Below, in pieces: positions 1-64,000 of a stretch of 64,000 nucleotides of DNA. Below the pieces are notes generated by a model. That model was not told where the DNA came from, did not search any database, and worked only from the letters and a program-made list of their open reading frames with translations. Made by a program: the position numbers and the translations under genes. The DNA is from Falsiruegeria mediterranea M17 (lineage in GTDB: Bacteria; Pseudomonadota; Alphaproteobacteria; Rhodobacterales; Rhodobacteraceae): positions 124,001 through 188,000 of the forward strand of contig NZ_ONZG01000006.1 in NCBI RefSeq assembly GCF_900302455.1, given 5' to 3'. Numbering within the stretch: position 1 is the stretch's first letter; each line of letters begins with the position of its first letter.

Positions 1-1
1 A

Positions 2-64
2 TCACCGCTGTGGCACGAGAGTGAGAGGTGGAATTTTGAAGACGTGGTTGGGGATGTGAACTAG
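2..64 (+). CDS. possible 3' end of an upstream gene (partial)
   Basis: An open frame enters from the left edge and ends at a TAG at 62-64, giving about 20 residues (SPLWHESERWNFEDV and five more). It stops just before the adenylate cyclase gene on the same strand, which would suit an upstream operon partner. The fragment is too short to assign to a family and could be chance. Confidence 0.3.
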   Translation, partial: SPLWHESERWNFEDVVGDVN

Positions 65-75
65 GATTGGCGGCA

Positions 76-1788
76 ATGAGATTCCCTTTGCGCCTTAAAT
101 TCTTTGTGTTTGCTGTTTTGCTTGCCGTCGGTCCCCTGGCCTTGGTCGGTCAGAATCTGACACGGCTCTCGCGGGATGAGCTCAAAAGCGCTGCCAACGA
201 AGATCTGACCACCGTGGCCGCGCAGTTGCGCACCGCGTTTGACAACACGTTCGAAGGGCGCTGGCTAACGCCGCTGATGGTCATTCGCAACGCAGTGGAC
301 AGCAACGAATTGGGGGTGCCGCAGAAAGTGTCCCTGCTGACATTGGGGTTGGAGGAGTTGCCCCAGGTCGTCGCTTTGCAACTGTCCGTCGAAGGTTCGG
401 ACCTGCCCATTTTAGTCGCGAACGAGGGGTTTGCCGGTAAACTCGCACAGGCCGGGTTGGACCCGGTCGGGACCCTTGCGACCTCTCCCGATCTGATCCG
501 TGCGTTTGCAGGCACGGGCCAGTTTGGCCGCCCGGTTGTGAACCGAGTGCCCGAGACCGGCGATTGGCTGGCAACTCTGGCGCTGCCGCTGACGACGCAG
601 ATCGCAGGGCGACAGGTGACGATGGCAGCGAAGATCGAGCTGTCGATCCTGGGGGATATGGTGCGCCGCCACCCCTTTGCGCAGCGCGGCGAGATTTCCA
701 TCGTCGATCAGGCTGGGCGGCGGGTGCTGGGTGACAATCCGGAACTTTTGATCCAGCGCCAAATCGTGGCCTCGACCATGCCGTTGATCGTGGCGGGTGC
801 GCGGGCCGATGCGCTGGAACCCTATGTGCGCCCCGACGGCATGGCGATGCTCGGGGCCTATGCCTTTCCCGACTGGTTCCAATGGGCGGTGATCACCGAG
901 TTGAGCGAAGACAACGCTTATGCGGTGGTCAATGCTATTACGCGACAGATCCTGATCGTTGGCCTGATCGGCTTTGCCATTGCCGCCGTGGGGGCCTTGA
1001 TCTTTGCCCGTCAGCTGACCCGGCCGATTCTGGCGATCGGGTCGGTGGCGGAAAAGGTGGGCGAGGGGGATTTTGCGGCGCGTGTCGAAAACGTCCGGGC
1101 ACGGGATGAGATCGGCGATCTGGCGCGCCGGATCAACCAGATGATCAGCCACCTGGGCGAGCGGATGGAACTGATGAAATTTGTCTCGCATGGCACCATG
1201 TCCGCGATCCAGAAGGCCGAGACAGAGGGGATGGAGCGCGGGGGCGAACGCCGCAAGATCTCTGTCATCTTTACGGATATCCGCGGCTATACGGAGTTTT
1301 CGGAACGGGTGCCGCCCGAAGTTGTGATCGAAGTGTTGAACCAATATTTCGATGTGCAGGCCGACATCGTGACCGAGTATGGTGGCGATGTGGACAAGTT
1401 CATTGGCGATGCACTTGTTGCGGTTTTCGAGGGCGAAGACATGGAATTGCGCGCAGTGGAGTGTGCGGTGGGGATCACGCAGGCCATGGCGCGGTTGCTC
1501 GAGCAGCATCCCGAACATAACCTGCATGTGGGCATAGGCGTGGCCTCGGGCGAGGTGGTGATGGGGGCCATGGGGGCACGGGACCGGATGGATTTTACCG
1601 TGCTTGGATCGACCGTGAACCTGTCCGCCCGGCTCTGTTCCAAGGCCGAGCCGGACCAGGTGCTGATAGATCAGGCCACCCGCGATGCAGCATTGGATCG
1701 AAACGGAGTGACCTTTGAGGCCCTCGATCCGATCCCGCTCAAGGGGTACGCAGACCCGGTGCCTGCCTTCTCTGCCAAACGCGCTTAA
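76..1788 (+). CDS. membrane-bound class III adenylate cyclase with HAMP domain
   Basis: Predicted to convert ATP to cAMP at the inner membrane in response to an extracytoplasmic signal. The product (570 aa) has an N-terminal membrane segment (about 6-25), a periplasmic sensor-like region (to about 285), a second membrane segment (291-311), a HAMP linker (312-364) and a class III cyclase domain (about 394-540). Metal-binding aspartates D401 (FTDI) and D445 (GDALVAVF), the purine-contacting K441, and the transition-state residues N515 and R519 (VNLSAR) are all present, so it should be active. The ATG at 76 is preferred because AGGA at 63-66 sits 9 nt upstream; an in-frame TTG at 67 would add three residues. 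A dispersed repeat follows the stop. A second cyclase lies at 51681-53198. The ligand is unknown. Confidence 0.9.
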   Translation: MRFPLRLKFFVFAVLLAVGPLALVGQNLTRLSRDELKSAANEDLTTVAAQLRTAFDNTFEGRWLTPLMVIRNAVDSNELGVPQKVSLLTLGLEELPQVVALQLSVEGSDLPILVANEGFAGKLAQAGLDPVGTLATSPDLIRAFAGTGQFGRPVVNRVPETGDWLATLALPLTTQIAGRQVTMAAKIELSILGDMVRRHPFAQRGEISIVDQAGRRVLGDNPELLIQRQIVASTMPLIVAGARADALEPYVRPDGMAMLGAYAFPDWFQWAVITELSEDNAYAVVNAITRQILIVGLIGFAIAAVGALIFARQLTRPILAIGSVAEKVGEGDFAARVENVRARDEIGDLARRINQMISHLGERMELMKFVSHGTMSAIQKAETEGMERGGERRKISVIFTDIRGYTEFSERVPPEVVIEVLNQYFDVQADIVTEYGGDVDKFIGDALVAVFEGEDMELRAVECAVGITQAMARLLEQHPEHNLHVGIGVASGEVVMGAMGARDRMDFTVLGSTVNLSARLCSKAEPDQVLIDQATRDAALDRNGVTFEALDPIPLKGYADPVPAFSAKRA

Positions 1789-1808
1789 ATGGGCTGTAAC
1801 TCGGGGGG

Positions 1809-2017
1809 CTCCCGCGCCCGGGCTATCCCGACTGCGTCGGCACCGCCAACGGTCTTGGGCCGAGCGCCGGGCAAAGCCCGGCGCGGTTCCGGCCAGGGGC
1901 ACTCTCCCGTCTGAAATGGCTTAAGTCGGTTGCGGCCAGACGCAGCCGCCGAGCGCAGCGAGGCCCGGCCCAACGGGAGGAGATGCCCCGATAGGGGGCA
2001 TCGACGACGGGCGGGAG
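1809..2017 (-). repeat. dispersed intergenic repeat, copy A (inverted)
   Basis: First of five related elements in the window. Read on the minus strand it begins CTCCCGCCCGTCGTCGATG and ends CGGGCGCGGGAG, so the ends are imperfect inverted repeats. Inside are the conserved blocks CTCCCGTTGGGCCGGGCCTC and CGCTCGGCCCAAG, which can pair into a long stem, and a small hairpin CGACTGCGTCGG. It fills the gap between the convergent cyclase and DUF3307 genes, starting 20 nt after the cyclase stop. It is the only copy in inverted orientation. Confidence 0.85.
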
Positions 2018-2060
2018 TGCCCCCGGATGATTTGGTACGGCAGTTCTCACGGATCAGAGG

Positions 2061-2456
2061 TCAGGCGGCGTAGTTTATCCAAGCCCAGGTCATCGCCACA
2101 TAGGTCAGGTTGTGCAGGCATTGATCCAGTCCCACCGCACGCCAGAACGCGCCTTGTGAGGGGTTCAGTGCCTTTTTCTCGGAATAGCTGGCCTTGCCAA
2201 AGTCGATATTGAAATGAACGATCCACTCCAACGTCACAAGCACTGCAATGAAGGCAAGCGGTGCGCCCATGATCAGAAACACGATGATCGAGCCAACGAC
2301 ATGCACGCCTGCATGCATCGCTCGCCCCATGTGCCAGTACTGGCAACGCCCAGACAACATCTTTGGCGTCTGCAGATAGAAATCCGCAAACATATGCTTG
2401 ACCATCAGCAAGCTAAACAACAACAGCACAGAGCTGACCAGTTCAGGCAAAGCCAT
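2061..2456 (-). CDS. DUF3307-family small membrane protein
   Basis: A 131-aa protein with three to four hydrophobic segments (about 5-25, 50-90, 112-128). It has the DUF3307 pattern: an early acidic-aromatic motif (FADFYLQTPKM), then H-x5-H, an EWIVHFNIDFGK motif, and near the C-terminus a Gly-Leu-Asp-Gln and His-x2-Thr-Tyr motif. The family is found in the bacterial inner membrane and has no established function. It converges with the adenylate cyclase gene and is divergent from the large ABC-like gene at 2625, with which it may share a promoter region (2457-2624). The family call rests on motif memory only. Confidence 0.7.
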   Translation of the reverse strand: MALPELVSSVLLLFSLLMVKHMFADFYLQTPKMLSGRCQYWHMGRAMHAGVHVVGSIIVFLIMGAPLAFIAVLVTLEWIVHFNIDFGKASYSEKKALNPSQGAFWRAVGLDQCLHNLTYVAMTWAWINYAA

Positions 2457-2624
2457 CCTCCCGAGTTTTGCCGAGAATCAGCTTAAGCGCATATTGAGCC
2501 CCCTGCAAATGAACTGGTTCACAGACGGGGCAAACAAATCGTTCGTAAATCCATTTGCCTGCAAACCGTGACGCAGAGTAGGTTTGATCCATATTGACGA
2601 GTTTCGCCCGTCTGGCATACGGCC

Positions 2625-5600
2625 GTGCAGCAATTCAGGAACAGTCCCATAGAACGTTCGATTTTTAGCTTTATCTGGAAGTATTCCAAACGCGACCAGC
2701 TAACCCTGCTGGCGGTGACGACAACCCTCTTCCCGTTGCTCTATCTGACACTGGAATTGCCCAAGCGGATCATCAATGACGCCATCGGTGCGGCAAGCTC
2801 CACGATTGATGTCTGGGGTTACACCTTTGATCAGGTCACCTTCCTGGGCATCCTGTGTATCGCCTTCCTGTTGTCGGTACTGGCGCACGGACTGATGAAG
2901 ATGCGCATCAACACCATGAAGGGCGTGCTCAGCGAACGGATGTTGCGCCGCTTCCGCTATCAGCTGATCGCCCGGATCATGCGCTTCCCGCAGCCGTATT
3001 TTGAACGCGTCAGCCAGGGCGAAATGGTGTCCATGGTCACCGCTGAAAGCGAACCGATGGGCGGCCTGATGGGCGACGCTATCAGCCAGCCTGTGCTGCA
3101 AGCGGGGCAGATGATCACGATCCTGTCGTTTCTGTTCCTGCAAAGTTTCTGGTTCGGATTGGCGGCCGTCGCCTTGATCCCCTTGCAAGCCTGGCTGATC
3201 CCCAAGCTACAAAAGCAGATCAACCTGCTGAACAAGAAACGCATCCAAGAGGTGCGCGTGCTGGCTGCTCAGATCGGCGAAAGCGCGGTGGGTGCCTCGA
3301 CGCTCAGGGCCAATGGCGGCTGGCGCTATCGTCGGGCGGCGATCACGGATCAGTTGGGGCGGCTGTTCGACATCCGTTTCGAGATCTACCAGAAGAAGTT
3401 CTTCATGAAGTTCCTCAACAACTTCATCTCGCAGCTGACCCCGTTTTTCTTCTTTTCAATCGGTGGCTATCTGGTGCTGCAAGGTGCGGTTTCTCTGGGC
3501 GCTCTGGTTGCCGCGCTGGCGGCCTACAAGGACCTCAGCAGCCCATGGAAGGAATTGCTGACCTACTACAATCAGACCCAGGACATGTCGATCCGATGGG
3601 AGGTGATCCTGGACCGCTTTGCTCCGCCCGGCATGGTGGATGAAAGCCTGTTTGAGGGAGAGCCGGAAAGCCGCCCCAAACTGGACGGAGACATCGAACT
3701 GGATCATGTCTCGGTCCGGGATGCGGATGGCAACCTTGTGTTGGACGATCTGACGGCAACTTTGCCCGGTGGTGGCACGATCGGTATTGCCGCCCCAAGC
3801 GAAGAGGACCGACGCGCCTTGGCCGAATTGCTCACGCGCGAGATCATGCCGGCAAATGGCTCGGTGCGGATCGCCGACAACAGCCTGTCCGAGTTGCATC
3901 AGGCAGTGATTGCGGCGCGGATCGGCCATGCCACCTCGCGTCCCGTCATGTTCCAGGGCAGCATTGGGGACAACGTCATGATGCCGATGCGGCACCAGCC
4001 GCAGAGTGACGGCACAGACGGCAAGGCCCATCGCGAGGCGGTTCGGGCGGGCAACAGCGATGACCCCTTTGATGCAGATTGGCTGGACCCGCAGCTTGCA
4101 GGGCTGGAGGACGAGGCTGCCCTGCGTGCCTGGTGGTTGCGTCTGGTCGAGGGGATGGGCTCGGGTGCTGCTCTGTTCCGGCGTGGCGCCGAACAGAAGT
4201 TCGACGCCGCCGATCACCCCGAACTGGCTGAACGGCTGATCGAACTGCGTCCCGTCGTGCAACAAGCGATGCAGGACGCTGGGCTTCAGGCACAGGCCTA
4301 TCTCTTTGACCCTGATGCCTACAACCCGGCGCTGCCGGTGGCAGAAAACCTGCTTTTTGCCACGCCAAGGGTAGCCTTTTCGCAAGATATGATCGCCTCG
4401 CAAAGTGAATTCCTTGCGCTGCTGCGTTCTCTGCATGTGGATGAAACCTTGGTCCGGCTGACCCAGGACGTGATCGACATGTTGCGCCAGATCTTTGGTC
4501 TGGACGGCACCGATCATCCGCTGTTCCGCAAACTGGGGCTAGAGGTCAAGACTTATGAAACCGCCGTCGAGCTGGTCGAAAAGACCCGCACCGATGGCGC
4601 AGCGGCACTGGATGATACCGAGCTTGCAAACCTGCTGGCCGTGCCCTTCCGCATCTCGGCCGATCAGATCGGACCCGCGTTTTCAGACGAGCTCAAGGCG
4701 CGGATTCTGGAAATCCGGTGCGGGCATTCGGCAGAACTGTTGCAGTCTTTGGATGGTGTGTTCACGCCGCTGTCGCTGGACAGCTACGCACCGGGCCTGA
4801 CAGTTCTGGAAAACGCTCTGTTCGGTAAAGTGAGCGAAGTAGGCGGCGCCAAATCGGACGAGTTGCGCAAGCTGATCGCGGATACCTTGGCCCAGCACGG
4901 CGCACAGGCGCAGGTGATCGAGTTGATCTATGACGTGCCAGTTGCCTTGGGGGGCACCAACCTGCCAGCCGTCTTTGCCGAGCCGTTGGCCTTTACCCGT
5001 GCCACGATCAAGAAGCCGGATGTGCTGATCCTGGACAAGGCGCTGGACAGTTATGACATGGACACGCAAGTCGCCGTTTACAGGAACCTGCGGGCCTTGT
5101 TGCCGGATACGACGGTGATCTATCTGAACGATCAATTCCAGTCGCCGGGTGTTTTTGACGTTTTCCTGGAGATCCAACAGGGCCGGATCGTCAGTGAAGA
5201 GGCCCAGACCGAGGCCGAAGAGGACAGTGTCGCCTCGGCCGATCTGGCGCGCAAACTGCGGGCCTTGGAGCAGACGCCGTTGTTCTCTGGTCTCGATCGC
5301 CGACAGCTGCGGCTGCTGGCCTTTGGTGCCCGCTGGTATGATGCAAAGGCGGGCGAGGTGGTGTTCCTGAAAGATGATGAGCCCACCGATGGTGCCTATA
5401 TGATGATCGACGGCGAGGCGGGGCTTTACCTGCCGCAGGACGAGGCCGAGGATCAACTGATCGCCAAAGTGGGTGCGGGTACCCTGGTGGGTGAGTTGGG
5501 CTTGATCCGCAAGGTTCCGCGCGCGCTGTCGATGGTGGCCGAAACCGACATCACCTGCCTGCGCATTGGGGAAGAAGAATTCCTGGCTGTGGTCGAAAAC

Positions 5601-5657
5601 GACGCGGCGACGGCGTTCAAGCTGTTGCAGGTGGTTGCTGGCTACGTTTCGAACTGA
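2625..5657 (+). CDS. ABC-exporter-like protein with degenerate ATPase and C-terminal cyclic-nucleotide-binding domain
   Basis: A 1010-aa protein. Residues 25-320 form a type I ABC exporter membrane domain with about six helices. The nucleotide-binding region is broken up. The Walker A position (382-395) reads GGGTIGIAAPSEED with no GKS/T. A Q-loop-like VMFQGSIGDN is at 442-451. About 320 residues of extra sequence follow, before LGGTN (775-779, in place of LSGGQ), a Walker B DVLILDKALD with Lys805 in place of the catalytic Glu, and YLNDQ (N835) where the H-loop His should be. Residues 875-1000 form a cNMP-binding domain that keeps the Gly-Glu (956-957) and Arg966 of the phosphate-binding cassette. 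It probably cannot hydrolyse ATP at a normal site and may sense cAMP. The GTG at 2625 is the only early start codon after an in-frame TGA at 2595; no clear ribosome binding site is seen. Confidence 0.8.
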   Translation: MQQFRNSPIERSIFSFIWKYSKRDQLTLLAVTTTLFPLLYLTLELPKRIINDAIGAASSTIDVWGYTFDQVTFLGILCIAFLLSVLAHGLMKMRINTMKGVLSERMLRRFRYQLIARIMRFPQPYFERVSQGEMVSMVTAESEPMGGLMGDAISQPVLQAGQMITILSFLFLQSFWFGLAAVALIPLQAWLIPKLQKQINLLNKKRIQEVRVLAAQIGESAVGASTLRANGGWRYRRAAITDQLGRLFDIRFEIYQKKFFMKFLNNFISQLTPFFFFSIGGYLVLQGAVSLGALVAALAAYKDLSSPWKELLTYYNQTQDMSIRWEVILDRFAPPGMVDESLFEGEPESRPKLDGDIELDHVSVRDADGNLVLDDLTATLPGGGTIGIAAPSEEDRRALAELLTREIMPANGSVRIADNSLSELHQAVIAARIGHATSRPVMFQGSIGDNVMMPMRHQPQSDGTDGKAHREAVRAGNSDDPFDADWLDPQLAGLEDEAALRAWWLRLVEGMGSGAALFRRGAEQKFDAADHPELAERLIELRPVVQQAMQDAGLQAQAYLFDPDAYNPALPVAENLLFATPRVAFSQDMIASQSEFLALLRSLHVDETLVRLTQDVIDMLRQIFGLDGTDHPLFRKLGLEVKTYETAVELVEKTRTDGAAALDDTELANLLAVPFRISADQIGPAFSDELKARILEIRCGHSAELLQSLDGVFTPLSLDSYAPGLTVLENALFGKVSEVGGAKSDELRKLIADTLAQHGAQAQVIELIYDVPVALGGTNLPAVFAEPLAFTRATIKKPDVLILDKALDSYDMDTQVAVYRNLRALLPDTTVIYLNDQFQSPGVFDVFLEIQQGRIVSEEAQTEAEEDSVASADLARKLRALEQTPLFSGLDRRQLRLLAFGARWYDAKAGEVVFLKDDEPTDGAYMMIDGEAGLYLPQDEAEDQLIAKVGAGTLVGELGLIRKVPRALSMVAETDITCLRIGEEEFLAVVENDAATAFKLLQVVAGYVSN

Positions 5658-5818
5658 TGACTTGCGGTTGGGCCCGGTGTGGCTAGTTCAAGGATGCCGA
5701 TTGGGCGGCACCCGGGTCCGCGGACAGCTGTATCAGCGCCCATAGAATGACGACGCAATGCGCGGTTTTTTCTCTCCTCCGAGGAGCGGGCCAACGGAGA
5801 TACGAGTGAGGAAACCCA

Positions 5819-7254
5819 ATTAACACTCTCATCAATCCCCCGGCGTTGGACCACTTGCGTAGGCAGGCCAAGACCCTCAAGAAGTCTTTTGCCAAGGGCG
5901 AGGCTGACGCCAAAACCCGCGTGGCGCAGTTTCTGCCCGAAACCCAGGCATTGACCCACAGTGCCGCACTGCATGTGATCGCCCGCGAGGCGGGGCACGA
6001 AAGCTGGCCCAAGCTCAAATTCCAAACAGAGGCTCAGCAGATGGACCGCGCCGCCAAGGCCGAGCAACTGAAACAGGCCCTGTTTCAGGGCGGTCACTGG
6101 CGGGTAGAGCATCTGCTGGCCGAGACACCGGATCTGGCAGATGATCACTTTGGATTGCTCTGTGCGCTATACCGTGTGGATGCAGTGCGCAAATGGCTGC
6201 AACGCGATAGAGATGTGGTGCGGCGGGGGCGGATGTGAACGATGGCTATCCGTCTGAACCCGGCAGCCCGCACATGCTGTCGGCACTTTATGGGGCCATT
6301 GGGCACGCCAATAACATGACGCTCGGGCAATGGTTGCTCGATCATGGAGCCGACCCCAACGACAATGAATCGCTTTATCACGCAACCGAACTGGGACATC
6401 TGGATGGGTTGCGGATGTTGCTGACAGCGGGCGCGGATCCCAAGGGCACCAACGCATTGCTGCGAGCGCTGGATTTCAACAACCGGGATATGGTTGCGCT
6501 GCTTCTGGAAAACGGAGCGGACGCGGATGAGTTCGACGCCACGCCTGTGGGCGGTGAGGAACCTTGGGTGATGCCGTCGCTACATCAGGCCGCGCGTCGG
6601 ATGGTGGATGGCGATATCGTACGGTTGCTGCTGAGTAATGGGGCTGATTCGGGGTGAGTCTATGGGGGCTGCACGGCCTACGGGTTCGCGCGCGTTTTCG
6701 GCAATGTGGCATTGGTACGAGCCATCGAAGACACCGGAAATACCCCGACTTTCTCCAAGGCTGAACAGCTGCTAGCAAGCGCTGCTGAGGGGGATGTGCC
6801 CCTCGGCGCGCATCTGCAAACGGAGGATCTACCGCGTGAATACAAAACACTGATCCGTTCGATCCTGCATCTGCCGGGGCGCTTGGATCACGTCAAACGG
6901 TTGGTGGCCCTGGGTCTTGATCCCGAAGAACCAGATCGCGAGGGGCTGACCACCTTGCATGTTGCGGGGTGGGAGGGGCTGCCCGAGATGATGGGGTATC
7001 TGCTCTCGCTGGAGCCGGGCCTGAACCATCTCAACGGCTACGGCGGCAACATCATCACGACGATCCTGCACGGGGCCAAGCATTGCCTGGCGCGCAGTGA
7101 ACGCGACCACGCGGGCTGCTTGCAGAGGGTGCTGAACCTTGGGTTGCCGCTGGGGCGCCATGTGTTGGAATTCACACAGAACGAGGCTGTGATGCGGGTC
7201 ATGCTAGCCTGGGTCGATGCACACCCGGATCGCCTGTTGGACAGAAATTCCTGA
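5819..7254 (+). pseudogene. ankyrin-repeat protein gene, disrupted
   Basis: Three consecutive open segments read as one ankyrin-repeat protein of about 475 aa. Segment one runs to a TGA at 6236-6238. The homologous reading continues one frame lower, giving AAGADVNDGYPSEPG across 6220-6260, so about one base has been lost near the G run at 6225-6229. The second segment is cut by an in-frame TGA at 6655-6657, after which the same frame continues VYGGCTAYGFARVFGNVALVRA. The expected start is also altered: GAGGA at 5808-5812 lies 6 nt before ATT (5819) followed by AACACTCTCATC, where an ATG would fit. Repeat units with GAD-x-ND and LLLENGADAD motifs are clear. Three independent lesions argue for decay; a sequencing error could explain at most one or two. 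Confidence 0.75.
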
Positions 7255-7265
7255 CACTCGAAGCG

Positions 7266-7452
7266 CTCCCGCCCGTCGTCGATGTCCCTTGCGGGACACC
7301 TCCTCCCGTTGGGCCGGGCCTCGCTGCGCTCGGTGGTTGGCGCTTGTGTAGAAACATGTACCCCAAGCGGGACCGCGCCGAGCGAGAAGCGAGGCGCCCG
7401 GCCCAAGGCCGTTGGCGGGGCTGACGCAGTCAGGTCTGCTCGGGCGCGGGAG
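7266..7452 (+). repeat. dispersed intergenic repeat, copy B
   Basis: 187 bp from CTCCCGCCCGTCGTCGATGT to CGGGCGCGGGAG. It contains CTCCCGTTGGGCCGGGCCTC and the partner block GCGAGGCGCCCGGCCCAAGG, separated by a copy-specific spacer. It sits 11 nt after the ankyrin pseudogene stop and 28 nt before the convergent ArsR-type gene. Confidence 0.9.
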
Positions 7453-7480
7453 TGCCCCCGTCTTTTGATGCCGAGGTAGA

Positions 7481-7816
7481 TTAGTTATCTTGGGCGCAGA
7501 ACAAGCTGTGCAGCAGTCCGATGACCTGCTCGGTTTTGTGATCGAGCAGCGAGTAGTAGATCGTCTTGCCATCGCGACGTGTTGTCACCAGCCCCTCATC
7601 CCGAAGGCGAGCCAGCATCTGGCTGACAGCCGCCTGCCGCATCTGCAACAGCTCTTCCAACTCGCCCACCGACCGCTCGCCCGTGCCCAGGTGGCACAGG
7701 ATCATCAGTCGCCCTTCATGTGCCAAGGTCTTGAGGTAGGCCGCCGCCTGGCTGGCGCTGGCGGCCATGCTGTCGGGCGTGTCGGGCGAAAGAGGGGAAG
7801 AGGGCTGAAGTGTCAC
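7481..7816 (-). CDS. ArsR-family repressor of the sulfane-sulfur-sensing SqrR/BigR type
   Basis: A winged-helix ArsR/SmtB dimer that should bind DNA near its own or nearby genes. It has two cysteines: C41 in the motif RLMILCHLGTGE and C107 in LLHSLFCAQ. This pair and its 66-residue spacing match SqrR/BigR repressors, where the two cysteines form a polysulfide bridge on exposure to reactive sulfur and release DNA. The recognition helix is RQAAVSQMLARLRDEGLV. The GTG at 7814-7816 is chosen because AGGA lies about 10 nt upstream and the numbering then coincides with SqrR (C41/C107); a TTG at 7834 would add six residues. No sulfide:quinone reductase, persulfide dioxygenase or metal pump gene lies next to it, so its target is unclear. 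The enolase-family gene is 57 nt upstream on the same strand. Confidence 0.8.
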   Translation of the reverse strand: MTLQPSSPLSPDTPDSMAASASQAAAYLKTLAHEGRLMILCHLGTGERSVGELEELLQMRQAAVSQMLARLRDEGLVTTRRDGKTIYYSLLDHKTEQVIGLLHSLFCAQDN

Positions 7817-7873
7817 TGTTACGGGGTCCTGCAAAAATCGTGACCGTATAATGCCCCAGCCGCTGACCCAATG

Positions 7874-9106
7874 TCACCCCTCCTTGGCAGGTGCACCCCC
7901 CTGAAACGCATTGCCGCCTTTGTAGTTGCAGGGCTCCTCTTGCATCTGCAGGTGCAGACCGTCGTCCGTGTAAGGGTGCGTGCGGGCCAGATCCTCATCC
8001 ACGTCGATGCCCAATCCGGGCGTGTCGGGCGGCGTGATGAAACCATCCTCGACCCGGATCGTGCCCTTGATCAGCGCGTCATGGAAGGGCGTTTCGATGC
8101 TTTCGGCCAGCAGGATGTTTGGGATTGAGGCGGCCAGATGGATGTTTGCGGCCCATTCCACCGGGCCTGCGTACAGATGCGGGGCCATCTGGGCGTTGAA
8201 TACTTCGGCGATTGCAGCAACCTTCTTCATCTCCCAGATGCCTCCGGCGCGACCAAGGGCGGGTTGCAGGATCTCTGCCGCACCGGTGCGCAAGACAGCT
8301 GCAAACTCGGCTTTCGTGGTCATCCGTTCTCCGGTCGCAACCGGGATGCGCACGTTGCGGGCCACGCGGGCCATGTCTTCGATGTTGTCGGGTGGTGTGG
8401 GCTCTTCGAACCAGAGCGGGGAATATGGCTCCAGTGCCTGCCCCAAACGGATCGCGCCCGCGGTGTTGAACTGCCCATGGGTGCCAAAGAGCAGATCGGC
8501 CTTGTCGCCGACCGCCTCTCGGATGGCTTTGCAGAATGCCACCGACAACGAAATGTCGGTCATCGCAGGCATATGCCCACCACGCATCGTGTAGGGGCCA
8601 GCCGGATCGAATTTGATCGCGGTATAGCCCCGGCGCACCATTTCGGCTGCACTCTCACCGGCGAGTTCAGGCGAGGTCCAGAAGTCGTTCAGATCGTGGT
8701 GCGGCAGCGGGTAGAGGTAGGTATAGGCCCGAATGCGGTCGTTCATCCGCCCACCCAGAAGCGCATGCACGGGTCGGTCGCGATCCTTGCCCAGGATGTC
8801 CCAACAGGCGATCTCGAGCCCTGAAAACGCCCCCATGACGGTCAGGTCGGGGCGTTGGGTAAACCCGCTGGAATAGGCGCGACGGAACATCAATTCGATG
8901 TTTTCAGGGTTTTCACCGGCCATATGCCGGTCGAATACATCGCGGATCACTGGCTTCATTGCCTCGGGTCCTACGGACGAGGCATAGCATTCGCCCCAAC
9001 CGGTGATGCCTGTGTCTGTGGTCAACTTGACCAGTATCCAATAGCGCCCGCCCCAACCCGGCGCAGGCGGAGCGGTGATAATGATGTCTAGGTCTTGCAG
9101 CTTCAT
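7874..9106 (-). CDS. mandelate racemase/muconate lactonizing enzyme family protein (probable sugar-acid dehydratase)
   Basis: 410 aa with the enolase-superfamily layout: an N-terminal capping domain (1-125) and a TIM barrel. Visible barrel motifs are KFD (in YTAIKFDPAGPY), GTHGQF at the usual third-strand position, WFEEPTPPDN with metal-ligand glutamates, ATGERM with the next glutamate, and APHLYAGPVEW with the catalytic His. This pattern fits acid-sugar dehydratases rather than muconate cycloisomerases. The substrate cannot be read from sequence. The next upstream gene (9113-9478) ends 6 nt before its start on the same strand, so the two are probably co-transcribed. Confidence 0.8.
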   Translation of the reverse strand: MKLQDLDIIITAPPAPGWGGRYWILVKLTTDTGITGWGECYASSVGPEAMKPVIRDVFDRHMAGENPENIELMFRRAYSSGFTQRPDLTVMGAFSGLEIACWDILGKDRDRPVHALLGGRMNDRIRAYTYLYPLPHHDLNDFWTSPELAGESAAEMVRRGYTAIKFDPAGPYTMRGGHMPAMTDISLSVAFCKAIREAVGDKADLLFGTHGQFNTAGAIRLGQALEPYSPLWFEEPTPPDNIEDMARVARNVRIPVATGERMTTKAEFAAVLRTGAAEILQPALGRAGGIWEMKKVAAIAEVFNAQMAPHLYAGPVEWAANIHLAASIPNILLAESIETPFHDALIKGTIRVEDGFITPPDTPGLGIDVDEDLARTHPYTDDGLHLQMQEEPCNYKGGNAFQGGAPAKEG

Positions 9107-9112
9107 GGGGTG

Positions 9113-9478
9113 TTACTCCATCAGGTCGCCAAAGGCGGTCAGTTCCCGTTCGATCTCTGCGATCACGGGTTGGGTAGAGAAAAAATACAGATCCGGTGCG
9201 TCGATGTCGTCCATGAAGACCTCGATGTTGATCTGCACCTTTGCGCCGTCAAAATCGCCATCGATCTGCCAACGCTGTTTGCCATCAACTGGGAGGCTGG
9301 ACAGTGTTTGTGCGATCGTCGCAGGCAGATCGGTCGGCAGGCCAAAGCGCGGGTTGTTCAGCAGGCCGATCAGAAATGGTTCGACGCTGTCCGTGTCGAA
9401 ATTCATCGAGGTCTCGGACGTGATTGGCGGTGCCTTGGCGGCCTTGGGTTTGAACAAATCGGTCAGGAAACTCAGCAT
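9113..9478 (-). CDS. small soluble protein of unknown function
   Basis: 121 aa, no signal peptide or membrane segment. The N-terminus is basic with KPKAAKAPP; the rest is mixed alpha/beta and acidic (DGDFDGAKVQINIEVFMDDIDAPDL split over two strands). No family recognised. It ends 6 nt before the dehydratase-like gene. Its ATG is embedded in the stop region of a 21-codon leader frame (GAATGCTGA), suggesting possible translational coupling. Confidence 0.65.
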   Translation of the reverse strand: MLSFLTDLFKPKAAKAPPITSETSMNFDTDSVEPFLIGLLNNPRFGLPTDLPATIAQTLSSLPVDGKQRWQIDGDFDGAKVQINIEVFMDDIDAPDLYFFSTQPVIAEIERELTAFGDLME

Positions 9479-9537
9479 TCGGTCCGCTCCAGAGAGGCAT
9501 TGAATTCGCGGCAGGCCGCGGCTTGGGTGGCTTGCAT
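9472..9537 (-). CDS. possible 21-codon leader peptide
   Basis: ATG at 9535-9537 is preceded by the purine-rich AAGGGAGAG and opens a 21-residue frame (MQATQAAACREF, then nine more). Its TGA at 9472-9474 overlaps the start of the 121-aa gene. This arrangement is typical of translational coupling, but no repeated regulatory codons or attenuator stem are evident. Could be chance. Confidence 0.25.
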   Translation of the reverse strand: MQATQAAACREFNASLERTEC

Positions 9538-9619
9538 GTCATGCTCTCCCTTGCTTGGGTCAACCGTGGCGCGCGGGCATCGGTCCTGCAAGCAGGAAAC
9601 CGGCATCAAGGCGTCGGGA

Positions 9620-10819
9620 TTACGCCACTGTGATCCGTGTGCGCAGGAACACGACCAATCCCAACAGCAAAAGCACCATCGCTACCAGGAACGGTGCTCC
9701 GGGCAGATAGAGGCTTGTCCCTTCGCGGGTGTAATGGGCGAAGACGCCGGCCATCATCAAGGGAGACACGATCATCGACAGGGCGTGAACCGCGGTCATG
9801 ACGCCCTGCAGCTCACCTTGTTGATCGTCGCCAACGGATTTGGACATGATCCCCTGCAACGCGGGTGAAACGACCGCTCCCAAAGCCGAGATTGGTGTCA
9901 GGAACAGGGCCAAGGTTCCGCTGGTGATGAAGGCCAGGAAGCCAAAGCTGACAAGATCCAACAGCTTGCCTGCAACAACCGTGCGCCGCTCGCCCAGGTA
10001 TTTGAGCGCGACCCGGATCAACCCACCCTGGACGATGGCCATCATGATGCCAAAGATCCCCAGCGACAGGCCGATCATCTGCGGCCCCCAATCAAAGCGT
10101 GCTTGCGTGTAGTAGGACCAGATCGCCGGATAGACATAGATGGCTACAGAATAGAGAAGATAGACCAGAAGCAGCCGGGCGATGCCGGGGATTTCGGCCA
10201 TTGCCTTGAACGCGCCAAAGGGGTTTGCCCGGCGCCAGTTAAAGGCGCGTCGTGTTTTGTCCGTGACTGTTTCGTTCATCACGAACCAGCCGAGGACAAA
10301 GTTCATCCCGGCCAGAACGGCTGCAGCATAAAACGGCGCCCGCGTGCCAAATTCACCCAACAGACCTCCGATCAGCGGGCCCAGGACAAAACCCATGCCA
10401 AAGGCTGCGCCCAACAGGCCAAAGTTGGCCGCTTTTTTATGCGGCTCTGAGATGTCGGCGATATAGGCGCCAGCTGTTGCGTGCGTGGCGGCAGTGATCC
10501 CGCCTACGATGCGCCCGATCAGCAAGAGCCAGATGGTGCCGGCCACAGCCATCACCAGATAATCCAGCGCCATCACAAACAGCGACACCAGCAGGACGGG
10601 TCGCCGCCCCACGCTGTCTGAAAGGTTGCCAATCACCGGACTGAACAGGAACTGCATCACCGCAAAGACCGTGCTCAGAACCCCGCCCCACAGGGCAGCC
10701 TCGGCCAGCGTGCCACCCTGAACCTCGACGATCAGGTCGGGCATGATCGGCATGATCAGGCCAATGCCCATGGCGTCGATCATGACGGTGAACAGGATGA
10801 ACAGGACTGGCAGCCGCAA
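9620..10819 (-). CDS. MFS transporter, TetA/multidrug-type (12 TM)
   Basis: 399 aa with twelve hydrophobic segments. After TM2 there is GNLSDSVGRRPVLL, the MFS A-motif (G-x3-D-x2-GRRPV), and TM5 carries GAAFGMGFVLGPLIGGLLG, the proton:substrate antiporter C-motif. It resembles the TCR/Tet proton-antiport branch, and the inner-membrane role is probably efflux. It lies 69 nt downstream of pcaB on the same strand and may be the last gene of that operon, but the substrate is unknown and aromatic-acid importers look different. Start ATG at 10817-10819. Confidence 0.85.
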   Translation of the reverse strand: MRLPVLFILFTVMIDAMGIGLIMPIMPDLIVEVQGGTLAEAALWGGVLSTVFAVMQFLFSPVIGNLSDSVGRRPVLLVSLFVMALDYLVMAVAGTIWLLLIGRIVGGITAATHATAGAYIADISEPHKKAANFGLLGAAFGMGFVLGPLIGGLLGEFGTRAPFYAAAVLAGMNFVLGWFVMNETVTDKTRRAFNWRRANPFGAFKAMAEIPGIARLLLVYLLYSVAIYVYPAIWSYYTQARFDWGPQMIGLSLGIFGIMMAIVQGGLIRVALKYLGERRTVVAGKLLDLVSFGFLAFITSGTLALFLTPISALGAVVSPALQGIMSKSVGDDQQGELQGVMTAVHALSMIVSPLMMAGVFAHYTREGTSLYLPGAPFLVAMVLLLLGLVVFLRTRITVA

Positions 10820-10888
10820 AAGATCGCTCCGGGTGGTCGTGACTTCAGCGCAACCTATGTCCGGATACGCCCAAGGAAAAGGCCAGCC

Positions 10889-12226
10889 TCAAGTTTTCGC
10901 TGCGGAACGCACTTGTTTGGCAAAGGTTCGGGCCGCCGTCGGAGCCTGTCCCATTTGATGCGCAGGGTCGAACAACACGTCGGTGTTCAACTGCGGCCAA
11001 TCACGGGCGACGAGTGTGCGCAAAGGCACGTCCGCTTCGATGGCTTCCTTGCACAAGGCCTTGGTGGCGGCCTGAGCGTCCGGGCGCGACAGGTGGTTGG
11101 CAAGGGCGAAACTCAGCGCCTCGGCATGGATCAGGTCCTTTGAGCCGTTGAGTGCGGCGCGCATCTGCTCGGGGTTTGGGGCAAGCCCCTCACACAGAGC
11201 CAAGCCGGTCTGCGCGGCAGAAGCTGCCCCCAGGATGATCTGCGGCAGGCACATCCATTCGGTGAACCAAGCGGCCCCGTCGCGTTGATGGCGGTGCATC
11301 GCCGCGCTTTGCAGCACTGGCATCAGACCGCTGGTTTGGCGCGACAGTGCCACCAGAACAGAAGGTGCCACTGGGTTCTGTTTCTGCGGCATGGTCGAGG
11401 ACGATCCGCCGCCGCCTAAGGAAAGCTCGGAAATTCCGCTTTGCACCAGTTCGGTCGCATCCTCACCCATCTTGCCAAAGGCCAGCGCGATGCGGCTACA
11501 CCAATCGGCGATCCGAAGCACCGGCGTCCGGTCCGTGTGCCAGGACCGTTCGGGATTGGTCAGGTTGAGCAATTTGGCCAATGCGGCGCGGGTTTCGGCC
11601 GCTTGCGGGCCAAGCGCGGATGCGGTGCCGGCAGCACCCGAGAGCGATACCAACAGGCAGGACCGGCGCAGATCAGGCAGTTCGCCCAACAACCCCAAAA
11701 GCGGCTCGCCCCAAGAGGCCACAACAGCTCCGAATGAGGTTGGGGTTGCGTGCTGCCCATAGGTGCGGGCGGGCATGGGCGTGTCGGCGTGATCCTCGGC
11801 CTTCTGCGCCAGATGGTCCAGCGCCGCGACGATGTCCTTTTCGATCAGACCCAGAGCTTGGCGCAACCGCAGCATCAATCCGGTGTCGATGATGTCCTGC
11901 GATGTCGCGCCCCAATGGGCGTATTGCGCATGCTCCGGCGCTTGCATCTCGGAACGAAAGGCTGCGACCAGGGCGGGAACGCTGACCCCATTCTGACCGG
12001 TGGCATGCGCCAACGCTCCGGGGTCCAGCTGAACCTCCATCGCGGCGCGGCTGATGGCGGCGGCGCTGAGCTCGGGGATGATCCCCTGTTCGCCCTGTAC
12101 CTTGGCCAGCATCCCCTCAACCAGCAGCATGGCGCGCAGTTCGGCGGTATCGGTGAACAGCCGCCCCACTTCGCCAGTGGGGAACAGTCGGGAAAAGAGC
12201 GCGCTGTCAAAGACGGAGGCCGCCAT
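10889..12226 (-). CDS. pcaB: 3-carboxy-cis,cis-muconate cycloisomerase
   Basis: Fumarase/aspartase-superfamily enzyme (445 aa) that cyclises beta-carboxymuconate to gamma-carboxymuconolactone in the protocatechuate branch of the beta-ketoadipate pathway. It has HWGATSQDIIDTG near residue 92 and the signature loop GGGGSSSTMPQKQNPV, close to alphaproteobacterial PcaB. Its start overlaps the stop of the hydrolase gene by one base (TGATG), so the two are translationally coupled. pcaC, pcaG, pcaH and a PcaQ regulator are not in the window. Argininosuccinate or adenylosuccinate lyase are less likely given the motifs and pcaD nearby. Confidence 0.85.
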   Translation of the reverse strand: MAASVFDSALFSRLFPTGEVGRLFTDTAELRAMLLVEGMLAKVQGEQGIIPELSAAAISRAAMEVQLDPGALAHATGQNGVSVPALVAAFRSEMQAPEHAQYAHWGATSQDIIDTGLMLRLRQALGLIEKDIVAALDHLAQKAEDHADTPMPARTYGQHATPTSFGAVVASWGEPLLGLLGELPDLRRSCLLVSLSGAAGTASALGPQAAETRAALAKLLNLTNPERSWHTDRTPVLRIADWCSRIALAFGKMGEDATELVQSGISELSLGGGGSSSTMPQKQNPVAPSVLVALSRQTSGLMPVLQSAAMHRHQRDGAAWFTEWMCLPQIILGAASAAQTGLALCEGLAPNPEQMRAALNGSKDLIHAEALSFALANHLSRPDAQAATKALCKEAIEADVPLRTLVARDWPQLNTDVLFDPAHQMGQAPTAARTFAKQVRSAAKT

Positions 12227-12939
12227 CAGAATTGCCTTTCGATCTGGGTCAGGAGCTCCGCCAGGCCACTTGGGTCGGCCAGGAATGGCGAATGCGAGCT
12301 TTCCATAACGTGGACCCGCTCGACTGGCCAGTCACGGGTCATCTGGGCCTGGTATTCTGGTGGAATGGTCCTGTCCTGTGCGCAACGGATGTAGGACTTC
12401 GGCACACTGTCAAAGGCTGCAGTGGTTGGGAGCGGCGTGTCCTGCGGCGCGATGGGTTGCGGGCGCAAACGCTGCATCGCGTAAGACAACGCCTCGGGCG
12501 GGCAGTCGTGATAGAACAGATCCGGCGCGCGCGAAGGATCGATCGTGTAGGACACTCCGTCATCCGATTTAACCACTGCGTCAGCAAGCGTTTGGCGGGG
12601 GGAGCGTTTGCGCCTGTCCACCATCGACATGCCATCGGTTGGAAAATAGGCGCAGAGATAGATCAACCCGCGCATCTTGTCCGGGGCTGCCTCGGCCGCT
12701 GCGCTGATGGGATAGCCGCCCCAGGAATGCCCGACTAACAGTGTTTCCGGGGTCGAGGCCGCCAGCACCGCATCGCGGCAATCATCCAGGGTGATCCCGG
12801 CCAATGGTGTCTGATCTGCCCCCATGCCAGGCAGATCAATAGCGCGGGCCGCGTGGCCTTGCGCCTCTAGCGCCGGGATCAGGTCACGCCAGCACCAGGC
12901 CCCGTGGCACGAGCCGTGGACCAGTAGGAAATCAGCCAT
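12226..12939 (-). CDS. alpha/beta hydrolase, salicylate-esterase/hydroxynitrile-lyase-like
   Basis: 237 aa. It starts MADFLLVHGSCHGAWCWRD, the oxyanion-hole strand of the plant esterase/HNL-like branch. The nucleophile motif is GHSWGG, and the catalytic His is in ESSHSPFLADP. The chosen ATG (12937-12939) is 2 nt after the pcaD stop. It lies between pcaD and pcaB with overlapping or near-overlapping junctions, so it probably takes part in the same aromatic catabolism, perhaps by opening an ester or lactone. The substrate is not known. Confidence 0.75.
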   Translation of the reverse strand: MADFLLVHGSCHGAWCWRDLIPALEAQGHAARAIDLPGMGADQTPLAGITLDDCRDAVLAASTPETLLVGHSWGGYPISAAAEAAPDKMRGLIYLCAYFPTDGMSMVDRRKRSPRQTLADAVVKSDDGVSYTIDPSRAPDLFYHDCPPEALSYAMQRLRPQPIAPQDTPLPTTAAFDSVPKSYIRCAQDRTIPPEYQAQMTRDWPVERVHVMESSHSPFLADPSGLAELLTQIERQF

Positions 12940-12941
12940 GC

Positions 12942-13730
12942 CTAAAGATGCCCGGTGTCGTGGATGAACTGCGTCAGCACGCGGGCGTATTCTTCGGGCT
13001 GCTCGACACAAGGAAGGTGGCCCGCCTTGCGGATCAGGTGGAACTGCGAGCCAGGAATGAGCGCAGTGGTTTCTCTCATCAAGTCAGGCGGGGTTGAGCC
13101 ATCTTCGGACCCTGCGATACCCAGAGTTGGCAGACGTAAACCACTTGTAGGTGTGTAAAGATCGGTGCCCGAGATCGCGGCGGAACAGCCCCAATACCCT
13201 TCGGCAGGGGTGCGCACCAGCATGTTGCGCCACAGTTCCAACTCAGGTGTGGCGCGGAAAGCCTTGGAAAACCACCGCTCCATCACGCCATCGGCCAAGG
13301 CCTCGATCCCGTTCTTTCTGACCGCAGCGATTCGCTCGTCCCAGATCGCGGGCGTGCCGATCTTGGCGCCCGTGTTCGAAATGACCATGGCACGCACCAG
13401 ATCCAGCCGTTTGACCGCCAGCCCCTGCGCCGTCATCCCGCCGATCGAGAGGCCCACAAAAAGGCTGTTCTTGATCTCGAGCATATCCATCAGGCGTTCC
13501 ACGTCCCGCACCAGATTGCCCATGCTGTAGGGGCCGGATGGGGTGGACGACAGGCCATGACCGCGTTTGTCATAGCGGATCAGCTTCAACCCCTTTGGCA
13601 ACAAGGGCAGGATCGGATCCCAGAGCCGCATATCGGTGCCCAGAGAATTAGAGAACACCACGGGTGCGCCATCGGGGTCGCCATCTATGCGAAAATGTAG
13701 TCTGACATCGCCAAAGTCTGCGATCTGCAT
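12942..13730 (-). CDS. pcaD: 3-oxoadipate enol-lactonase
   Basis: Alpha/beta hydrolase (262 aa) expected to hydrolyse 3-oxoadipate enol-lactone to 3-oxoadipate. The nucleophile S95 lies in FVGLSIGGMTAQG, the typical PcaD elbow; the oxyanion region is VVFSNSLGTDMRLWD, and the C-terminal His is in KAGHLPCVEQPEE. It is the first gene of the pcaD-hydrolase-pcaB unit. The 102-nt gap to the divergent SDR gene at 13833 should hold both promoters. Confidence 0.85.
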   Translation of the reverse strand: MQIADFGDVRLHFRIDGDPDGAPVVFSNSLGTDMRLWDPILPLLPKGLKLIRYDKRGHGLSSTPSGPYSMGNLVRDVERLMDMLEIKNSLFVGLSIGGMTAQGLAVKRLDLVRAMVISNTGAKIGTPAIWDERIAAVRKNGIEALADGVMERWFSKAFRATPELELWRNMLVRTPAEGYWGCSAAISGTDLYTPTSGLRLPTLGIAGSEDGSTPPDLMRETTALIPGSQFHLIRKAGHLPCVEQPEEYARVLTQFIHDTGHL

Positions 13731-13832
13731 CTGTCTTCTCCTCAGCCTGGTTTCTGCCTAGCTTAGGCAGCGCGCCTCTGCAAACCAATGGGGTGATTTT
13801 TCGTGGAGCAGCAAAAACATGAAGGACATGGT

Positions 13833-14645
13833 ATGACATCACTTGCAGGGCAGGTTGCGTTGATCACCGGGGCTTCGGCCCCACGTGGGATCGGTCGGGC
13901 GATTGCAGTTCGGCTGGCGCAGGGCGGTGCACGTGTGGTTGTCACCGATACAGAAGGCCCGGTCGAGATCGAGGGTAAAGCCCATCAGCGTAGCGACCTT
14001 TTGAACCAGTTGGCACTGCAGATCGGTGGGCTTGCGGTGACCTTGGACGTCACCAAGCCCGACCAGATCGCCGGGTGCATCGAAACGGTTCACCAGGCGC
14101 TTGGACCGGTGGACATTCTGGTCAACAACGCGGGCTCTCTGGCGGGGTCCGATAATTTCCTGTCCACGACGCCCGCGCAATGGCAGGCGAGTTTTGCAGT
14201 CAATCTGCTGGGCCCCATGCAACTGGCACAGGCCGTGATCCCTGCTATGCAGGCCAAAGGGGCCGGGCGTATCATCAATATCGGTTCCACCGGATCTTTG
14301 GGCGCAGAGCCTGGGTTTGGCGCTTATACGGCGATGAAACACGGGCTGGTGGGGTTGAGCAAAACCCTTGCGGCCGAGTTCGGTCCGGATGGCATCCTGT
14401 GCAACACCGTGTGCCCAGGTTACATCGCCACGGACATGCACATGGCCGCCAATGCGCGCTTATCGCAAGAACAGGGCGTGTCGTTGGACGAGATGAAGCG
14501 CCGCCGCTATGCCGATGTGGCGCTACGGGACGCAGGTACTCCTGAAGATGTGGCCGAGGCGGTGGCCTATCTGGCAGGCCCGGCAGGGTGCTATGTGACC
14601 GGCATCAACCTGCCTGTTACAGGGGGCGTACCTTACGGCATCTGA
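13833..14645 (+). CDS. short-chain dehydrogenase/reductase
   Basis: 270-aa SDR oxidoreductase. It has the Rossmann motif TGASAPRGIG (about residue 13), NNAG in LVNNAGSL, catalytic Ser in NIGSTGSLG, and YTAMK as the catalytic Tyr-x3-Lys. It ends CYVTGINLPVTGGVPYGI, typical of the classical family. The ATG at 13833 follows AAGGA (13822-13826) by 6 nt; an upstream GTG at 13803 has weaker support. It is divergent from pcaD. Substrate and cofactor preference are not readable with confidence. Confidence 0.85.
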   Translation: MTSLAGQVALITGASAPRGIGRAIAVRLAQGGARVVVTDTEGPVEIEGKAHQRSDLLNQLALQIGGLAVTLDVTKPDQIAGCIETVHQALGPVDILVNNAGSLAGSDNFLSTTPAQWQASFAVNLLGPMQLAQAVIPAMQAKGAGRIINIGSTGSLGAEPGFGAYTAMKHGLVGLSKTLAAEFGPDGILCNTVCPGYIATDMHMAANARLSQEQGVSLDEMKRRRYADVALRDAGTPEDVAEAVAYLAGPAGCYVTGINLPVTGGVPYGI

Positions 14646-14726
14646 AAGCGCCTTTGTACAGTCTTTGCGTGACATATTTTGCATTGCGCATATCATGTTG
14701 GGTTACGCGACAGGGGAGAAAGCGAC

Positions 14727-15968
<1,242 letters not shown>

Positions 15969-16002
15969 GGCCGCCAGCGTTTGCACAAGTTAGACGGGGG
16001 TG

Positions 16003-16221
16003 CTCCCGCCCGTCGTTGATGCCCCTTGCGGGACATCGCCTCCCGTTGGGCCGGGCCTCGCTTCGCTCGGCGGTCGGCAACCCGTTGCAGCCAAAGCGAT
16101 TACAACAGCAGGCTTTTTGGCGAGCGACAGGCCACAGACGGGACCACGCCGCGCGCAGCGCGGCGCCCGACCCAAGGCCGCTAGCGGGTCTGACGTAGTC
16201 AGGTCCGCTCGGGCGCGGGAG
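16003..16221 (+). repeat. dispersed intergenic repeat, copy C
   Basis: 219 bp from CTCCCGCCCGTCGTTGATG to CGGGCGCGGGAG, with the conserved inner block CTCCCGTTGGGCCGGGCCTC, its partner CGCCCGACCCAAGGCCG, and an embedded GCCGCGCGCAGCGCGGC hairpin. It lies in the convergent gap between the M19 homologue (stop 15968) and the nuclease (stop 16243). Confidence 0.9.
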
Positions 16222-16242
16222 CGCTTCCCTTGCCCGGCAGAG

Positions 16243-17433
16243 TTACTCTAGCCGGATATGCGCCATGATCTGGCCGTGGTCCGAGGCGAGCTTGTTATAG
16301 GGCGCTTCGGGGTGTGAGCCGTCCGTCAGATGATCGTTGAAGACGCTGTAATACTCCATCTCGCCCATTGATTTGCCCCAGGCGCCGTCAAAATGGCGCG
16401 ACATGTAGATCTGATCGATGCTTTCATAAACACCACCAAAGGCCGCCGTATAGACCATGTCGCGCAGGGATTTGCGCACGAACATCTTCTCGGCCGAGCG
16501 CAGCCGAACCCGGTCAACGGCTTCTGTGATCTGCTCATTCTCTTCGCGTGAATAGCGATCATTGGGGGCCTTGGCGTCATGTCGCAGCATCCACGAGTAG
16601 TTCTTGAACGGATGCTCGCCCGAGATGATCTCGGAACTCACCGCATGTTCACCATCGTTGAAGTCGCCCAGAACCATCACTGGGTGCCCCTTGTCCAGCT
16701 CGGCCACGATCTCGCGCCGCAGGACCCAGGCCTCGGCCATGCGACGCAAAGCCGAGCGCAGCGCACCCATGGCGCGGCCGACCGGGTCGTAAGCGGTCAG
16801 AACGGCCTCGGGGGCAAACTCTGCGCCTTCAGGACGGACGAACTCTCCCAGCTTCGATTTCAGGTGGCAGTTGAAGACAGTGATGACCTTGCCCCCAACC
16901 GGCACGCGAACCTTCAGGATCGGACGTGAGATGCGGGTCAATGTGTAGTGACCAGCACCTTCGTCACCGCCCAAAACAGACATGGGGATGCGCAGGGGCT
17001 CGGGCAGTTCCTGTATGATCTCCGGCTTCTCAGCAAAGCCAAATCGGGACAGCACCGCCAAACCGGGGCGTCGCTCGCCCGGGCCGCCATCTGATGCGTT
17101 GGCGGCGAAGGCCAGAGCAGCATCCTTGTAGCCACCAAAGGCCAGTTTCCGAAAGATTGCCTTCTTGTGATAGCGCTTCGAGGCATCCGGCAAGTTGGCC
17201 TCGTTGGCCTGCGCACCACGGAGGTCGGTCTCAGCAATCACATCGCGCAACGCCTCTTCTTCGAAAATCTCCTGAAAACCAACGATGTCGGCGTCCATGG
17301 TCAGCAGTTGATCTGCCATCCAATCCTGTTTCCAGGCGTACTCTTCAGGGGTGTATTTCTGAAACGTGTAGTACTCCTTGTCCGCGCCGATCAGGTTTTT
17401 GACGTTGAAGGATGCGATGGTGAACCGGGTCAT
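16243..17433 (-). CDS. endonuclease/exonuclease/phosphatase (EEP) family protein
   Basis: 396 aa with the EEP metal-dependent phosphoesterase motifs in order: SFNVKNL (Asn), IVGFQEIFE (Glu), VFNCHLKSK (His), LGDFND (Asp-x-Asn) and a terminal SDHGQIMA (Asp-His). It should cleave a phosphodiester; DNA, RNA, lipid or a small molecule are all possible. It is the last gene of a four-gene minus-strand operon and overlaps the dehydratase stop by 4 nt (ATGA). No signal peptide is seen. Confidence 0.8.
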   Translation of the reverse strand: MTRFTIASFNVKNLIGADKEYYTFQKYTPEEYAWKQDWMADQLLTMDADIVGFQEIFEEEALRDVIAETDLRGAQANEANLPDASKRYHKKAIFRKLAFGGYKDAALAFAANASDGGPGERRPGLAVLSRFGFAEKPEIIQELPEPLRIPMSVLGGDEGAGHYTLTRISRPILKVRVPVGGKVITVFNCHLKSKLGEFVRPEGAEFAPEAVLTAYDPVGRAMGALRSALRRMAEAWVLRREIVAELDKGHPVMVLGDFNDGEHAVSSEIISGEHPFKNYSWMLRHDAKAPNDRYSREENEQITEAVDRVRLRSAEKMFVRKSLRDMVYTAAFGGVYESIDQIYMSRHFDGAWGKSMGEMEYYSVFNDHLTDGSHPEAPYNKLASDHGQIMAHIRLE

Positions 17434-18404
17434 GCGAAACGCTCCAGGGCCGTTCTGAAGATATCGGCGTCCACATTCCCGCCCGAGGCGACGGCGATCA
17501 CAGCCTCACCTTCGATCTGATCCTGGCGGAACAGCGCTGCGGCCAAAGCCACGGCCCCGCCCGGTTCCAGCACGATCTTGAGACGTGAAAACGCCAATGC
17601 CATGGCGTGCAGCGCCTCGTCTTCGGTGACGGCCAAGCCCGGGCCACAGCGTTCGTACATGATTGGGAAAGTGATCTCGCCCGGTGAGGGGGTCAGGATA
17701 GCATCACAAATATTGCCTGAGGTTGCCGGGTTCTGTTCGATCTGGCCTGAGGCCAGCGAGCGTGTCACGTCATCAAACCCCATTGGCTCACAAGGCCGGG
17801 GGCGCAGATCTGGCGCGTGCTCTTCCAGCGCCAGCGCAATGCCCGAGGTCAACCCGCCGCCACCACAGCAGACCAGAACGTCGCCTTGGGTAACGCCGTG
17901 CTCGGCGGCCTGTTCCGCGATCTCCAATCCTGTCGTGCCTTGGCCCGCAATCACTTGCGGTTCGTCATAGGGCTTGATCAGCGTCAGCCCGCGTTCCTGC
18001 CGCAGCCGCTCGCCGATCTGTTCGCGGCTTTCGCTGCCGCGATCATAAAGCACCACCTCGGCCCCCAGTGCTCGGGTGTTGTCGATTTTCATCTTTGGCG
18101 CATCCGACGGCATGATGATCACGGACGGCGCACCATGTTTGGTGGCGGCCATGGCAATGCCCTGCGCGTGGTTGCCCGACGAAAATGCCAGAATGCCGCG
18201 CGTGCGGGTGTCCTCATCCAACGCAGAGACAGCCGACCAGGCGCCGCGAAACTTGAAACTTCCTGTGTGTTGCAGGCATTCGGGTTTCACGAACAGCCGC
18301 CGCCCGGCCAACTCGTCCAGAAACGGAGAGTTGAGAAGCGGCGTGCGCCGTGCGTGGCCCCTAAGGCGATCTGCGGCGGCGTGGATCATGTCAATCGAGC
18401 TCAT
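17430..18404 (-). CDS. PLP-dependent threonine/serine dehydratase-family protein
   Basis: 324-aa fold-type II PLP enzyme. The PLP lysine lies in TGSFKFRGAWSA, the SSGNHAQGIA loop binds the substrate carboxylate, and a glycine cradle CCGGGGLTSG holds the cofactor phosphate; the C-terminal VASGGNVDAD motif is present. There is no ACT regulatory domain, so it resembles catabolic threonine dehydratase, serine racemase or hydroxyaspartate dehydratase rather than biosynthetic IlvA. Its ATG overlaps the upstream hydrolase stop (ATGA) and its stop overlaps the nuclease start. Confidence 0.8.
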   Translation of the reverse strand: MSSIDMIHAAADRLRGHARRTPLLNSPFLDELAGRRLFVKPECLQHTGSFKFRGAWSAVSALDEDTRTRGILAFSSGNHAQGIAMAATKHGAPSVIIMPSDAPKMKIDNTRALGAEVVLYDRGSESREQIGERLRQERGLTLIKPYDEPQVIAGQGTTGLEIAEQAAEHGVTQGDVLVCCGGGGLTSGIALALEEHAPDLRPRPCEPMGFDDVTRSLASGQIEQNPATSGNICDAILTPSPGEITFPIMYERCGPGLAVTEDEALHAMALAFSRLKIVLEPGGAVALAAALFRQDQIEGEAVIAVASGGNVDADIFRTALERFA

Positions 18405-19231
18405 AAGGCGCGCTCCAGAATACTGCGGATGAGGGAAAGGGATTGAGGCTCGTCCAGGAACGGAACGTGGCCCCGATTGGGGATGACCGCCGTCAACATC
18501 TCGGGGTGCCGGGTTTGCATCTCGGCCAAGGTGCCTGGTTCCAGAATATCCGAGTTTTCGCCTCGGATGACGCCGGTGGGTAACCCCTTGAGGGCCTCGA
18601 ACAGCGGCCAGAGGTCCGGCACAGGGCCAGCCGCGGCCTGCTCGATCAGCGCATCGCGCAGTTTCGTGTCATAGCGCAGGGCCAATCCGTCCGGTTTCTC
18701 TTCATATTGGGTCTCGACCTGTTGTTGCCAGACCTCGGCCGGGACATCAGGGAATTGCGGTGCAAGCGCGGCGTGCATCGCCTTGGCCGCCTCACCATAG
18801 GTTTTGGATACGGGCGCTTTGCCCACATATTCCATGATCCGCGCGATGCCTTCGGGGCTGACCACCGGGCCCACGTCATTCAGGATCACGCCTGCCAAAC
18901 GCTGCGGCTGCGTCGCGGCAAGGGCCATGGCGATCAACCCGCCGCGAGAGGTGCCCAAAAGGGTCACGCGTTCAAGGCCAAGGTGATCCAACAGTTCGAT
19001 GGCGTCCTGCCCTTCGCGCATCACGTTGTAGTTCATGTAGTCGGGGTCATAATCTGATTGCCCGCGCCCGCGATAATCCATTGTGATCATGCGCAGATCT
19101 CTGACATGCGGGGCAAGGTGGGAAAAATCCCGTTCGCAGCGGGTCAATCCCGCCAAACAAAGGAGCGGCTGACCGCTCCCAGTATCGCTGTAATGAATGC
19201 TTATGCCGTCCGAGGTGGTGAAATCGGCCAT
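18401..19231 (-). CDS. alpha/beta hydrolase
   Basis: 276 aa. The nucleophile elbow is LLGTSRGGL, and the catalytic His is in PNRGHVPFLDEP. MDYRGRGQSDYD follows strand 4, as in the lactonase/haloalkane dehalogenase branch. It starts at an ATG overlapping the dehalogenase stop (TGATG) and ends overlapping the dehydratase start. No substrate can be assigned. Confidence 0.8.
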   Translation of the reverse strand: MADFTTSDGISIHYSDTGSGQPLLCLAGLTRCERDFSHLAPHVRDLRMITMDYRGRGQSDYDPDYMNYNVMREGQDAIELLDHLGLERVTLLGTSRGGLIAMALAATQPQRLAGVILNDVGPVVSPEGIARIMEYVGKAPVSKTYGEAAKAMHAALAPQFPDVPAEVWQQQVETQYEEKPDGLALRYDTKLRDALIEQAAAGPVPDLWPLFEALKGLPTGVIRGENSDILEPGTLAEMQTRHPEMLTAVIPNRGHVPFLDEPQSLSLIRSILERAL

Positions 19232-19917
19232 CAAACCCCTGCCAGTTGCGGTATGCTCGTGAGGTCGGACAGTACATGTGCAGGCGTCCATGGCAAGCGG
19301 TCCATCGGCTCGCCGGCGCGATTGACCCAAGCGGTGGTGAACCCATAGCCGCTGGCCCCGGCCGCGTCCCAACCGTTCGAGCTTACAAAGAGCACTTCGT
19401 TGCGCGCACAGCCAAAGCGTTGCCCTACAAGATCATAGACGCGACTGTCCGGTTTGAAGATGCCGACACTTTCCACAGACAGTACGTCGTCCAGCACATC
19501 GCCCACACCCGCCGACTGCACCGCGCCATCCAGCATCGCGGGCGAGCCGTTCGACAGGATCGCGGTTTCCAATCCGGCATCCTTGAGAGCGCGCAGCATC
19601 TGCGGGACTTCCGGATAGGCTTGGAGCTCCCAGTATAGATCGAGCAACCGTCGGCGCAGCGCCGCATCGCCATCAAGGCCCGATGCGTCCAACGCCCAGT
19701 CCAGCCCGTTTTGGGTGACGTCCCAGAAATCGGTGTGTGCGCCCGTGATGGCGCGCAGCCAGGTGTATTGCAGCTGTTTCAAGCGCCAATGGTTGGCAAC
19801 CTCCATCCACTTGTCCTTGAGCGCGGCATGCGCGGGCTCGGCAGCGGCCTGTCGCGCGGCAGCGGCCACGTCGAACAAGGTGCCGTAGGCGTCGAATACG
19901 CAGGTTGTGATTGCCAT
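19231..19917 (-). CDS. (S)-2-haloacid dehalogenase, type II (HAD superfamily)
   Basis: 228 aa. It hydrolyses L-2-haloacids to D-2-hydroxyacids if active as in the family. The nucleophile D9 is in FDAYGTLFD. The substrate-site Arg lies in HWRLKQLQYTWLR, with SNGSP, FKPDSRVY (Lys and Tyr) and FVSSNGWDAAGA (Ser, Asn, Asp) matching the type II active-site set. It is the first gene of a tightly overlapping operon (dehalogenase, hydrolase, PLP dehydratase, EEP nuclease). The ATG at 19915-19917 begins MAITTCVFDAYG; longer upstream reading has no family match. Confidence 0.88.
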   Translation of the reverse strand: MAITTCVFDAYGTLFDVAAAARQAAAEPAHAALKDKWMEVANHWRLKQLQYTWLRAITGAHTDFWDVTQNGLDWALDASGLDGDAALRRRLLDLYWELQAYPEVPQMLRALKDAGLETAILSNGSPAMLDGAVQSAGVGDVLDDVLSVESVGIFKPDSRVYDLVGQRFGCARNEVLFVSSNGWDAAGASGYGFTTAWVNRAGEPMDRLPWTPAHVLSDLTSIPQLAGV

Positions 19918-20049
19918 GATGTCCTCTCCCTCAACTCCGGGTCGCAGCGTTGCACAGGCGGGCCAGGGGGAAAAGCCCCGAACCTTTACATTGGCGTGAG
20001 GGTCCGTCAGGGTGCGCCATCTTTCAACTCCCACTCGATCGGAGACCCT

Positions 20050-20478
20050 ATGACCAAGGTCAAATCAGGCGACACAGTGCGCATCCACTACACCGGAACC
20101 CTACTGGACGGCAGTACTTTTGACAGTTCTGAGGGGCGTGATCCGTTGGAGTTTGTGGTGGGCTCGGGTCAGATCATCCCTGGTTTGGACAAGGCGCTGC
20201 CCGACATGGAAGTGGGCGAGAAGAAGAAGGTGACGATCGATTGCAAAGAGGCCTATGGCCCGATCAACCCCGCCGCCCGTCAGGCGATCCCGCGCGAAGG
20301 CATCCCCGATGACATTCCGCTGGAGATTGGCACTCAGTTGCAAATGCAGACCCCGGACGGTCAGGCGCTGCCTGTAACTGTCGTCGAGGTGGATGAGGCC
20401 ACGGTGACACTGGACGCCAACCACCCGCTGGCGGGCCAGGATTTGGTGTTCGACTTCGAGATCGTCTCGATCAACTGA
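20050..20478 (+). CDS. FKBP-type peptidyl-prolyl isomerase, SlyD-like
   Basis: 142 aa. Cytoplasmic prolyl isomerase/chaperone with the FKBP core (VRIHYTGTLLDGSTFDSS, GSGQIIPGLDKAL) and an inserted flap domain of SlyD type (NPAARQAIPREG and onward), ending NHPLAGQDLVFDFEI. It lacks the His/Cys-rich metal-binding tail of E. coli SlyD. The ATG at 20050 follows GGAG at 20041-20044. Confidence 0.9.
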   Translation: MTKVKSGDTVRIHYTGTLLDGSTFDSSEGRDPLEFVVGSGQIIPGLDKALPDMEVGEKKKVTIDCKEAYGPINPAARQAIPREGIPDDIPLEIGTQLQMQTPDGQALPVTVVEVDEATVTLDANHPLAGQDLVFDFEIVSIN

Positions 20479-20501
20479 TCAGCTGTGGATTGGGCGGGCG
20501 G

Positions 20502-20722
20502 CTCCCGCCCGTCGGAAGCGCCCCTGAAGGGGCGCGCCCTCCCGTTGGGCCGGGCCTCGCTTCGCTCGGCCGTTGGTTGGTGCTTTGTTGAGATCAAAAC
20601 GCTTTTGTGGCCAGCTTAGTGAACGACACTTGCTGCAGACGGGGCAGCGCCGCGCGCAGCGCGGCGCTCGGCCCAAAGCCGCTAGCGGTGCCGACGCAGT
20701 CGGGATCGCTCGGGTGCGGGAG
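20502..20722 (+). repeat. dispersed intergenic repeat, copy D
   Basis: 221 bp, CTCCCGCCCGTCGGAAG to CGGGTGCGGGAG. The conserved inner block CTCCCGTTGGGCCGGGCCTC pairs with GCGCTCGGCCCAAAGCCG, and the centre carries GCCGCGCGCAGCGCGGC. It starts 23 nt after the FKBP stop in a convergent gap. Confidence 0.9.
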
Positions 20723-20813
20723 CACACCCCCGAAGCGGCCAAGCGCAACACCGGTGCAAGGGGTGGGGGCTGTACCCCGGAAGTATTGACTTGGTCGCAA
20801 TATGCGCGTGCGC

Positions 20814-21269
20814 TCAGTCGCCTAAAGTTACGCCGCCTCTGCGTACGGGAATACGGCTGCGGGGCATGGACGACACAATCGGGACCGCAGATGTGTCGGA
20901 TTGCTCGGCCTCTCTGCCAAACACGTTGCCGGCCTCGGGTAGGTTGAGGCTGTCCAACCACGAAGGACCGCGGTCTGAGGGTGACTGGGAGGCAGTGTCA
21001 TGGACCTCCACCTGTTCAACGACCGGATGTGCCGCGGGTGCCTCTATCACGTCTGTCGTCGATGCGATTTCGATCTCGACGACCTGAAGCGTGTCTCCTC
21101 GCGCGGTCGATCCGAAAAACAGCTCGTGTATCTGAGGAGAGGACGCCAGTACCATCGCCATCAAGCCCCCGCATCCGGTCAGCAGTGTGGCTTTCAACCC
21201 GCGCAAGGGGTTGGCGTTTGGCTTGGGATCGCGCATTTGGGCGCTGAGAATGACATCAGGTTGGGTCAT
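20814..21269 (-). CDS. small membrane-anchored protein of unknown function
   Basis: 151 aa from ATG 21267-21269. A single hydrophobic stretch (about 30-47, ATLLTGCGGLMAMVLASS) is followed by a polar, acidic tail rich in Ser, Val and Glu and a basic C-terminus (SRIPVRRGG), suggesting one membrane anchor. No family recognised. It lies 78 nt downstream of fabI on the same strand. An in-frame extension to 21320 exists; no good ribosome binding site discriminates. Coding status is moderately certain. Confidence 0.5.
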   Translation of the reverse strand: MTQPDVILSAQMRDPKPNANPLRGLKATLLTGCGGLMAMVLASSPQIHELFFGSTARGDTLQVVEIEIASTTDVIEAPAAHPVVEQVEVHDTASQSPSDRGPSWLDSLNLPEAGNVFGREAEQSDTSAVPIVSSMPRSRIPVRRGGVTLGD

Positions 21270-21347
21270 GCAATGACCATGACCCGCAACCTTGGCAATC
21301 AAAGGGCGGGGCGGTGGCAATCTTCTGCAGGCCCCGCCGCCTCAGAA

Positions 21348-22139
21348 TCACATGCTTTCAGGCTGCGGCATGCCCAAGACGTGGAAGCCGCCGTCGACGC
21401 GAATAATTTCGCCCGTTGTGCAGGCGCCCGCGTCCGAGGTCAGGTAAACCGCTGTGCCGCCAACCGCCTCGAGCGTCGCGTTTGAGCGCATGGGCGCGTT
21501 GCTGTCGGCGAACTTGAAGGTCTTGCGCGCGCCGCCGATGGCCGCTCCGGCCAGGGTCTTCATTGGTCCGGGTGAAATGGCGTTCACGCGAATGCCCTCG
21601 GGACCCAGATCATTGGCCAGATAGCGGGTCGCCGATTCCAAAGCGGCTTTGGCCACCCCCATGACGTTGTAGTTCGGGACAACCCGGTTCGACCCGGCAT
21701 AAGTCAACGTCAGAAGGGTGCCGCCGTTGTCCTTCATCAAAGGATGCGCGCGGCGGGCCACTTCGATAAAGGAATAGGCCGAGATATCCATCGAGTTCTT
21801 GAAGTTGGCCCGTGTGGTGTCCAGGAACCGTCCCGTCAGCTCGGTTTTGTCGGAATAAGCGATGGCGTGCACCAGAAAGTCGATGGTCGGCCAGCGCTCA
21901 CCCAATTGGGCAAAGGCCGCGTCCAGTGACGCATCATCGGTGACATCCACATCCACCATGAAATCAGAACCGACGCTTTGCGCCAGAGGTTCCAACCGCT
22001 TGCCAAAAGCTTCACCCTGATAGGTGAAGGCCAGCTCGGCGCCGGCCTCAGCCATGGCCTTGGCAATCCCCCAGGCGATCGAGCGGTCGTTGGCGACGCC
22101 CATGATCAGCCCGCGTTTGCCCTGCAATGCTCCGGTCAT
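21348..22139 (-). CDS. fabI: enoyl-[acyl-carrier-protein] reductase (NADH)
   Basis: 263 aa; reduces enoyl-ACP in the last step of each fatty-acid elongation cycle. The SDR-like fold has the FabI-specific GVANDRSIAWGIA nucleotide motif and catalytic Y147, Y157 and K164 (TYAGSNRVVPNYNVMGVAK), each one residue beyond E. coli Y146/Y156/K163. It follows fabB by 4 nt and is surely co-transcribed. This is the target of triclosan-type inhibitors in other species. Confidence 0.95.
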   Translation of the reverse strand: MTGALQGKRGLIMGVANDRSIAWGIAKAMAEAGAELAFTYQGEAFGKRLEPLAQSVGSDFMVDVDVTDDASLDAAFAQLGERWPTIDFLVHAIAYSDKTELTGRFLDTTRANFKNSMDISAYSFIEVARRAHPLMKDNGGTLLTLTYAGSNRVVPNYNVMGVAKAALESATRYLANDLGPEGIRVNAISPGPMKTLAGAAIGGARKTFKFADSNAPMRSNATLEAVGGTAVYLTSDAGACTTGEIIRVDGGFHVLGMPQPESM

Positions 22140-22143
22140 CGGA

Positions 22144-23373
22144 TTATCCTTTGTACTTGCTCAGGATCATCGATCCGTTGGTGCCGCCAAAGCCGAAGCT
22201 GTTGGTCATGACCGAATCGAGGCCTGCGTTTTCGACCAACTCGGTTGCCACTTCGCCCGGGTTGATCCCCTCGGCCAGAGTTTCGACGTTGATCGAGGGA
22301 GTAATGAAATCATTGTCCAGCATCAGTAGACAGAAGATCGCCTCAAGCGCACCAGCTGCGCCCTGGGCATGACCGGTCATCGACTTGGTCGAGCTGATGG
22401 GCGGCACGTTGCCCTCACCAAATACACGGCGCACGGCCTCAACCTCACCCACGTCACCCACCGGGGTCGAGGTGCCATGTGCGTTGATATAGCTGACCGT
22501 GCGGTCTTCGGGCAGGGTAGACACGGCCAGGCGCATAGCACGTTCTCCGCCTTCACCGCTGGGGGCGACCATATCGTGGCCGTCAGACGTGGCGGCATAG
22601 CCGGTCACTTCGGCGTAGATCTTGGCACCGCGGGCCAGAGCGTGATCAAGGTCTTCGAGAACGACGATGCCGCCACCGCCCGAGATTACGAACCCATCGC
22701 GGTTTTCGTCAAACGCGCGCGAAGCTTGGTCGGGCGTGTCGTTGTATTTCGAGCTCATCGCGCCCATGGCGTCGAAGAGGCATGAGAGCGTCCAATCAAG
22801 TTCTTCGCCGCCGCCTGCGAACATCACGTCCTGTTTGCCCAGCATGATCTGCTCAGCCGCATTGCCGATGCAGTGCAGCGACGTCGAACAGGCCGAGGTG
22901 ATCGAATAGTTGATGCCCTTGATCTTGAACGCTGTCGCCAGATTGGCAGAGATGGTCGAGCTCATGCACTTGGGCACTGCAAATGGGCCGATCCGTTTTG
23001 TTGCGCCAGTTTTGGCAACCACCTGATGCGCAGTCAGCATGGCACTGGTGGACGGGCCGCCCGATCCGGCGACCAGACCTGTGCGCACGTTCACGACGTC
23101 ATCCTCGGTCAGGCCTGCATCGGCGATGGCCTGGCTCATGGCGATATGGGCATAGGCCGCACCGGGGCCCATGAAGCGCAGCGTGCGTTTGTCCACGTGC
23201 TCCTTGATGTCGAGCTTCAGCGTTCCGGCGATCTGGCTGCGAAAGCCGTGTTCGACCATCTCGTCACTTGCGACGATCCCGGATTTGCCTGCCTTCAGTG
23301 AGGCTACGACCTCTTGGGCATTGTTGCCGATCGATGAGACAATGCCCAGACCGGTGACGACGACACGACGCAT
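22144..23373 (-). CDS. fabB: beta-ketoacyl-ACP synthase I
   Basis: 409 aa; condenses acyl-ACP with malonyl-ACP and is needed for elongation of the unsaturated precursor made by FabA. Active-site C162 lies in TSACSTSLHC, with His in INAHGTSTPVGD and Lys and His in KSMTGHAQGAAG. FabB, not FabF, is indicated by sequence style and by fabI immediately downstream and fabA in the neighbourhood. In many Rhodobacterales fabA is directly upstream; here 2.35 kb separates the genes. Confidence 0.93.
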   Translation of the reverse strand: MRRVVVTGLGIVSSIGNNAQEVVASLKAGKSGIVASDEMVEHGFRSQIAGTLKLDIKEHVDKRTLRFMGPGAAYAHIAMSQAIADAGLTEDDVVNVRTGLVAGSGGPSTSAMLTAHQVVAKTGATKRIGPFAVPKCMSSTISANLATAFKIKGINYSITSACSTSLHCIGNAAEQIMLGKQDVMFAGGGEELDWTLSCLFDAMGAMSSKYNDTPDQASRAFDENRDGFVISGGGGIVVLEDLDHALARGAKIYAEVTGYAATSDGHDMVAPSGEGGERAMRLAVSTLPEDRTVSYINAHGTSTPVGDVGEVEAVRRVFGEGNVPPISSTKSMTGHAQGAAGALEAIFCLLMLDNDFITPSINVETLAEGINPGEVATELVENAGLDSVMTNSFGFGGTNGSMILSKYKG

Positions 23374-23572
23374 GAAAGAACTCCTCTGCTGCGTTGAGCA
23401 TGTTTAAGACAGTGCAAGAGGCTGAGCAAGCGATTAGACTTCGGGGCTGCGCGCTGTCGATAATGTACCTGATCTTGTGGCTGGCAGGCTGTGAACCGGC
23501 TGAAAAATTGCCGCGTTGATTTGCCCAAATGGGGAAAAAGATGCACTTTCTGAACATAACTCGTGAGACGGT

Positions 23573-24469
23573 ATGCAAGGAATGGACGGCAAGCAATTCG
23601 ATAGGCAGATGTTCCCGGTTTTGCAGGAAAAAACCTTCCTGCTTTGCGTCGGAGCAGCCAAATGTGCGACCAGTTGGCTGCACGATTATCTGGGAAGTAA
23701 ACCCGAGGTAACCGTCTCGCCGCTCAAGGAAGTTCATTTCTTCGATGCGCGCTATCCGGTTAACGCGCTTGGGGACGCGGATGACTTTGCGATGACCCGA
23801 CTGGATTTTCACCTACAGCAGGCGGGGCGCGCTGCTACAAATCTAAAAGACCGGCCCACATTTCAGGCCAGCGTAGACCGTGCTCAAATGATTTATGACG
23901 ATAGCGCCTACTTCGCTCATTTTGCGCGCCTGTGTACTGGCGAAACGACGTGTTGCTGTGATCTGACACCGGCATATTCGGTGATCGGTGCCGACGGCTT
24001 CCACTTTGTCAGAGATTTCTTTGCGTCGCAGGATTCAAACTTGAAGCCTTTGTTTCTTATGCGCGACCCGGTAGACCGCTTCTGGTCACAGCTCCGGCAC
24101 ATGCAACAGATGAACCCTGATCGGGACGTGATTGGAAACTGGCGAAATGCAATCACCGCTCCGGCTTTGCTGGCGCGTGCAGACTACAGGGGAGTCGTTA
24201 CGACCCTGGATCGTATCTTTCCCAGCGAGAAGCTTCTTTACCTGTTTTATGAGACCATGTTCGAAACCGATCACGCGCTGCGCGACCTGTGCAGCTTTGC
24301 CGAGCTTCCTTTCTCTCCGGGGGTGCCGATGAGGGTGAGAAACGAAACGACATTCAAAGCCGCGATACCAGAACGGGTGCAGGCTGCTCTTCTGCATACT
24401 CTCCGCCCTCAGTATGAATTTTGCCGGGAGCGCTTCGGTGCAAGGATCCCCGAAACGTGGCTCTCCTGA
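23573..24469 (+). CDS. PAPS-dependent sulfotransferase
   Basis: 298 aa. It transfers sulfate from PAPS to a carbohydrate, lipid or protein acceptor. The 5'-phosphosulfate loop is VGAAKCATSWLHDYL (Lys, Thr, Ser), and the 3'-phosphate motif is LMRDPVDRFWSQ with Arg and Ser. There is no transmembrane anchor, so it is cytosolic. It reads against the flanking fab genes and lies inside the block separating fabA from fabB. The ATG at 23573 is used; a second ATG at 23582 follows AAGGA with no spacing. Acceptor unknown. Confidence 0.85.
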   Translation: MQGMDGKQFDRQMFPVLQEKTFLLCVGAAKCATSWLHDYLGSKPEVTVSPLKEVHFFDARYPVNALGDADDFAMTRLDFHLQQAGRAATNLKDRPTFQASVDRAQMIYDDSAYFAHFARLCTGETTCCCDLTPAYSVIGADGFHFVRDFFASQDSNLKPLFLMRDPVDRFWSQLRHMQQMNPDRDVIGNWRNAITAPALLARADYRGVVTTLDRIFPSEKLLYLFYETMFETDHALRDLCSFAELPFSPGVPMRVRNETTFKAAIPERVQAALLHTLRPQYEFCRERFGARIPETWLS

Positions 24470-24626
24470 GCCCTTCCAGATGGCCGACTCGACTTTTGGG
24501 TCATTTTTTGATAAACTTTGCTTCTTTCAAAGTCTCCGAAATCTGCTTGGAAACCGTTCGATTCAACGGGCGGGTAAGGTGTGCTTGCTGATTTGCAGAG
24601 TTAAATTTTTTAGGAGGAAACACCCA

Positions 24627-24884
24627 ATGCCAGAAGACGCACTAATTGGCTTCCTTTTCTTTACGACGGAAAATGACCTGTCCATTGTGAATGAGAACGC
24701 AAGGAAAAATGCAACGGAACACCTGGTCAACGAAGTTGCGTTCCGAAACGCCTTGGAACATCTCGATAACGCCAAAGATGCAGTTCGGGATGCGACATTC
24801 CGTAAAGTTCGTGGTGAAGAGCAGGAATGGCCCGACAATGTGCCGCCGGATCCGGGCGACACGGACGACTTTTTTCTGCTCTAA
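24627..24884 (+). CDS. small orphan acidic protein (85 aa) with strong ribosome binding site
   Basis: ATG at 24627 is preceded by a near-perfect AGGAGGA (24612-24618) at 8-nt spacing. The protein begins MPEDALIGFLFFTTENDLS, continues with a charged amphipathic helical middle and ends with an acidic, proline-rich tail (PPDPGDTDDFFLL). No cysteine, no signal peptide, no recognised family. It is in the accessory block between fabA and fabB, 157 nt after the sulfotransferase. A longer frame from 24414 overlaps the sulfotransferase and is not credible. Confidence 0.6.
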   Translation: MPEDALIGFLFFTTENDLSIVNENARKNATEHLVNEVAFRNALEHLDNAKDAVRDATFRKVRGEEQEWPDNVPPDPGDTDDFFLL

Positions 24885-25126
24885 CTTCGAAATTTAGTCA
24901 AGTTTGCAGAAAGGACATCTGGCGTATTCCAGTGTCCGTCAAGCATGTGTCAGGGGCGTTTGGACAATAGACCTCCAACGCCGCTCGGGATGTGTGATGG
25001 CGTCATTTACTGCATCTGCCGATGCAATCGTCGGGTATGTTTCTGGTAACATACCTGAGCGTCTTGTCAGCGATTCTGTTGCGCCTAGGGTGCAAATTGT
25101 TTGGCGGAACCGCAGTTGTCACAGAC

Positions 25127-25147
25127 AAAGGTCATACTGACCTTTTT
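25127..25147. terminator. Rho-independent terminator in the fab insertion
   Basis: AAAGGTCA and TGACCTTT form a perfect 8-bp stem with a 3-nt loop, followed on the plus strand by TTTTT (25143-25147). It lies 28 nt past the stop of the minus-strand NTF2-like gene and about 240 nt after the 85-aa gene, so it may serve either or both. The 24885-25174 gap holds no other recognisable element. Confidence 0.65.
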
Positions 25148-25174
25148 CATAAGCCGAGGTATTAAGACGTGCCG

Positions 25175-25648
25175 TTATGCAGAGAACGGCAGCGAAGAGT
25201 GGTGGAGAACGATACGAAGGACGCCATTTGCGTCTTTCTTGTAGCCAAATGATTTGTCCACTTTGGTGACGTCGCCGTTCTTGTTCTTCAACATGACCCA
25301 ACCCATCCACATCGCGATGTCCCCTTCGATGTATTCAGCTGAGGTTACGCTGTCTACAGACCGCCAGCCTTGGATCGCAAACCCGTTGTCCAGTGGATAT
25401 TCCTCGGAATGGCCACAAAAGTAGGCCAGGGCACCTTCTTTGGTGGGGCGAAAGGTTTGCGGTCCGCTGGCCATGGTCGGTTTGAACAACACGGGCCCCA
25501 GGTTGTAGCCGTAAATCGCATCCAGATGCGCATCCGCAACCTGACGCGCCGCTTCAATTCCGCCTTCTTCGAAGGCTTTTGAAATGGCAATCTTACCCTG
25601 GCCCCAGGCGGTGCGGGCATCCGATAGATCTTTGTGAGTTATCGACAC
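25175..25648 (-). CDS. NTF2-like (SnoaL/CaMKII-association-like) protein
   Basis: 157 aa. The cone-shaped NTF2 fold is suggested by the early helix, ALAYFCGHSEEYPLD, a beta-rich centre (GDIAMWMGWVMLKNKNGD) and the terminal LHHSSLPF motif typical of bacterial relatives of the CaMKII association domain. No catalytic residues can be named. It starts at GTG 25646-25648 with AGAGGA 7 nt upstream and lies downstream of the fabA terminator, so it probably has its own promoter. Confidence 0.65.
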   Translation of the reverse strand: MSITHKDLSDARTAWGQGKIAISKAFEEGGIEAARQVADAHLDAIYGYNLGPVLFKPTMASGPQTFRPTKEGALAYFCGHSEEYPLDNGFAIQGWRSVDSVTSAEYIEGDIAMWMGWVMLKNKNGDVTKVDKSFGYKKDANGVLRIVLHHSSLPFSA

Positions 25649-25675
25649 GACTTAGTCCTCTCTGTTGCAGGTGCG

Positions 25676-25698
25676 AAAAAGAGGCCCGTGAGCCTCTC
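25676..25698 (-). terminator. fabA Rho-independent terminator
   Basis: On the minus strand AGAGGC-TCACGG-GCCTCT is followed by TTTTTC, a 6-bp stem with T-tract 26 nt after the fabA stop. It should uncouple fabA from everything downstream, including fabB-fabI, which must then have their own promoter in 23374-23572. Confidence 0.7.
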
Positions 25699-25723
25699 AT
25701 TCGGTATCGGTTTTTGTGTGGCC

Positions 25724-26233
25724 TCAGCTTTCGGAAAGGGCCACTTTCATGTCTTTGACCTGATAGATCACTTCGCCGTCTGCCTCGACGATACCGTCGG
25801 CGACACCCATTGTCAGGCGCCGGGTCTGGATCGCCTTGGTGAAGTCGATCTTGTAGGTCAGCATCTTGCGGTCCGGGCGGACCATGCCGGTCAGTTTCAC
25901 TTCGCCCACGCCAAGCGCATAGCCGCGCCCCTGCCATCCGCGCCAGCCCAGATTGAAGCCGGTCAGCTGCCACAGACCATCCAGGCCCAAGCAGCCTGGC
26001 ATGATCGGGTTGCCGGGGAAATGGCAGTCAAAGAACCACAGGTCCGGATTGATGTCGAATTCCGCCAGCACGTGACCTTTGCCATGTGCGCCACCATCGC
26101 CCGAAATCTCGGTGATCCGGTCCATCATCAGCATCGGCGGGGCCGGAAGCTGAGCGTTGCCGGGGCCGAATAGCTCGCCTCGGGCGCATTTCAGCAGGTC
26201 ATCTTTGTCAAAACTGCTCGGGAATTGGGACAT
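25724..26233 (-). CDS. fabA: bifunctional 3-hydroxydecanoyl-ACP dehydratase/trans-2-decenoyl-ACP isomerase
   Basis: 169 aa; introduces the double bond for anaerobic-type unsaturated fatty acid synthesis. The active site includes H71 ([19 protein letters not shown]) and D85, one residue beyond E. coli H70/D84. The ATG at 26231-26233 gives [14 protein letters not shown], the usual FabA start; the longer upstream reading overlaps the irr promoter. It is divergent from irr across 188 nt. Confidence 0.94.
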
Positions 26234-26349
26234 GCTGCCGCTTCTCCTGCCTGGGGTGTCAAATTTCGCTTTCGACCCTCTAACATCGCGCCTAGCTGTC
26301 CCGCAAGAGCCGGACGGGCGGATTGCGACGTCGGGTCCGCGCAGTTGCG

Positions 26350-26362
26350 AATGAATTTCATT
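26350..26362. promoter_or_regulatory. perfect dyad in the irr-fabA intergenic region
   Basis: AATGAA-T-TTCATT is a perfect 6+1+6 inverted repeat immediately next to a -35-like TTGAAT (26362-26367) reading toward irr. Fur-family regulators bind short AT-rich dyads, so autoregulation by Irr is plausible. It does not match the published ICE consensus exactly. Confidence 0.4.
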
Positions 26363-26391
26363 TGAATTTACTGGGGGGACCGCCCTATATA
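26362..26391 (+). promoter_or_regulatory. candidate irr promoter
   Basis: TTGAAT (26362-26367) and TATATA (26386-26391) are separated by 18 nt and lie 30 nt before the irr ATG. The -35 overlaps the dyad at 26350-26362. Confidence 0.4.
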
Positions 26392-26421
26392 TACAATCAG
26401 CCATTAGCGAGTCTTGACGTC

Positions 26422-26838
26422 ATGACACCAGATAGCAATCAGATAGCCACCGATTGGTTGGTCGACGCAGGTCTGCGTCCGACCCGTCAGCGCGTAACGC
26501 TGGCTGAACTTCTGGTGGGCGATGGCCGTCATCGTCATGTCACTGCTGAAAGCCTGTTCGAGGCCTCAAAGACCAAAGGTGCGTCAGTGTCGCTGGCCAC
26601 GGTTTACAATACGTTGCGCGCCTTCTGCGACGCAGGCGTCCTGCAGGAAATCACTGTGGACGGTTCGAAAAGCTATTTCGACACCAACACGCATGATCAC
26701 CCGCATTTCTATTGGGAGGATGAGGCCCGCCTGTCGGATGCTCCGTCCGATCAGCTGGTCATCCAACGCCTTCCTGATGCGCCCGAAGGGGTCGAGATTG
26801 CGTCGGTCGATGTGGTGATCCGCCTGCGCAAGGTGTGA
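26422..26838 (+). CDS. irr: iron response regulator Irr (Fur family)
   Basis: 138 aa. A Fur-fold transcriptional regulator that in alphaproteobacteria represses or activates iron and haem genes under iron limitation. The N-terminal winged helix contains LRPTRQRVTLAELL and SLATVYNTLRAF, and the dimer domain carries THDHPHFYWED, the Irr-type histidine-rich site in place of Fur's metal pattern. No N-terminal haem regulatory Cys-Pro motif is seen. The ATG at 26422 is used; longer readings have no match. Divergent irr-fabA is usual in the order. Its stop (26836-26838) directly abuts the convergent LysR stop at 26839. Confidence 0.88.
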   Translation: MTPDSNQIATDWLVDAGLRPTRQRVTLAELLVGDGRHRHVTAESLFEASKTKGASVSLATVYNTLRAFCDAGVLQEITVDGSKSYFDTNTHDHPHFYWEDEARLSDAPSDQLVIQRLPDAPEGVEIASVDVVIRLRKV

Positions 26839-27741
26839 TCAGGGTCGCTGCCCTTTCAATGCATCTGTAAGTATCTTCATCGCATCGTCGATGACCGGGT
26901 CGCCGGGGCCAGTCCCGTGTCGTGTCAGGATCACAGGCTCGCGGGCGTCGCGATCCTGGATCGGAACCATCACCAAAGGCTGACCATCATAACTGTGACT
27001 GGCATGGGGCGCGGCATAGCTGATGCCGACCCCCTCACCATGGGCGGCAAGACTGCGCATAATTTCAAGTGACTGCGTGCGATGCGCCACCACCGGTGAC
27101 AGCCCATGACGGCGAAACAGGCCCAGCATGTGTTGCGCCGACAACCCCTCATCCGACAGGATCAAAGGGTGCACGGACAGATCCCTGAGCGAGATACCTC
27201 GGCGCTCCACCAATGCGTGATCCGATGACAGCACCGCCGCGGGCCCTTGATGAAACAGCGTTGTGCGGCTGAAGCCCGCGTCCAATCCCAGGTCGTAAGT
27301 CACGGCGATATCGATGCTTCCATCCAGCAAGGCGCCAATCAACGGCTCAAAGGCGGCGGCGCGATAGCTGACCATCACCTTCGGATAGGCCCGTCGCAAT
27401 GTCTGCAACGCGGGGGCGAGCAGGAATGGCGCAAGATCGGAAAAACACCCAAGCGTCAAACGCGTTGTGGCAGGCTGCATGTCCCGCCCGGTCTCAAGGC
27501 TGGTAGCGCGGGCCAAGAGCGCTTCAGCCCGGTCCACAAACTGACGCCCCTGCGGCGTGACAGCCAGCGCGGCGCCTCGTTTGCGGATGAACAGCGGATA
27601 CCCGAGCTGCGCATCAATCCGGTCGAGCGCGTTGGACAATGCAGGCTGCGACACGTTCAGCCGCGCAGCGGCCGCCGACAGGCTCCCCTCGGCTGCGATG
27701 GCACAGGCATATTCATAGTGGCGGAGCGTTAGATATAACAT
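26839..27741 (-). CDS. LysR-family transcriptional regulator
   Basis: 300 aa. The N-terminal winged helix (LRHYEYACAIAAEGSLSAAAARLNVSQPALSNALDRI) and a type-2 periplasmic-binding-like effector domain are typical. It is divergent from the PhyH dioxygenase gene with a good LTTR box between them, so it most likely controls that gene. The ATG at 27739-27741 is used; an earlier ATG at 27801 would run through the operator. The effector is unknown. Confidence 0.9.
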   Translation of the reverse strand: MLYLTLRHYEYACAIAAEGSLSAAAARLNVSQPALSNALDRIDAQLGYPLFIRKRGAALAVTPQGRQFVDRAEALLARATSLETGRDMQPATTRLTLGCFSDLAPFLLAPALQTLRRAYPKVMVSYRAAAFEPLIGALLDGSIDIAVTYDLGLDAGFSRTTLFHQGPAAVLSSDHALVERRGISLRDLSVHPLILSDEGLSAQHMLGLFRRHGLSPVVAHRTQSLEIMRSLAAHGEGVGISYAAPHASHSYDGQPLVMVPIQDRDAREPVILTRHGTGPGDPVIDDAMKILTDALKGQRP

Positions 27742-27749
27742 GAAGTTAA

Positions 27750-27768
27750 ATATGTCATTTCCAGATAT
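27750..27768. promoter_or_regulatory. LysR-type operator (T-N11-A box)
   Basis: ATAT-GTCATTTCCAG-ATAT is an interrupted dyad that contains the T-N11-A core recognised by LysR regulators. It lies 8 nt upstream of the LysR start and 61 nt before the PhyH start, the standard divergent position. Confidence 0.6.
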
Positions 27769-27829
27769 GATTTGAAATGTTGTATTTGGCGAGGCAGACA
27801 TTCATCAACAACGTGGATGGAGGACCCCG

Positions 27830-28624
27830 ATGACGCACCCGCTCGTGACACCTGAGATGATCGAAACCTATCAGCGCGACGGCGTTGTCCTTGTTCCTGG
27901 CCTTTTTGCCGATCACGTCGACGCCCTGCGTGCTGGGATCGAGGCCAATATGGCAGAGCCTGGACCCTACGCGTCGGACAACAAGAAAGAGGGTCAGACC
28001 GGTCTGTTCTTTGATGACTATTGCAACTGGACCCGCATCCCGCAGTTCCGCGATGTGATCCATGCCTCGCCCGCCGCGCGGGTGGCTGCCGATCTGATGC
28101 AATCGGAAAGCGTGCAGATGTTTCACGACCATGTTCTGGTCAAGGAGCCCGGCACGTCGATGGCCACGCCCTGGCATCAGGACGGGCCATACTATTTTGT
28201 CGAGGGCCAGCAGACTGTCAGCTTCTGGTCGCCGCTGGATCCGGTGAAAGAGGCAACGCTGCGTTGCGTCGCAGGTTCGCACTTGTGGGAGAAAGAGGTT
28301 CTGCCAACCCGTTGGGTGTCGGAAGAGGGGTTCTTTGCCGACGAGGGCCAGTACATGCCGATCCCCGACCCGGATGCCGAGGGCATGAAGGTTGTCGAAT
28401 TCGAAATGCAGCCCGGCGACGCGGTGGCGTTCAACTACAAGATCCTGCATGGCGCACGCGGCAATACATCAAACAGCCGTCGACGTGCGTTTTCGCTGCG
28501 TCTGGTCGGGGATGACGCCCGCTATGTCGAACGCCCCGGCCGCACCTCGCCGCCGTTTCCGGGGCATGACATGCAGCCCGGTCAACGCTTGCGCGAGGAT
28601 TGGTTCCCGATGCTGATCGGTTGA
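27830..28624 (+). CDS. phytanoyl-CoA dioxygenase (PhyH) family protein
   Basis: 264-aa Fe(II)/2-oxoglutarate-dependent oxygenase. The iron triad is His and Asp in PWHQDGPYYF and a distal His in KILHGARGN; a downstream Arg in RRRAFSLRL would bind 2-oxoglutarate. Substrates in this family range from phytanoyl-CoA to betaines and ectoine, so none is assigned. GGAGGA precedes the ATG. Probably controlled by the divergent LysR. Confidence 0.85.
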   Translation: MTHPLVTPEMIETYQRDGVVLVPGLFADHVDALRAGIEANMAEPGPYASDNKKEGQTGLFFDDYCNWTRIPQFRDVIHASPAARVAADLMQSESVQMFHDHVLVKEPGTSMATPWHQDGPYYFVEGQQTVSFWSPLDPVKEATLRCVAGSHLWEKEVLPTRWVSEEGFFADEGQYMPIPDPDAEGMKVVEFEMQPGDAVAFNYKILHGARGNTSNSRRRAFSLRLVGDDARYVERPGRTSPPFPGHDMQPGQRLREDWFPMLIG

Positions 28625-28711
28625 GCAGAAGGGGGCGCAGAAGGGGACACCGCCCCTGCCACTGCGCAGCTTTCTCGGCTGATTTTGGCAAAAGGAAGAG
28701 GCGGCGTGGCG

Positions 28712-29578
28712 CTAAAACCACTGCCCCGGTTCCATCAGCCCCAGATCAAGCAATTGGCGCGAGTGCCATTCGAAGGGGGTTGAATTGTGCCAGCGAAAAC
28801 TTTCGATCTCGAAGGTTGAGCCCGGGTTGCGTTTCAGTGCCTTAGTGGTGCGGAACGAACAGATTGCTGCGGTCAGGTTGTGATGCCAGGGACAGGCGTA
28901 GGTGTTGTATTCCTGATCCTCGAACGTGTGGTTGGGCAGCAGCTTGAGCCCGGGGGCTGACTTGAACAGAGCGATCCGGTCGATCTTGCGGCTTTCCTTT
29001 GGAATGTGTTCTTCGTACCGCCAGCGAACCCCGCCGAAGAAATCCAGTTGCCGCTCTCGCGGGTGGCCGGTTTCAGGGTCTTTCCGAGCCTGAGCATAAT
29101 AGCCGGATTTGTCGAGATTGGCCTTGTCCAACGAGACGCCGTTGGGGTGCGCCTTCAGGTCATCGGCATACAGATCGATGACATAGGCCAGCATCGAATC
29201 CCGCCGCTCTTCGGTGTGGAACATCAGCATTTCGCCAACGCTGCGTGTCTCGCAGAAGGGATAGAACAGGTATTCGGTGTTGTAGCAGTAGTACATCCAC
29301 ACACCGGGTGCGGCTTCGATGATCCGGTTGATGGCCTCGACAACCGATTTGCGTGGGCCGCAGTCAAAGGGGATGCGGTGGACCCGCGCCTCGACATCCT
29401 TGGGAAGCTGGAACGCGTCGGGCATGAACGCCAGGACAGCGGCAAAGCCACATTGCAAGTGATGGCGCATCGTGGTGGCCAGTTCGACATCATCCTCGAC
29501 AAAGATCAACGCCACCGGGCCTTTGGCCAGCGTGTCCTTGCCTATGCGCAAGAGATGATCGAGTGAGTTGTATTCCAT
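28712..29578 (-). CDS. glycosyltransferase family 2-like conserved protein
   Basis: 288 aa, cytosolic. It opens MEYNSLDHLLRIGKDTLAKGPVA-type sequence leading to LIFVEDDVELATTMRHHL, and has later aromatic-rich motifs (MYYCYNTEYLFYPFCETR, RWRYEEHIP, YACPWHHN). This resembles Rhodobacterales proteins annotated as GT2-like, but I see no clear DxD sugar-nucleotide motif. The ATG at 29576-29578 follows AAGGA by 7 nt. It is divergent from miaB. Confidence 0.5.
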   Translation of the reverse strand: MEYNSLDHLLRIGKDTLAKGPVALIFVEDDVELATTMRHHLQCGFAAVLAFMPDAFQLPKDVEARVHRIPFDCGPRKSVVEAINRIIEAAPGVWMYYCYNTEYLFYPFCETRSVGEMLMFHTEERRDSMLAYVIDLYADDLKAHPNGVSLDKANLDKSGYYAQARKDPETGHPRERQLDFFGGVRWRYEEHIPKESRKIDRIALFKSAPGLKLLPNHTFEDQEYNTYACPWHHNLTAAICSFRTTKALKRNPGSTFEIESFRWHNSTPFEWHSRQLLDLGLMEPGQWF

Positions 29579-29703
29579 CTGCGCGTCCTTGATTTGCCGT
29601 GCTGGCATCAAACACCAAAATCGGTTAATTGCACGTGCATTGCAAGCGGTGCCGGAACGGTATAAAGCCCGCCGCTGATCCCGCGAACGCAAAGGCCAGA
29701 ATA

Positions 29704-31026
29704 ATGTCCGAGCCCAAGAAGCTGTATATCAAAACCTATGGCTGCCAGATGAACGTTTACGACAGTGAGCGTATGGCCGAGGCATTGGGTGGTAAGGGCT
29801 ATGTCGAAACCAAGTCGCCGGATGATGCGGACATGATCTTGCTTAACACCTGCCACATCCGGGAAAAGGCCGCCGAAAAGGTCTATTCCGAGCTGGGCCG
29901 GTTCAAGGGACTCAAGGCCGAGAAACCGGATCTAAAGATCGGTGTGGCAGGCTGTGTGGCCCAAGCCGAGGGGCAGGAGATCATGCGTCGCCAGCCACTG
30001 GTCGATCTGGTCGTGGGGCCGCAAAGTTATCATCGCCTGCCCGAGATGGAGGCGAAGACGCGCGAAGGCGAAAAAGCGCTCGACACTGATTTTCCAGAAG
30101 AAGACAAGTTCGAGAAGTTGAAAAGCCGACCCAAGGCCAAGCGTGGCCCGACCGCGTTCCTGACCGTTCAGGAGGGGTGCGACAAGTTCTGCGCCTTCTG
30201 CGTTGTGCCCTATACCCGCGGGGCCGAGGTAAGCCGCCCGGCAGATCGCATTATCCGCGAAGCCAACGAGTTGGTCGAACGCGGCGTGCGGGAAATCACC
30301 CTTCTGGGTCAGAACGTTAACGCTTACCACGGGGCCGGCCCAAACGGTGACATGACCCTGGCGCAGCTGATTTGGGAGTTGGACAAGGTCGATGGGTTGG
30401 AGCGCATCCGGTTCACCACCAGCCACCCAAACGACATGATGGATGATCTGATCGAAGCGCATGGCACTTGTTCGAAGCTGATGCCCTATCTGCACCTGCC
30501 GGTGCAGGCAGGGTCGGATAAGATCCTGAAACGGATGAATCGCAGCCACACGGCCGAAAGCTATCTGAAGCTGATCGAGCGTATTCGCGCAGCGCGACCC
30601 GACATCGTCATGTCAGGCGATTTCATCGTGGGCTTTCCCGAAGAGACCGAAGAGGATTTCCAGGCCACGCTCGATTTGGTTGAGCAGGTCAAATACGGCT
30701 ACGCCTATTCGTTCAAATACTCGACCCGCCCCGGCACCCCGGCGGCAGAACGGCCACAAGTCGATCCTGCAGAGGCTGACGACCGCTTGCAACGCCTGCA
30801 AGCGATGATCACCCGCCATCAGCGCGAGATCCAGGACAGCATGGTGGGCCGCGAGGTGAGCGTCCTATTCGAAAAAGAGGGGCGGTTTGACGATCAGATG
30901 GTCGGCAAATCTGAATATCTGCATGCGGTTCACGTGACCGGATCTGGTGCAGAAATCGGCGACATTGCGCGCGTCAAAATCGTCTCTTCCGGCGCAAATT
31001 CTCTGGCTGGCGAGGTCATCCGCTGA
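29704..31026 (+). CDS. miaB: tRNA-2-methylthio-N6-dimethylallyladenosine synthase
   Basis: 440 aa. A radical-SAM methylthiotransferase that modifies i6A37 of tRNAs. The N-terminal UPF0004 domain has cluster cysteines C14, C50 and C84. The radical SAM motif is C159-x3-C163-x2-C166 ([10 protein letters not shown]), and a C-terminal TRAM domain spans about 375-440. All six Fe-S cysteines are present. The ATG at 29704 gives [17 protein letters not shown], the family start. Confidence 0.95.
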
Positions 31027-31266
31027 TCGCGCTGAGATTGTGCCCGGGCGACTCACTCAATTTGTGTTTTGGGTCAAAATTGCCAAATTGGCGACAATCG
31101 CGTGAATTTCTGGTGAGTGTTCTCTGATCTGCCACAATATATGGTGGATTTTGCTTCACAATTATCTCTTCTTTTCCTAACCTTAAGTCAATTGGGTTAT
31201 AGGTGCTCGCCGATGCACGTCAGCGGTGCCAATTTTTTGGGGGAACTATGGTGAGGGATATCAGCG

Positions 31267-31833
31267 GTGTTTAGTTTGAAAATCAAGAGCGCTGTAGCAG
31301 CGCTTGCTGCCATTGTTGCGATTGCCGGGGTCACTGCCACCCCCGCCAGCGCACAGAACCAACGTACAGTCATCGGTGAGCGCTATGTACCCACAATCTG
31401 GGTCGACCCGGATGGGTGTGAGCACTGGGTGATGGATGACGGGGCCGAGGGATACATGACTCCGCACGTCAGCCGTCAAGGCATCCCGGTCTGCCGCCGT
31501 GGTAATCTTTGCGGCACGTTACCTGCGGATCAGTTCTTTGCCACTGACAGCTTCCGCATCAGCTCGGCTGGTCAGGCGCGTCTTCGCGAGTTCTTTCAGA
31601 CCACAGGGGCCAATGGCTACATCGTCACTGGCCACACCGACAGCCGCGCTTCGGACGCCTATAACCTGCGCCTGTCGCAGAACCGGGCCAACTCGGTTGC
31701 ACGCGTCGGTCGCAGCTCGGGGGCTCGCATCGTCGATGTGCGCGGCTATGGCGAGCGTGATCCACGGGTGCCGAATACCAGTGCGGCGAACATGGCGCAG
31801 AACCGCCGTGTCGAAATCATCTGCGTGAACTGA
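31267..31833 (+). CDS. exported OmpA-family C-terminal domain protein
   Basis: 188 aa. It has a signal peptide (to about ASA-QN), then a segment TIWVDPDGCEHWVMDDG with two cysteines, then an OmpA-like peptidoglycan-binding domain (TGHTDSRASDAYNLRLSQNRANSV, ending AQNRRVEIICVN). It probably anchors to peptidoglycan in the periplasm. The GTG at 31267 follows GAGGG by 8 nt; a TGA at 31252 closes the frame upstream. The next gene encodes a lipoprotein sharing the WVDP motif. The 240-nt gap before it (31027-31266) is AT-rich and should hold its promoter. Confidence 0.85.
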   Translation: MFSLKIKSAVAALAAIVAIAGVTATPASAQNQRTVIGERYVPTIWVDPDGCEHWVMDDGAEGYMTPHVSRQGIPVCRRGNLCGTLPADQFFATDSFRISSAGQARLREFFQTTGANGYIVTGHTDSRASDAYNLRLSQNRANSVARVGRSSGARIVDVRGYGERDPRVPNTSAANMAQNRRVEIICVN

Positions 31834-31844
31834 GGAGAGCTGTC

Positions 31845-32138
31845 ATGAAACTTATCAAAGGCATTGCGCTTCTCGCAGCCATAGGTGGCTTGGCTGCTTG
31901 CGAAATCTCTGACAAGACCGTTGACCGGGGCATCGATGCCAAGGACCTGTCGAACCTGAAGGCCGGCATCTGGGTTGATCCGCAAGGGTGCGACCACTGG
32001 ATCATCGACGACGGCCTCGAAGGGTACCTGTCCCAGCGTCTTGACCGCAACGGCAAGCCGGTCTGCTCGGGTGCAGCTCCTCCGGGTGTGGCGACGGGGC
32101 CGTTCAAGAAAGGTTCGAATATCGTCGACGCGCTCTGA
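31845..32138 (+). CDS. small outer-membrane-type lipoprotein sharing a motif with its OmpA-like neighbour
   Basis: 97 aa. The lipobox is GGLAAC with acylated C19. The mature part carries GIWVDPQGCDHWIIDDG and ends the shared block with RNGKPVC, matching TIWVDPDGCEHWVMDDG and RQGIPVC in the preceding protein. It lies 11 nt downstream, so the two are one operon, closed by a strong terminator. Function unknown; a partner role in envelope anchoring is inference. Confidence 0.8.
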   Translation: MKLIKGIALLAAIGGLAACEISDKTVDRGIDAKDLSNLKAGIWVDPQGCDHWIIDDGLEGYLSQRLDRNGKPVCSGAAPPGVATGPFKKGSNIVDAL

Positions 32139-32158
32139 TCGCGCTTGGATATCACACA

Positions 32159-32193
32159 AAAACCGCCCGGCAGGAATCTTGCCGGGCGGTTTT
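32159..32193 (+). terminator. Rho-independent terminator of the OmpA/lipoprotein operon
   Basis: A 14-bp stem (AAAACCGCCCGGCA / TGCCGGGCGGTTTT) with a 7-nt loop, 20 nt after the lipoprotein stop. Confidence 0.85.
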
Positions 32194-32344
32194 CGTTTGA
32201 ACATGAGTACGTGCGAGCCCGGCAGAATTTTGCCTCTGTCTTCACCATTTTTGTTTCAGTTGGGTGAAAAGTGAATATGGCGACTTGCGCGTGCGCCGTG
32301 ATCGTGGCTACGCTTGGGTCAGACTGCCAAAACAGGAGAGCAGA

Positions 32345-33361
32345 TTGGCCATTGGTGCCCTGACCCCACCGCCAACCGAAGGCGCCCCCCGCGAGGCGCA
32401 GATCGAATTTTCTGACAACCGACTGTTGATCGACCTTTGCGGCGAATACGACCGCAACCTGGCCATGATCGAAAAGGCGCTCGACGTGCAAATCGCACGG
32501 CGCGGGAACCAATTGGTGATCATGGGCGGCGAGGCGTCGCAGAAGCGTGCTCTCGAAGTGCTGCAGGCGCTTTATGACCGCTTGCAGGCGGGCCGTACTG
32601 TTGAACCCGGCGACATCGATCGCGAGCTGCGTATGGACACCTCTGCAAAGGACACCGGCGCGCGCGACGGCGACCAACTGGAGATGTTCAAGGGCGGCAA
32701 GGTCGAGATCAAGACGCGCAAGAAACTGGTTGAGCCGCGCACCGACGCGCAAAAGGCCTATGTCCAGTCTCTTTTTGAAAACGAGTTGGCCTTTGGCATC
32801 GGCCCGGCCGGCACCGGTAAGACCTATCTGGCCGTTGCTGTGGGGGTGTCGATGTTCATCGGCGGCCATGTGGACCGGATCATTCTGTCCCGTCCGGCGG
32901 TCGAGGCCGGTGAAAAGCTGGGCTATCTGCCCGGTGACATGAAGGACAAGGTCGATCCCTACATGCAGCCTCTTTATGACGCGCTGAACGACTTTCTGCC
33001 GGGTAAGCAGCTGGCCAAGTTGATCGAGGAAAAGCGAATCGAAATCGCGCCGCTGGCCTTTATGCGGGGCCGCACGCTGGCCAACGCATTTGTTGTTCTG
33101 GATGAGGCGCAAAACGCCACCACCATGCAGATGAAGATGTTCCTGACTCGACTGGGTGAGGGGTCGCGCATGGTCATTACCGGTGACCGGTCCCAGGTGG
33201 ATCTACCGCGCGGGGTTCAATCAGGCCTGCAAGACGCCGAACGTCTGCTCACTTCAATCCCCAAGATCAGCTTCAACTACTTCACCTCTAAGGACGTCGT
33301 GCGCCACCCGCTTGTCGCCGCCATCATCGAGGCGTATGAGGCGGACTCTGGCCGTACTTGA
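32345..33361 (+). CDS. PhoH family ATPase (YbeZ-type)
   Basis: 338 aa. A cytosolic P-loop NTPase linked to ribosome/RNA processing with YbeY. Walker A is GPAGTGKT and Walker B VVLDEAQNA. An N-terminal KH-like region precedes it. I choose the TTG at 32345 because AGGAG (32334-32338) lies 6 nt upstream and the protein then starts MAIGALTPPPTEG, as in relatives; the longer frame from GTG 32264 has no ribosome binding site. ybeY starts 21 nt after the stop. Confidence 0.9.
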   Translation: MAIGALTPPPTEGAPREAQIEFSDNRLLIDLCGEYDRNLAMIEKALDVQIARRGNQLVIMGGEASQKRALEVLQALYDRLQAGRTVEPGDIDRELRMDTSAKDTGARDGDQLEMFKGGKVEIKTRKKLVEPRTDAQKAYVQSLFENELAFGIGPAGTGKTYLAVAVGVSMFIGGHVDRIILSRPAVEAGEKLGYLPGDMKDKVDPYMQPLYDALNDFLPGKQLAKLIEEKRIEIAPLAFMRGRTLANAFVVLDEAQNATTMQMKMFLTRLGEGSRMVITGDRSQVDLPRGVQSGLQDAERLLTSIPKISFNYFTSKDVVRHPLVAAIIEAYEADSGRT

Positions 33362-33382
33362 GGCCTGGGCAAAGAGGCAGAG

Positions 33383-33880
33383 ATGCTGGATATCGCAATC
33401 GAAGACGATCGCTGGCAAACCGCCGGTCTTGAGGCGCTGGCCGAACGCGCCGCAACCCAGACGCTTGGTCATCAGGGGCTGGACGCCGACGAGGCGGAAA
33501 TTTCGCTGTTGGCCTGTGATGACGACCGGATCGCGGTTCTGAATGCCGAGTTCCGCGATAAACCAACGCCGACCAACGTGCTCAGCTGGCCAGCGCAAGA
33601 ACTGGCAGCGGTTGAGGCGGGCGGTCACCCGGCCCAACCAGAGCCCGATTTCATGGGTGAACTGGCTTTGGGAGACATCGCGATCTCATACGACACCTGC
33701 GCGCGTGAAGCTCAGGCCGCAGGCAAGCCGATGGTCGATCATGTGACACATTTGATCGTTCATGGGGTGTTACATCTGTTGGGCTATGACCATATCCGTG
33801 ACGCCGATGCCACTGTTATGGAGGCATTGGAAGTCGAGATACTTGGCAAAATGGGCATAAATAACCCATATATGGAGTAA
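33383..33880 (+). CDS. ybeY: endoribonuclease YbeY (rRNA maturation factor)
   Basis: 165 aa. Single-strand RNase acting in 16S rRNA 3'-end maturation and ribosome quality control. The zinc-binding motif [11 protein letters not shown] is intact, and the RNA-binding Arg region [14 protein letters not shown] is present. Located between phoH and corC, the standard order. Confidence 0.93.
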
Positions 33881-33916
33881 TGGGGCCTTTAGGCCTTAGT
33901 GTTTGGATTAGGAATA

Positions 33917-34816
33917 ATGGGCGACACAGACGGCAGTTCTAACGCAGCGCATCGCGCGCAGCTACAGGACCAAGCAGATTTTTCTACCGGTGATACGTCG
34001 GCAGAACGGGGCTTTTTCTCACGCATCATGGATGCGATCTCTCCATCGGAAGAGCCCGAACCGGTGGAGGCGAACCAACCGGCAGACACCGCATCTCAAC
34101 CTCATGGCATGATCAACCTGCGCCGAATGCGGGTCGAGGATGTGGCAATCCCCACGGCTGAGATTGTGTCTGTGCCCAATACCATCACACGCGACGAACT
34201 GGTGCAGGTGTTTCGGGAAAGCGGTTTGACCCGAATCCCGGTGTATGAGGGGACGCTGGACACGCCGCTTGGCTTTGCCCACCTCAAGGACTTTGCCCTG
34301 ATCCATGGTTTCAACGGCAACTCGACCGAGTTTGACCTGCAATCCATGGTCCGGCCGCTGCTGTTTGTTCCGCCATCCATGCCAATTGGCGTCCTGCTGG
34401 CCAAGATGCAGACCGAGCGGCGACATATGGCGCTGGTGATCGACGAATATGGCGGGGTCGATGGCCTGTTGACGATCGAGGATCTGATCGAACAGGTCGT
34501 GGGCGAGATCGAGGACGAACACGACACCGGCGAGGATCAGACCTGGCTCAAGGAAAAGCCCGGTTGCTATGTGGCTCAGGCCCGTACGCCGCTGGATGAG
34601 TTTGAGGCCGAGATTGGCCGCTCGCTGACCAAGCACGAGGATGTCGACGAGGAAGAGATCGACACGCTCGGGGGTCTGGTCTTCATGCTGTCGGGTCGTG
34701 TGCCCGCGCGCGGCGAGGTTGTCTGCCACCCCGATGGGCCTGAATTCGAGGTCATCGACGCCGACCCCCGCCGGATCAAGCGTCTGCGGGTTATGCTGCC
34801 CGATCTGATCGAATGA
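33917..34816 (+). CDS. corC: CorC/HlyC-type CBS-domain protein
   Basis: 299 aa, cytosolic. Two CBS motifs span about 75-205 (MRVEDVAIPTAEIVSV and MALVIDEYGGVDGLLTIEDL), followed by a CorC_HlyC domain to the end. Linked in other bacteria to Mg2+/Co2+ efflux or membrane integrity, but the biochemical role is unsettled. The ATG at 33917 matches relatives; an in-frame GTG at 33899 is possible. Its stop overlaps the lnt start (ATGA). Confidence 0.85.
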   Translation: MGDTDGSSNAAHRAQLQDQADFSTGDTSAERGFFSRIMDAISPSEEPEPVEANQPADTASQPHGMINLRRMRVEDVAIPTAEIVSVPNTITRDELVQVFRESGLTRIPVYEGTLDTPLGFAHLKDFALIHGFNGNSTEFDLQSMVRPLLFVPPSMPIGVLLAKMQTERRHMALVIDEYGGVDGLLTIEDLIEQVVGEIEDEHDTGEDQTWLKEKPGCYVAQARTPLDEFEAEIGRSLTKHEDVDEEEIDTLGGLVFMLSGRVPARGEVVCHPDGPEFEVIDADPRRIKRLRVMLPDLIE

Positions 34817-36315
34817 ACCGACTGCTGGCGGGGCCTTTATGGTCAAGAATGGCGCTGACAGTACTGCTTGGCGCCATCGCGGCCTTTGGCTTGGCGCCGT
34901 TTGGCGCATGGTGGGCAACTCTGGCGGTTCTGATTCTGATCCCTTCGATATTGGTGTCAGCCACCACCCGGCGTCAGGCCTTTGGTCTGGGGTGGGCCTT
35001 GGGGCTTGGGTACTTCGCTCATGCGTTGCTGTGGATTGTCGAGCCGTTCTTTGTTGACCCCGAGCGCCACGCCTGGATGGCGCCGTTTGCCCTGATTTTT
35101 CTGTCAGGCGGGCTGGCCCTGTTCTGGGGCGCGGCCTTCTGGGTCGCTCAATGGCGTGGCGGATCGTCGGCACGGCGGGTTTGGCTGTTGATCTGTACCC
35201 TGTCGGTGGCCGAGTTTGCGCGGGCTTATGTGTTCACGGGGTTTCCTTGGGCTGCCCTTGCGCAGATCTGGTTCGACACGGATGCTGCGTTGTTGCTGGC
35301 CTGGGTAGGGCCGCACGGGCTTGCACTGGTTACAGTCACGGTGGGTTTGGCAGCAGGTCTGCTGTTGGTCGACCCGCGCCGCGCGCTTTGGAATGCCGCG
35401 CCTTCTGTGGGCTTCGCCGTTGCGATTTTTGCTGTGGCAGCAACCGCGCCGCAGGTCACCGGGACCGGTCAAACCGTCCGCCTGATCCAACCCAACGCGC
35501 CGCAGCACCAAAAGTGGGACCCGGCTTTTACGCCAACCTTCTACGAGCGTCAGATCGAATACACCGCTGCCTTGCCGCGCCCCGACCTGATCGTCTGGCC
35601 GGAAACCGCCGTTCCCGTGTGGCTGGAAACCGGCGGTCCGGCGCTTGACCGGATCGTGGCAGCGGCAGACGGCGCAGCCCTGGCGCTTGGCATTCGCCGG
35701 TCTGAAGGCAGCCGCATCTTCAATTCGATGGTCTATCTGGATCCCCAAGGCCGGATCGCGGGCGTTTATGACAAGCACCACCTGGTGCCTTTTGGCGAAT
35801 ACGTCCCCTTTGGCGATCTGATGGCCCGGGTCGGAATCTATGGGTTCGCCGCCAACAGCGGGCAGGGCTTCAGTTCCGGTCCTGGCCCCGAGTTGGTGTC
35901 AATGGGCGCATTGGGCGACGCGCTGCCACTGATCTGTTACGAGGCGGTGTTCCCGCAGGACATCAATGGTGCCAACGCCCGGCCCGAGTTTCTGTTGCAG
36001 GTCACCAATGACGCCTGGTTTGGCGCGCGTTCTGGCCCATACCAACATCTGGCGCAGGCCAGAATGCGTGCGATCGAGCAGGGTGTGCCCCTGATGCGGG
36101 CGGCCAACACCGGCGTTTCCGCCATGGTTGATCCGCTGGGACGTATCACGGCCAGCCTTGCTTTGGGTCAGGCGGGTTATGTCGACGCAGAACTGCCCGC
36201 GCCACTGCAGCCCACGCTCTATGCGCGCACAGGTGATTTGATGGCGCTGGTGGTTTTGGCTCTGTTGACCCTTGCTGTGGCTGCAAGTCAACGTCCCAAA
36301 ACGCGTCGCAAATAG
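34813..36315 (+). CDS. lnt: apolipoprotein N-acyltransferase
   Basis: 500 aa. An inner-membrane enzyme adding the third acyl chain to lipoproteins. It has about six N-terminal membrane segments, a periplasmic nitrilase domain (about 220-475) and a C-terminal membrane segment. The catalytic triad is E264 (VWPETAVP), K321 (YDKHHLVPFGEY) and C375 (LICYEAVFP). It is translationally coupled to corC. Confidence 0.95.
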   Translation: MNRLLAGPLWSRMALTVLLGAIAAFGLAPFGAWWATLAVLILIPSILVSATTRRQAFGLGWALGLGYFAHALLWIVEPFFVDPERHAWMAPFALIFLSGGLALFWGAAFWVAQWRGGSSARRVWLLICTLSVAEFARAYVFTGFPWAALAQIWFDTDAALLLAWVGPHGLALVTVTVGLAAGLLLVDPRRALWNAAPSVGFAVAIFAVAATAPQVTGTGQTVRLIQPNAPQHQKWDPAFTPTFYERQIEYTAALPRPDLIVWPETAVPVWLETGGPALDRIVAAADGAALALGIRRSEGSRIFNSMVYLDPQGRIAGVYDKHHLVPFGEYVPFGDLMARVGIYGFAANSGQGFSSGPGPELVSMGALGDALPLICYEAVFPQDINGANARPEFLLQVTNDAWFGARSGPYQHLAQARMRAIEQGVPLMRAANTGVSAMVDPLGRITASLALGQAGYVDAELPAPLQPTLYARTGDLMALVVLALLTLAVAASQRPKTRRK

Positions 36316-36358
36316 GCGTTGACGGCCCCAATCCTCCCGCGTATCCCTCGTTGAAATT

Positions 36359-36403
36359 GTCACAACGGCTTCCTGGCGTGACAGTTCTAACCCTAATGGA
36401 GCA
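36359..36403 (+). ncRNA. SAM/SAH riboswitch controlling metK
   Basis: The sequence GTCACAACGGCTTCCTGGCG followed by TGAC (36359-36382) and then AATGGAGCA (36395-36403) matches the SAM/SAH aptamer known from Rhodobacterales. GTCA(C) and (G)TGAC make the hairpin stem, and the 3' segment forms a pseudoknot that includes GGAG (36398-36401), the metK ribosome binding site 8 nt before the ATG. Ligand binding would therefore hide the ribosome binding site and lower MetK synthesis when SAM is high. Confidence 0.92.
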
Positions 36404-36409
36404 CTATTG

Positions 36410-37591
36410 ATGTCCCGAAATAACTACACATTCACTTCGGAATCCGTTTCCGAAGGGCACCCGGATAAGGTCTGCGATCGGATTTCGGATGCTGTATTGG
36501 ACGCATTTCTAAGCGAAGAACCCGAAGCCCGCGTTGCGGCAGAAACCTTTGCCACCACCAACCGAGTGGTCATTGGCGGCGAGGTTGGCCTGTCGGATCA
36601 GGACAAACTGCGCGATTACATGGGCCGGATTGACGAGATTGCCCGCGCCTGCATCAAGGACATCGGCTACGAGCAGGACAAGTTCCACCACGAGACGGTC
36701 GAGATCACCAACCTGCTGCACGAGCAGTCGGCGCATATCGCCCAGGGTGTGGATGCCGCCGACAACAAGGACGAAGGTGCTGGCGACCAGGGCATCATGT
36801 TCGGCTATGCCACCACCGAGACCGAGGCGCTCATGCCTGCCCCGATCCAATACAGCCATGCGATCCTGCGTCGTCTGGCCGAGGTGCGCAAGAACGGCAC
36901 CGAGCCCGCGCTTGGCCCCGATGCCAAATCGCAGCTTTCGGTGATCTATGAAAACGGCAAGCCAGTGGGCGTCAGCTCGGTCGTGTTGTCGACCCAGCAC
37001 CTGGATGAGGCGCTGACCAGCGACGACATCCGCGCTATCGTCGAGCCTTATATCCGCGAAACCCTGCCCGAGGGCTGGTTGACCGCGGCGACCGAATGGC
37101 ATGTGAACCCGACCGGAAAATTCGTGATCGGCGGCCCTGATGGTGATGCAGGCCTGACAGGCCGCAAGATCATCGTCGACACCTATGGTGGTGCGGCCCC
37201 GCACGGCGGCGGAGCGTTCTCGGGCAAAGATCCGACCAAAGTGGACCGTTCGGCGGCCTACGCGGCGCGCTATCTGGCCAAGAACGTTGTGGCAGCGGGC
37301 ATGGCCGAGCGTTGCACTATCCAGCTGAGCTATGCCATCGGCGTCAGCAAACCGTTGTCGATCTATGCGGACACCCACGGTACGGGTGAGGTTGCACCGG
37401 CGGCAATCGAAAAAGCGATCGACCAGGTTATGGATCTGACCCCGCGCGGCATCCGCTCGCACCTGGGTCTGAACAAGCCGATCTACCAGCGCACGGCGGC
37501 GTATGGTCACTTTGGTCGCACTCCGGATGAAGACGGCGGTTTCAGCTGGGAACGCACAGATCTGGTCGAGGCGCTGAAAGGCGCGGTCTGA
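36410..37591 (+). CDS. metK: S-adenosylmethionine synthetase
   Basis: 393 aa. Makes SAM from methionine and ATP. It has the MetK N-terminal motif [14 protein letters not shown] (substrate/metal site), the [10 protein letters not shown] loop and the P-loop-like [16 protein letters not shown]. The ATG at 36410 is taken over the TTG at 36407. Translation is probably controlled by the SAM/SAH riboswitch directly upstream, and transcription ends at a strong hairpin at 37611-37643. Confidence 0.96.
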
Positions 37592-37610
37592 AGCCAGGCT
37601 TTGAGGTTTC

Positions 37611-37643
37611 AAAAAGGGCGACCCAATCGGGTCGCCCTTTTTT
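37611..37643 (+). terminator. metK Rho-independent terminator
   Basis: AAAAAGGGCGACCC and GGGTCGCCCTTTTT form a 14-bp stem with a 4-nt loop and a run of T, 19 nt after the metK stop. Confidence 0.9.
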
Positions 37644-37677
37644 GTTTGCTGGCCTCGAGACTATTGGCTCGGGGATG

Positions 37678-37862
37678 CTCCCGCCAGTCGTACGTGCATC
37701 AAAGATACCCTCCTCCCGTTGGGCCGGGCCGCGCTACGCGCGGCGGTTGGTGTGTGTAGCGAAGCACTCGGTTGCAGCGCGACCGCGCCGAGCCGTAGGC
37801 GAGGCGCCCGGCCCAAGGCCGCCGGCGGTGCCGACGCAGTCGGGATCGTGCGGGCGCGGGAG
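37678..37862 (+). repeat. dispersed intergenic repeat, copy E
   Basis: 185 bp, CTCCCGCCAGTCG to CGGGCGCGGGAG, with CTCCCGTTGGGCCGGGCC and the pairing block GCGAGGCGCCCGGCCCAAGG. It is the only copy not in a convergent gap: it lies after metK's own terminator and before a same-strand kinase gene. Confidence 0.88.
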
Positions 37863-37939
37863 CGCTCCGAGTTTTGGGGTTACGAGGCGCCGGGTTGTGT
37901 TGTAGGTCTGCCTGTTCGTTTGGGGTCAGGGGGGCGGCA

Positions 37940-38443
37940 ATGCAGCGGATCATGATCATTGGCGGGCCGGGATCCGGCAAATCCACCATGGCCCGTGCGC
38001 TTGGTGCGCGGCTGTCTCTTCCGGTTGTTCACATGGATCCGATTTATTGGCAAGGCGATTGGGTCGAGCGCGGCAAGGCAACCGTGATGCAGATGGCCAA
38101 GGCCGCTGCGGACGCGCCCACTTGGGTTTTTGATGGCAACCATTCGCGCAGCATGGACTATCGCGCGGACCGTGCCGATACGATCATCTTCCTGGACATG
38201 CCGCGTTGGCTCAGGACTTGGCGCATCCTCTGGCGCTCGGCACGCTTCTATGGGCGGACCCGGCCCGACATGGGGCCCAATTGCCCCGAGCGTTTTGACC
38301 GCGGCTTTCTGAGCTTCAGCTGGAACTACCAGACCGACGGACGTCTGCGGGCCTTGGACTTTGTTGCGCGTTGGTCGGGCAGGCGCGACACCCATATCCT
38401 GCGTTCGCGATCCGAGGTGCGTAGGTTCCTGCGGCAGGTTTGA
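37940..38443 (+). CDS. adenylate-kinase-like P-loop protein (topology-modulation/FlaR type)
   Basis: 167 aa. Walker A GGPGSGKST at 8-16, then VVHMDPIYW and a WVFDGNHS motif, and TIIFLDMPRW as Walker B, the pattern of small nucleoside/nucleotide-kinase-like proteins often labelled DNA topology modulation protein. No lid domain as in true adenylate kinase. The ATG at 37940 follows AGGGGGG. Substrate unknown. trmB begins 50 nt later. Confidence 0.75.
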   Translation: MQRIMIIGGPGSGKSTMARALGARLSLPVVHMDPIYWQGDWVERGKATVMQMAKAAADAPTWVFDGNHSRSMDYRADRADTIIFLDMPRWLRTWRILWRSARFYGRTRPDMGPNCPERFDRGFLSFSWNYQTDGRLRALDFVARWSGRRDTHILRSRSEVRRFLRQV

Positions 38444-38493
38444 CGCAACACCCCATCTTGCAACGATGGGCCCAAGCCAGTATGGGCCGGGGC

Positions 38494-39204
38494 ATGAGCA
38501 CTGATCACCCCAAACGGCCCCGCCGGAACTTCTATGGCCGCTTCAAAGGCAAGAGCCTGAAGCAGAGCCAAAAGACCTATCTGGACGAGGACCTGGCCGC
38601 CCTGGCGCCGGGCGCTGTCGGCTGGGACGAGAACCCCACGCGCGAAAATCTGGACCTGGACGGCCTCTTTGGCGGCAAACCGATCTGGTTGGAAATCGGT
38701 TTTGGGGGCGGTGAGCATCTGGTGCACCAAGCAGCCAGCAACCCCGACGTTGGGATCATCGGGGCCGAGCCCTATATCAACGGTGTCGCCATGCTGTTGG
38801 GCAAGATCCGCAGAGCAGGTGTTGAAAACCTGGCTGTGCATCCCGGCGATGCGCGCGATCTGTTCGACGTGTTGCCGGATCAGAGTATTTCCAAGGCTTT
38901 CCTGCTCTACCCCGACCCCTGGCCCAAGACCCGCCACCACCGCCGCCGCTTTGTGACGCCCGAACATCTTGAGCCTTTGGCGCGCGTGTTGAAGCCCGGC
39001 GCGATCCTGCGGGTGGCCACCGATATTCCCGACTACGTCCGCCAGACCCTGGAAGAGGTGCCCAAGGCGGGCTTTGACTGGCTGGCTGAACGCCCCGACG
39101 ATTGGCGTGTGGCTTGGGAGGATTGGATCTCCACCCGCTACGAGCAAAAGGCTCTGCGCGAGGGCAGGGTGCCGCACTATCTGACTTTCCGTCGACAGGG
39201 CTGA
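38494..39204 (+). CDS. trmB: tRNA (guanine-N7-)-methyltransferase
   Basis: 236 aa. SAM-dependent m7G46 methyltransferase. It has the N-terminal NFYGRFKGK typical of alphaproteobacteria, the SAM loop EIGFGGGEHL, and YPDPWPKTRHHRRRF, the TrmB catalytic/tRNA-binding signature. The ATG at 38494 (MSTDHPKRP) matches relatives; an upstream TTG at 38440 overlaps the previous stop. Confidence 0.93.
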   Translation: MSTDHPKRPRRNFYGRFKGKSLKQSQKTYLDEDLAALAPGAVGWDENPTRENLDLDGLFGGKPIWLEIGFGGGEHLVHQAASNPDVGIIGAEPYINGVAMLLGKIRRAGVENLAVHPGDARDLFDVLPDQSISKAFLLYPDPWPKTRHHRRRFVTPEHLEPLARVLKPGAILRVATDIPDYVRQTLEEVPKAGFDWLAERPDDWRVAWEDWISTRYEQKALREGRVPHYLTFRRQG

Positions 39205-39252
39205 AAGGGGTGTTAGACTGACGGCATTCATTCTGCTTTATGGAATTTTGCC

Positions 39253-40326
39253 ATGTCCAACATTCGCATCACGAACTGCCACGTGCATCTGTTTCACGCC
39301 GATCACGTGCCCGAAGATTACCCCTATTGGGCGCTCAAGCCCTTCAAGAACATGCCCTGGCTGATCAAGGGGCTGGAGCTTGGGATGACCTTGATCGGGC
39401 AGCACCCGATTGCCGACAAGCTCAGCCGTCTCTATCGCTTTCAACAGGAAACACAGGAAGGCAGCCAGCGCGCCATTTTGGACAACGTGCGCCATCACTA
39501 CCCGTCAGATACCCGCTTTGTGGTGCTGCCGATGGAGCTGTCGGCCTTTGGCTATGGCGCCCCAAAAGTGCCGCTTGCCGTGCAGCATGACGAGTTGGCC
39601 GAGTTGGCGCGCGACCCTGACGTCGGCGCCTCGGTCATTCCCTTTGCCACGCTCGACCCGCGCGCCGACCCGCAGGCCACCGAAGTCTGGCGTGCCGTTG
39701 ACCAGCTGCGGTTTCGTGGGGTCAAGATCTATCCGCGCCTTGGATTTGCCCCCACCGATCCGCGGCTGATGAAGCATCTCTATCCACGGATGGAGGTGTT
39801 GGGACTGCCGCTCATGACACACTGCTCGCGCGGTGGGGTGCAAGGGCGGGAGCTGTCGGATCATTGGGCCGACCGCTATACCGAACCTGATGCGTATATC
39901 CCGATCATGAAGGCCCACCCCAAGCTACGCATCTGTTTGGCACATTTCGGCGGGCAGCGCGATTGGTCGGCCTATGTGAATCCCGACCAACGCAGCCCCT
40001 TTGCTGATGAGTATCGCAACAACTGGCAGGTTCGAATCCGCGAGATGATCTGCAGCGGCGATTATCCGGGGCTGTGGACCGACATCTCGTACACGTTGTT
40101 TCATTTTGAGGATTACGTGCCCTTCCTGCGGCTCTTTCTGCTGGGGGATGAGCCCGAGCATGAGCGGTTGCGCTCCCGTGTTCTCTTTGGGTCGGATTTC
40201 TACATGACCCGACAAGAGAAGCTGTCCGAGAAGGCAGTGTGTTTCCGGCTGCGCAATGCATTGGGAGAGGAAGTTTTTCGTCAGATCGCCGAAGAGAACC
40301 CGGCGCGCTGGCTGGGCGAGGCTTGA
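39253..40326 (+). CDS. amidohydrolase (TIM-barrel, amidohydrolase 2 family)
   Basis: 357 aa. The N-terminal His-x-His metal motif is NCHVHLF; later ligands are probably in LMTHCSRGG, CLAHFGG and LFGSDFYM (Asp). A conserved Lys is in RGVKIYPRLGF. The pattern fits amidohydrolase 2 decarboxylase/lactonase-type enzymes. Stand-alone, same strand as trmB with a 48-nt gap. Substrate not assignable. Confidence 0.8.
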   Translation: MSNIRITNCHVHLFHADHVPEDYPYWALKPFKNMPWLIKGLELGMTLIGQHPIADKLSRLYRFQQETQEGSQRAILDNVRHHYPSDTRFVVLPMELSAFGYGAPKVPLAVQHDELAELARDPDVGASVIPFATLDPRADPQATEVWRAVDQLRFRGVKIYPRLGFAPTDPRLMKHLYPRMEVLGLPLMTHCSRGGVQGRELSDHWADRYTEPDAYIPIMKAHPKLRICLAHFGGQRDWSAYVNPDQRSPFADEYRNNWQVRIREMICSGDYPGLWTDISYTLFHFEDYVPFLRLFLLGDEPEHERLRSRVLFGSDFYMTRQEKLSEKAVCFRLRNALGEEVFRQIAEENPARWLGEA

Positions 40327-40449
40327 TCATCGCGGCTGTGTTCGGATGTTCCGTATTTGAGACGAGAAGAAACGGCGGCTGAATGCCGTCTCTTCCCAAG
40401 ATGAAGGTGGTTGCTCGGCCCGTGAACCAGATCGATGGCTTGTTAAGGC

Positions 40450-41481
40450 TCAGGAACCCGAAATGGACAGAGTCTTCTCGACCGGCCAGCTTAGCCACAG
40501 CTGATCCCCCTCTGCGATATTGGGGGGGATGTCCTGATCGCGTGAAATGACCTTGATGTCGGTTCCGTTGTTTCGAAGAATGCAGGTGGCCATCGCCCCG
40601 GCGAACACACGACGTTCCAGTACAGCCTGACAGGTAGAGATTGCATCCTCCCCTGGCTTCGACGTGGAAATTGTGATGTTTTCAGGTCTCACTGCCAAGG
40701 TGCCGCCTGCGGGCAGATTGGCCGGGGTGCGAATGTCAGCGCCGTCCCCGGAAATATCTGACAGTATGTTGGCCTCGCCCAGAAATGCGGCGGTGAACAG
40801 ATCAACCGGGTTGTTGTACACCTCTCGGGGGGGGCCGGCCTGGATCATTTTGCCGTCCCGAAGAATGCCGATTTTGTCGGACAGGGTCAGGGCCTCTTCT
40901 TGGTCATGCGTCACAAAGACCGTTGTGATGCCAATCTCGCGTTGAATGCGCTTCAACTCAAACTGCATGTCCACGCGCAAGGCCTTGTCCAGCGCTGAAA
41001 GCGGTTCGTCCAGCAAGAGCACCCGCGGGTTCGTTACGATCGCCCGCGCCAGTGCAACCCGCTGCCGTTGTCCCCCAGACAGTTGGTGGGGTTTGCGGTC
41101 TCCATGCTGACCAAGCTGCACGAGTTCCAGAGCTTCACCAATGCGCCGCTTCTCTTCGGTCGCCCCGACTTTGCGCACGCGCAGTCCAAAGCCGATATTG
41201 TCGGCCACGGTCATGTTTGGGAACAAGGCGTAGTTCTGAAACATCATGCCAATGTCACGTTTCTCGACTGGCGTGTTTTCGACGAATTCATCCCCAATCC
41301 GGATTGAGCCGCTGTCGGCAAAGATGAACCCGGCAATCGTTCTCAGCAGAGTTGTCTTGCCGCTTCCAGATGGGCCGAGCAAAGCAAAGAACCCGCCATC
41401 GGGGAAGTCCATTGTGACGTCATTCAGTGCCTTCAGTGATCCAAAAGACTTGGTAATGTTTTGAACAGAGACTTCGGCCAT
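40450..41481 (-). CDS. ABC transporter ATPase, spermidine/putrescine (PotA) type
   Basis: 343 aa. Walker [11 protein letters not shown]-loop [10 protein letters not shown], signature [14 protein letters not shown], Walker [14 protein letters not shown]-loop [10 protein letters not shown], then a TOBE domain in the last 100 residues. It energises the importer made by the two upstream permeases and the binding protein. Its start overlaps the preceding permease stop (TGATG). It is the last gene of the seven-gene operon starting with the GntR regulator. Confidence 0.92.
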
Positions 41482-42266
41482 CAGCGTTCTCCTCCGAAGT
41501 TTGAAAACCGCGCTGCGACCAGCATCACGGCCATTGAGACAACAATGATAATTGTCGAGATTGCATTGATTTCTGGGGTGAACCCCTTGCGAATGGATGT
41601 GTAGATCAACACGGGCAGTGTGCTGTCACCCGGTTCGGACAGGAAATAGGACACGACAAACTGGTCAAAACTGACGGCGAAAGCAAATAGTGCACCTGCA
41701 ATGATGCCCGAAGAAATCCAGGGCAGGGTCACCCGGCGCGTCACGGTCCAGCCATCCGCGCCCATTGAACGGGCGGCCTCTTCAAGCGTCGCGTCGAATG
41801 TGGCGAGTCGCGCGCTGACAACGACAATCACGTAAGGCAGCGCCAGCGCGACGTGCCCGATGATCACCGAGGGTGTGCCACGCCCCAGACCGATGCCAAA
41901 GAAAAAGATCAGCATTGCGGTGCCAGTGATCAGCCAGGGAATGGCAATCGGCGGGAACAGCATGACCTGTAGAAACCGCTTGCCGCGAAACTCGAACCGG
42001 AACAGCGCCACCGAAGCCGCCGTGCCAAGAATGGTCGCGATGATCGTGGTAATGATCGCGATGCCAACCGACCGGGTCGCCGCGTCGATGATCTCTGTGT
42101 TTCCTGCCAGTTTTTCATACCATTTCAACGAAAACTCAAACGGCAACTGGTAGTACTGCGAGGCGTTGAACGACATGAAGGCCATCACAAAGATCGGGGC
42201 ATAGAGAAAGAACAGGATCAGCGCCAGCCACAGCTTCCCAAGTCTTGCCAGAAACGTGCCGCTCAT
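41481..42266 (-). CDS. ABC transporter permease, PotC type
   Basis: 261 aa, six membrane helices. The EAA loop is LEEAARSMGADGWTVTRRVTLPWI, matching the cytoplasmic coupling helix that docks on PotA-like ATPases. The ATG at 42264-42266 overlaps the preceding permease stop by 4 nt (ATGA); a longer frame upstream runs inside that gene and is rejected. Confidence 0.9.
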   Translation of the reverse strand: MSGTFLARLGKLWLALILFFLYAPIFVMAFMSFNASQYYQLPFEFSLKWYEKLAGNTEIIDAATRSVGIAIITTIIATILGTAASVALFRFEFRGKRFLQVMLFPPIAIPWLITGTAMLIFFFGIGLGRGTPSVIIGHVALALPYVIVVVSARLATFDATLEEAARSMGADGWTVTRRVTLPWISSGIIAGALFAFAVSFDQFVVSYFLSEPGDSTLPVLIYTSIRKGFTPEINAISTIIIVVSMAVMLVAARFSNFGGER

Positions 42267-43126
42267 GTCTGGGCTCTCCTCAAGACGGGGCTGGCCACGG
42301 CGAGGATCAGAAGCACGACGGCCAGCAGAATGAACGACAGCGCTGCGCCAAGCGGCCAATTGTAAACGGCCACAAATTGATCTTCGATCACCGTTCCGAA
42401 ATAGGTGCCGACACGTCCACCCAGGATGCGCGGCTCCATGAATGAACCGACGACAGGCACAAAGATCAGAACAGCGCCTGCCAAAAGGCCCGGCAGCGAC
42501 AGTGGCAAGATAATCCGCCACAGTATGGTGAGTTTGTTGGCGCTCATTGACCTGGCGGCGTCGATCAGATTGTCGTCAATCGCCTGAAGCGCCAGATAGG
42601 ATGTCAGAATGATGTAGGGCAGGTAGGAATGAACCAACCCGATCACGATGGCCGGTGTTGAAAACATCAGGTTCACGTCCACCTCAAATGGCAGCACCGC
42701 GTTTAGTCCGATTTCTAGAACGCCATTGCCGCGCAGCACAATGGCCCAGGAAAAGATGCGCACCAGTGAATTGGACCAGAAGGGCAGGATGACAAGCAGA
42801 AACAGCGCTTCGCGCGACCGGCCCTTGATCACTTTGGCTAGCACATAGGCGCAGGGAAATCCGACAAGCACCGAGACCAAGGTGACGATCAACCCAAGTC
42901 GAATGGATTTCCAAAGCAGAATTGCGTAGGTAGACGTCTGAAAGAAGGCTTCGTAGTTTTCTGTCGTATGAGACCACTCTGCGTCACCGAACGGCACCTC
43001 TGAAAGAAAGCTGAAGTAGAGCATGGCTGACAGCGGCAGAAAGATCGCCACCGTCAACCAAAGATAGGCAGGGGAAAGCAGTCCGAAAATTCTCAGCCGC
43101 TCCTGATTTGCAAGAACCGTTGACAT
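42263..43126 (-). CDS. ABC transporter permease, PotB type
   Basis: 287 aa, six membrane helices. The EAA loop is LIDAARSMSANKLTILWRIILPLSLPG. With the PotC-type partner it makes a heterodimeric type I importer channel of the polyamine/opine class. The ATG at 43124-43126 (MSTVLANQERL) lies 23 nt after the binding-protein stop. Confidence 0.9.
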   Translation of the reverse strand: MSTVLANQERLRIFGLLSPAYLWLTVAIFLPLSAMLYFSFLSEVPFGDAEWSHTTENYEAFFQTSTYAILLWKSIRLGLIVTLVSVLVGFPCAYVLAKVIKGRSREALFLLVILPFWSNSLVRIFSWAIVLRGNGVLEIGLNAVLPFEVDVNLMFSTPAIVIGLVHSYLPYIILTSYLALQAIDDNLIDAARSMSANKLTILWRIILPLSLPGLLAGAVLIFVPVVGSFMEPRILGGRVGTYFGTVIEDQFVAVYNWPLGAALSFILLAVVLLILAVASPVLRRAQT

Positions 43127-43149
43127 GACAGCTGTCCCTTCTGTGTGCC

Positions 43150-44190
43150 TTATTGAGCGGCCTTCAAGCTTTGCCACAACTCAAGGTATTTTTCGCGGTT
43201 CTCGTCCGAAACCGGGCGCTGGAACTGAACGCGGGCGACAACTTCGGGATCGCCAAGCACACGCTTGTTGAATGCATCATCCGGCAAGGCTGCTGCGGCC
43301 TTTGCATTGGCCGATGCTGGGGCACCTTCGGCGGCCCATTTCACATAGAATTCCGGGTCGATCATCCAGTTGATGAACTGATGCGCCGCTTCTTTCTTGG
43401 TCGAAGAACTTGGAATGGAAAGTCCATCAAGCCAACCAATTGCGCCTTCCTGCGGCACAATGAACTGTACGGGCAGACCCGCGGCCATCGACCGGCTTGC
43501 CGAGCCGGACCAGAAGGTGGCGACATCCAGATCGCCGGCAGCCATGAACTGGTTCCAGTCGTTTTCCGAACCCCAATAGGTTTTGATCTGAGGCATCAGG
43601 TCGGACAGTTTGGCTTCGATTGCATCCAGATCAGTGATGTTGTTGATGTCCTGGCCGGTTGCAATCGCAGCGAACTGTACCGCCTCCAACGCATCGTCGC
43701 GAATGGAGACTTTTCCTTCGTGCGCGGTGTCCCAAAACACTTCGATCGACGTCGGTAACTCGTCCACCTCATTGGTGTTCACGGCAAATGATGTAAGACC
43801 CCAGGTCCAGGGCACACCATGCAAAGCGCCGCCAGCGTTCAGGTCTTCATTGCCTTTTAGATTTTCGGGCACGTCCGCAAGGTTTGCGATCGATGCGGCA
43901 TCAACTGGCCCGATCAGGCCTTCACCCTGTGCCTGAGGCGTAAACGCGGCGTTGATCAGTACCACGTCATATGCCCCGGGATTCGTCCGCAGCTTTGTCA
44001 GCATCTCCTGCTCGGAATTGAAATACTCGTGGATCACGGTATGTCCGGTCGACTTGGAAAAGGCATCTACGGCCCAACCCAGATCAGTCCCGTAACCTTG
44101 CCAGTTCAATACGCGGATCTCATCTGCCAACACGGCTGTTCCAGTGGCGGAAATGGCCAGAGTGGCGGCCAGTATTATTGGTTTGTTCAC
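43150..44190 (-). CDS. periplasmic solute-binding protein, PotD/PotF type
   Basis: 346 aa. A signal peptide cuts after TAVLA. The mature part begins DEIRVLNWQGYGTDLGWAVD, the PotD-like first strand and loop, with YDVVLINAAF and NTNEVDELPTS further on. Aromatic residues such as W in VPWTWGLTSF and in TFWSGSAS are placed where polyamine-binding proteins cage their ligand. The ligand is probably cationic or amine-containing, but its association with a glycohydrolase and a sugar kinase suggests a glycosylated compound. Confidence 0.85.
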   Translation of the reverse strand: MNKPIILAATLAISATGTAVLADEIRVLNWQGYGTDLGWAVDAFSKSTGHTVIHEYFNSEQEMLTKLRTNPGAYDVVLINAAFTPQAQGEGLIGPVDAASIANLADVPENLKGNEDLNAGGALHGVPWTWGLTSFAVNTNEVDELPTSIEVFWDTAHEGKVSIRDDALEAVQFAAIATGQDINNITDLDAIEAKLSDLMPQIKTYWGSENDWNQFMAAGDLDVATFWSGSASRSMAAGLPVQFIVPQEGAIGWLDGLSIPSSSTKKEAAHQFINWMIDPEFYVKWAAEGAPASANAKAAAALPDDAFNKRVLGDPEVVARVQFQRPVSDENREKYLELWQSLKAAQ

Positions 44191-44231
44191 AGGTCTTCTC
44201 CCAGTTGTTCAGTGAAGTTGGATTGTCTCGA

Positions 44232-45164
44232 CTAACCGGCCTCTTTCTTTTGAGTTGCCTCTTTCACGGCCGCGTGTGTGGGCGCTGTCGCCGGGCCTTT
44301 TTGTGTCGTTGACAATGCGGCGGCGATATTTGCGTATTCAGCCGCACGCATCGGGTCATCGACTTGCGATAGCCGTGCGATGAAACTGCCCACATGCGTA
44401 TCGCCTGCGCCGTTGGTATCGACCGCTTGCACACGATAGGCAGGTACTTCACGGCAATACTGATGGGTGGCGACCAAACATCCCTTTGATCCGTTTCGGA
44501 TAACCACCCCGCCTGATGCCGGACGTGATTCCGCGAGCGCCAAGGCGGCCTCGACCGGGTTTGATTTCCCGGTCAGGATCGCCGCCTCGCGCGCATTCGC
44601 GCTGACCCAGGTTGCCCGGTTCAGGGCCGCCGCCAGAGCCTCTTGTGGGATTGCCGCCACAACAGGAGAGGGATCAAAAACCAGGTTCGATATAGGTGCG
44701 TCCGAGTTGAGCCAGGACTGCAGAACATAGCGGGACCCGGCATAATGGAGGGCATAGCCCGACAACAGCGTCCAGTCGAAATCAGAAAAACTGATCTGCG
44801 CCAACGTGTCGGCTGTCACATGACCTTCTGCACCGTCGCTGGCCACAAATGTCCGTTCACCGTCCTGATCAATCAGAACCGAACAACATCCCTGGTCACG
44901 TTCCAGATCCTGTGTACGCAGGAATGGTATGCCTTCTGCGTTCAGGCCCTCGCGCACAATGTTGGCAAACGGACCCGAGCCGATTGAGCCGCCATAACAG
45001 ACCATCATGCCAGCGCGTTTGGCGGCCACCATCGCGTTGAACCCGCCACCTGGCGTGATGGAGAACCCCCGAACGATGGCTTCTTCACCCGCGGCCGGCA
45101 CGTGGTCAACCTCGTAAAGAAGATCTGCAACCACACCGGACATCTGAAGAAGACGACCACTCAT
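44232..45164 (-). CDS. PfkB-family sugar/nucleoside kinase (YegV-like)
   Basis: 310 aa. Ribokinase fold. Substrate-site GGGFNAMVAAKRAG lies at 39-52, and the anion hole with catalytic base is NGAGDTHVG (D255). It should phosphorylate the sugar freed by the adjacent glycohydrolase. It overlaps that gene's stop by 4 nt (ATGA), so equal synthesis is likely. E. coli yegV next to yegU encodes the same pair. Confidence 0.85.
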   Translation of the reverse strand: MSGRLLQMSGVVADLLYEVDHVPAAGEEAIVRGFSITPGGGFNAMVAAKRAGMMVCYGGSIGSGPFANIVREGLNAEGIPFLRTQDLERDQGCCSVLIDQDGERTFVASDGAEGHVTADTLAQISFSDFDWTLLSGYALHYAGSRYVLQSWLNSDAPISNLVFDPSPVVAAIPQEALAAALNRATWVSANAREAAILTGKSNPVEAALALAESRPASGGVVIRNGSKGCLVATHQYCREVPAYRVQAVDTNGAGDTHVGSFIARLSQVDDPMRAAEYANIAAALSTTQKGPATAPTHAAVKEATQKKEAG

Positions 45165-46195
45165 GATGCATGTTCCATTTTACCATTCGCGGGAGCCTCG
45201 CCATCTGCACGCAGAGCAAGCAAGCCAGAGGCGGTGGCTTCAATCGGCAGATCGTTGGCGTCACGAACTGTTTTCACGGCGTCGGGACGTATTGCCTTCA
45301 GTCCCACGCAAGCACCTGCCATCGCTCCGGCAATTGCTCCGATTGTGTCGGTGTCATCCCCAATGTTTGCGGCTATTTTGGCCGCTTCCCATGGATCCCC
45401 GTCAGCCAGACGAACCACGCCAAAGGCGGTGGCGACAGATTCACAAGAGGCAACCGATGTGCCGATTGTTTCGGCCAATGCTTTTTCAGAGGCGTGTTTT
45501 TCAGCGACATCCAGAGCCTTCACAATGCGGTCGCGCATGTCGAGATGCCCGACCGGGAAACCCCGATCTTGCGCTTTGGCGGCGGCATGCAATGCGGTTT
45601 CAATCGCATCGTCAAAATCAAGTCCGCCAATGCCACAGCTGATCACGGCCGCCACAGCTGCGGCACCGGCAATTGCCTCGCCCGTGTTGTGAGTCATGCG
45701 GCAAGCCATTTCGATACTGTCGATAAAACGCGACATTGGATCAAACGGGGTTGCAATTCCGATGGGCGCGATGCGCATGGCCGCCCCATTGGTTGTTCCG
45801 TTTCGACCGGTTTCTTCAGCAGATGATCCTGCCAGAATGGCGTCTAGCGCGGCCTTTGAGGACGGTCCCAACAGATCACGCAACCCGCGCGCGCGTATGT
45901 CTTCCTCCCATGCGAGCAAATCATTGGCCCAACGGGTCTCGTCAACGCGCCCGCCATCCGTGATCAACCGGTTGGCCAACAGGAACGTTTGTTCGGTGTC
46001 ATCTGTAACTTGTGCGGCCTGCAAGCCATGAGAGACAGGATGATCCGGAAAAGGTGCCAGGAAATCTGAAATCACCCCGTAGTGGCGTTCAATATCTTCA
46101 CAGGGCAAAGTTTGGGACGGCATTCCAAGCGCATCGCCTATTGCGACCCCTGCAAGGGCTCCACATGCACGATCAAGCTGAAGCTCGGTAGTCAT
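45161..46195 (-). CDS. ADP-ribosylglycohydrolase-fold protein (YegU-like)
   Basis: 344 aa, all-alpha ARH/DraG fold. Magnesium-site residues are G20-D21 in AIGDALG, T64-D65-D66-T67-E68 (VTDDTEQ) and D280-D281-T282-D283-T284 (IGDDTDTIG), so both metal clusters are complete and the enzyme should be active. The family cleaves N-glycosidic bonds of ADP-ribosyl-arginine and related compounds. In this operon a small-molecule N-glycoside is more likely than a protein substrate. It starts 2 nt after the GntR stop. Confidence 0.85.
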   Translation of the reverse strand: MTTELQLDRACGALAGVAIGDALGMPSQTLPCEDIERHYGVISDFLAPFPDHPVSHGLQAAQVTDDTEQTFLLANRLITDGGRVDETRWANDLLAWEEDIRARGLRDLLGPSSKAALDAILAGSSAEETGRNGTTNGAAMRIAPIGIATPFDPMSRFIDSIEMACRMTHNTGEAIAGAAAVAAVISCGIGGLDFDDAIETALHAAAKAQDRGFPVGHLDMRDRIVKALDVAEKHASEKALAETIGTSVASCESVATAFGVVRLADGDPWEAAKIAANIGDDTDTIGAIAGAMAGACVGLKAIRPDAVKTVRDANDLPIEATASGLLALRADGEAPANGKMEHAS

Positions 46196-46197
46196 CC

Positions 46198-46935
46198 TCA
46201 GAATTCCATATGCAAGCCAAACAGCACAGGGTCCAATGTGCTTTCGACATATTCGATGACCGTGTCATCCGCCGCTTTGGTAAGCCTGCGCAAACGCAAC
46301 ATCGGTTCGCCTGCCTTGCGCCCCATCAGTTGCGCGTCTTCATTGGAAAGCGCAGGCAGCACGCTTGCCCATTCATCCCCACTTGCGACGACAAGGCCCT
46401 TGGACCGCAGCGTCTCGGTCAAGGATCCTTTCTTCAGCCCCTCGTCGAGCACCTCAGAAAGCCCGTCCCGCCATGCGATACGGCTACGTTCCAGCGACAC
46501 TCCTTCACCTGTCTGAAGTCGGAACCGCAAGCGATCCACGGAAAGAAAGTCGGAGCCCAGGTTGTCAGGTGCCCCCGGAATGTCCATCGCTCCACGTGAT
46601 AGTCGCAGTACCCGTGTGCCAAGCTCCGTTTCACCGGAAGACAGGGCCACACTCCAACCGGATCGGTCGTCGATGGTTTTGCCGCCAAAGGTCACAAATG
46701 AGCCGATGCCGCTCTTGGTTGTGATCAACCCTCTGCTGCTCAGAATCTCAAGGCTCTTGCGCACGGTATTGCGACTTACCGAGAACCGCTTGACCAGAGC
46801 ATTCTCGCTGGCCAGCGGTGCCCCCTTGCCAAGAACGCCTGAACGAATTTCGTTCTCGAGCAAATGCGCGATCTTGACGGACTTGGAGGCGCCAATCAGT
46901 TCGCTACCTGTAGAGTCATGTTTATACTTGTTCAC
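46198..46935 (-). CDS. GntR-family regulator with UTRA domain (HutC subfamily, YegW-like)
   Basis: 245 aa. N-terminal winged helix (KIAHLLENEIRSGVLGKGAPLASENAL, then FSVSRNTVRKSLEIL) and a C-terminal UTRA ligand-binding domain. It is the first gene of the transport/glycohydrolase operon and probably represses it until the imported compound or its sugar phosphate binds. The GTG at 46933-46935 follows AAGGA by 6 nt. Confidence 0.88.
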   Translation of the reverse strand: MNKYKHDSTGSELIGASKSVKIAHLLENEIRSGVLGKGAPLASENALVKRFSVSRNTVRKSLEILSSRGLITTKSGIGSFVTFGGKTIDDRSGWSVALSSGETELGTRVLRLSRGAMDIPGAPDNLGSDFLSVDRLRFRLQTGEGVSLERSRIAWRDGLSEVLDEGLKKGSLTETLRSKGLVVASGDEWASVLPALSNEDAQLMGRKAGEPMLRLRRLTKAADDTVIEYVESTLDPVLFGLHMEF

Positions 46936-46943
46936 ACTTGTTC
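46926..46943 (-). promoter_or_regulatory. direct repeat over the GntR start, possible autoregulatory site
   Basis: GAACAAGT occurs twice with a 10-nt period (46926-46933 and 46936-46943), covering the ribosome binding site and start of the regulator. One helical turn of spacing would suit a protein bound on one face of DNA. No clear dyad is seen, so this is tentative. Confidence 0.3.
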
Positions 46944-47219
46944 CTTATCTGACTCACATCTGCGATGTCAATAACAGAAGACACCGCTGCGTTTGACCTG
47001 GAGAAAGCCGCGGTTTGTTCAGCAGCGAGGTGCAGTCGTTCAAACACGACGCAGCATTTGGCAAAGTGTGCTTGAACCAGACAGGTGTCGCTGAGCCAAA
47101 AGCGCCTGGTTTTCGCACTCCCACTATCGCCAACAATCTGTCAACGCCTTTGCCGCTGGACGCTGATGGGGCAATTGGGTAATCGGGTCGGGACTGATCG
47201 CACGAAAAGGAACCGCCCC

Positions 47220-48566
47220 ATGTCCGGACACGGCACGCCCATCCCGATGACCTCAAGCCCCTGTGGTCCGCTGAGCGGTGTGGCCGAGGTGCCGGGCGAC
47301 AAGTCGATCTCGCATCGTTCACTCATTCTGGGTGCCATGGCGGTGGGTGAAACCCGGATCACCGGATTGCTTGAGGGCGAGGATGTGTTGGATACCGCCA
47401 AGGCCATGCGCGCCTTTGGAGCCGAGGTGACCAAACATGAGGATGGCAGCTGGTCGGTGCATGGTGTGGGCGTTGGTGGTTTTGCCGAGCCCGACAACGT
47501 GATCGACTGCGGCAATTCGGGCACCGGTGTGCGGCTGATCATGGGGGCGATGGCCTCCTCTCCGATCACGGCGACCTTTACCGGCGACGCCAGCCTGAAT
47601 GGCCGCCCCATGGCCCGGGTGACCGACCCGCTGGCGCTGTTTGGAGCGCAGACCGTGGGCCGCAAGGGCGGGCGCTTGCCGATGACCATCGTGGGTGCAG
47701 CGGACCCTGTGCCGGTGCGCTACGAAGTGCCAGTCCCCTCGGCTCAGGTGAAATCCGCCGTTCTGCTGGCGGGCCTGAATGCACCGGGCCAGACCGTTGT
47801 GATCGAGAAGGAAGCCACCCGCGACCATTCTGAACGGATGCTGGCAGGATTTGGTGCCGAGATCACGGTCGAGGACACCGACGAGGGTCGGGTGATCACC
47901 CTGACAGGACGCCCTGAGCTGAAACCGCAGGTCATTGCCGTGCCGCGTGATCCGTCCTCGGCGGCCTTTCCCGTCTGTGCCGCTCTGCTTGCACCGGGCT
48001 CGGACGTTCTGGTGCCGGGCATTGGCCTGAACCCGACGCGCGCAGGGCTGTTTACCACGCTGCGCGAGATGGGCGCTGATCTGACCTATGAGAACGAGCG
48101 GGAAGAGGGCGGCGAGCCGGTCGCGGACCTGCGCGCGCGGTATTCGCCCAACATGAAGGGCATTGAGGTGCCGCCCGAGCGCGCGGCGTCGATGATCGAC
48201 GAATACCCGGTGCTGTCCGTTGTCGCCGCAAATGCTACCGGCACCACGATGATGGCGGGCGTCAAGGAGCTGCGGGTCAAGGAAAGTGACCGGATTGATG
48301 CCATGGCCCGAGGCCTGCGCGCCAATGGTGTCACCGTGGACGAGGGTGACGATTGGTGGTCGGTCACAGGACTGGGCATCGGCAACGTTCCGGGTGGCGG
48401 CACCTGCGAAAGCTATCTGGATCACCGCATCGCCATGTCCTTCATGGTGATGGGCATGGGTGCGCAATCGCCAGTTTCGGTCGATGACGGTGGCCCGATC
48501 GCCACGTCTTTCCCGATCTTCGAGCCGCTGATGGCCAGCCTTGGGGCAAAGGTCGCGCGGGGTTAA
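47220..48566 (+). CDS. aroA: 5-enolpyruvylshikimate-3-phosphate synthase, class II-like
   Basis: 448 aa. Sixth step of the shikimate pathway. It has the N-terminal [14 protein letters not shown], substrate loop [32 protein letters not shown] and the C-terminal [13 protein letters not shown]. The SAQVKS and RDHSERML motifs mark class II enzymes (the CP4 type). The residue equivalent to CP4 Ala100 is Gly here (GNSGTGVRL), so glyphosate tolerance should not be assumed. The ATG at 47220 is used; the 284-nt upstream gap holds its promoter and that of the divergent GntR. Confidence 0.95.
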
Positions 48567-48581
48567 CCCCCTCGCTGTCGC

Positions 48582-48767
48582 TTAGATATAGCCGAGTGAC
48601 CAGACCACGGTGCCGATGCCAAGGGCGAACCACACCAGCAATACGGTCCAATAGGTCCACGGATCCTCGTCGCTTGCGACGGGTTCCCACAGGTATGTGT
48701 AGCCCATGAACAGATCCTTGACCGCCCAAAGGATCAGGCCGATGCCGACGTAAAACCAGATATCCAT
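48582..48767 (-). CDS. small two-helix membrane protein
   Basis: 61 aa with two membrane segments (about 5-22 and 38-57) joined by an acidic, aromatic loop (YLWEPVASDEDPWTYW). No family recognised. It is convergent with aroA across 15 nt. Confidence 0.6.
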   Translation of the reverse strand: MDIWFYVGIGLILWAVKDLFMGYTYLWEPVASDEDPWTYWTVLLVWFALGIGTVVWSLGYI

Positions 48768-48921
48768 GATCGTCTCTTGAATTGAGTGAGTGTACGTTCT
48801 TTAACATACTCCATCCGAGCCCTGCAATTGCGATTGACGGGGAAATAAGTGAACGATAACTCAATTTTCATGTTACACTCTGATTGCGCCGTTTTGAACA
48901 GGCGCAATCAGGGAGAGATAG

Positions 48922-50133
48922 ATGTTCAAACAATCCATTATTCAGGCGCTGACCGTGACCGGGTTTGCGCTTTTGCCCACATGGGTCGCTGCCTTTGATC
49001 AAGTGGATCCGGCCGAGGTGGGCTTTGATCCGGACAAGGTGGCCGGTATCGCGCAGATGCTGGACAGGGACTTGGCCGAAGGGCGTATTCTGGGCGGCAC
49101 GGTTTCGATCCTGCGGAACGACAGGCTGGCACTGCACCACGCGACGGGTAAACGGACACCCGATGGCCCAAACCAAGAGATCGACGACATTTTCCGGATC
49201 TTTTCAATGACCAAACCCATCGTCTCGGTCGCGGCCATGATACTGGTCGAACGCGGGCATTTGGAACTCGACGCGCCACTCAGCCAATACATCCCCGAAT
49301 TTGCCGAAACCAAACTGATCGAGGTGAGCGGTCTTTATGAGCCCGAACGCGAGATCACTGTCCGAGATCTGCTGCGACACACTTCGGGCATCGTTTACGG
49401 GTTCTTCGGCGACACATTTGCGCGCGACGAATACAAGAAACACAACCTGCTGGACACCGCGGTCAGTACCGGCGATCACGCCCGTCTGATCGCCAGGCTG
49501 CCGTTGGAACATGAACCCGGCGCGGCCTGGGAATACGGCAGGTCAACGGATGTTTTGGGCCATGTGATCGAAGTTGTTTCAGGGCAGCGGCTCGATCAGT
49601 TCCTGCAGGCCGAGGTCCTGGATCCCCTGAACATGATCGACACCGCATTCTTTGTGCCACAGGACAAGGACGACCGTATCGCCCTGCCAGGCCAGCAGGG
49701 GTTCCTGTTCGATCCCATGATCGAACCTGCCTATCACTCGGGCGGCAGTGGCCTGATGTCGACCGCGCCGGATTACCTGCAATTTGTAGGTATGCTGTTG
49801 AACGGCGGTGAGTTGGATGGCGTTCGCATCCTGAAACCCGAAACCGTGGCGGATATGGGTAGGGATCAATTGATTGGTGTGCGTCCGGGCAATTATGACC
49901 TCTTGGGGGACGAGAACACCTTTGGCCTGGGCTTTGCTGTGCGTCAGTCTGAGGCGGGAACTGGCAAGGGCTCGGTCGGGGACATGTGGTGGGGCGGCTT
50001 TGCCGGAACCTACTTCTGGATTGATCCGGCGAAGGACATGGCCGTTGTCTTCATGATTCAGAATCCTGAACAGCGCGAATACTACCGCCCGGTCTTGCGC
50101 AACGCGGTCTATGAGGCTCTGACAGGCAACTAA
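48922..50133 (+). CDS. exported beta-lactamase-fold serine hydrolase (class C/esterase-like)
   Basis: 403 aa. A signal peptide ends near VAA-FDQ. The nucleophile S95 is in SMTK (Ser-x2-Lys); the second motif is AWEYGRST (Tyr), and GGF near the C-terminus stands in for KTG. This set fits family VIII esterases or D-aminopeptidase/PBP4*-like proteins as well as class C beta-lactamases. Periplasmic; substrate unknown. It and the small membrane gene separate aroA from cmk. Confidence 0.8.
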   Translation: MFKQSIIQALTVTGFALLPTWVAAFDQVDPAEVGFDPDKVAGIAQMLDRDLAEGRILGGTVSILRNDRLALHHATGKRTPDGPNQEIDDIFRIFSMTKPIVSVAAMILVERGHLELDAPLSQYIPEFAETKLIEVSGLYEPEREITVRDLLRHTSGIVYGFFGDTFARDEYKKHNLLDTAVSTGDHARLIARLPLEHEPGAAWEYGRSTDVLGHVIEVVSGQRLDQFLQAEVLDPLNMIDTAFFVPQDKDDRIALPGQQGFLFDPMIEPAYHSGGSGLMSTAPDYLQFVGMLLNGGELDGVRILKPETVADMGRDQLIGVRPGNYDLLGDENTFGLGFAVRQSEAGTGKGSVGDMWWGGFAGTYFWIDPAKDMAVVFMIQNPEQREYYRPVLRNAVYEALTGN

Positions 50134-50226
50134 GCGCTGTCCCCGGCATGGAAAACGCAGCGCCGGGGATTGCCAAAGCGGCGCCCAGATCAAATAAGGT
50201 GAGACAGACCTTGTTAGGGGAGCTCC

Positions 50227-50844
50227 ATGCGTTTCACCATCGCTATAGACGGACCGGCCGCAGCCGGCAAAGGCACGATTTCAAAGGGCGTGTCGGCGCA
50301 TTTCGGCTTTGCGCATCTGGACACCGGGCTGCTCTACCGCGCCGTTGGCCGTCGGACGCTGGATGGTGAAGCGGCCGAGGCCGCCGCGTTGGAGCTGAGG
50401 CCCGAAGATCTGGAGCGTGACGACCTGCGCACTGCGCATGTGGCGCAGGCCGCCAGCAAGGTCGCCGTCATCCCCGAAGTGCGCGCGGCATTGGTGGACT
50501 TCCAGCGCACCTTTGCCCGCCGCGAGGGTGGGGCGGTGCTGGACGGCCGCGATATCGGTACGGTGATCTGTCCCGAAGCCGAGGTAAAGCTCTATGTCAC
50601 CGCCACGCCCGAAGTGCGCGCCGAGCGCCGCTATCTGGAGTTGGCGGGCAAGGGAGCGGATATCAGCCGCGAACAGGTGCTGGCCGATGTCAAGGAACGC
50701 GACGCCCGCGATATGGAGCGCGCGCAGGCCCCACTGATCCCTGCCAAGGACGCGAATTTGGTGGACACCAGCGAGCTGTCGATCGACGACGCGCTGGCGG
50801 CAGCCATCGCCATCGTGCAGGGCAGGTTACCGCATGACGGTTGA
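50227..50844 (+). CDS. cmk: cytidylate kinase
   Basis: 205 aa. Phosphorylates CMP and dCMP. The P-loop is GPAAAGKGT at 9-17; [11 protein letters not shown] binds the nucleotide, and [21 protein letters not shown] is the hallmark core. The gene starts shortly after GGGGAGCTCC. rpsA, its usual downstream neighbour in many proteobacteria, is absent here. Confidence 0.95.
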
Positions 50845-50921
50845 GCCGATCACCAACCTGTGTATCGCTCATCGGTGCGCGCCTCCCTAGGCTTGGAATA
50901 TCCCAAACCCGGAGGCCCGCC

Positions 50922-51470
50922 ATGATCCGTCTTGTCCTGCTCTTGTCGATGCTGTCCCTGGGCACGATGACCGCTGCTCAGGACGCGGAGGAAGCGCCCA
51001 AGGCCAGCGAAGCCGAACAGCCGATGACTTATGAACGGCTGGGTAAGATCATCTTTGTCCTCGATCCTGATGCACAGCCACGCGGTCCGGGGTTCGAGCT
51101 GTCCGTTGCAGGCGTGCCGATTATCGTGGTGACTGATCCGGTCGCCGACCGCATGCGCGCCATGGTTCCGATCCGCCGAGCAGACGAACTGACAAGTGAA
51201 GACATGCAGCGGATGATGCAGGCCAATTTCGATACCGCGCTCGACGCCCGCTATGCCATTGCCAACGGCACGCTATGGGCTGCGTTCATTCACCCGCTGT
51301 CGCCGCTGGAAAAGGATCAGTTCATCTCGGGCCTGGCGCAGACCGTCAACATCGCCAAAACCTACGGAACGCTTTATTCGGGGGGCGCCGCGCAATATGG
51401 CGGCGGCGACAGCGGCAATCTGCAACGCGCGCTGATCGAGGAACTTCTCAAGAAGGGCGAAGAGATCTAA
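50922..51470 (+). CDS. exported protein of unknown function
   Basis: 182 aa with a signal peptide (MIRLVLLLSMLSLGTMTAAQ) and then an acidic linker. The soluble domain is mixed alpha/beta with LGKIIFVLDPDAQPRG, a Pro-Ile-Ile-Val-Val strand and a long helix LDARYAIANGTLWAAFIHPLS; this is reminiscent of YbjN/secretion-chaperone-like folds but I cannot confirm it. The ATG at 50922 follows GGAGG by 6 nt. Probably periplasmic. Confidence 0.7.
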   Translation: MIRLVLLLSMLSLGTMTAAQDAEEAPKASEAEQPMTYERLGKIIFVLDPDAQPRGPGFELSVAGVPIIVVTDPVADRMRAMVPIRRADELTSEDMQRMMQANFDTALDARYAIANGTLWAAFIHPLSPLEKDQFISGLAQTVNIAKTYGTLYSGGAAQYGGGDSGNLQRALIEELLKKGEEI

Positions 51471-51680
51471 GCAGGTGCAAGCGGATTGGCGGCGATCGGA
51501 GCCAATGTTGCAAGACTGCGAAGCGAAACATGCTGTCGCGACAGCGCTGTTTGCACCAACCCCCGTATTTCTACAGCGCGGGTGATGGCCCCCAAAATGA
51601 ATGTATTTTGCGAAACCCTGGTCAAAAGGGCATACTTGGACGCAGATTGTTTTCTAGATTTCCCTCTAGGATTTCTTCCG

Positions 51681-53198
51681 ATGGTGGTTAAACAACCCAA
51701 TATTCTGACGCGATGCGTTGCAGCGATTGGCTTATCGATCCGCTCCAAACTGCTGATTGCATTCATGGGCATCACCGGTCTGCTTGTCGCCTTGTCGCTT
51801 TTTGGGCTCTACTCATTGCAGCAGTCTCACGCCCGTACCCAAGCATTGATCCGAGATCAGGAGCGCATCGAGTATTTCACCCAAATCCACGCATATGTCG
51901 GCGATCTTATCGCGATGACTGTCGGACAATACACACCCTATGGGCTCAACAATGCGGGGTCAGGGGGATTTTTTGGCGCCCCAGTTGATGCTCGTGTCGG
52001 CGACCTTCAATTGTTCGTTGCCAAGGGCGTTCGGCACTTCGGGCAAGCTGGCATGCAGGACGCGGACCTAGTTGCGCGCCTTCGGTTTGAGTTGGCGGTT
52101 CTCCGGCCACATGCCATCGAGGTGCAACGCCTGCGTCGCGAAGAAGGCAAGCCGGTGGCAGCCCCTTATGCCATGGAAAAACTGTTTGAACCGCTGCGCA
52201 GCATTCAGCGCGATGTTTATACCGTCGTCCAAGGCATCGAAAGAGACATGGCCGCCAAGGCCAGGTCGACGGCTGTGGCCTATCAGACCTCGCGCCAATT
52301 GGTGGTTACTTCGGCAATGGTCGCCGTAGGCATATCGCTCTTGCTGGGCTATGCCATCTCGTCCTCTCTGATCTGGCCGGTTCGGCGGATCGGACAAACG
52401 CTGGATACAGTTGCCAAAGGGGGCTTTGACGCCCGTGTCTCTGTTCCAAATCGGGATGAGCTCGGCGAGTTGGCTCACAATGTCAACGCCACGAGTGAGC
52501 AGCTTGGCGACCTCTACCAAGAAGTCGAAAGCCAGCGTGCAGAGTTGGCAAAAGAGCATGCCAAGTCTGAGGCGCTTTTGTACAACCTGCTGCCCGCCGA
52601 CATAGCAGCCCGCCTGAAGCTCGAACCGGACAGGACAATCGCCGATAGCCTCCCCAGGGTGGCGATCCTGTTTGCCGACATCGTGGATTTCACGCCCAGG
52701 GCCGTTTCATTGCCGCCCGAGGATGTCGTGGGTTTTCTGAACAAGATATTCAGTGCCTTTGATGAGCTGGCGGAAAAACACGGGCTGGAAAAGGTCAAGA
52801 CCATCGGGGACGCCTATATGGTTGCCGCCGGGATGCCGTCCCCAGTCGGGGACCCGGTCCATCGCGTGGCAGAGATGGCCCTGGACATGCAACGGGTCGT
52901 GATCGAGATGTCTTCGGAGTTTCCCGAAGGCCTTGAGGTTCGCATCGGGCTTCACGCAGGTCCGGCCGTGGCTGGTGTTATCGGGAGCCGAAAGCTGTTC
53001 TACGACGTTTGGGGCGAGACGGTGAATACAGCCTCTAGAATGGAAAGCCTCGGGGAACCGGGCCGCATTCAAGTCACTGCAGAGGTAAAGGCAGAGCTGG
53101 AACCGGGGTTCCAATTTGTTCCACGCGGGCTGGTCGACGTCAAAGGTATTGGCGAGGTGGAGACCTGGTGGTTGTCTGGAAAGCAGGCTGCAGCTTAG
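51681..53198 (+). CDS. membrane-bound class III adenylate cyclase with HAMP domain (second copy)
   Basis: 505 aa. TM1 at about 20-43, an extracytoplasmic helical sensor (45-205), TM2 at 207-230, HAMP 232-285, a coiled signalling helix ending LLYNLLPADIAARLK, and a cyclase domain (326-490). Metal aspartates D333 and D377, purine-contacting K373 and D442 (FYDVWGE), and N449/R453 are all present, so it should make cAMP. The Lys-Asp pair argues against guanylate cyclase. The ATG at 51681 follows AGGA by 9 nt; longer readings contain no sensible signal. The sensor is four-helix-bundle-like and differs from the first cyclase. Confidence 0.9.
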   Translation: MVVKQPNILTRCVAAIGLSIRSKLLIAFMGITGLLVALSLFGLYSLQQSHARTQALIRDQERIEYFTQIHAYVGDLIAMTVGQYTPYGLNNAGSGGFFGAPVDARVGDLQLFVAKGVRHFGQAGMQDADLVARLRFELAVLRPHAIEVQRLRREEGKPVAAPYAMEKLFEPLRSIQRDVYTVVQGIERDMAAKARSTAVAYQTSRQLVVTSAMVAVGISLLLGYAISSSLIWPVRRIGQTLDTVAKGGFDARVSVPNRDELGELAHNVNATSEQLGDLYQEVESQRAELAKEHAKSEALLYNLLPADIAARLKLEPDRTIADSLPRVAILFADIVDFTPRAVSLPPEDVVGFLNKIFSAFDELAEKHGLEKVKTIGDAYMVAAGMPSPVGDPVHRVAEMALDMQRVVIEMSSEFPEGLEVRIGLHAGPAVAGVIGSRKLFYDVWGETVNTASRMESLGEPGRIQVTAEVKAELEPGFQFVPRGLVDVKGIGEVETWWLSGKQAAA

Positions 53199-53543
53199 GA
53201 CTTGTCCTTCATACGAAATTGTTGGGAACCAACGCGGCCCATTCCAAGAGTTGTGTTCTCGTCAACAAGAGAGGAGGCCGGAGCAACCTTTCGGCGCTCC
53301 GGCCCAACCCGCCGTTCGTGAGTGATGGCAGGACGTCGTAGTCCACGGCGGGTGTATCTGATCCTTGCTGAGCAAAGACCGTGCCGCCGTCGGAACATCG
53401 TCAAAATCCGGTCCGGGGAGGCAATCTGTCGGACGTACCTATGTCCCCGGAACGAAGGGTTCAATTAAGGTTTTCCATAGTTCGAAGCGGAAAAAGCGTC
53501 GAGACTTAGCCCAAACTGGCGATTTCCCACTCATGACCTTACG
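53199..53543. other. 345-bp gap without a recognisable gene
   Basis: Between the cyclase and sulfatase stops. It holds a hairpin GGCCGGAGC (53276-53284) / GCTCCGGCC (53296-53304) with an 11-nt loop and no T-tract. Short frames on both strands are arginine-rich and match nothing I know. Possibly decayed coding sequence. Confidence 0.5.
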
Positions 53544-55022
53544 TCAATGCGTGTCCTTTTGCCTGTTCAGCTCCGCTTGCTCAACGGGTGTTGGCGTGTG
53601 GTTGAACACAAAGGCCGTGCGACAGGCCTCTTCCCCGCCAAGTTCTGCGATCTTGAGGCGCTGATCGGCAAAGGCGCGGGCGTTGATGTCCTCGGGGTCA
53701 CATATCTCGCGCAGGCGCCGTTCGCCTTCGATCAGGGCTGCCCGAACCTCGGGATCATTTACGCCGTCCACGGCACGGTTCACCTGTTCATGCGGGTCCG
53801 TGTTCAAATCAAAAAGCTGCGGTGAATGGCCCACGTAGTGCACGTATTTCCAGTGTCCCCACCGCACCATGAACGTCCCGGTCTTGGAGCCGCCGTCATG
53901 ATACTCGCTGAACCCTGTGCGATCCAAATCATCCGGCGCATTGGCAATATTGCGCAGGGACATGCCTGGCAGCTCCGCGCTGGCATCGTCCTCGGGCACT
54001 GCGCAGACCTCGCGCGCGGTGGCCGCGATATCGACCAGGTTGGTGCAGGTTGCCACCCGGTGCCCGGCGGGAACCCCCGGACCTGCGGCGATCATCGGGA
54101 CACCGGCGCTGGCCTCGTACATCACCTGTTTGGTCCAGAACCCCTGATCCCCCATCATGTCACCGTGGTCCGAAACATACAGGACCACTGTGTTTTCCAA
54201 CTGCCCGCTCTCTTCCAGCGCTTTCAGGACGCGGCCCACACAGTCATCCATGAAGGACGTCAGCCCGTAGTAGGCCACCTTGGCCTCGCGCATCTTCTGT
54301 TCGTCGAAATAGTCGTCGTAGTGGAAGAAGTCCTTGATGTTGCGCAGCTCGGGGTGATCGGGGATGTCCTGGCCGTAACCCACCGGCAAATCCATATCCG
54401 CGGGGTCATAAAGCGCCGACCACCCCTCGGGGCAGGTGAGGGGGTAATGTGGGCTGACCAGCGACACGAAAGCCGCCCAGGGATGCTCTTGGCGTGCAGG
54501 GTCGGCCAGCCAGGCCTCGGCCGCGTCCGTGATGGCCAGGTCATAGTCGGTGTAGGTCGACGGGCCGACACCGACATCGCCAGCCAGTTCTGCAGCAGAG
54601 TCATAGGGCGGCGGGTTTTCCCGCAGCAGACCCACGGCCCAGCCCACGCCCCCCACCACATGCATTGGCAGGATCTCCTCGGAAAACCCGTTGTCATCCT
54701 CGCCAGAGCGGAAATGCAGCTTGCCGATGCTCACCACCTCGCGCCCCGCGTCACGAAGTTGGCCCATCCAACTGCGCGGATGCCCGGTGTAGGGTGTGGC
54801 GCTGTCCCAATTGCCGGTCTTGTGCACCCAATCGCCCGCCGCCAGCGCGGCCCGCGTGGGCACGCACATGGGCGAGGGGGTATAGGCTGCGTCATAAATC
54901 GTGCCACGTGCAGCCAAGGCATCCAGGTTTGGCGTCTTCACGATCGGATGACCCGCGCAACCCATCGCATCTTTGCGATGTTCATCCGAGATAATGACCA
55001 GGAAATTGGTGTGGTTGCTCAT
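53544..55022 (-). CDS. sulfatase (arylsulfatase/choline-sulfatase type)
   Basis: 492 aa. The formylglycine motif is C53-VPT-R57 (CVPTRAALAAG). Metal residues are expected in ISDEHR near the N-terminus and in VLYVSDHGDMMGD. No signal peptide, so cytosolic, as in choline sulfatases and type I sulfatases activated in the cytoplasm. It needs a formylglycine-generating enzyme encoded elsewhere. It lies 83 nt downstream of the acyl-CoA ligase on the same strand. Confidence 0.88.
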   Translation of the reverse strand: MSNHTNFLVIISDEHRKDAMGCAGHPIVKTPNLDALAARGTIYDAAYTPSPMCVPTRAALAAGDWVHKTGNWDSATPYTGHPRSWMGQLRDAGREVVSIGKLHFRSGEDDNGFSEEILPMHVVGGVGWAVGLLRENPPPYDSAAELAGDVGVGPSTYTDYDLAITDAAEAWLADPARQEHPWAAFVSLVSPHYPLTCPEGWSALYDPADMDLPVGYGQDIPDHPELRNIKDFFHYDDYFDEQKMREAKVAYYGLTSFMDDCVGRVLKALEESGQLENTVVLYVSDHGDMMGDQGFWTKQVMYEASAGVPMIAAGPGVPAGHRVATCTNLVDIAATAREVCAVPEDDASAELPGMSLRNIANAPDDLDRTGFSEYHDGGSKTGTFMVRWGHWKYVHYVGHSPQLFDLNTDPHEQVNRAVDGVNDPEVRAALIEGERRLREICDPEDINARAFADQRLKIAELGGEEACRTAFVFNHTPTPVEQAELNRQKDTH

Positions 55023-55105
55023 GAGGCTGCCTTTCGTATCGTACCTGACGAAAAAGGCGGGTGCCGAAAACACCCGCCTGATCCCTTCATCCAAGCCCTA
55101 GCATG

Positions 55106-56662
55106 TCAACCTGTGATGCGGTCTTTCAGAAAACGACGCAATATCTTGCCCGACGGCGATTTTGGCACCTCGTCGATCACCTCAAGCACGCGAACCTGTT
55201 TGTAATGCGCCAGCCGATCGCCCAGATAGGCTTGCACGGCCTCAAGATCGGGCGCGGTCTGTTCCGGAGCAGCCACGATAAACGCCATGGGCAACTCTCC
55301 AACGGCATCGTCCGGTTTGCCGATCACAGCAGCGTCCACGATGTCGGGATGGGTCAACAGCTCAGCCTCCAGCTCGGCAGGCGCGACCTGAAACCCATTG
55401 TACTTGATCAGCTCTTTCAGACGGTCCGTGATATAGACGAATCCTTCGTCATCGAAATGCGCGATATCCCCGGTGCGCAGCCAACCGTCTTCGGTGATTG
55501 TCTCGGCGGTGGCTTTGGGGTTATTGAGGTATCCCTTCATCACCTGCGGCCCGCGGATCCACAGCTCGCCGTCTTCGCCGTCTGCGGCATCCTGCATCGT
55601 CTCGGGGTTCACGATCCGGCATTCGGTGCTGGGGATGGTGACGCCCGAAGCCCCCGATTTGCCCACCCCGTTGGGAGAAATATGGCTCACCGGGCTAAGC
55701 TCGGTCATGCCATAGCCCTGATTGACCCGCGCGCTCAGCCGATTGGCCAAAGCATCGCCGACGTCCGCCCCGAGTGGGGCAGCTGCGCAAAAGATCTGAT
55801 CTGTGAACGACAGGTCATACTTGTCAATCAGCGGATGCATCGCCAAAGCGAGCGCCACCGGCGGCACGATCCACAGCCTGGGCGTTTTGTTTTCGCTGAT
55901 CAGGTCCAGATATTGCTCCAGGTCAAAGCGCGGCATGGTGACAAGCGCACCGCCTGCAGCCAGGTAGATGTTCATCATCACCTGCAGGCCATAGATGTGA
56001 AAGAACGGCAGAAACACCACAGTTCGCTCGCCATTTGTCAGGTCCGAGGGCACCAGCGTCTGATCGGTGTTCACCACCAGGTTCTGATGGGTCAGCATCA
56101 CCCCTTTGGGCAGGCCGGTCGTGCCCGACGAGTAAGGCAGCGCCACCACGTGTTCGGCCACATCCACCGGGGCCTGTTCGGCCATGGGGGCGCCCATCAG
56201 ATCGGAAAAGGCCACCGTGCCTTCGGGCGCGTCACCAATCACCACGATCTTGGTCACGCCTGTGCCCTTGATCGCCTCGCGGGCGGTTTCCAGAAACATC
56301 TCGATCGTGACCAGCGTATCGGCCGAGGCATCGCGCAGCTGATGGTTCACCTCATGCGCGGTATAGGTTGGGTTGATCGTGGTCACCGTGCCCCCGGCCC
56401 AGGCCACGCCATGAAAGGCGATGCAGTATTCGGGGATGTTGGGCAGCATCAATGCCACGCATTTGCCTGCACCCATGCCGCGCGCGTCCAGGCCCCCGGC
56501 CAGAGATTTGACGGCTCCCATGAACTGCGCGCCCGTGTAGCTGCGCCCGGTTGGACCGTCGATCAGAATGGTCATCTCGGGGTCGATCCCCGCAAACACC
56601 CGCTGCGTAATGGTCAAATCGGACAGTGCCACGTCCGGAAATGTGCTGGTGATGATACCCAC
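55106..56662 (-). CDS. AMP-forming acyl-CoA synthetase (4-coumarate-CoA ligase-like)
   Basis: 518 aa of the ANL superfamily. Motif A3 is YSSGTTGLPKGVMLTH, A5 GYGMTELSPVSH, A7 ELWIRGPQVMKGY, A8 LRTGDIAHFDDEGF, and the A10 lysine is in KSPSGKILRR. It activates a carboxylic acid (probably aromatic or medium-chain) to its CoA thioester. The GTG at 56660-56662 is chosen because AGGGAGGG lies just upstream on the minus strand and the protein then begins as in relatives. It may work with the sulfatase on a sulfated aromatic, which is inference. Confidence 0.85.
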   Translation of the reverse strand: MGIITSTFPDVALSDLTITQRVFAGIDPEMTILIDGPTGRSYTGAQFMGAVKSLAGGLDARGMGAGKCVALMLPNIPEYCIAFHGVAWAGGTVTTINPTYTAHEVNHQLRDASADTLVTIEMFLETAREAIKGTGVTKIVVIGDAPEGTVAFSDLMGAPMAEQAPVDVAEHVVALPYSSGTTGLPKGVMLTHQNLVVNTDQTLVPSDLTNGERTVVFLPFFHIYGLQVMMNIYLAAGGALVTMPRFDLEQYLDLISENKTPRLWIVPPVALALAMHPLIDKYDLSFTDQIFCAAAPLGADVGDALANRLSARVNQGYGMTELSPVSHISPNGVGKSGASGVTIPSTECRIVNPETMQDAADGEDGELWIRGPQVMKGYLNNPKATAETITEDGWLRTGDIAHFDDEGFVYITDRLKELIKYNGFQVAPAELEAELLTHPDIVDAAVIGKPDDAVGELPMAFIVAAPEQTAPDLEAVQAYLGDRLAHYKQVRVLEVIDEVPKSPSGKILRRFLKDRITG

Positions 56663-56746
56663 GCAAAAACCCTCCCTGAATTCTCTTTTGATTGCCACCA
56701 CTCTAGGAGCGTCTGCGCGCAAACCAAAAGACTATTCTTTGAGAGG

Positions 56747-57121
56747 TTATGCGTCTTCCGCTACGGCCTCGGCATCATAGGCTGCGCGGGCCTTGTCGAT
56801 GGCGCCCAGGTTTTCCAGCGCCCAAAGGCCCATCACCTCGACCGGTTTGCGGAACGACTGCCCCAATGGCGTCAGCGAATATTCGACCTTGGGCGGGATT
56901 GTCGGGTGATAAGTGCGGTTGACCAGGCCGTCACGCTCCAAAGCACGCAACGTCAGGCTGAGCATGCGTTGCGAAATCCCAAGATGCCGCTTGAGTTCAT
57001 TGAACCGCAGCGTACCGTACTGCGCCAGAGAGATCACGATCAGCACGCTCCACCGGTCACCGACGCGGCCCAGAACCTCGTTTATGCGTCCACATTCAGG
57101 GCATTGATTGGCTTTGTTCAT
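56747..57121 (-). CDS. HxlR-family transcriptional regulator
   Basis: 124 aa. Winged helix with the HxlR signature: an N-terminal CPECGRINEVLGRVGDRWSVLI and SQRMLSLTLRALERDGLV as recognition helix. Two N-terminal cysteines (CPEC) could sense redox or electrophiles, as in related regulators. It is divergent from a nitroreductase and an Old Yellow Enzyme, both electrophile-reducing flavoenzymes, which are its probable targets. Confidence 0.9.
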   Translation of the reverse strand: MNKANQCPECGRINEVLGRVGDRWSVLIVISLAQYGTLRFNELKRHLGISQRMLSLTLRALERDGLVNRTYHPTIPPKVEYSLTPLGQSFRKPVEVMGLWALENLGAIDKARAAYDAEAVAEDA

Positions 57122-57182
57122 GGCGGTGGTTCCCTCTATGTGACCGAGGCTCAGACATGTGCCTTCTTGTGGGGCTATCTGG

Positions 57183-57205
57183 TGTCACATATATAGCCGG
57201 TTACA
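57183..57205. promoter_or_regulatory. candidate HxlR operator
   Basis: TGTCAC-N11-GTTACA is an imperfect inverted repeat (5 of 6 positions) midway between the divergent regulator and the nitroreductase gene, overlapping an ATATATAG stretch. Position and spacing suit a dimeric winged-helix protein; no experimental consensus was compared. Confidence 0.4.
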
Positions 57206-57250
57206 AAATTATACCACCCCTGGGCAGATGCCCATCAAAGGACGCAAGAC

Positions 57251-57892
57251 ATGACCAAAAGCACCCTGATCGACAAGCTGAACTGGCGCTACGCAACCAA
57301 GAAGATGGACCCCGCCAAACCGGTTGAGCAAGACAAGGTCGACCAGATCGTCGAGGCCGTGCGCATGGCCCCTACCTCGAGCGGTACCCAGCCGTTTGAG
57401 TTGTTTGTTGTGACCAACCCCGACATCCGCGCCCAGATCCGCCCGCACGCCTGGGACCAGGCCCAGATCACCGAAGGGTCGCACCTGCTGGTGTTCGCGG
57501 CCTGGGACAACTACTCGGCCGACCGCATCGACGCGGTGACGCAGCAGATGACGGACGAGCGCGGCGAGATCCCGATGCTGAACCAGTATTACGAGAACCT
57601 CAAAGCCAACTACCTGCCGCGTGACGAGCGGGTGAACCACGACCACGCCGCCCGTCAGGCCTATATTGCGCTGGGCTTTGCCCTGGCTGCTGCTGCTGAG
57701 TTGGACGTCGACAGCACCCCGATGGAAGGGTTCGATCCCGCCAAAGTAGATGAGATTTTGGGCTTGCAGGAAAAGGGCCTGCGCTCGGTCGTGCTGCTGC
57801 CGCTTGGCTACCGTCAGGAAGACGCCGACTGGCTGCTGCCGATGAAAAAGGTCCGCAAGTCGAAAGAGACATTCGTGACCGAGATCGCCTGA
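57251..57892 (+). CDS. NAD(P)H-dependent oxidoreductase, nitroreductase family (NfsB-like)
   Basis: 213-aa flavoenzyme. FMN-site motifs are WRYATKKMD, MAPTSSGTQPFEL and a C-terminal LRSVVLLPLGYRQEDADW. It reduces quinones, nitro compounds or similar electrophiles by two-electron transfer. Followed after 71 nt by the Old Yellow Enzyme gene, so both are probably one operon controlled by HxlR. Confidence 0.9.
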   Translation: MTKSTLIDKLNWRYATKKMDPAKPVEQDKVDQIVEAVRMAPTSSGTQPFELFVVTNPDIRAQIRPHAWDQAQITEGSHLLVFAAWDNYSADRIDAVTQQMTDERGEIPMLNQYYENLKANYLPRDERVNHDHAARQAYIALGFALAAAAELDVDSTPMEGFDPAKVDEILGLQEKGLRSVVLLPLGYRQEDADWLLPMKKVRKSKETFVTEIA

Positions 57893-57963
57893 TTTGCACC
57901 TTGCGGGGGCGGTCCGAAAGGCCGCCCCGGTTTTTGTCAGACATAGATTGCAGGACCAACAAC

Positions 57964-59073
57964 ATGACCCAGGCCGACGCCCTCTTTCGCCCGCTGGAAA
58001 GCGAAAAACTGACCCTCAAGAACCGCGTTGTGATGGCGCCCATGACCCGCACCATGTCGCCCGGCAACGTGCCCAATGATGCCGTTATCGACTATTACCG
58101 TCGCCGGGCCGAAGGCGGCGTGGGCCTGATCATCACCGAAGGCACCTTTGTCGATCACCCTGCCGCCATCGCCTATCCGAATGTGCCTGCTTTCTTTGGC
58201 GACGAGGCGCTGGCCGGTTGGAAGCGAGTGGTTGACGCCGTGCACGAGGCAGGCGGCAAGATCGCGCCCCAGATCTGGCACGTGGGCGCCATTCGCAAGC
58301 CGGGCATCAACCCCGGAGGCGACACTCCGGGCTACAGCCCCAGCGGCATGGCCGTGCCGGGCAAGGTTCGTGGCCACGCCATGACCCAGGACGACATCAA
58401 CGACGTTGTCGCCGCCTTTGCCAAAGCCGCCAAGGACGCTGAAGCGATCGGTTTTGATGCGGTCGAAATCCATGGCGCGCACGGCTATCTGATCGACCAG
58501 TTCTTTTGGGACGGGACCAACCAGCGCAACGACGAATATGGTGGAGATTTGACCGCCCGCTCAAAGTTCGCGCTTGAGGTGGTCAAGGCCGTCCGCGCCG
58601 CCGTCAGCCGGGACTTTCCAGTGATCTTCCGCTTCTCGCAGTGGAAGCAACAGGATTACGGCGCCCGCCTGTGCGAAACGCCCGAAGAATTGGGTGCGTT
58701 TCTGCAACCCTTGGCCGAGGCCGGCGTCGATATCTTCCATTGCTCGACCCGCCGCTTTTGGGAGCCCGAGTTCGACGGTTCCGACTTGAACCTTGCTGGC
58801 TGGGCCCGCAAGCTTACGGGCAAGCCCTGCATCACCGTGGGCTCGGTTGGCCTTAACGCCGACTTCCTGCCCGAAGATGGCACCGCCGATTTCAAAGCGG
58901 CGGAACCCGCCAGTATCGACAATCTGGTCGACCGGATGGATCGGGATGAGTTCGACATGGTCGCCGTCGGTCGCGCCCTGATCGCCAACCCTGATTGGGC
59001 CAATCAGGTCCAAGCCGGCAAGTTGGCTGATCTGGCTGCTTACGAAAAGGACATGCTGCACAAGCTGTACTGA
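57964..59073 (+). CDS. Old Yellow Enzyme-family ene-reductase (NemA-like)
   Basis: 369-aa FMN TIM barrel. MAPMTRTMS lies at the FMN-binding N-terminus, APQIWHVGA on an inner strand, and EIHGAHGYLIDQFFWDGTNQRNDEYGG is the family hallmark. It reduces activated alkenes such as maleimides, enones or nitroesters. Typical OYEs have a His-Asn or His-His pair for substrate binding, here probably H in IHGAHGY. The ATG at 57964 is used; the 71-nt gap after the nitroreductase contains no terminator. Confidence 0.9.
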   Translation: MTQADALFRPLESEKLTLKNRVVMAPMTRTMSPGNVPNDAVIDYYRRRAEGGVGLIITEGTFVDHPAAIAYPNVPAFFGDEALAGWKRVVDAVHEAGGKIAPQIWHVGAIRKPGINPGGDTPGYSPSGMAVPGKVRGHAMTQDDINDVVAAFAKAAKDAEAIGFDAVEIHGAHGYLIDQFFWDGTNQRNDEYGGDLTARSKFALEVVKAVRAAVSRDFPVIFRFSQWKQQDYGARLCETPEELGAFLQPLAEAGVDIFHCSTRRFWEPEFDGSDLNLAGWARKLTGKPCITVGSVGLNADFLPEDGTADFKAAEPASIDNLVDRMDRDEFDMVAVGRALIANPDWANQVQAGKLADLAAYEKDMLHKLY

Positions 59074-59105
59074 CGCTCTTGGCCGCTAAGTGGCCTTCAG
59101 AGATG

Positions 59106-59133
59106 AAAAAGGCCCGCCCCTCGATGGGCGGGC
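59106..59133. terminator. bidirectional terminator between convergent genes
   Basis: GCCCGCCC / GGGCGGGC forms an 8-bp stem with a 6-nt loop, with a run of five A before it (a T-tract on the minus strand). It should end the metal-exporter transcript on the minus strand and may help end the OYE transcript on the plus strand. Confidence 0.75.
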
Positions 59134-59199
59134 TGTTCGTTTGAGAGGCTCTTTCTCTGACCCATCCAACCAACGGGGGAGCATTGCTCGCGACGATTC

Positions 59200-60759
59200 T
59201 CAGCCAGTGCTTTCCGTCGAAGGTTGGGCGATATTGGTCACAGGAACATCGGGCATCGGGCTCAAGGACCAGGTGACACTGAACAACACCAGGCCGATCG
59301 CCAGCACGCACATCGCACCGGCAAAACGAATACCCAGCTCAAACCGTTCAAGGCCCTTTGAACCAGCATCAAACTTGCTGGCCGCCCATTGGCGCCCCCA
59401 CAACGCGGCGACACCGATTGCCGACATGGCCACGGCCATCCCGATCGAGATGAACACAACCATCAGGATTGCGGGCCAGATCAGGTCGTTTGCCAACCCA
59501 AACAGCATCACCAACAGCGCCCCGGTACAAGGCACCACGCCCACCGAAGCCGCGAGCCAACCGCCGCTGCTTTCTGCAGCCGCTGCACTGGCGCAGGCAG
59601 CACATCCACTGTGTGCATCGTGTGTATGGTGCGCGTGCCCGTGATGATGCGCGTGATCGTGGTCATGCCCATGGTCGTGGTGATGATCATGATCATGCGA
59701 ATGATGGTGGTGGTCGTGATGATCGTGCTCATGCGGCACGGACCGCCGTGCCAGAATGGCGCGCACCGCTTGCCAGACCATGATGGCTCCGATCGCGATA
59801 ATCAGCGCGTAGCTGCCCAACCGAATGCCGCGATAGTCAGATGGTGCGGACCCGGTCGCGTAGCGCACGGTGAAGTCGAGCACAAACACAACCACCACAG
59901 CAGACAGCACATGAATCACGGAAATCTGAACGCCCATCTTCAGACCACGATTCAGGCTTCCTCCGGTTCCCACAAAGTACGAGATGACAACCGTTTTGCC
60001 ATGACCGGGCCCAAGGGTGTGCAGCGCGCCGTAACCGAAAGACAAAAGCAAAGCGAACCCCATCGCCCAAATGGAGCCGCCCCCGCCAAGGGCTGACATG
60101 CTTTGCGTGAACAGCCCGTTGACCCAGATCTGCGCCCGCGCCATGGCCGGGATATTGGACGCCGAGGCGGCAACGATATCGCCCGGCTTGCCGAACAGGG
60201 CTGCGTTTTCCATCTCATAGACCGTGGGGATCGCCCGGCTGCCATCGACAAGGAAAAGGGGATGGTAGTCTGGCTTGTGCTTCAAAACACCAGTCAACCG
60301 TACGGGGTCATACTGTTTGGCAAGGCTCAACCCGTCGGGATAGGATACATGGATGATTTGATTGGGCGGTGGCGCAGGCGTGTGAATGCAGGCCCCAACC
60401 CAGGGCACCAGCAAAAACTCCACAACTCGATCCGCCTCCCACGTCAGGGGGAGCACATAGCCATCCAGGACCAGGGCCTGATCCAGCAGATGCGAGGCTA
60501 TGGACGAGGACTGAAGAACGGAAACATCCAACCCTAACGCGGTAAATTCGTCGAGTTTGTCCGGATCCAGCCCGTGTGCCGGGGGCACGGATATTGCGGT
60601 GCTCTGTTGCGCACCCTCTGTGGTTCTGGTCGAAGCCAAGGCATCCCATTGCACCAAGTCCGGCGCAGACCGGGACGCCACGGGAAACAGCAGCGTGACA
60701 ACCAGCAAAGCTGGCAAGATCAAAGTACTCCAAAACTGTCGCCGATTACGTTGAAACAA
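59200..60759 (-). CDS. fusion of a DUF3299 periplasmic domain to a NicO/RcnA-type metal exporter with a His-rich loop
   Basis: About 519 aa from a TTG at 60757-60759 that follows GAGGGG by 7 nt; an in-frame GTG at 60799-60801 would give 533 aa. After an N-terminal membrane segment comes a periplasmic domain with DGYVLPLTWEADRVVEFLLV and ACIHTPAPPPNQ, typical of DUF3299 (about 85-190). A six-helix NicO domain (from about 230) carries HTLGPGHGKT. A cytoplasmic loop has 25 His in 41 residues (about 343-383), as in RcnA nickel/cobalt exporters but longer. It probably exports or handles a divalent metal, perhaps zinc. Confidence 0.85.
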   Translation of the reverse strand: MFQRNRRQFWSTLILPALLVVTLLFPVASRSAPDLVQWDALASTRTTEGAQQSTAISVPPAHGLDPDKLDEFTALGLDVSVLQSSSIASHLLDQALVLDGYVLPLTWEADRVVEFLLVPWVGACIHTPAPPPNQIIHVSYPDGLSLAKQYDPVRLTGVLKHKPDYHPLFLVDGSRAIPTVYEMENAALFGKPGDIVAASASNIPAMARAQIWVNGLFTQSMSALGGGGSIWAMGFALLLSFGYGALHTLGPGHGKTVVISYFVGTGGSLNRGLKMGVQISVIHVLSAVVVVFVLDFTVRYATGSAPSDYRGIRLGSYALIIAIGAIMVWQAVRAILARRSVPHEHDHHDHHHHSHDHDHHHDHGHDHDHAHHHGHAHHTHDAHSGCAACASAAAAESSGGWLAASVGVVPCTGALLVMLFGLANDLIWPAILMVVFISIGMAVAMSAIGVAALWGRQWAASKFDAGSKGLERFELGIRFAGAMCVLAIGLVLFSVTWSLSPMPDVPVTNIAQPSTESTG

Positions 60760-60983
60760 GCTCAGGCCCCTCTGCTGATACTGTATAACATCGTGAAGCA
60801 CTGCCGGAATTCGTCAAGTACACATATTTGAATTGGGCAAGATTTGGCGGGCAGACCAGAGGAGGTGCCCAGGCAAACGTCGTGTCAAACCGTGTCTGTC
60901 GCACAGAAGTGGGTCATTTTTCCCTTGCTCTCAAGGTAGGTTGAGCTTGCACAGTCGCCCTCAGACACCAGCCCGAGGATGAC

Positions 60984-61583
60984 ATGCACGTACTCACCGT
61001 TCTTGACCACCCGAACCCTGCCTCTTTCAGCGCCGCTGCCGCCGCCCGGTTCATGGAGGGCGCGCAGGCTGCCGGGCATACCGTGGAATTGGCCGATCTG
61101 CATGCCGAAGGGTTCAATCCGCTTTGGACCTTGCAAGAGTCAGAGGGCGACACGCCCAAGGATGTCTTGGCCGAGCAGGATCGCATTGCCCGCGCTGATG
61201 CCATCTGTCTGGTGTTTCCGCTGTTCTGGTGGGGGATGCCGTCGATGACCAAGGGCTGGGTGGATCGCGTCTGGAGCTGGGGCTGGGCCTATGATCAACT
61301 CGACGATCGCGAGGTGTCGCTGCAAAAACCCCGTACGGGTGTTCTGCTGATCCCCGCCGGTGCCCGTTCGGACGAGATCGAGCAAGAGGGCTATGGGCAA
61401 TCACTGGACACTGCCTGGATCAAGGGCACGTTGGGCTATTTCGGCTGGTCGCCGCGCCGTATGGAGCTTTTGTGCGGCTCAACCGGCTCGCTGGACCGCC
61501 GCCAAGCTTTGTTGGACAGATGCCACCAGATTGGGTTGACCCTGCCGGAACCCGGCAGCGGGACAAGGCCCAACGCCGGGTAG
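60984..61583 (+). CDS. NAD(P)H:quinone oxidoreductase, flavodoxin-like (KefF/WrbA-superfamily)
   Basis: 199 aa. Flavodoxin_2 fold with LDHPNPASFSAAAAARF for the FMN phosphate, ICLVFPLFWWGMPSMTKGWVDRV and a loop GWAYDQ. It probably reduces quinones to hydroquinones in the cytosol. It is divergent from the metal exporter over 220 nt. The ATG at 60984 follows GAGGAT. Confidence 0.85.
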   Translation: MHVLTVLDHPNPASFSAAAAARFMEGAQAAGHTVELADLHAEGFNPLWTLQESEGDTPKDVLAEQDRIARADAICLVFPLFWWGMPSMTKGWVDRVWSWGWAYDQLDDREVSLQKPRTGVLLIPAGARSDEIEQEGYGQSLDTAWIKGTLGYFGWSPRRMELLCGSTGSLDRRQALLDRCHQIGLTLPEPGSGTRPNAG

Positions 61584-61692
61584 TTCACACCACTGATTGC
61601 GGACAGCGAAGTGTTCGATTTTTTTCCATTGTGATCTGCAATGGCGGCTTCGAAACTGAGTTCGCCTGATCGACGAAAATTCGAGTCAAGAC

Positions 61693-61720
61693 CCGGGCCA
61701 CGATGGATATCGTGGCCCGG
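61693..61720. other. long perfect hairpin without T-tract
   Basis: CCGGGCCACGAT (61693-61704) and ATCGTGGCCCGG (61709-61720) form a 12-bp stem with a 4-nt loop, between the flavodoxin-like gene and the convergent membrane protein gene. Probably limits read-through or protects 3' ends; there is no U-run for intrinsic termination. Confidence 0.6.
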
Positions 61721-61817
61721 AATCTGCCGTTCAACCGTGAGTGTGTGTGAGTGGCATTGCCAGTGGCAATGGTGGGGAACGGCATTCTGTATTCCTCAAT
61801 CGGACTAGCCCCCATTT

Positions 61818-62480
61818 TTATCTGGTGTTGTTGTTCCAACTGTCCGCTTCTTGTTTGTTCTGCTTGCAGCGTACAATGGTTGCATTTCTTCTGAATCTCG
61901 GGGCGCAGCGAAAGAAAACAGCCAGCAGCCCTAACACCACGAACAGCCCGATCAGATATCCAACCGCGTTAAGAAGCACGACTTGCGCCGTATGTGCACA
62001 AATCATCGAATGCTGCTGCTCAATGCTGTGCACCATCAATGAAATTAACACCGAAGATACAAACCCACCAAAAAGCAGCAATCTCCAAGCGCTTGAATGC
62101 ATCATGTCTTCTCGACGATTGCAAAGAGTTGTCCAATCCAAAACACAGAACACCAATGATGCTGCACAGACGTTAACAGCCAAAATTGCGAAGAATTCTA
62201 TGCCAGACACCGAGACGTCAAAGTAGGTCAATTGACTGATCAGTGCACCGGGCAAAATGAACAACGGTGCCTGTTTGCCTTCGAAAAAACTAATGATTAC
62301 AATGATTCCTAATGGCAAGAACACAACGTTCGTATCTGTGAGAGGGTCAAACAGGAACATATGTTTCAAAGGAGTGATCAGTTCTGCCTTAAAGCTCGTC
62401 GCAAAGAACACGATCGAACTGTAGACTAGGGTCTTTGTGGCTAGTTCAGAGCGTTTTATGCTCAGTAGGCCACCACTCAT
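61818..62480 (-). CDS. multi-pass membrane protein, MASE1-like or unknown
   Basis: 220 aa with about six membrane segments, a basic C-terminal tail (RNATIVRCKQNKQEADSW) and the sequence TNVVFLPLGIIVIISFFEGKQA near residue 50, which resembles the MASE1 sensory membrane domain. It has no attached output domain. Base composition is lower in GC than the central window. Function unknown; it may partner with the two adjacent small regulators. Confidence 0.55.
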   Translation of the reverse strand: MSGGLLSIKRSELATKTLVYSSIVFFATSFKAELITPLKHMFLFDPLTDTNVVFLPLGIIVIISFFEGKQAPLFILPGALISQLTYFDVSVSGIEFFAILAVNVCAASLVFCVLDWTTLCNRREDMMHSSAWRLLLFGGFVSSVLISLMVHSIEQQHSMICAHTAQVVLLNAVGYLIGLFVVLGLLAVFFRCAPRFRRNATIVRCKQNKQEADSWNNNTR

Positions 62481-62603
62481 TGGTTTCGTCCGAGGTCGCG
62501 ACTGCCTCTATAGGAAAACTCTGTGTGAACTGAGAGTGTTGAATGTGTCGATTGTTCTGCGGCATGTGCGGTTTTGGATGTATCCGGAAGAGTGCGCCAT
62601 TCC

Positions 62604-62909
62604 CTAACCCTTGGGGAGAGCATACAGGCCCGCCCCCAGCGAGCGATCCTGCAAAACCAGGCCTTTTTCCACCAACTTTTTGAGCGTTCTATGGAATGTA
62701 GGCTGAGAAATCCGCTGAACAGTCGGATGTTCTCGCACAACATCTGTTGTGCAGACGGGGCGGTCGTCGCCATCACACCAAGCATTGGCATAGAAGGCAA
62801 GCAGCACATCCCTCTCATTGGGGGAAAGCTTGTCAATCCCAAGGTCTCGCTCCATCGTGTTAAGCAAATCTCGCAGTTGTGCGATTTGGGCAAAAATGCC
62901 TGCGCTCAT
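62604..62909 (-). CDS. small winged-helix DNA-binding protein (MarR-like)
   Basis: 101 aa from ATG 62907-62909. Helical N-terminus (MSAGIFAQIAQLRDLLNTM), then a winged helix with SPNERDVLLAFYANAW and ISQPTFHRTLKKLVEKGLVLQ as recognition helix and wing. It resembles MarR-type proteins in size and layout. An in-frame TTG at 62946-62948 is less likely. Target unknown. Confidence 0.65.
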   Translation of the reverse strand: MSAGIFAQIAQLRDLLNTMERDLGIDKLSPNERDVLLAFYANAWCDGDDRPVCTTDVVREHPTVQRISQPTFHRTLKKLVEKGLVLQDRSLGAGLYALPKG

Positions 62910-63035
62910 AACCAAATCCCATGCTTTGTACCGACGTAGTAAGTGCAAAGACGGTATTTTAGATTGGAAGTCCAGTCAACTTGATTGTCTTTGGTGTGCG
63001 GACTTGACGTGGTTCTAACTAGTGCTTAACAGTTG

Positions 63036-63674
63036 TCAAGTCAACTGATTTGTATCCATATGAGACGCGTTCGTGAAGTCTTCGAACGTTGTGTATTGAC
63101 GCGCGCGGGCGTTGCTTCGAGCAGCGCCAATTGAAAGGCCAAGTGTCATAGTTGTCGTGGGTAGCTTCAACGAGCAATCCGCAATTGCCTGGCGCACTAT
63201 GGAGAAGTCATTGCGCGCAAATGTTCTAGACAATATGACTATACTGAGGCTAGGTTTTTTCTGTCTCAAGGACAGCAGTTTTTCAACAACATTGACTGTT
63301 TCCTCGAATGTATCAATGTCAATAAAAAACACAGTCATTTCTTCTTCCAGTTGATCAACGCGCATCCACGCTTGAGCTGGATCCATGCAGTAACTTATCG
63401 ATCGAGCGTAGGGGTGTAAGGTGGTCGCCTGTGCTCGGAAGTCAAAGTTCTCAGAAGTCATTATGACTAGGTCCAGATTTCGGCAATCGGGTGAAATTGG
63501 ATGTCGAGCCTCGGTGGCCTTTTCGTCAAAAGTCTGCATAAGCCTTTTGGTCAGGGAACCGTTCGTCGGGCGGTCACAAGCTTCAGTTTCCGACTTTGAG
63601 AAGCGGGCAAACAAACTCGCGTAAAGCAGGGTCAACAGCGATGTGGACTTCTCATAAGATCTGCTCAAGTTCAT
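63036..63674 (-). CDS. receiver-like domain protein of unknown function
   Basis: 212 aa. Residues about 66-200 look like a receiver (CheY-like) fold: VIMTSENFDFRAQATTLH, TVFFIDIDTFEETVNVV with an Asp at the usual phospho-acceptor strand end, and LSIVILSRTFARNDF with a Ser/Thr after beta-4. The normal acidic pair and Lys are not clear, so it may be a pseudo-receiver. No DNA-binding domain is attached. The ATG at 63672-63674 follows GAGGGGAG by 6 nt. Confidence 0.55.
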   Translation of the reverse strand: MNLSRSYEKSTSLLTLLYASLFARFSKSETEACDRPTNGSLTKRLMQTFDEKATEARHPISPDCRNLDLVIMTSENFDFRAQATTLHPYARSISYCMDPAQAWMRVDQLEEEMTVFFIDIDTFEETVNVVEKLLSLRQKKPSLSIVILSRTFARNDFSIVRQAIADCSLKLPTTTMTLGLSIGAARSNARARQYTTFEDFTNASHMDTNQLT

Positions 63675-64000
63675 TTTGCTCCCCTCAAAATTTACACGCT
63701 ACAACATAATCATTATGACTAAACAAAATGAATATCAAGAAAAATTGCCATTTCAATTAGAAGGGGCCGTGCCCGTTGCAAAATTAGGACATGTCCTAGC
63801 GAAGCCCCTTGAAGCCCCTTAAGGTGGCCTGAACTTCAGGGGCGTTGCTTTGCTATGTGAGCAAGACCGTTGCTTTCTCTTGCGTACGTGGGGGAATCTG
63901 TCTATATCGCGCGGTGTCTGTACATGGGCGGTCAACGTCCGGATGACATGTCTGAGCAGGGCTGGGGTACACCTCGGCCCTTTGTGTTTGTTTGATCAGA
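63675..64000. other. 326-bp end region, palindrome-rich, no gene seen
   Basis: AT-rich promoter-like sequence upstream of the receiver-like gene, then a 14-nt perfect palindrome TAGGACATGTCCTA (63785-63798), a tandem GAAGCCCCTT pair (63801-63820) and a perfect dyad CCTGAA-C-TTCAGG (63828-63840). Short ATG frames near 63925 stop within 20 codons. The spacing suggests a regulatory region for a gene beyond the window or for the receiver-like gene. Confidence 0.5.
63785..63798. promoter_or_regulatory. 14-nt perfect palindrome
   Basis: TAGGACATGTCCTA reads identically on both strands, about 111 nt upstream of the receiver-like gene. It could be a dimeric regulator site. No known consensus is matched with confidence. 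Confidence 0.35.

Follow-up and report, generated by a model that had tools for sequence, protein, structure and literature searches.

A probable cyclic-nucleotide switch on an ATPase-dead ABC-exporter scaffold in alphaproteobacteria

What does an ABC exporter do once the residues that power it have gone? The question is raised by a gene in the window, a 64,000-nucleotide stretch of the Falsiruegeria mediterranea M17 genome (NZ_ONZG01000006.1, positions 124,001 to 188,000), in which an exporter-like protein continues into a cyclic-nucleotide (cNMP)-binding domain (Table 1). The first-pass annotation had proposed a cAMP-sensing membrane protein, channel or scaffold rather than a pump. Because catalytic residues have been lost and the cNMP pocket kept, a cNMP-sensing membrane protein rather than a pump holds as the best reading; it may be a channel, a scaffold or a flippase. 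Judging from sequence and structure model, we regard it as rather probable that the protein is a cyclic-nucleotide receptor on an ABC-exporter scaffold, dead as an ATPase and acting as a switch.

Table 1. Features of the locus, in window coordinates
Feature (residues)	Position	Strand	Basis or remark
Class III adenylate/guanylate cyclase gene, HAMP, weak below-cut-off dCache match	67..1788	+	Candidate ligand source
DUF3307 gene, divergent upstream neighbour	2061..2456	-	Same arrangement in 44/48 orthologue loci
Open frame, pseudo-ABC exporter with C-terminal cNMP domain	2625..5657	+	1010 aa from GTG; 1002 aa from ATA 2649
Shine-Dalgarno-like AGGA	2637..2640	+	GG at -11/-10 of ATA; position conserved across orthologues
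Probable start codon ATA	2649..2651	+	Orthologue comparison
Transmembrane domain (9-340)	2649..3644	+	Pfam, identity comparison, structure model
Degenerate NBD, N-terminal part (350-462)	3672..4010	+	Alignment, model
Walker A site (388-399), IAAPSEEDRRAL	3786..3821	+	Alignment
Insert (463-750), probably two extra Q-loop/alpha-helical segment copies	4011..4874	+	Profile and structure comparison
Second ENI-like motif (567-581)	4323..4367	+	N575 invariant
Third ENI-like motif (722-736)	4788..4832	+	N730 invariant
Signature-equivalent site LPAVFAE (780-786)	4962..4982	+	97-protein alignment
Walker B and D-loop (800-811)	5022..5057	+	D804 kept, K805 for catalytic Glu, D811 kept
H-loop His column, Asp836	5130..5132	+	Alignment
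cNMP-binding domain (872-1008)	5238..5648	+	Pfam, model
Phosphate-binding cassette (956-969), GELGLIRKVPRALS	5490..5531	+	Conserved G, E, R

On its structure model (pLDDT 85.6), the protein is of the ABC-exporter fold (type IV, ABCB-like). Pfam ABC_membrane matches residues 60–298 (E 4.8e-18), and the six-helix transmembrane domain (TMD) fold is recovered against PCAT1 (8vox_A; VIA-align Z 25.6, rmsd 4.4, 430 residues), with whole-chain VIA-align rows against type IV exporters spanning 411–448 residues at Z ~24–26. In Foldseek, by contrast, the whole chain superposes poorly on any one exporter (PCAT1 TM 0.36/0.60, rmsd 13.5). The nucleotide-binding domain (NBD) falls below the Pfam ABC_tran cut-off (E 0.13; 13.3 bits against 25); it nevertheless superposes on the ComA NBD (3vx4_A; VIA-align Z 25.2, rmsd 2.6, 231 residues), and the family NBD profile matches canonical NBDs at E 1.4e-45. 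TMD and NBD folds are thus shared with PCAT1, TmrAB, TM287/288 and MsbA. Unlike these exporters, the window protein has lost the P-loop, the signature, the Walker B glutamate and the H-loop histidine, and has gained a cNMP domain and what appear to be two extra Q-loop/alpha segments.

Motifs were followed through 48 orthologues, separated from paralogues on the basis of identity and gene order, not of a full tree, and through a 97-protein family alignment from which repeated loci had been removed beforehand, same-genus copies remaining; motif counts cover 96 of these, one truncated protein (L121) being left out. As noted at first pass, Walker A lacks GxxxxGK(S/T): it reads IAAPSEEDRRAL, and the lysine occurs in 0/48 orthologues and 38/96 family proteins. 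In every orthologue the lysine site is arginine (Arg396 in the window protein) and the last P-loop glycine position is D or E, the formerly glycine-rich loop now being of SEEDRR type. The stretch LGGTN (775–779), previously taken for the signature, falls in a preceding (V/I)(G/A)G(S/A)R stretch; the LSGGQ-equivalent site is LPAVFAE, and hence the signature is more degraded than was claimed, its glycine pair being found in none of the 96 family proteins. Lys805 does occupy the position of the Walker B catalytic glutamate, a residue present in 49/96 family proteins and, like the P-loop lysine, in 0/48 orthologues. The H-loop histidine is indeed missing, although its column is Asp836 rather than the Asn835 first named; histidine occurs there in 0/48 orthologues (four carry one elsewhere in 833–838) and 26/96 family proteins. 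Describing every ATPase motif as broken went too far, as the Walker B aspartate D804 (retained in 35/48 orthologues) and the D-loop aspartate D811 are present. None of the 48 orthologues proved to have intact motifs at the corresponding position, and no protein among the 96 combines K, S/T, D, E and H, the full ATPase set.

Loss of motifs is graded across the family, since five distant relatives of the Thalassospira type retain GK(S/T) and DE. With these motifs kept, and with the NBD of the distant relative L056 (GSGKE, LSAAQRQK) passing Pfam ABC_tran (E 3.8e-16), some family members may still bind ATP. A still ATP-driven exporter with strongly diverged motifs, to which L056 and the overall fold would lend themselves, is nonetheless very improbable for the window protein, given 48 orthologues that all lack the P-loop lysine and Walker B glutamate. 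It is further opposed by the NBD being less conserved than the TMD at larger distances: identity to genome G011 is 0.63 in the TMD and 0.42–0.44 in the NBD, against 0.58 and 0.70 in a canonical control of one exporter only. Only the more distant comparisons show this contrast clearly. With G001, the C-terminal part of the NBD is preserved as well as the TMD (0.98 and 0.97), and the control exporter has a higher value for NBD than for TMD in just two comparisons, G034 (by 0.01) and G011, the control row for G030 (an antisense frame) being left out.

A decaying pseudogene would also account for lost catalytic motifs; yet all 48 orthologues keep open frames of 982–1041 codons, dN/dS is 0.008–0.34 in 24/25 region pairs (0.62 in the other), and the cNMP pocket is invariant, leaving this explanation next to no probability. 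Because dN/dS is low and the substituted P-loop residues are themselves conserved, motif loss with conservation is, at the level of sequence, more than chance.

ABC folds that work as a channel or regulator rather than a pump are known from CFTR and SUR, eukaryotic, ATP-controlled, single-chain proteins that, to our knowledge, have no cNMP-binding domain of the present kind. The window protein, whose VIA-align structural matches include SUR2A (7vlu), would resemble them as a proposed non-pump use of the fold. This likeness lies behind an unlikely alternative, namely that ATP binds without hydrolysis as glue or co-ligand while the cyclic nucleotide tunes. The kept NBD fold (TAP1 ATPase domain 4k8o, VIA-align Z 24.8), D804, the invariant arginine at the lysine site and the relatives with GK(S/T) and DE speak for ATP as glue, whereas the acidic residue at the last P-loop glycine position places negative charge at the phosphate site and the signature glycine pair is gone throughout.

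Degenerate sites occur in working exporters as well: according to the available text of PMC12038006, MsRv1273c/72c is an exporter with one degenerate nucleotide-binding site. Catalytic residues are lost there as in the window protein, but exporters of this type, as that text presents them, keep one working site, whereas a window homodimer would have none. That the protein is instead the degenerate half of a heterodimer, with one functional ATP site contributed by its partner as in TM287/288 or BmrCD, is improbable. Such heterodimers (3qf4, 5mkk) are among its structural matches; but the partner's site would need the very signature that the window protein has lost, and scanning of the neighbourhoods turned up no linked canonical half-exporter. 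Seven nearby ORFs aligned over >250 residues to six canonical exporters; all seven belong to one importer-ATPase cluster, and the six of them scanned all carry oligo_HPY.

Within the NBD lies an insert, put at about 320 residues at first pass and now at ~290, whose two ENI-like motifs stand (N575 and N730 in 48/48 orthologues). It had been suggested to consist of two decayed nucleotide-binding halves, which is not supported, no P-loop or Walker B being seen in it; profile comparison points instead to a Q-loop/alpha-helical segment present in two additional copies as the best reading. The first and third segments match with probability 67 (E 5e-5). Comparison of the first with the second only re-found their overlap, because those segments overlapped, and the middle segment is the sole independent test against canonical NBDs, as the third holds the family's own signature flank. 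A separate known domain was rejected: searched by itself with Foldseek, the insert has no match at E 0.001. VIA-align of the insert gave only weak rows (Z < 4), several of which fall just past the Q-loop (MsbA 426–497, PCAT1 569–640, BmrC 420–492, CFTR 495–564); weak alone, they agree with the profile comparison.

In contrast to the decayed engine, the C-terminal sensor looks intact. Pfam cNMP_binding matches residues 908–993 (E 1.9e-14), and the phosphate-binding Gly956, Glu957 and Arg966 recognised earlier are each present in 48/48 orthologues, as expected of a putative cNMP receptor. Among 99 cNMP ORFs of the wider family (10 being repeats of a locus), G and R occur in 99/99 and E in 89/99, the remaining 10 having Asp. 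A class III cyclase gene lies nearby, separated from the window gene by the DUF3307 gene on the opposite strand, and a homologue stands within ~1.5 kb in 13/48 orthologue loci; one nearby cyclase is weak evidence, because the genome holds 27 class III cyclase matches. Cyclase genes occur in 10/80 neighbourhoods of relatives, six of these in the related loci L127, L129, L131, L132, L134 and L135, and five Thalassospira-type loci have an Apyc1-like metallo-beta-lactamase gene directly upstream (Pfam shown for L112).

Cyclase plus membrane protein with cNMP domain is also the layout of a Pycsar-like antiphage effector, and PADLOC PycC/Pycsar effector models are matched at domain level by two cyclases as well as by the cNMP ORF that stands apart in L056. 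The known effector profiles leave the window protein itself (P0001) without a match at E 0.001, and L056 matches only mad3, over the NBD end. Conserved neighbours, the DUF3307 gene in most orthologue loci and a glycosyltransferase cluster in most relatives, also weigh against such membership, and 110 phage records match parts of the family query but none reaches 80% coverage; this reading is highly improbable.

Among the closest known likenesses is HetC of Nostoc PCC 7120, an ABC exporter with a cNMP-binding domain required for function. In the available text of PMC10986499, that domain is N-terminal, a C39 peptidase is present and ATPase residue E970 is essential, whereas the cNMP domain of the window protein is C-terminal. 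The N-terminal part of HetC bound ppGpp, with no significant cAMP protection in the same text; hence, such domains can take ligands other than cAMP or cGMP.

For the cyclic-nucleotide receptor favoured here, two copies would pair as a dimer, and cAMP, possibly cGMP, from a class III cyclase such as that at 67–1788 would bind the C-terminal domain. The dead NBDs would transmit the resulting motion, and the transmembrane domain receiving it might then open, close or recruit partners, all without ATP hydrolysis. With the ATP engine decayed and the sensor intact, family proteins look like signal-controlled membrane switches.

What is switched may be read from relatives. The 80 loci studied were the top hits of a split-type query and do not form an even sample, with genes picked mechanically as longest frames (antisense errors were seen in L129 and L134). 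A glycosyltransferase gene cluster occurs in 63/80 of their neighbourhoods, and a random check found a glycosyltransferase Pfam match in 9/10 cluster members; no such gene lies beside the window gene itself. We infer from these neighbourhoods an ancestral task in cell-surface glycan assembly or export, as gated flippase, channel or scaffold, and the window protein is perhaps such an envelope-glycan flippase, channel or scaffold. In 68/80 loci the cNMP domain is encoded by its own gene next door and in seven it is fused, making 75/80 adjacent or fused; three of the other five are cut by a contig end.

Family members were found in 97/289 sampled alphaproteobacterial genomes (about one in three); one family set comprised P0001 and 65 of the 80 loci. 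Four relatives are TMD-only, their fetched loci showing no NBD-like ORF. At 48 TMD positions, chosen for conservation within the family, they carry 27–40 of the family residues against 9–12 in four canonical exporters. A tree places them on the family's side of a 100/100 branch that divides it from 12 canonical exporters; several TMD-only rows are long branches. It is nearly as likely as not that a class-wide alphaproteobacterial family has passed from exporter to cNMP-gated switch, its ATP sites dying, a Q-loop/helical segment being copied twice, a neighbouring sensor gene being fused in several lineages, the NBD being dropped in some, and the window branch being kept scarce through its start codon. 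If true, bacteria would have repurposed an ABC fold much as in CFTR, with a cyclic nucleotide replacing ATP, and the gradation from proteins with some motifs left, via those with a dead NBD, to TMD alone would let the change from ABC pump to signalling be tested. Transporter counts and annotations for the class would need revision if members are cNMP-controlled and ATPase-dead; family members on annotated plasmid records are mostly named as ABC transporter parts. No literature on such a family was found in what was mostly freely readable literature, and it is apparently a large bacterial membrane-protein family new to the literature.

The start codon offers a further peculiarity. The open frame at 2625–5657 stands as first described; its start is probably ATA 2649 rather than GTG 2625, the start column being ATA or ATC in 46/48 orthologues, downstream of a conserved Shine-Dalgarno. 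The P value obtained for this comparison takes no account of common descent, and among its 11 comparison proteins L013 and L054 fall outside both groups of the tree. Such conservation suggests that cells hold the window-type protein at low abundance. In S. aureus, infC and ccpN likewise begin with a conserved AUA that follows an extended Shine-Dalgarno, and non-AUG starts gave ~10% of AUG reporter expression, with ccpN reaching up to 30% in rich medium (available text of PMC13009471). Those are other genes in a Firmicute, whereas the present case concerns AUA/AUC in a putative membrane-receptor gene of alphaproteobacteria; it adds another example in which translation limited by the start codon could be tested. 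Annotation can miss such starts: in the TM1040 orthologue the annotated start lies 17 codons downstream of the ATA/ATC position.

With moderate confidence, the window protein (P0001) is read as an ATPase-dead membrane protein controlled by cyclic nucleotides, any particular output being less probable than this; fold, motif loss, pocket retention, repeats, and gene linkage all rest on sequence or prediction. Pfam matches P0001 to ABC_membrane (60-298) and cNMP_binding (908-993), with ABC_tran below the cut-off. The AlphaFold2 model (mean pLDDT 85.6, pTM 0.75; 66 aligned sequences as input) is matched well by VIA-align to PCAT1 (430 residues placed, Z 25.6) and to the nucleotide-binding domain (NBD) of ComA (231 residues, Z 25.2); superposing the whole chain with Foldseek gives a poorer fit (PCAT1 TM 0.36/0.60). 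Taken domain by domain, the exporter fold is thus kept. Of 25 region pairs compared against five orthologues, 24 gave a dN/dS of 0.008-0.34 and one gave 0.62, with dS near saturation in several.

Motif columns were read from an alignment of 97 family proteins, one truncated row being dropped for counts (n = 96). In P0001, Walker A reads IAAPSEEDRRAL, the signature site LPAVFAE, and the Walker B/D-loop LILDKALDSYD, with Asp836 in the H-loop column; LGGTN, which the first-pass annotation took for the signature, just precedes it, and the H-loop column, placed there at 835, is off by one. Across the family, Walker A retains Lys in 38 proteins, Ser/Thr in 21, and both in 10; Walker B retains Asp in 31, Glu in 49, and both in 9; the H-loop His persists in 26 and the signature Gly pair in none. 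Lys, Ser/Thr, Asp, and Glu occur together in five proteins, all of the Thalassospira type, and all four with His in none. Since the Lys site is Arg and the last P-loop Gly is Asp or Glu in all 48 orthologues of the window gene, the P-loop replacement is itself conserved; the Walker B Asp survives in 35 of them, and not one has the catalytic Glu.

From genome G008 outward, the transmembrane domain (TMD) is better kept than the NBD, a pattern absent from the single canonical exporter used as control.

Identity to the window genome, by region
Genome	Window gene (TMD/N-terminal NBD/insert/C-terminal NBD/cNMP)	Control exporter (TMD/NBD)
G001	0.97/0.88/0.91/0.98/0.96	0.97/0.93
G008	0.88/0.73/0.68/0.78/0.83	0.83/0.82
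G034	0.86/0.73/0.70/0.75/0.93	0.83/0.84
G030	0.81/0.61/0.51/0.50/0.78	
G011	0.63/0.42/0.40/0.44/0.48	0.58/0.70

No NBD-like ORF was found in the fetched loci of four TMD-only relatives. Of 48 TMD residues conserved in the family, these relatives share 27-40, compared with 9-12 for four canonical exporters; in a tree with long branches, a 100/100 branch separates them, together with the family, from 12 canonical exporters. A TMD of this kind can thus apparently persist in the absence of an ATPase. One of the four loci (L048) also has, about 0.5 kb downstream, a cyclase gene that matches HNOBA.

The insert of P0001 is best read, from profile comparison, as two additional copies of the Q-loop/alpha-helical segment. 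Its two repeats match each other (probability 98.7, E 1.6e-16, 83 columns). Against the Q-loop-to-signature segment of 17 aligned ordinary exporters, the middle repeat reached probability 86 (E 5e-6) and the third, which extends into the family's own signature, 97.5; TMD control segments scored <=0.3, and the first and third repeats matched at 67 (E 5e-5). Modelled by itself, the insert reached pLDDT 90.9, and this model gave no significant Foldseek match.

The sensor pocket is retained: all of 99 cNMP ORFs or domains, 10 of which repeat a locus, carry the Gly and Arg of the phosphate-binding site; the Glu is present in 89 and replaced by Asp in 10. G956, E957, and R966 are invariant across the 48 orthologues, and Asp replaces Glu in all 11 other fused Rhodobacterales members. 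Most separate cNMP proteins carry RTAT-type cassettes, which are found in cGMP-binding kinases, and by this analogy cGMP is a possible ligand in the relatives. HetC, which also has a cNMP-type domain, offers a caution (PMC10986499): a domain of this type may bind another ligand. The window protein would act as a homodimer, with cyclic nucleotide binding and a signal passing via the dead NBD to the TMD.

At E 1e-60, the family was matched in 97 of 289 alphaproteobacterial genomes and in 16 of 200 across the phylum, 15 of these 16 being Alphaproteobacteria. In the 80 loci best matching the split type, a neighbouring gene encodes the cNMP domain in 68, and the domain is fused in 7; in 3 loci the contig end puts it out of reach, and in 2 no such domain was found. 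Nearby clusters include glycosyltransferases (63/80; Pfam match in 9 of 10 random members), importer-type (oligo_HPY) ATPases (32/80), and His phosphatases (25/80); an envelope-glycan role may be envisaged from relatives only. A class III cyclase is near in 10, six of them related (Breoghania, two Roseibium, Stappia, and two MAGs; L127, L132, L134, L135, L129, and L131); a metallo-beta-lactamase gene intervenes between cyclase and family gene in L127, L131, and L132, the only three of the six resolved by mechanical gene picks. In five Thalassospira-type loci, an Apyc1-like gene lies directly upstream of the fused gene, which suggests a cellular cyclic-nucleotide phosphodiesterase role.

In the window, the DUF3307 gene, whose product is a possible functional partner, sits between the family gene and a HAMP cyclase. 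Of the 48 orthologue loci, 13 have a homologue of this cyclase within about 1.5 kb; cyclase matches in the window genome number 27. A PKD-repeat protein is encoded directly upstream of the cyclase, and related ORFs stand upstream of the cyclase in L041 and L042.

Coordinates of features
Feature	Position	Remarks
Pseudo-ABC exporter frame	2625-5657 (+)	1010 residues counted from GTG
Probable ATA start with Shine-Dalgarno	2637-2651	ATA/ATC in 46/48 orthologues
HAMP cyclase	67-1788	
DUF3307 gene	2061-2456	Divergent, upstream of window gene; same arrangement in 44/48 orthologue loci
Second class III cyclase domain	about 52650-53177	G000:C24:176650-177177
Giant PKD-repeat protein	L046:1124-6025 (G000:C24)	1633 aa; ends just inside window's left edge
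Second paralogue	G000:C11:269904-272909	L002, L045; 54% identical
TMD-only relative	L003:1477-2427	Window genome
TMD-only relative	L047:5056-6294	
TMD-only relative	L048:4935-5993	
TMD-only relative	L049:4766-6007	
Apyc1-like gene	L112:4338-5174	PF23023, shown for L112 only
Family ORF, S. meliloti ml66	L053:12423-14711 (CP140944)	762 aa

Ile9 of P0001 occupies the column of the first Met in other family proteins. Its codon is ATA in 27, ATC in 19, and ATG in 2 orthologues, and ATG in all 11 other fused Rhodobacterales members. A further 85 family loci have ATG (74), CTG (4), CTT (3), GTG (2), TTG (1), or GAT (1). Across the same orthologue genes, 73 of 2595 Ile codons (2.8%) are ATA, and the excess at this column has P 3e-30 by a statistic that ignores shared ancestry. 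In 23 of the 46 non-ATG loci, the stretch from the in-frame upstream stop to this codon contains no ATG, GTG, or TTG (in 16 of the 46, no CTG either), and in the other 23 it holds a canonical codon; the next canonical codon downstream is at least 17 codons off in 41. Of these 46 loci, 85% have a Shine-Dalgarno G at -11 and 98% have one at -10. GTG 2625 is not conserved in three same-genus orthologues, and the TM1040 record annotates the gene from a codon 17 codons downstream of the ATA/ATC site. Conserved AUA starts are reported to lower translation in Staphylococcus aureus (PMC13009471), and expression of the window protein may be low.

The gene after the window genome's second paralogue falls in the cluster of the CPBP/Rce1-like protease gene of L050, an annotation also found in Ruegeria AD91A (L055). 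The S. meliloti ml66 family ORF is possibly frameshifted; at the matching place, ml46 (CP140883) has an annotated 2712-nt gene.
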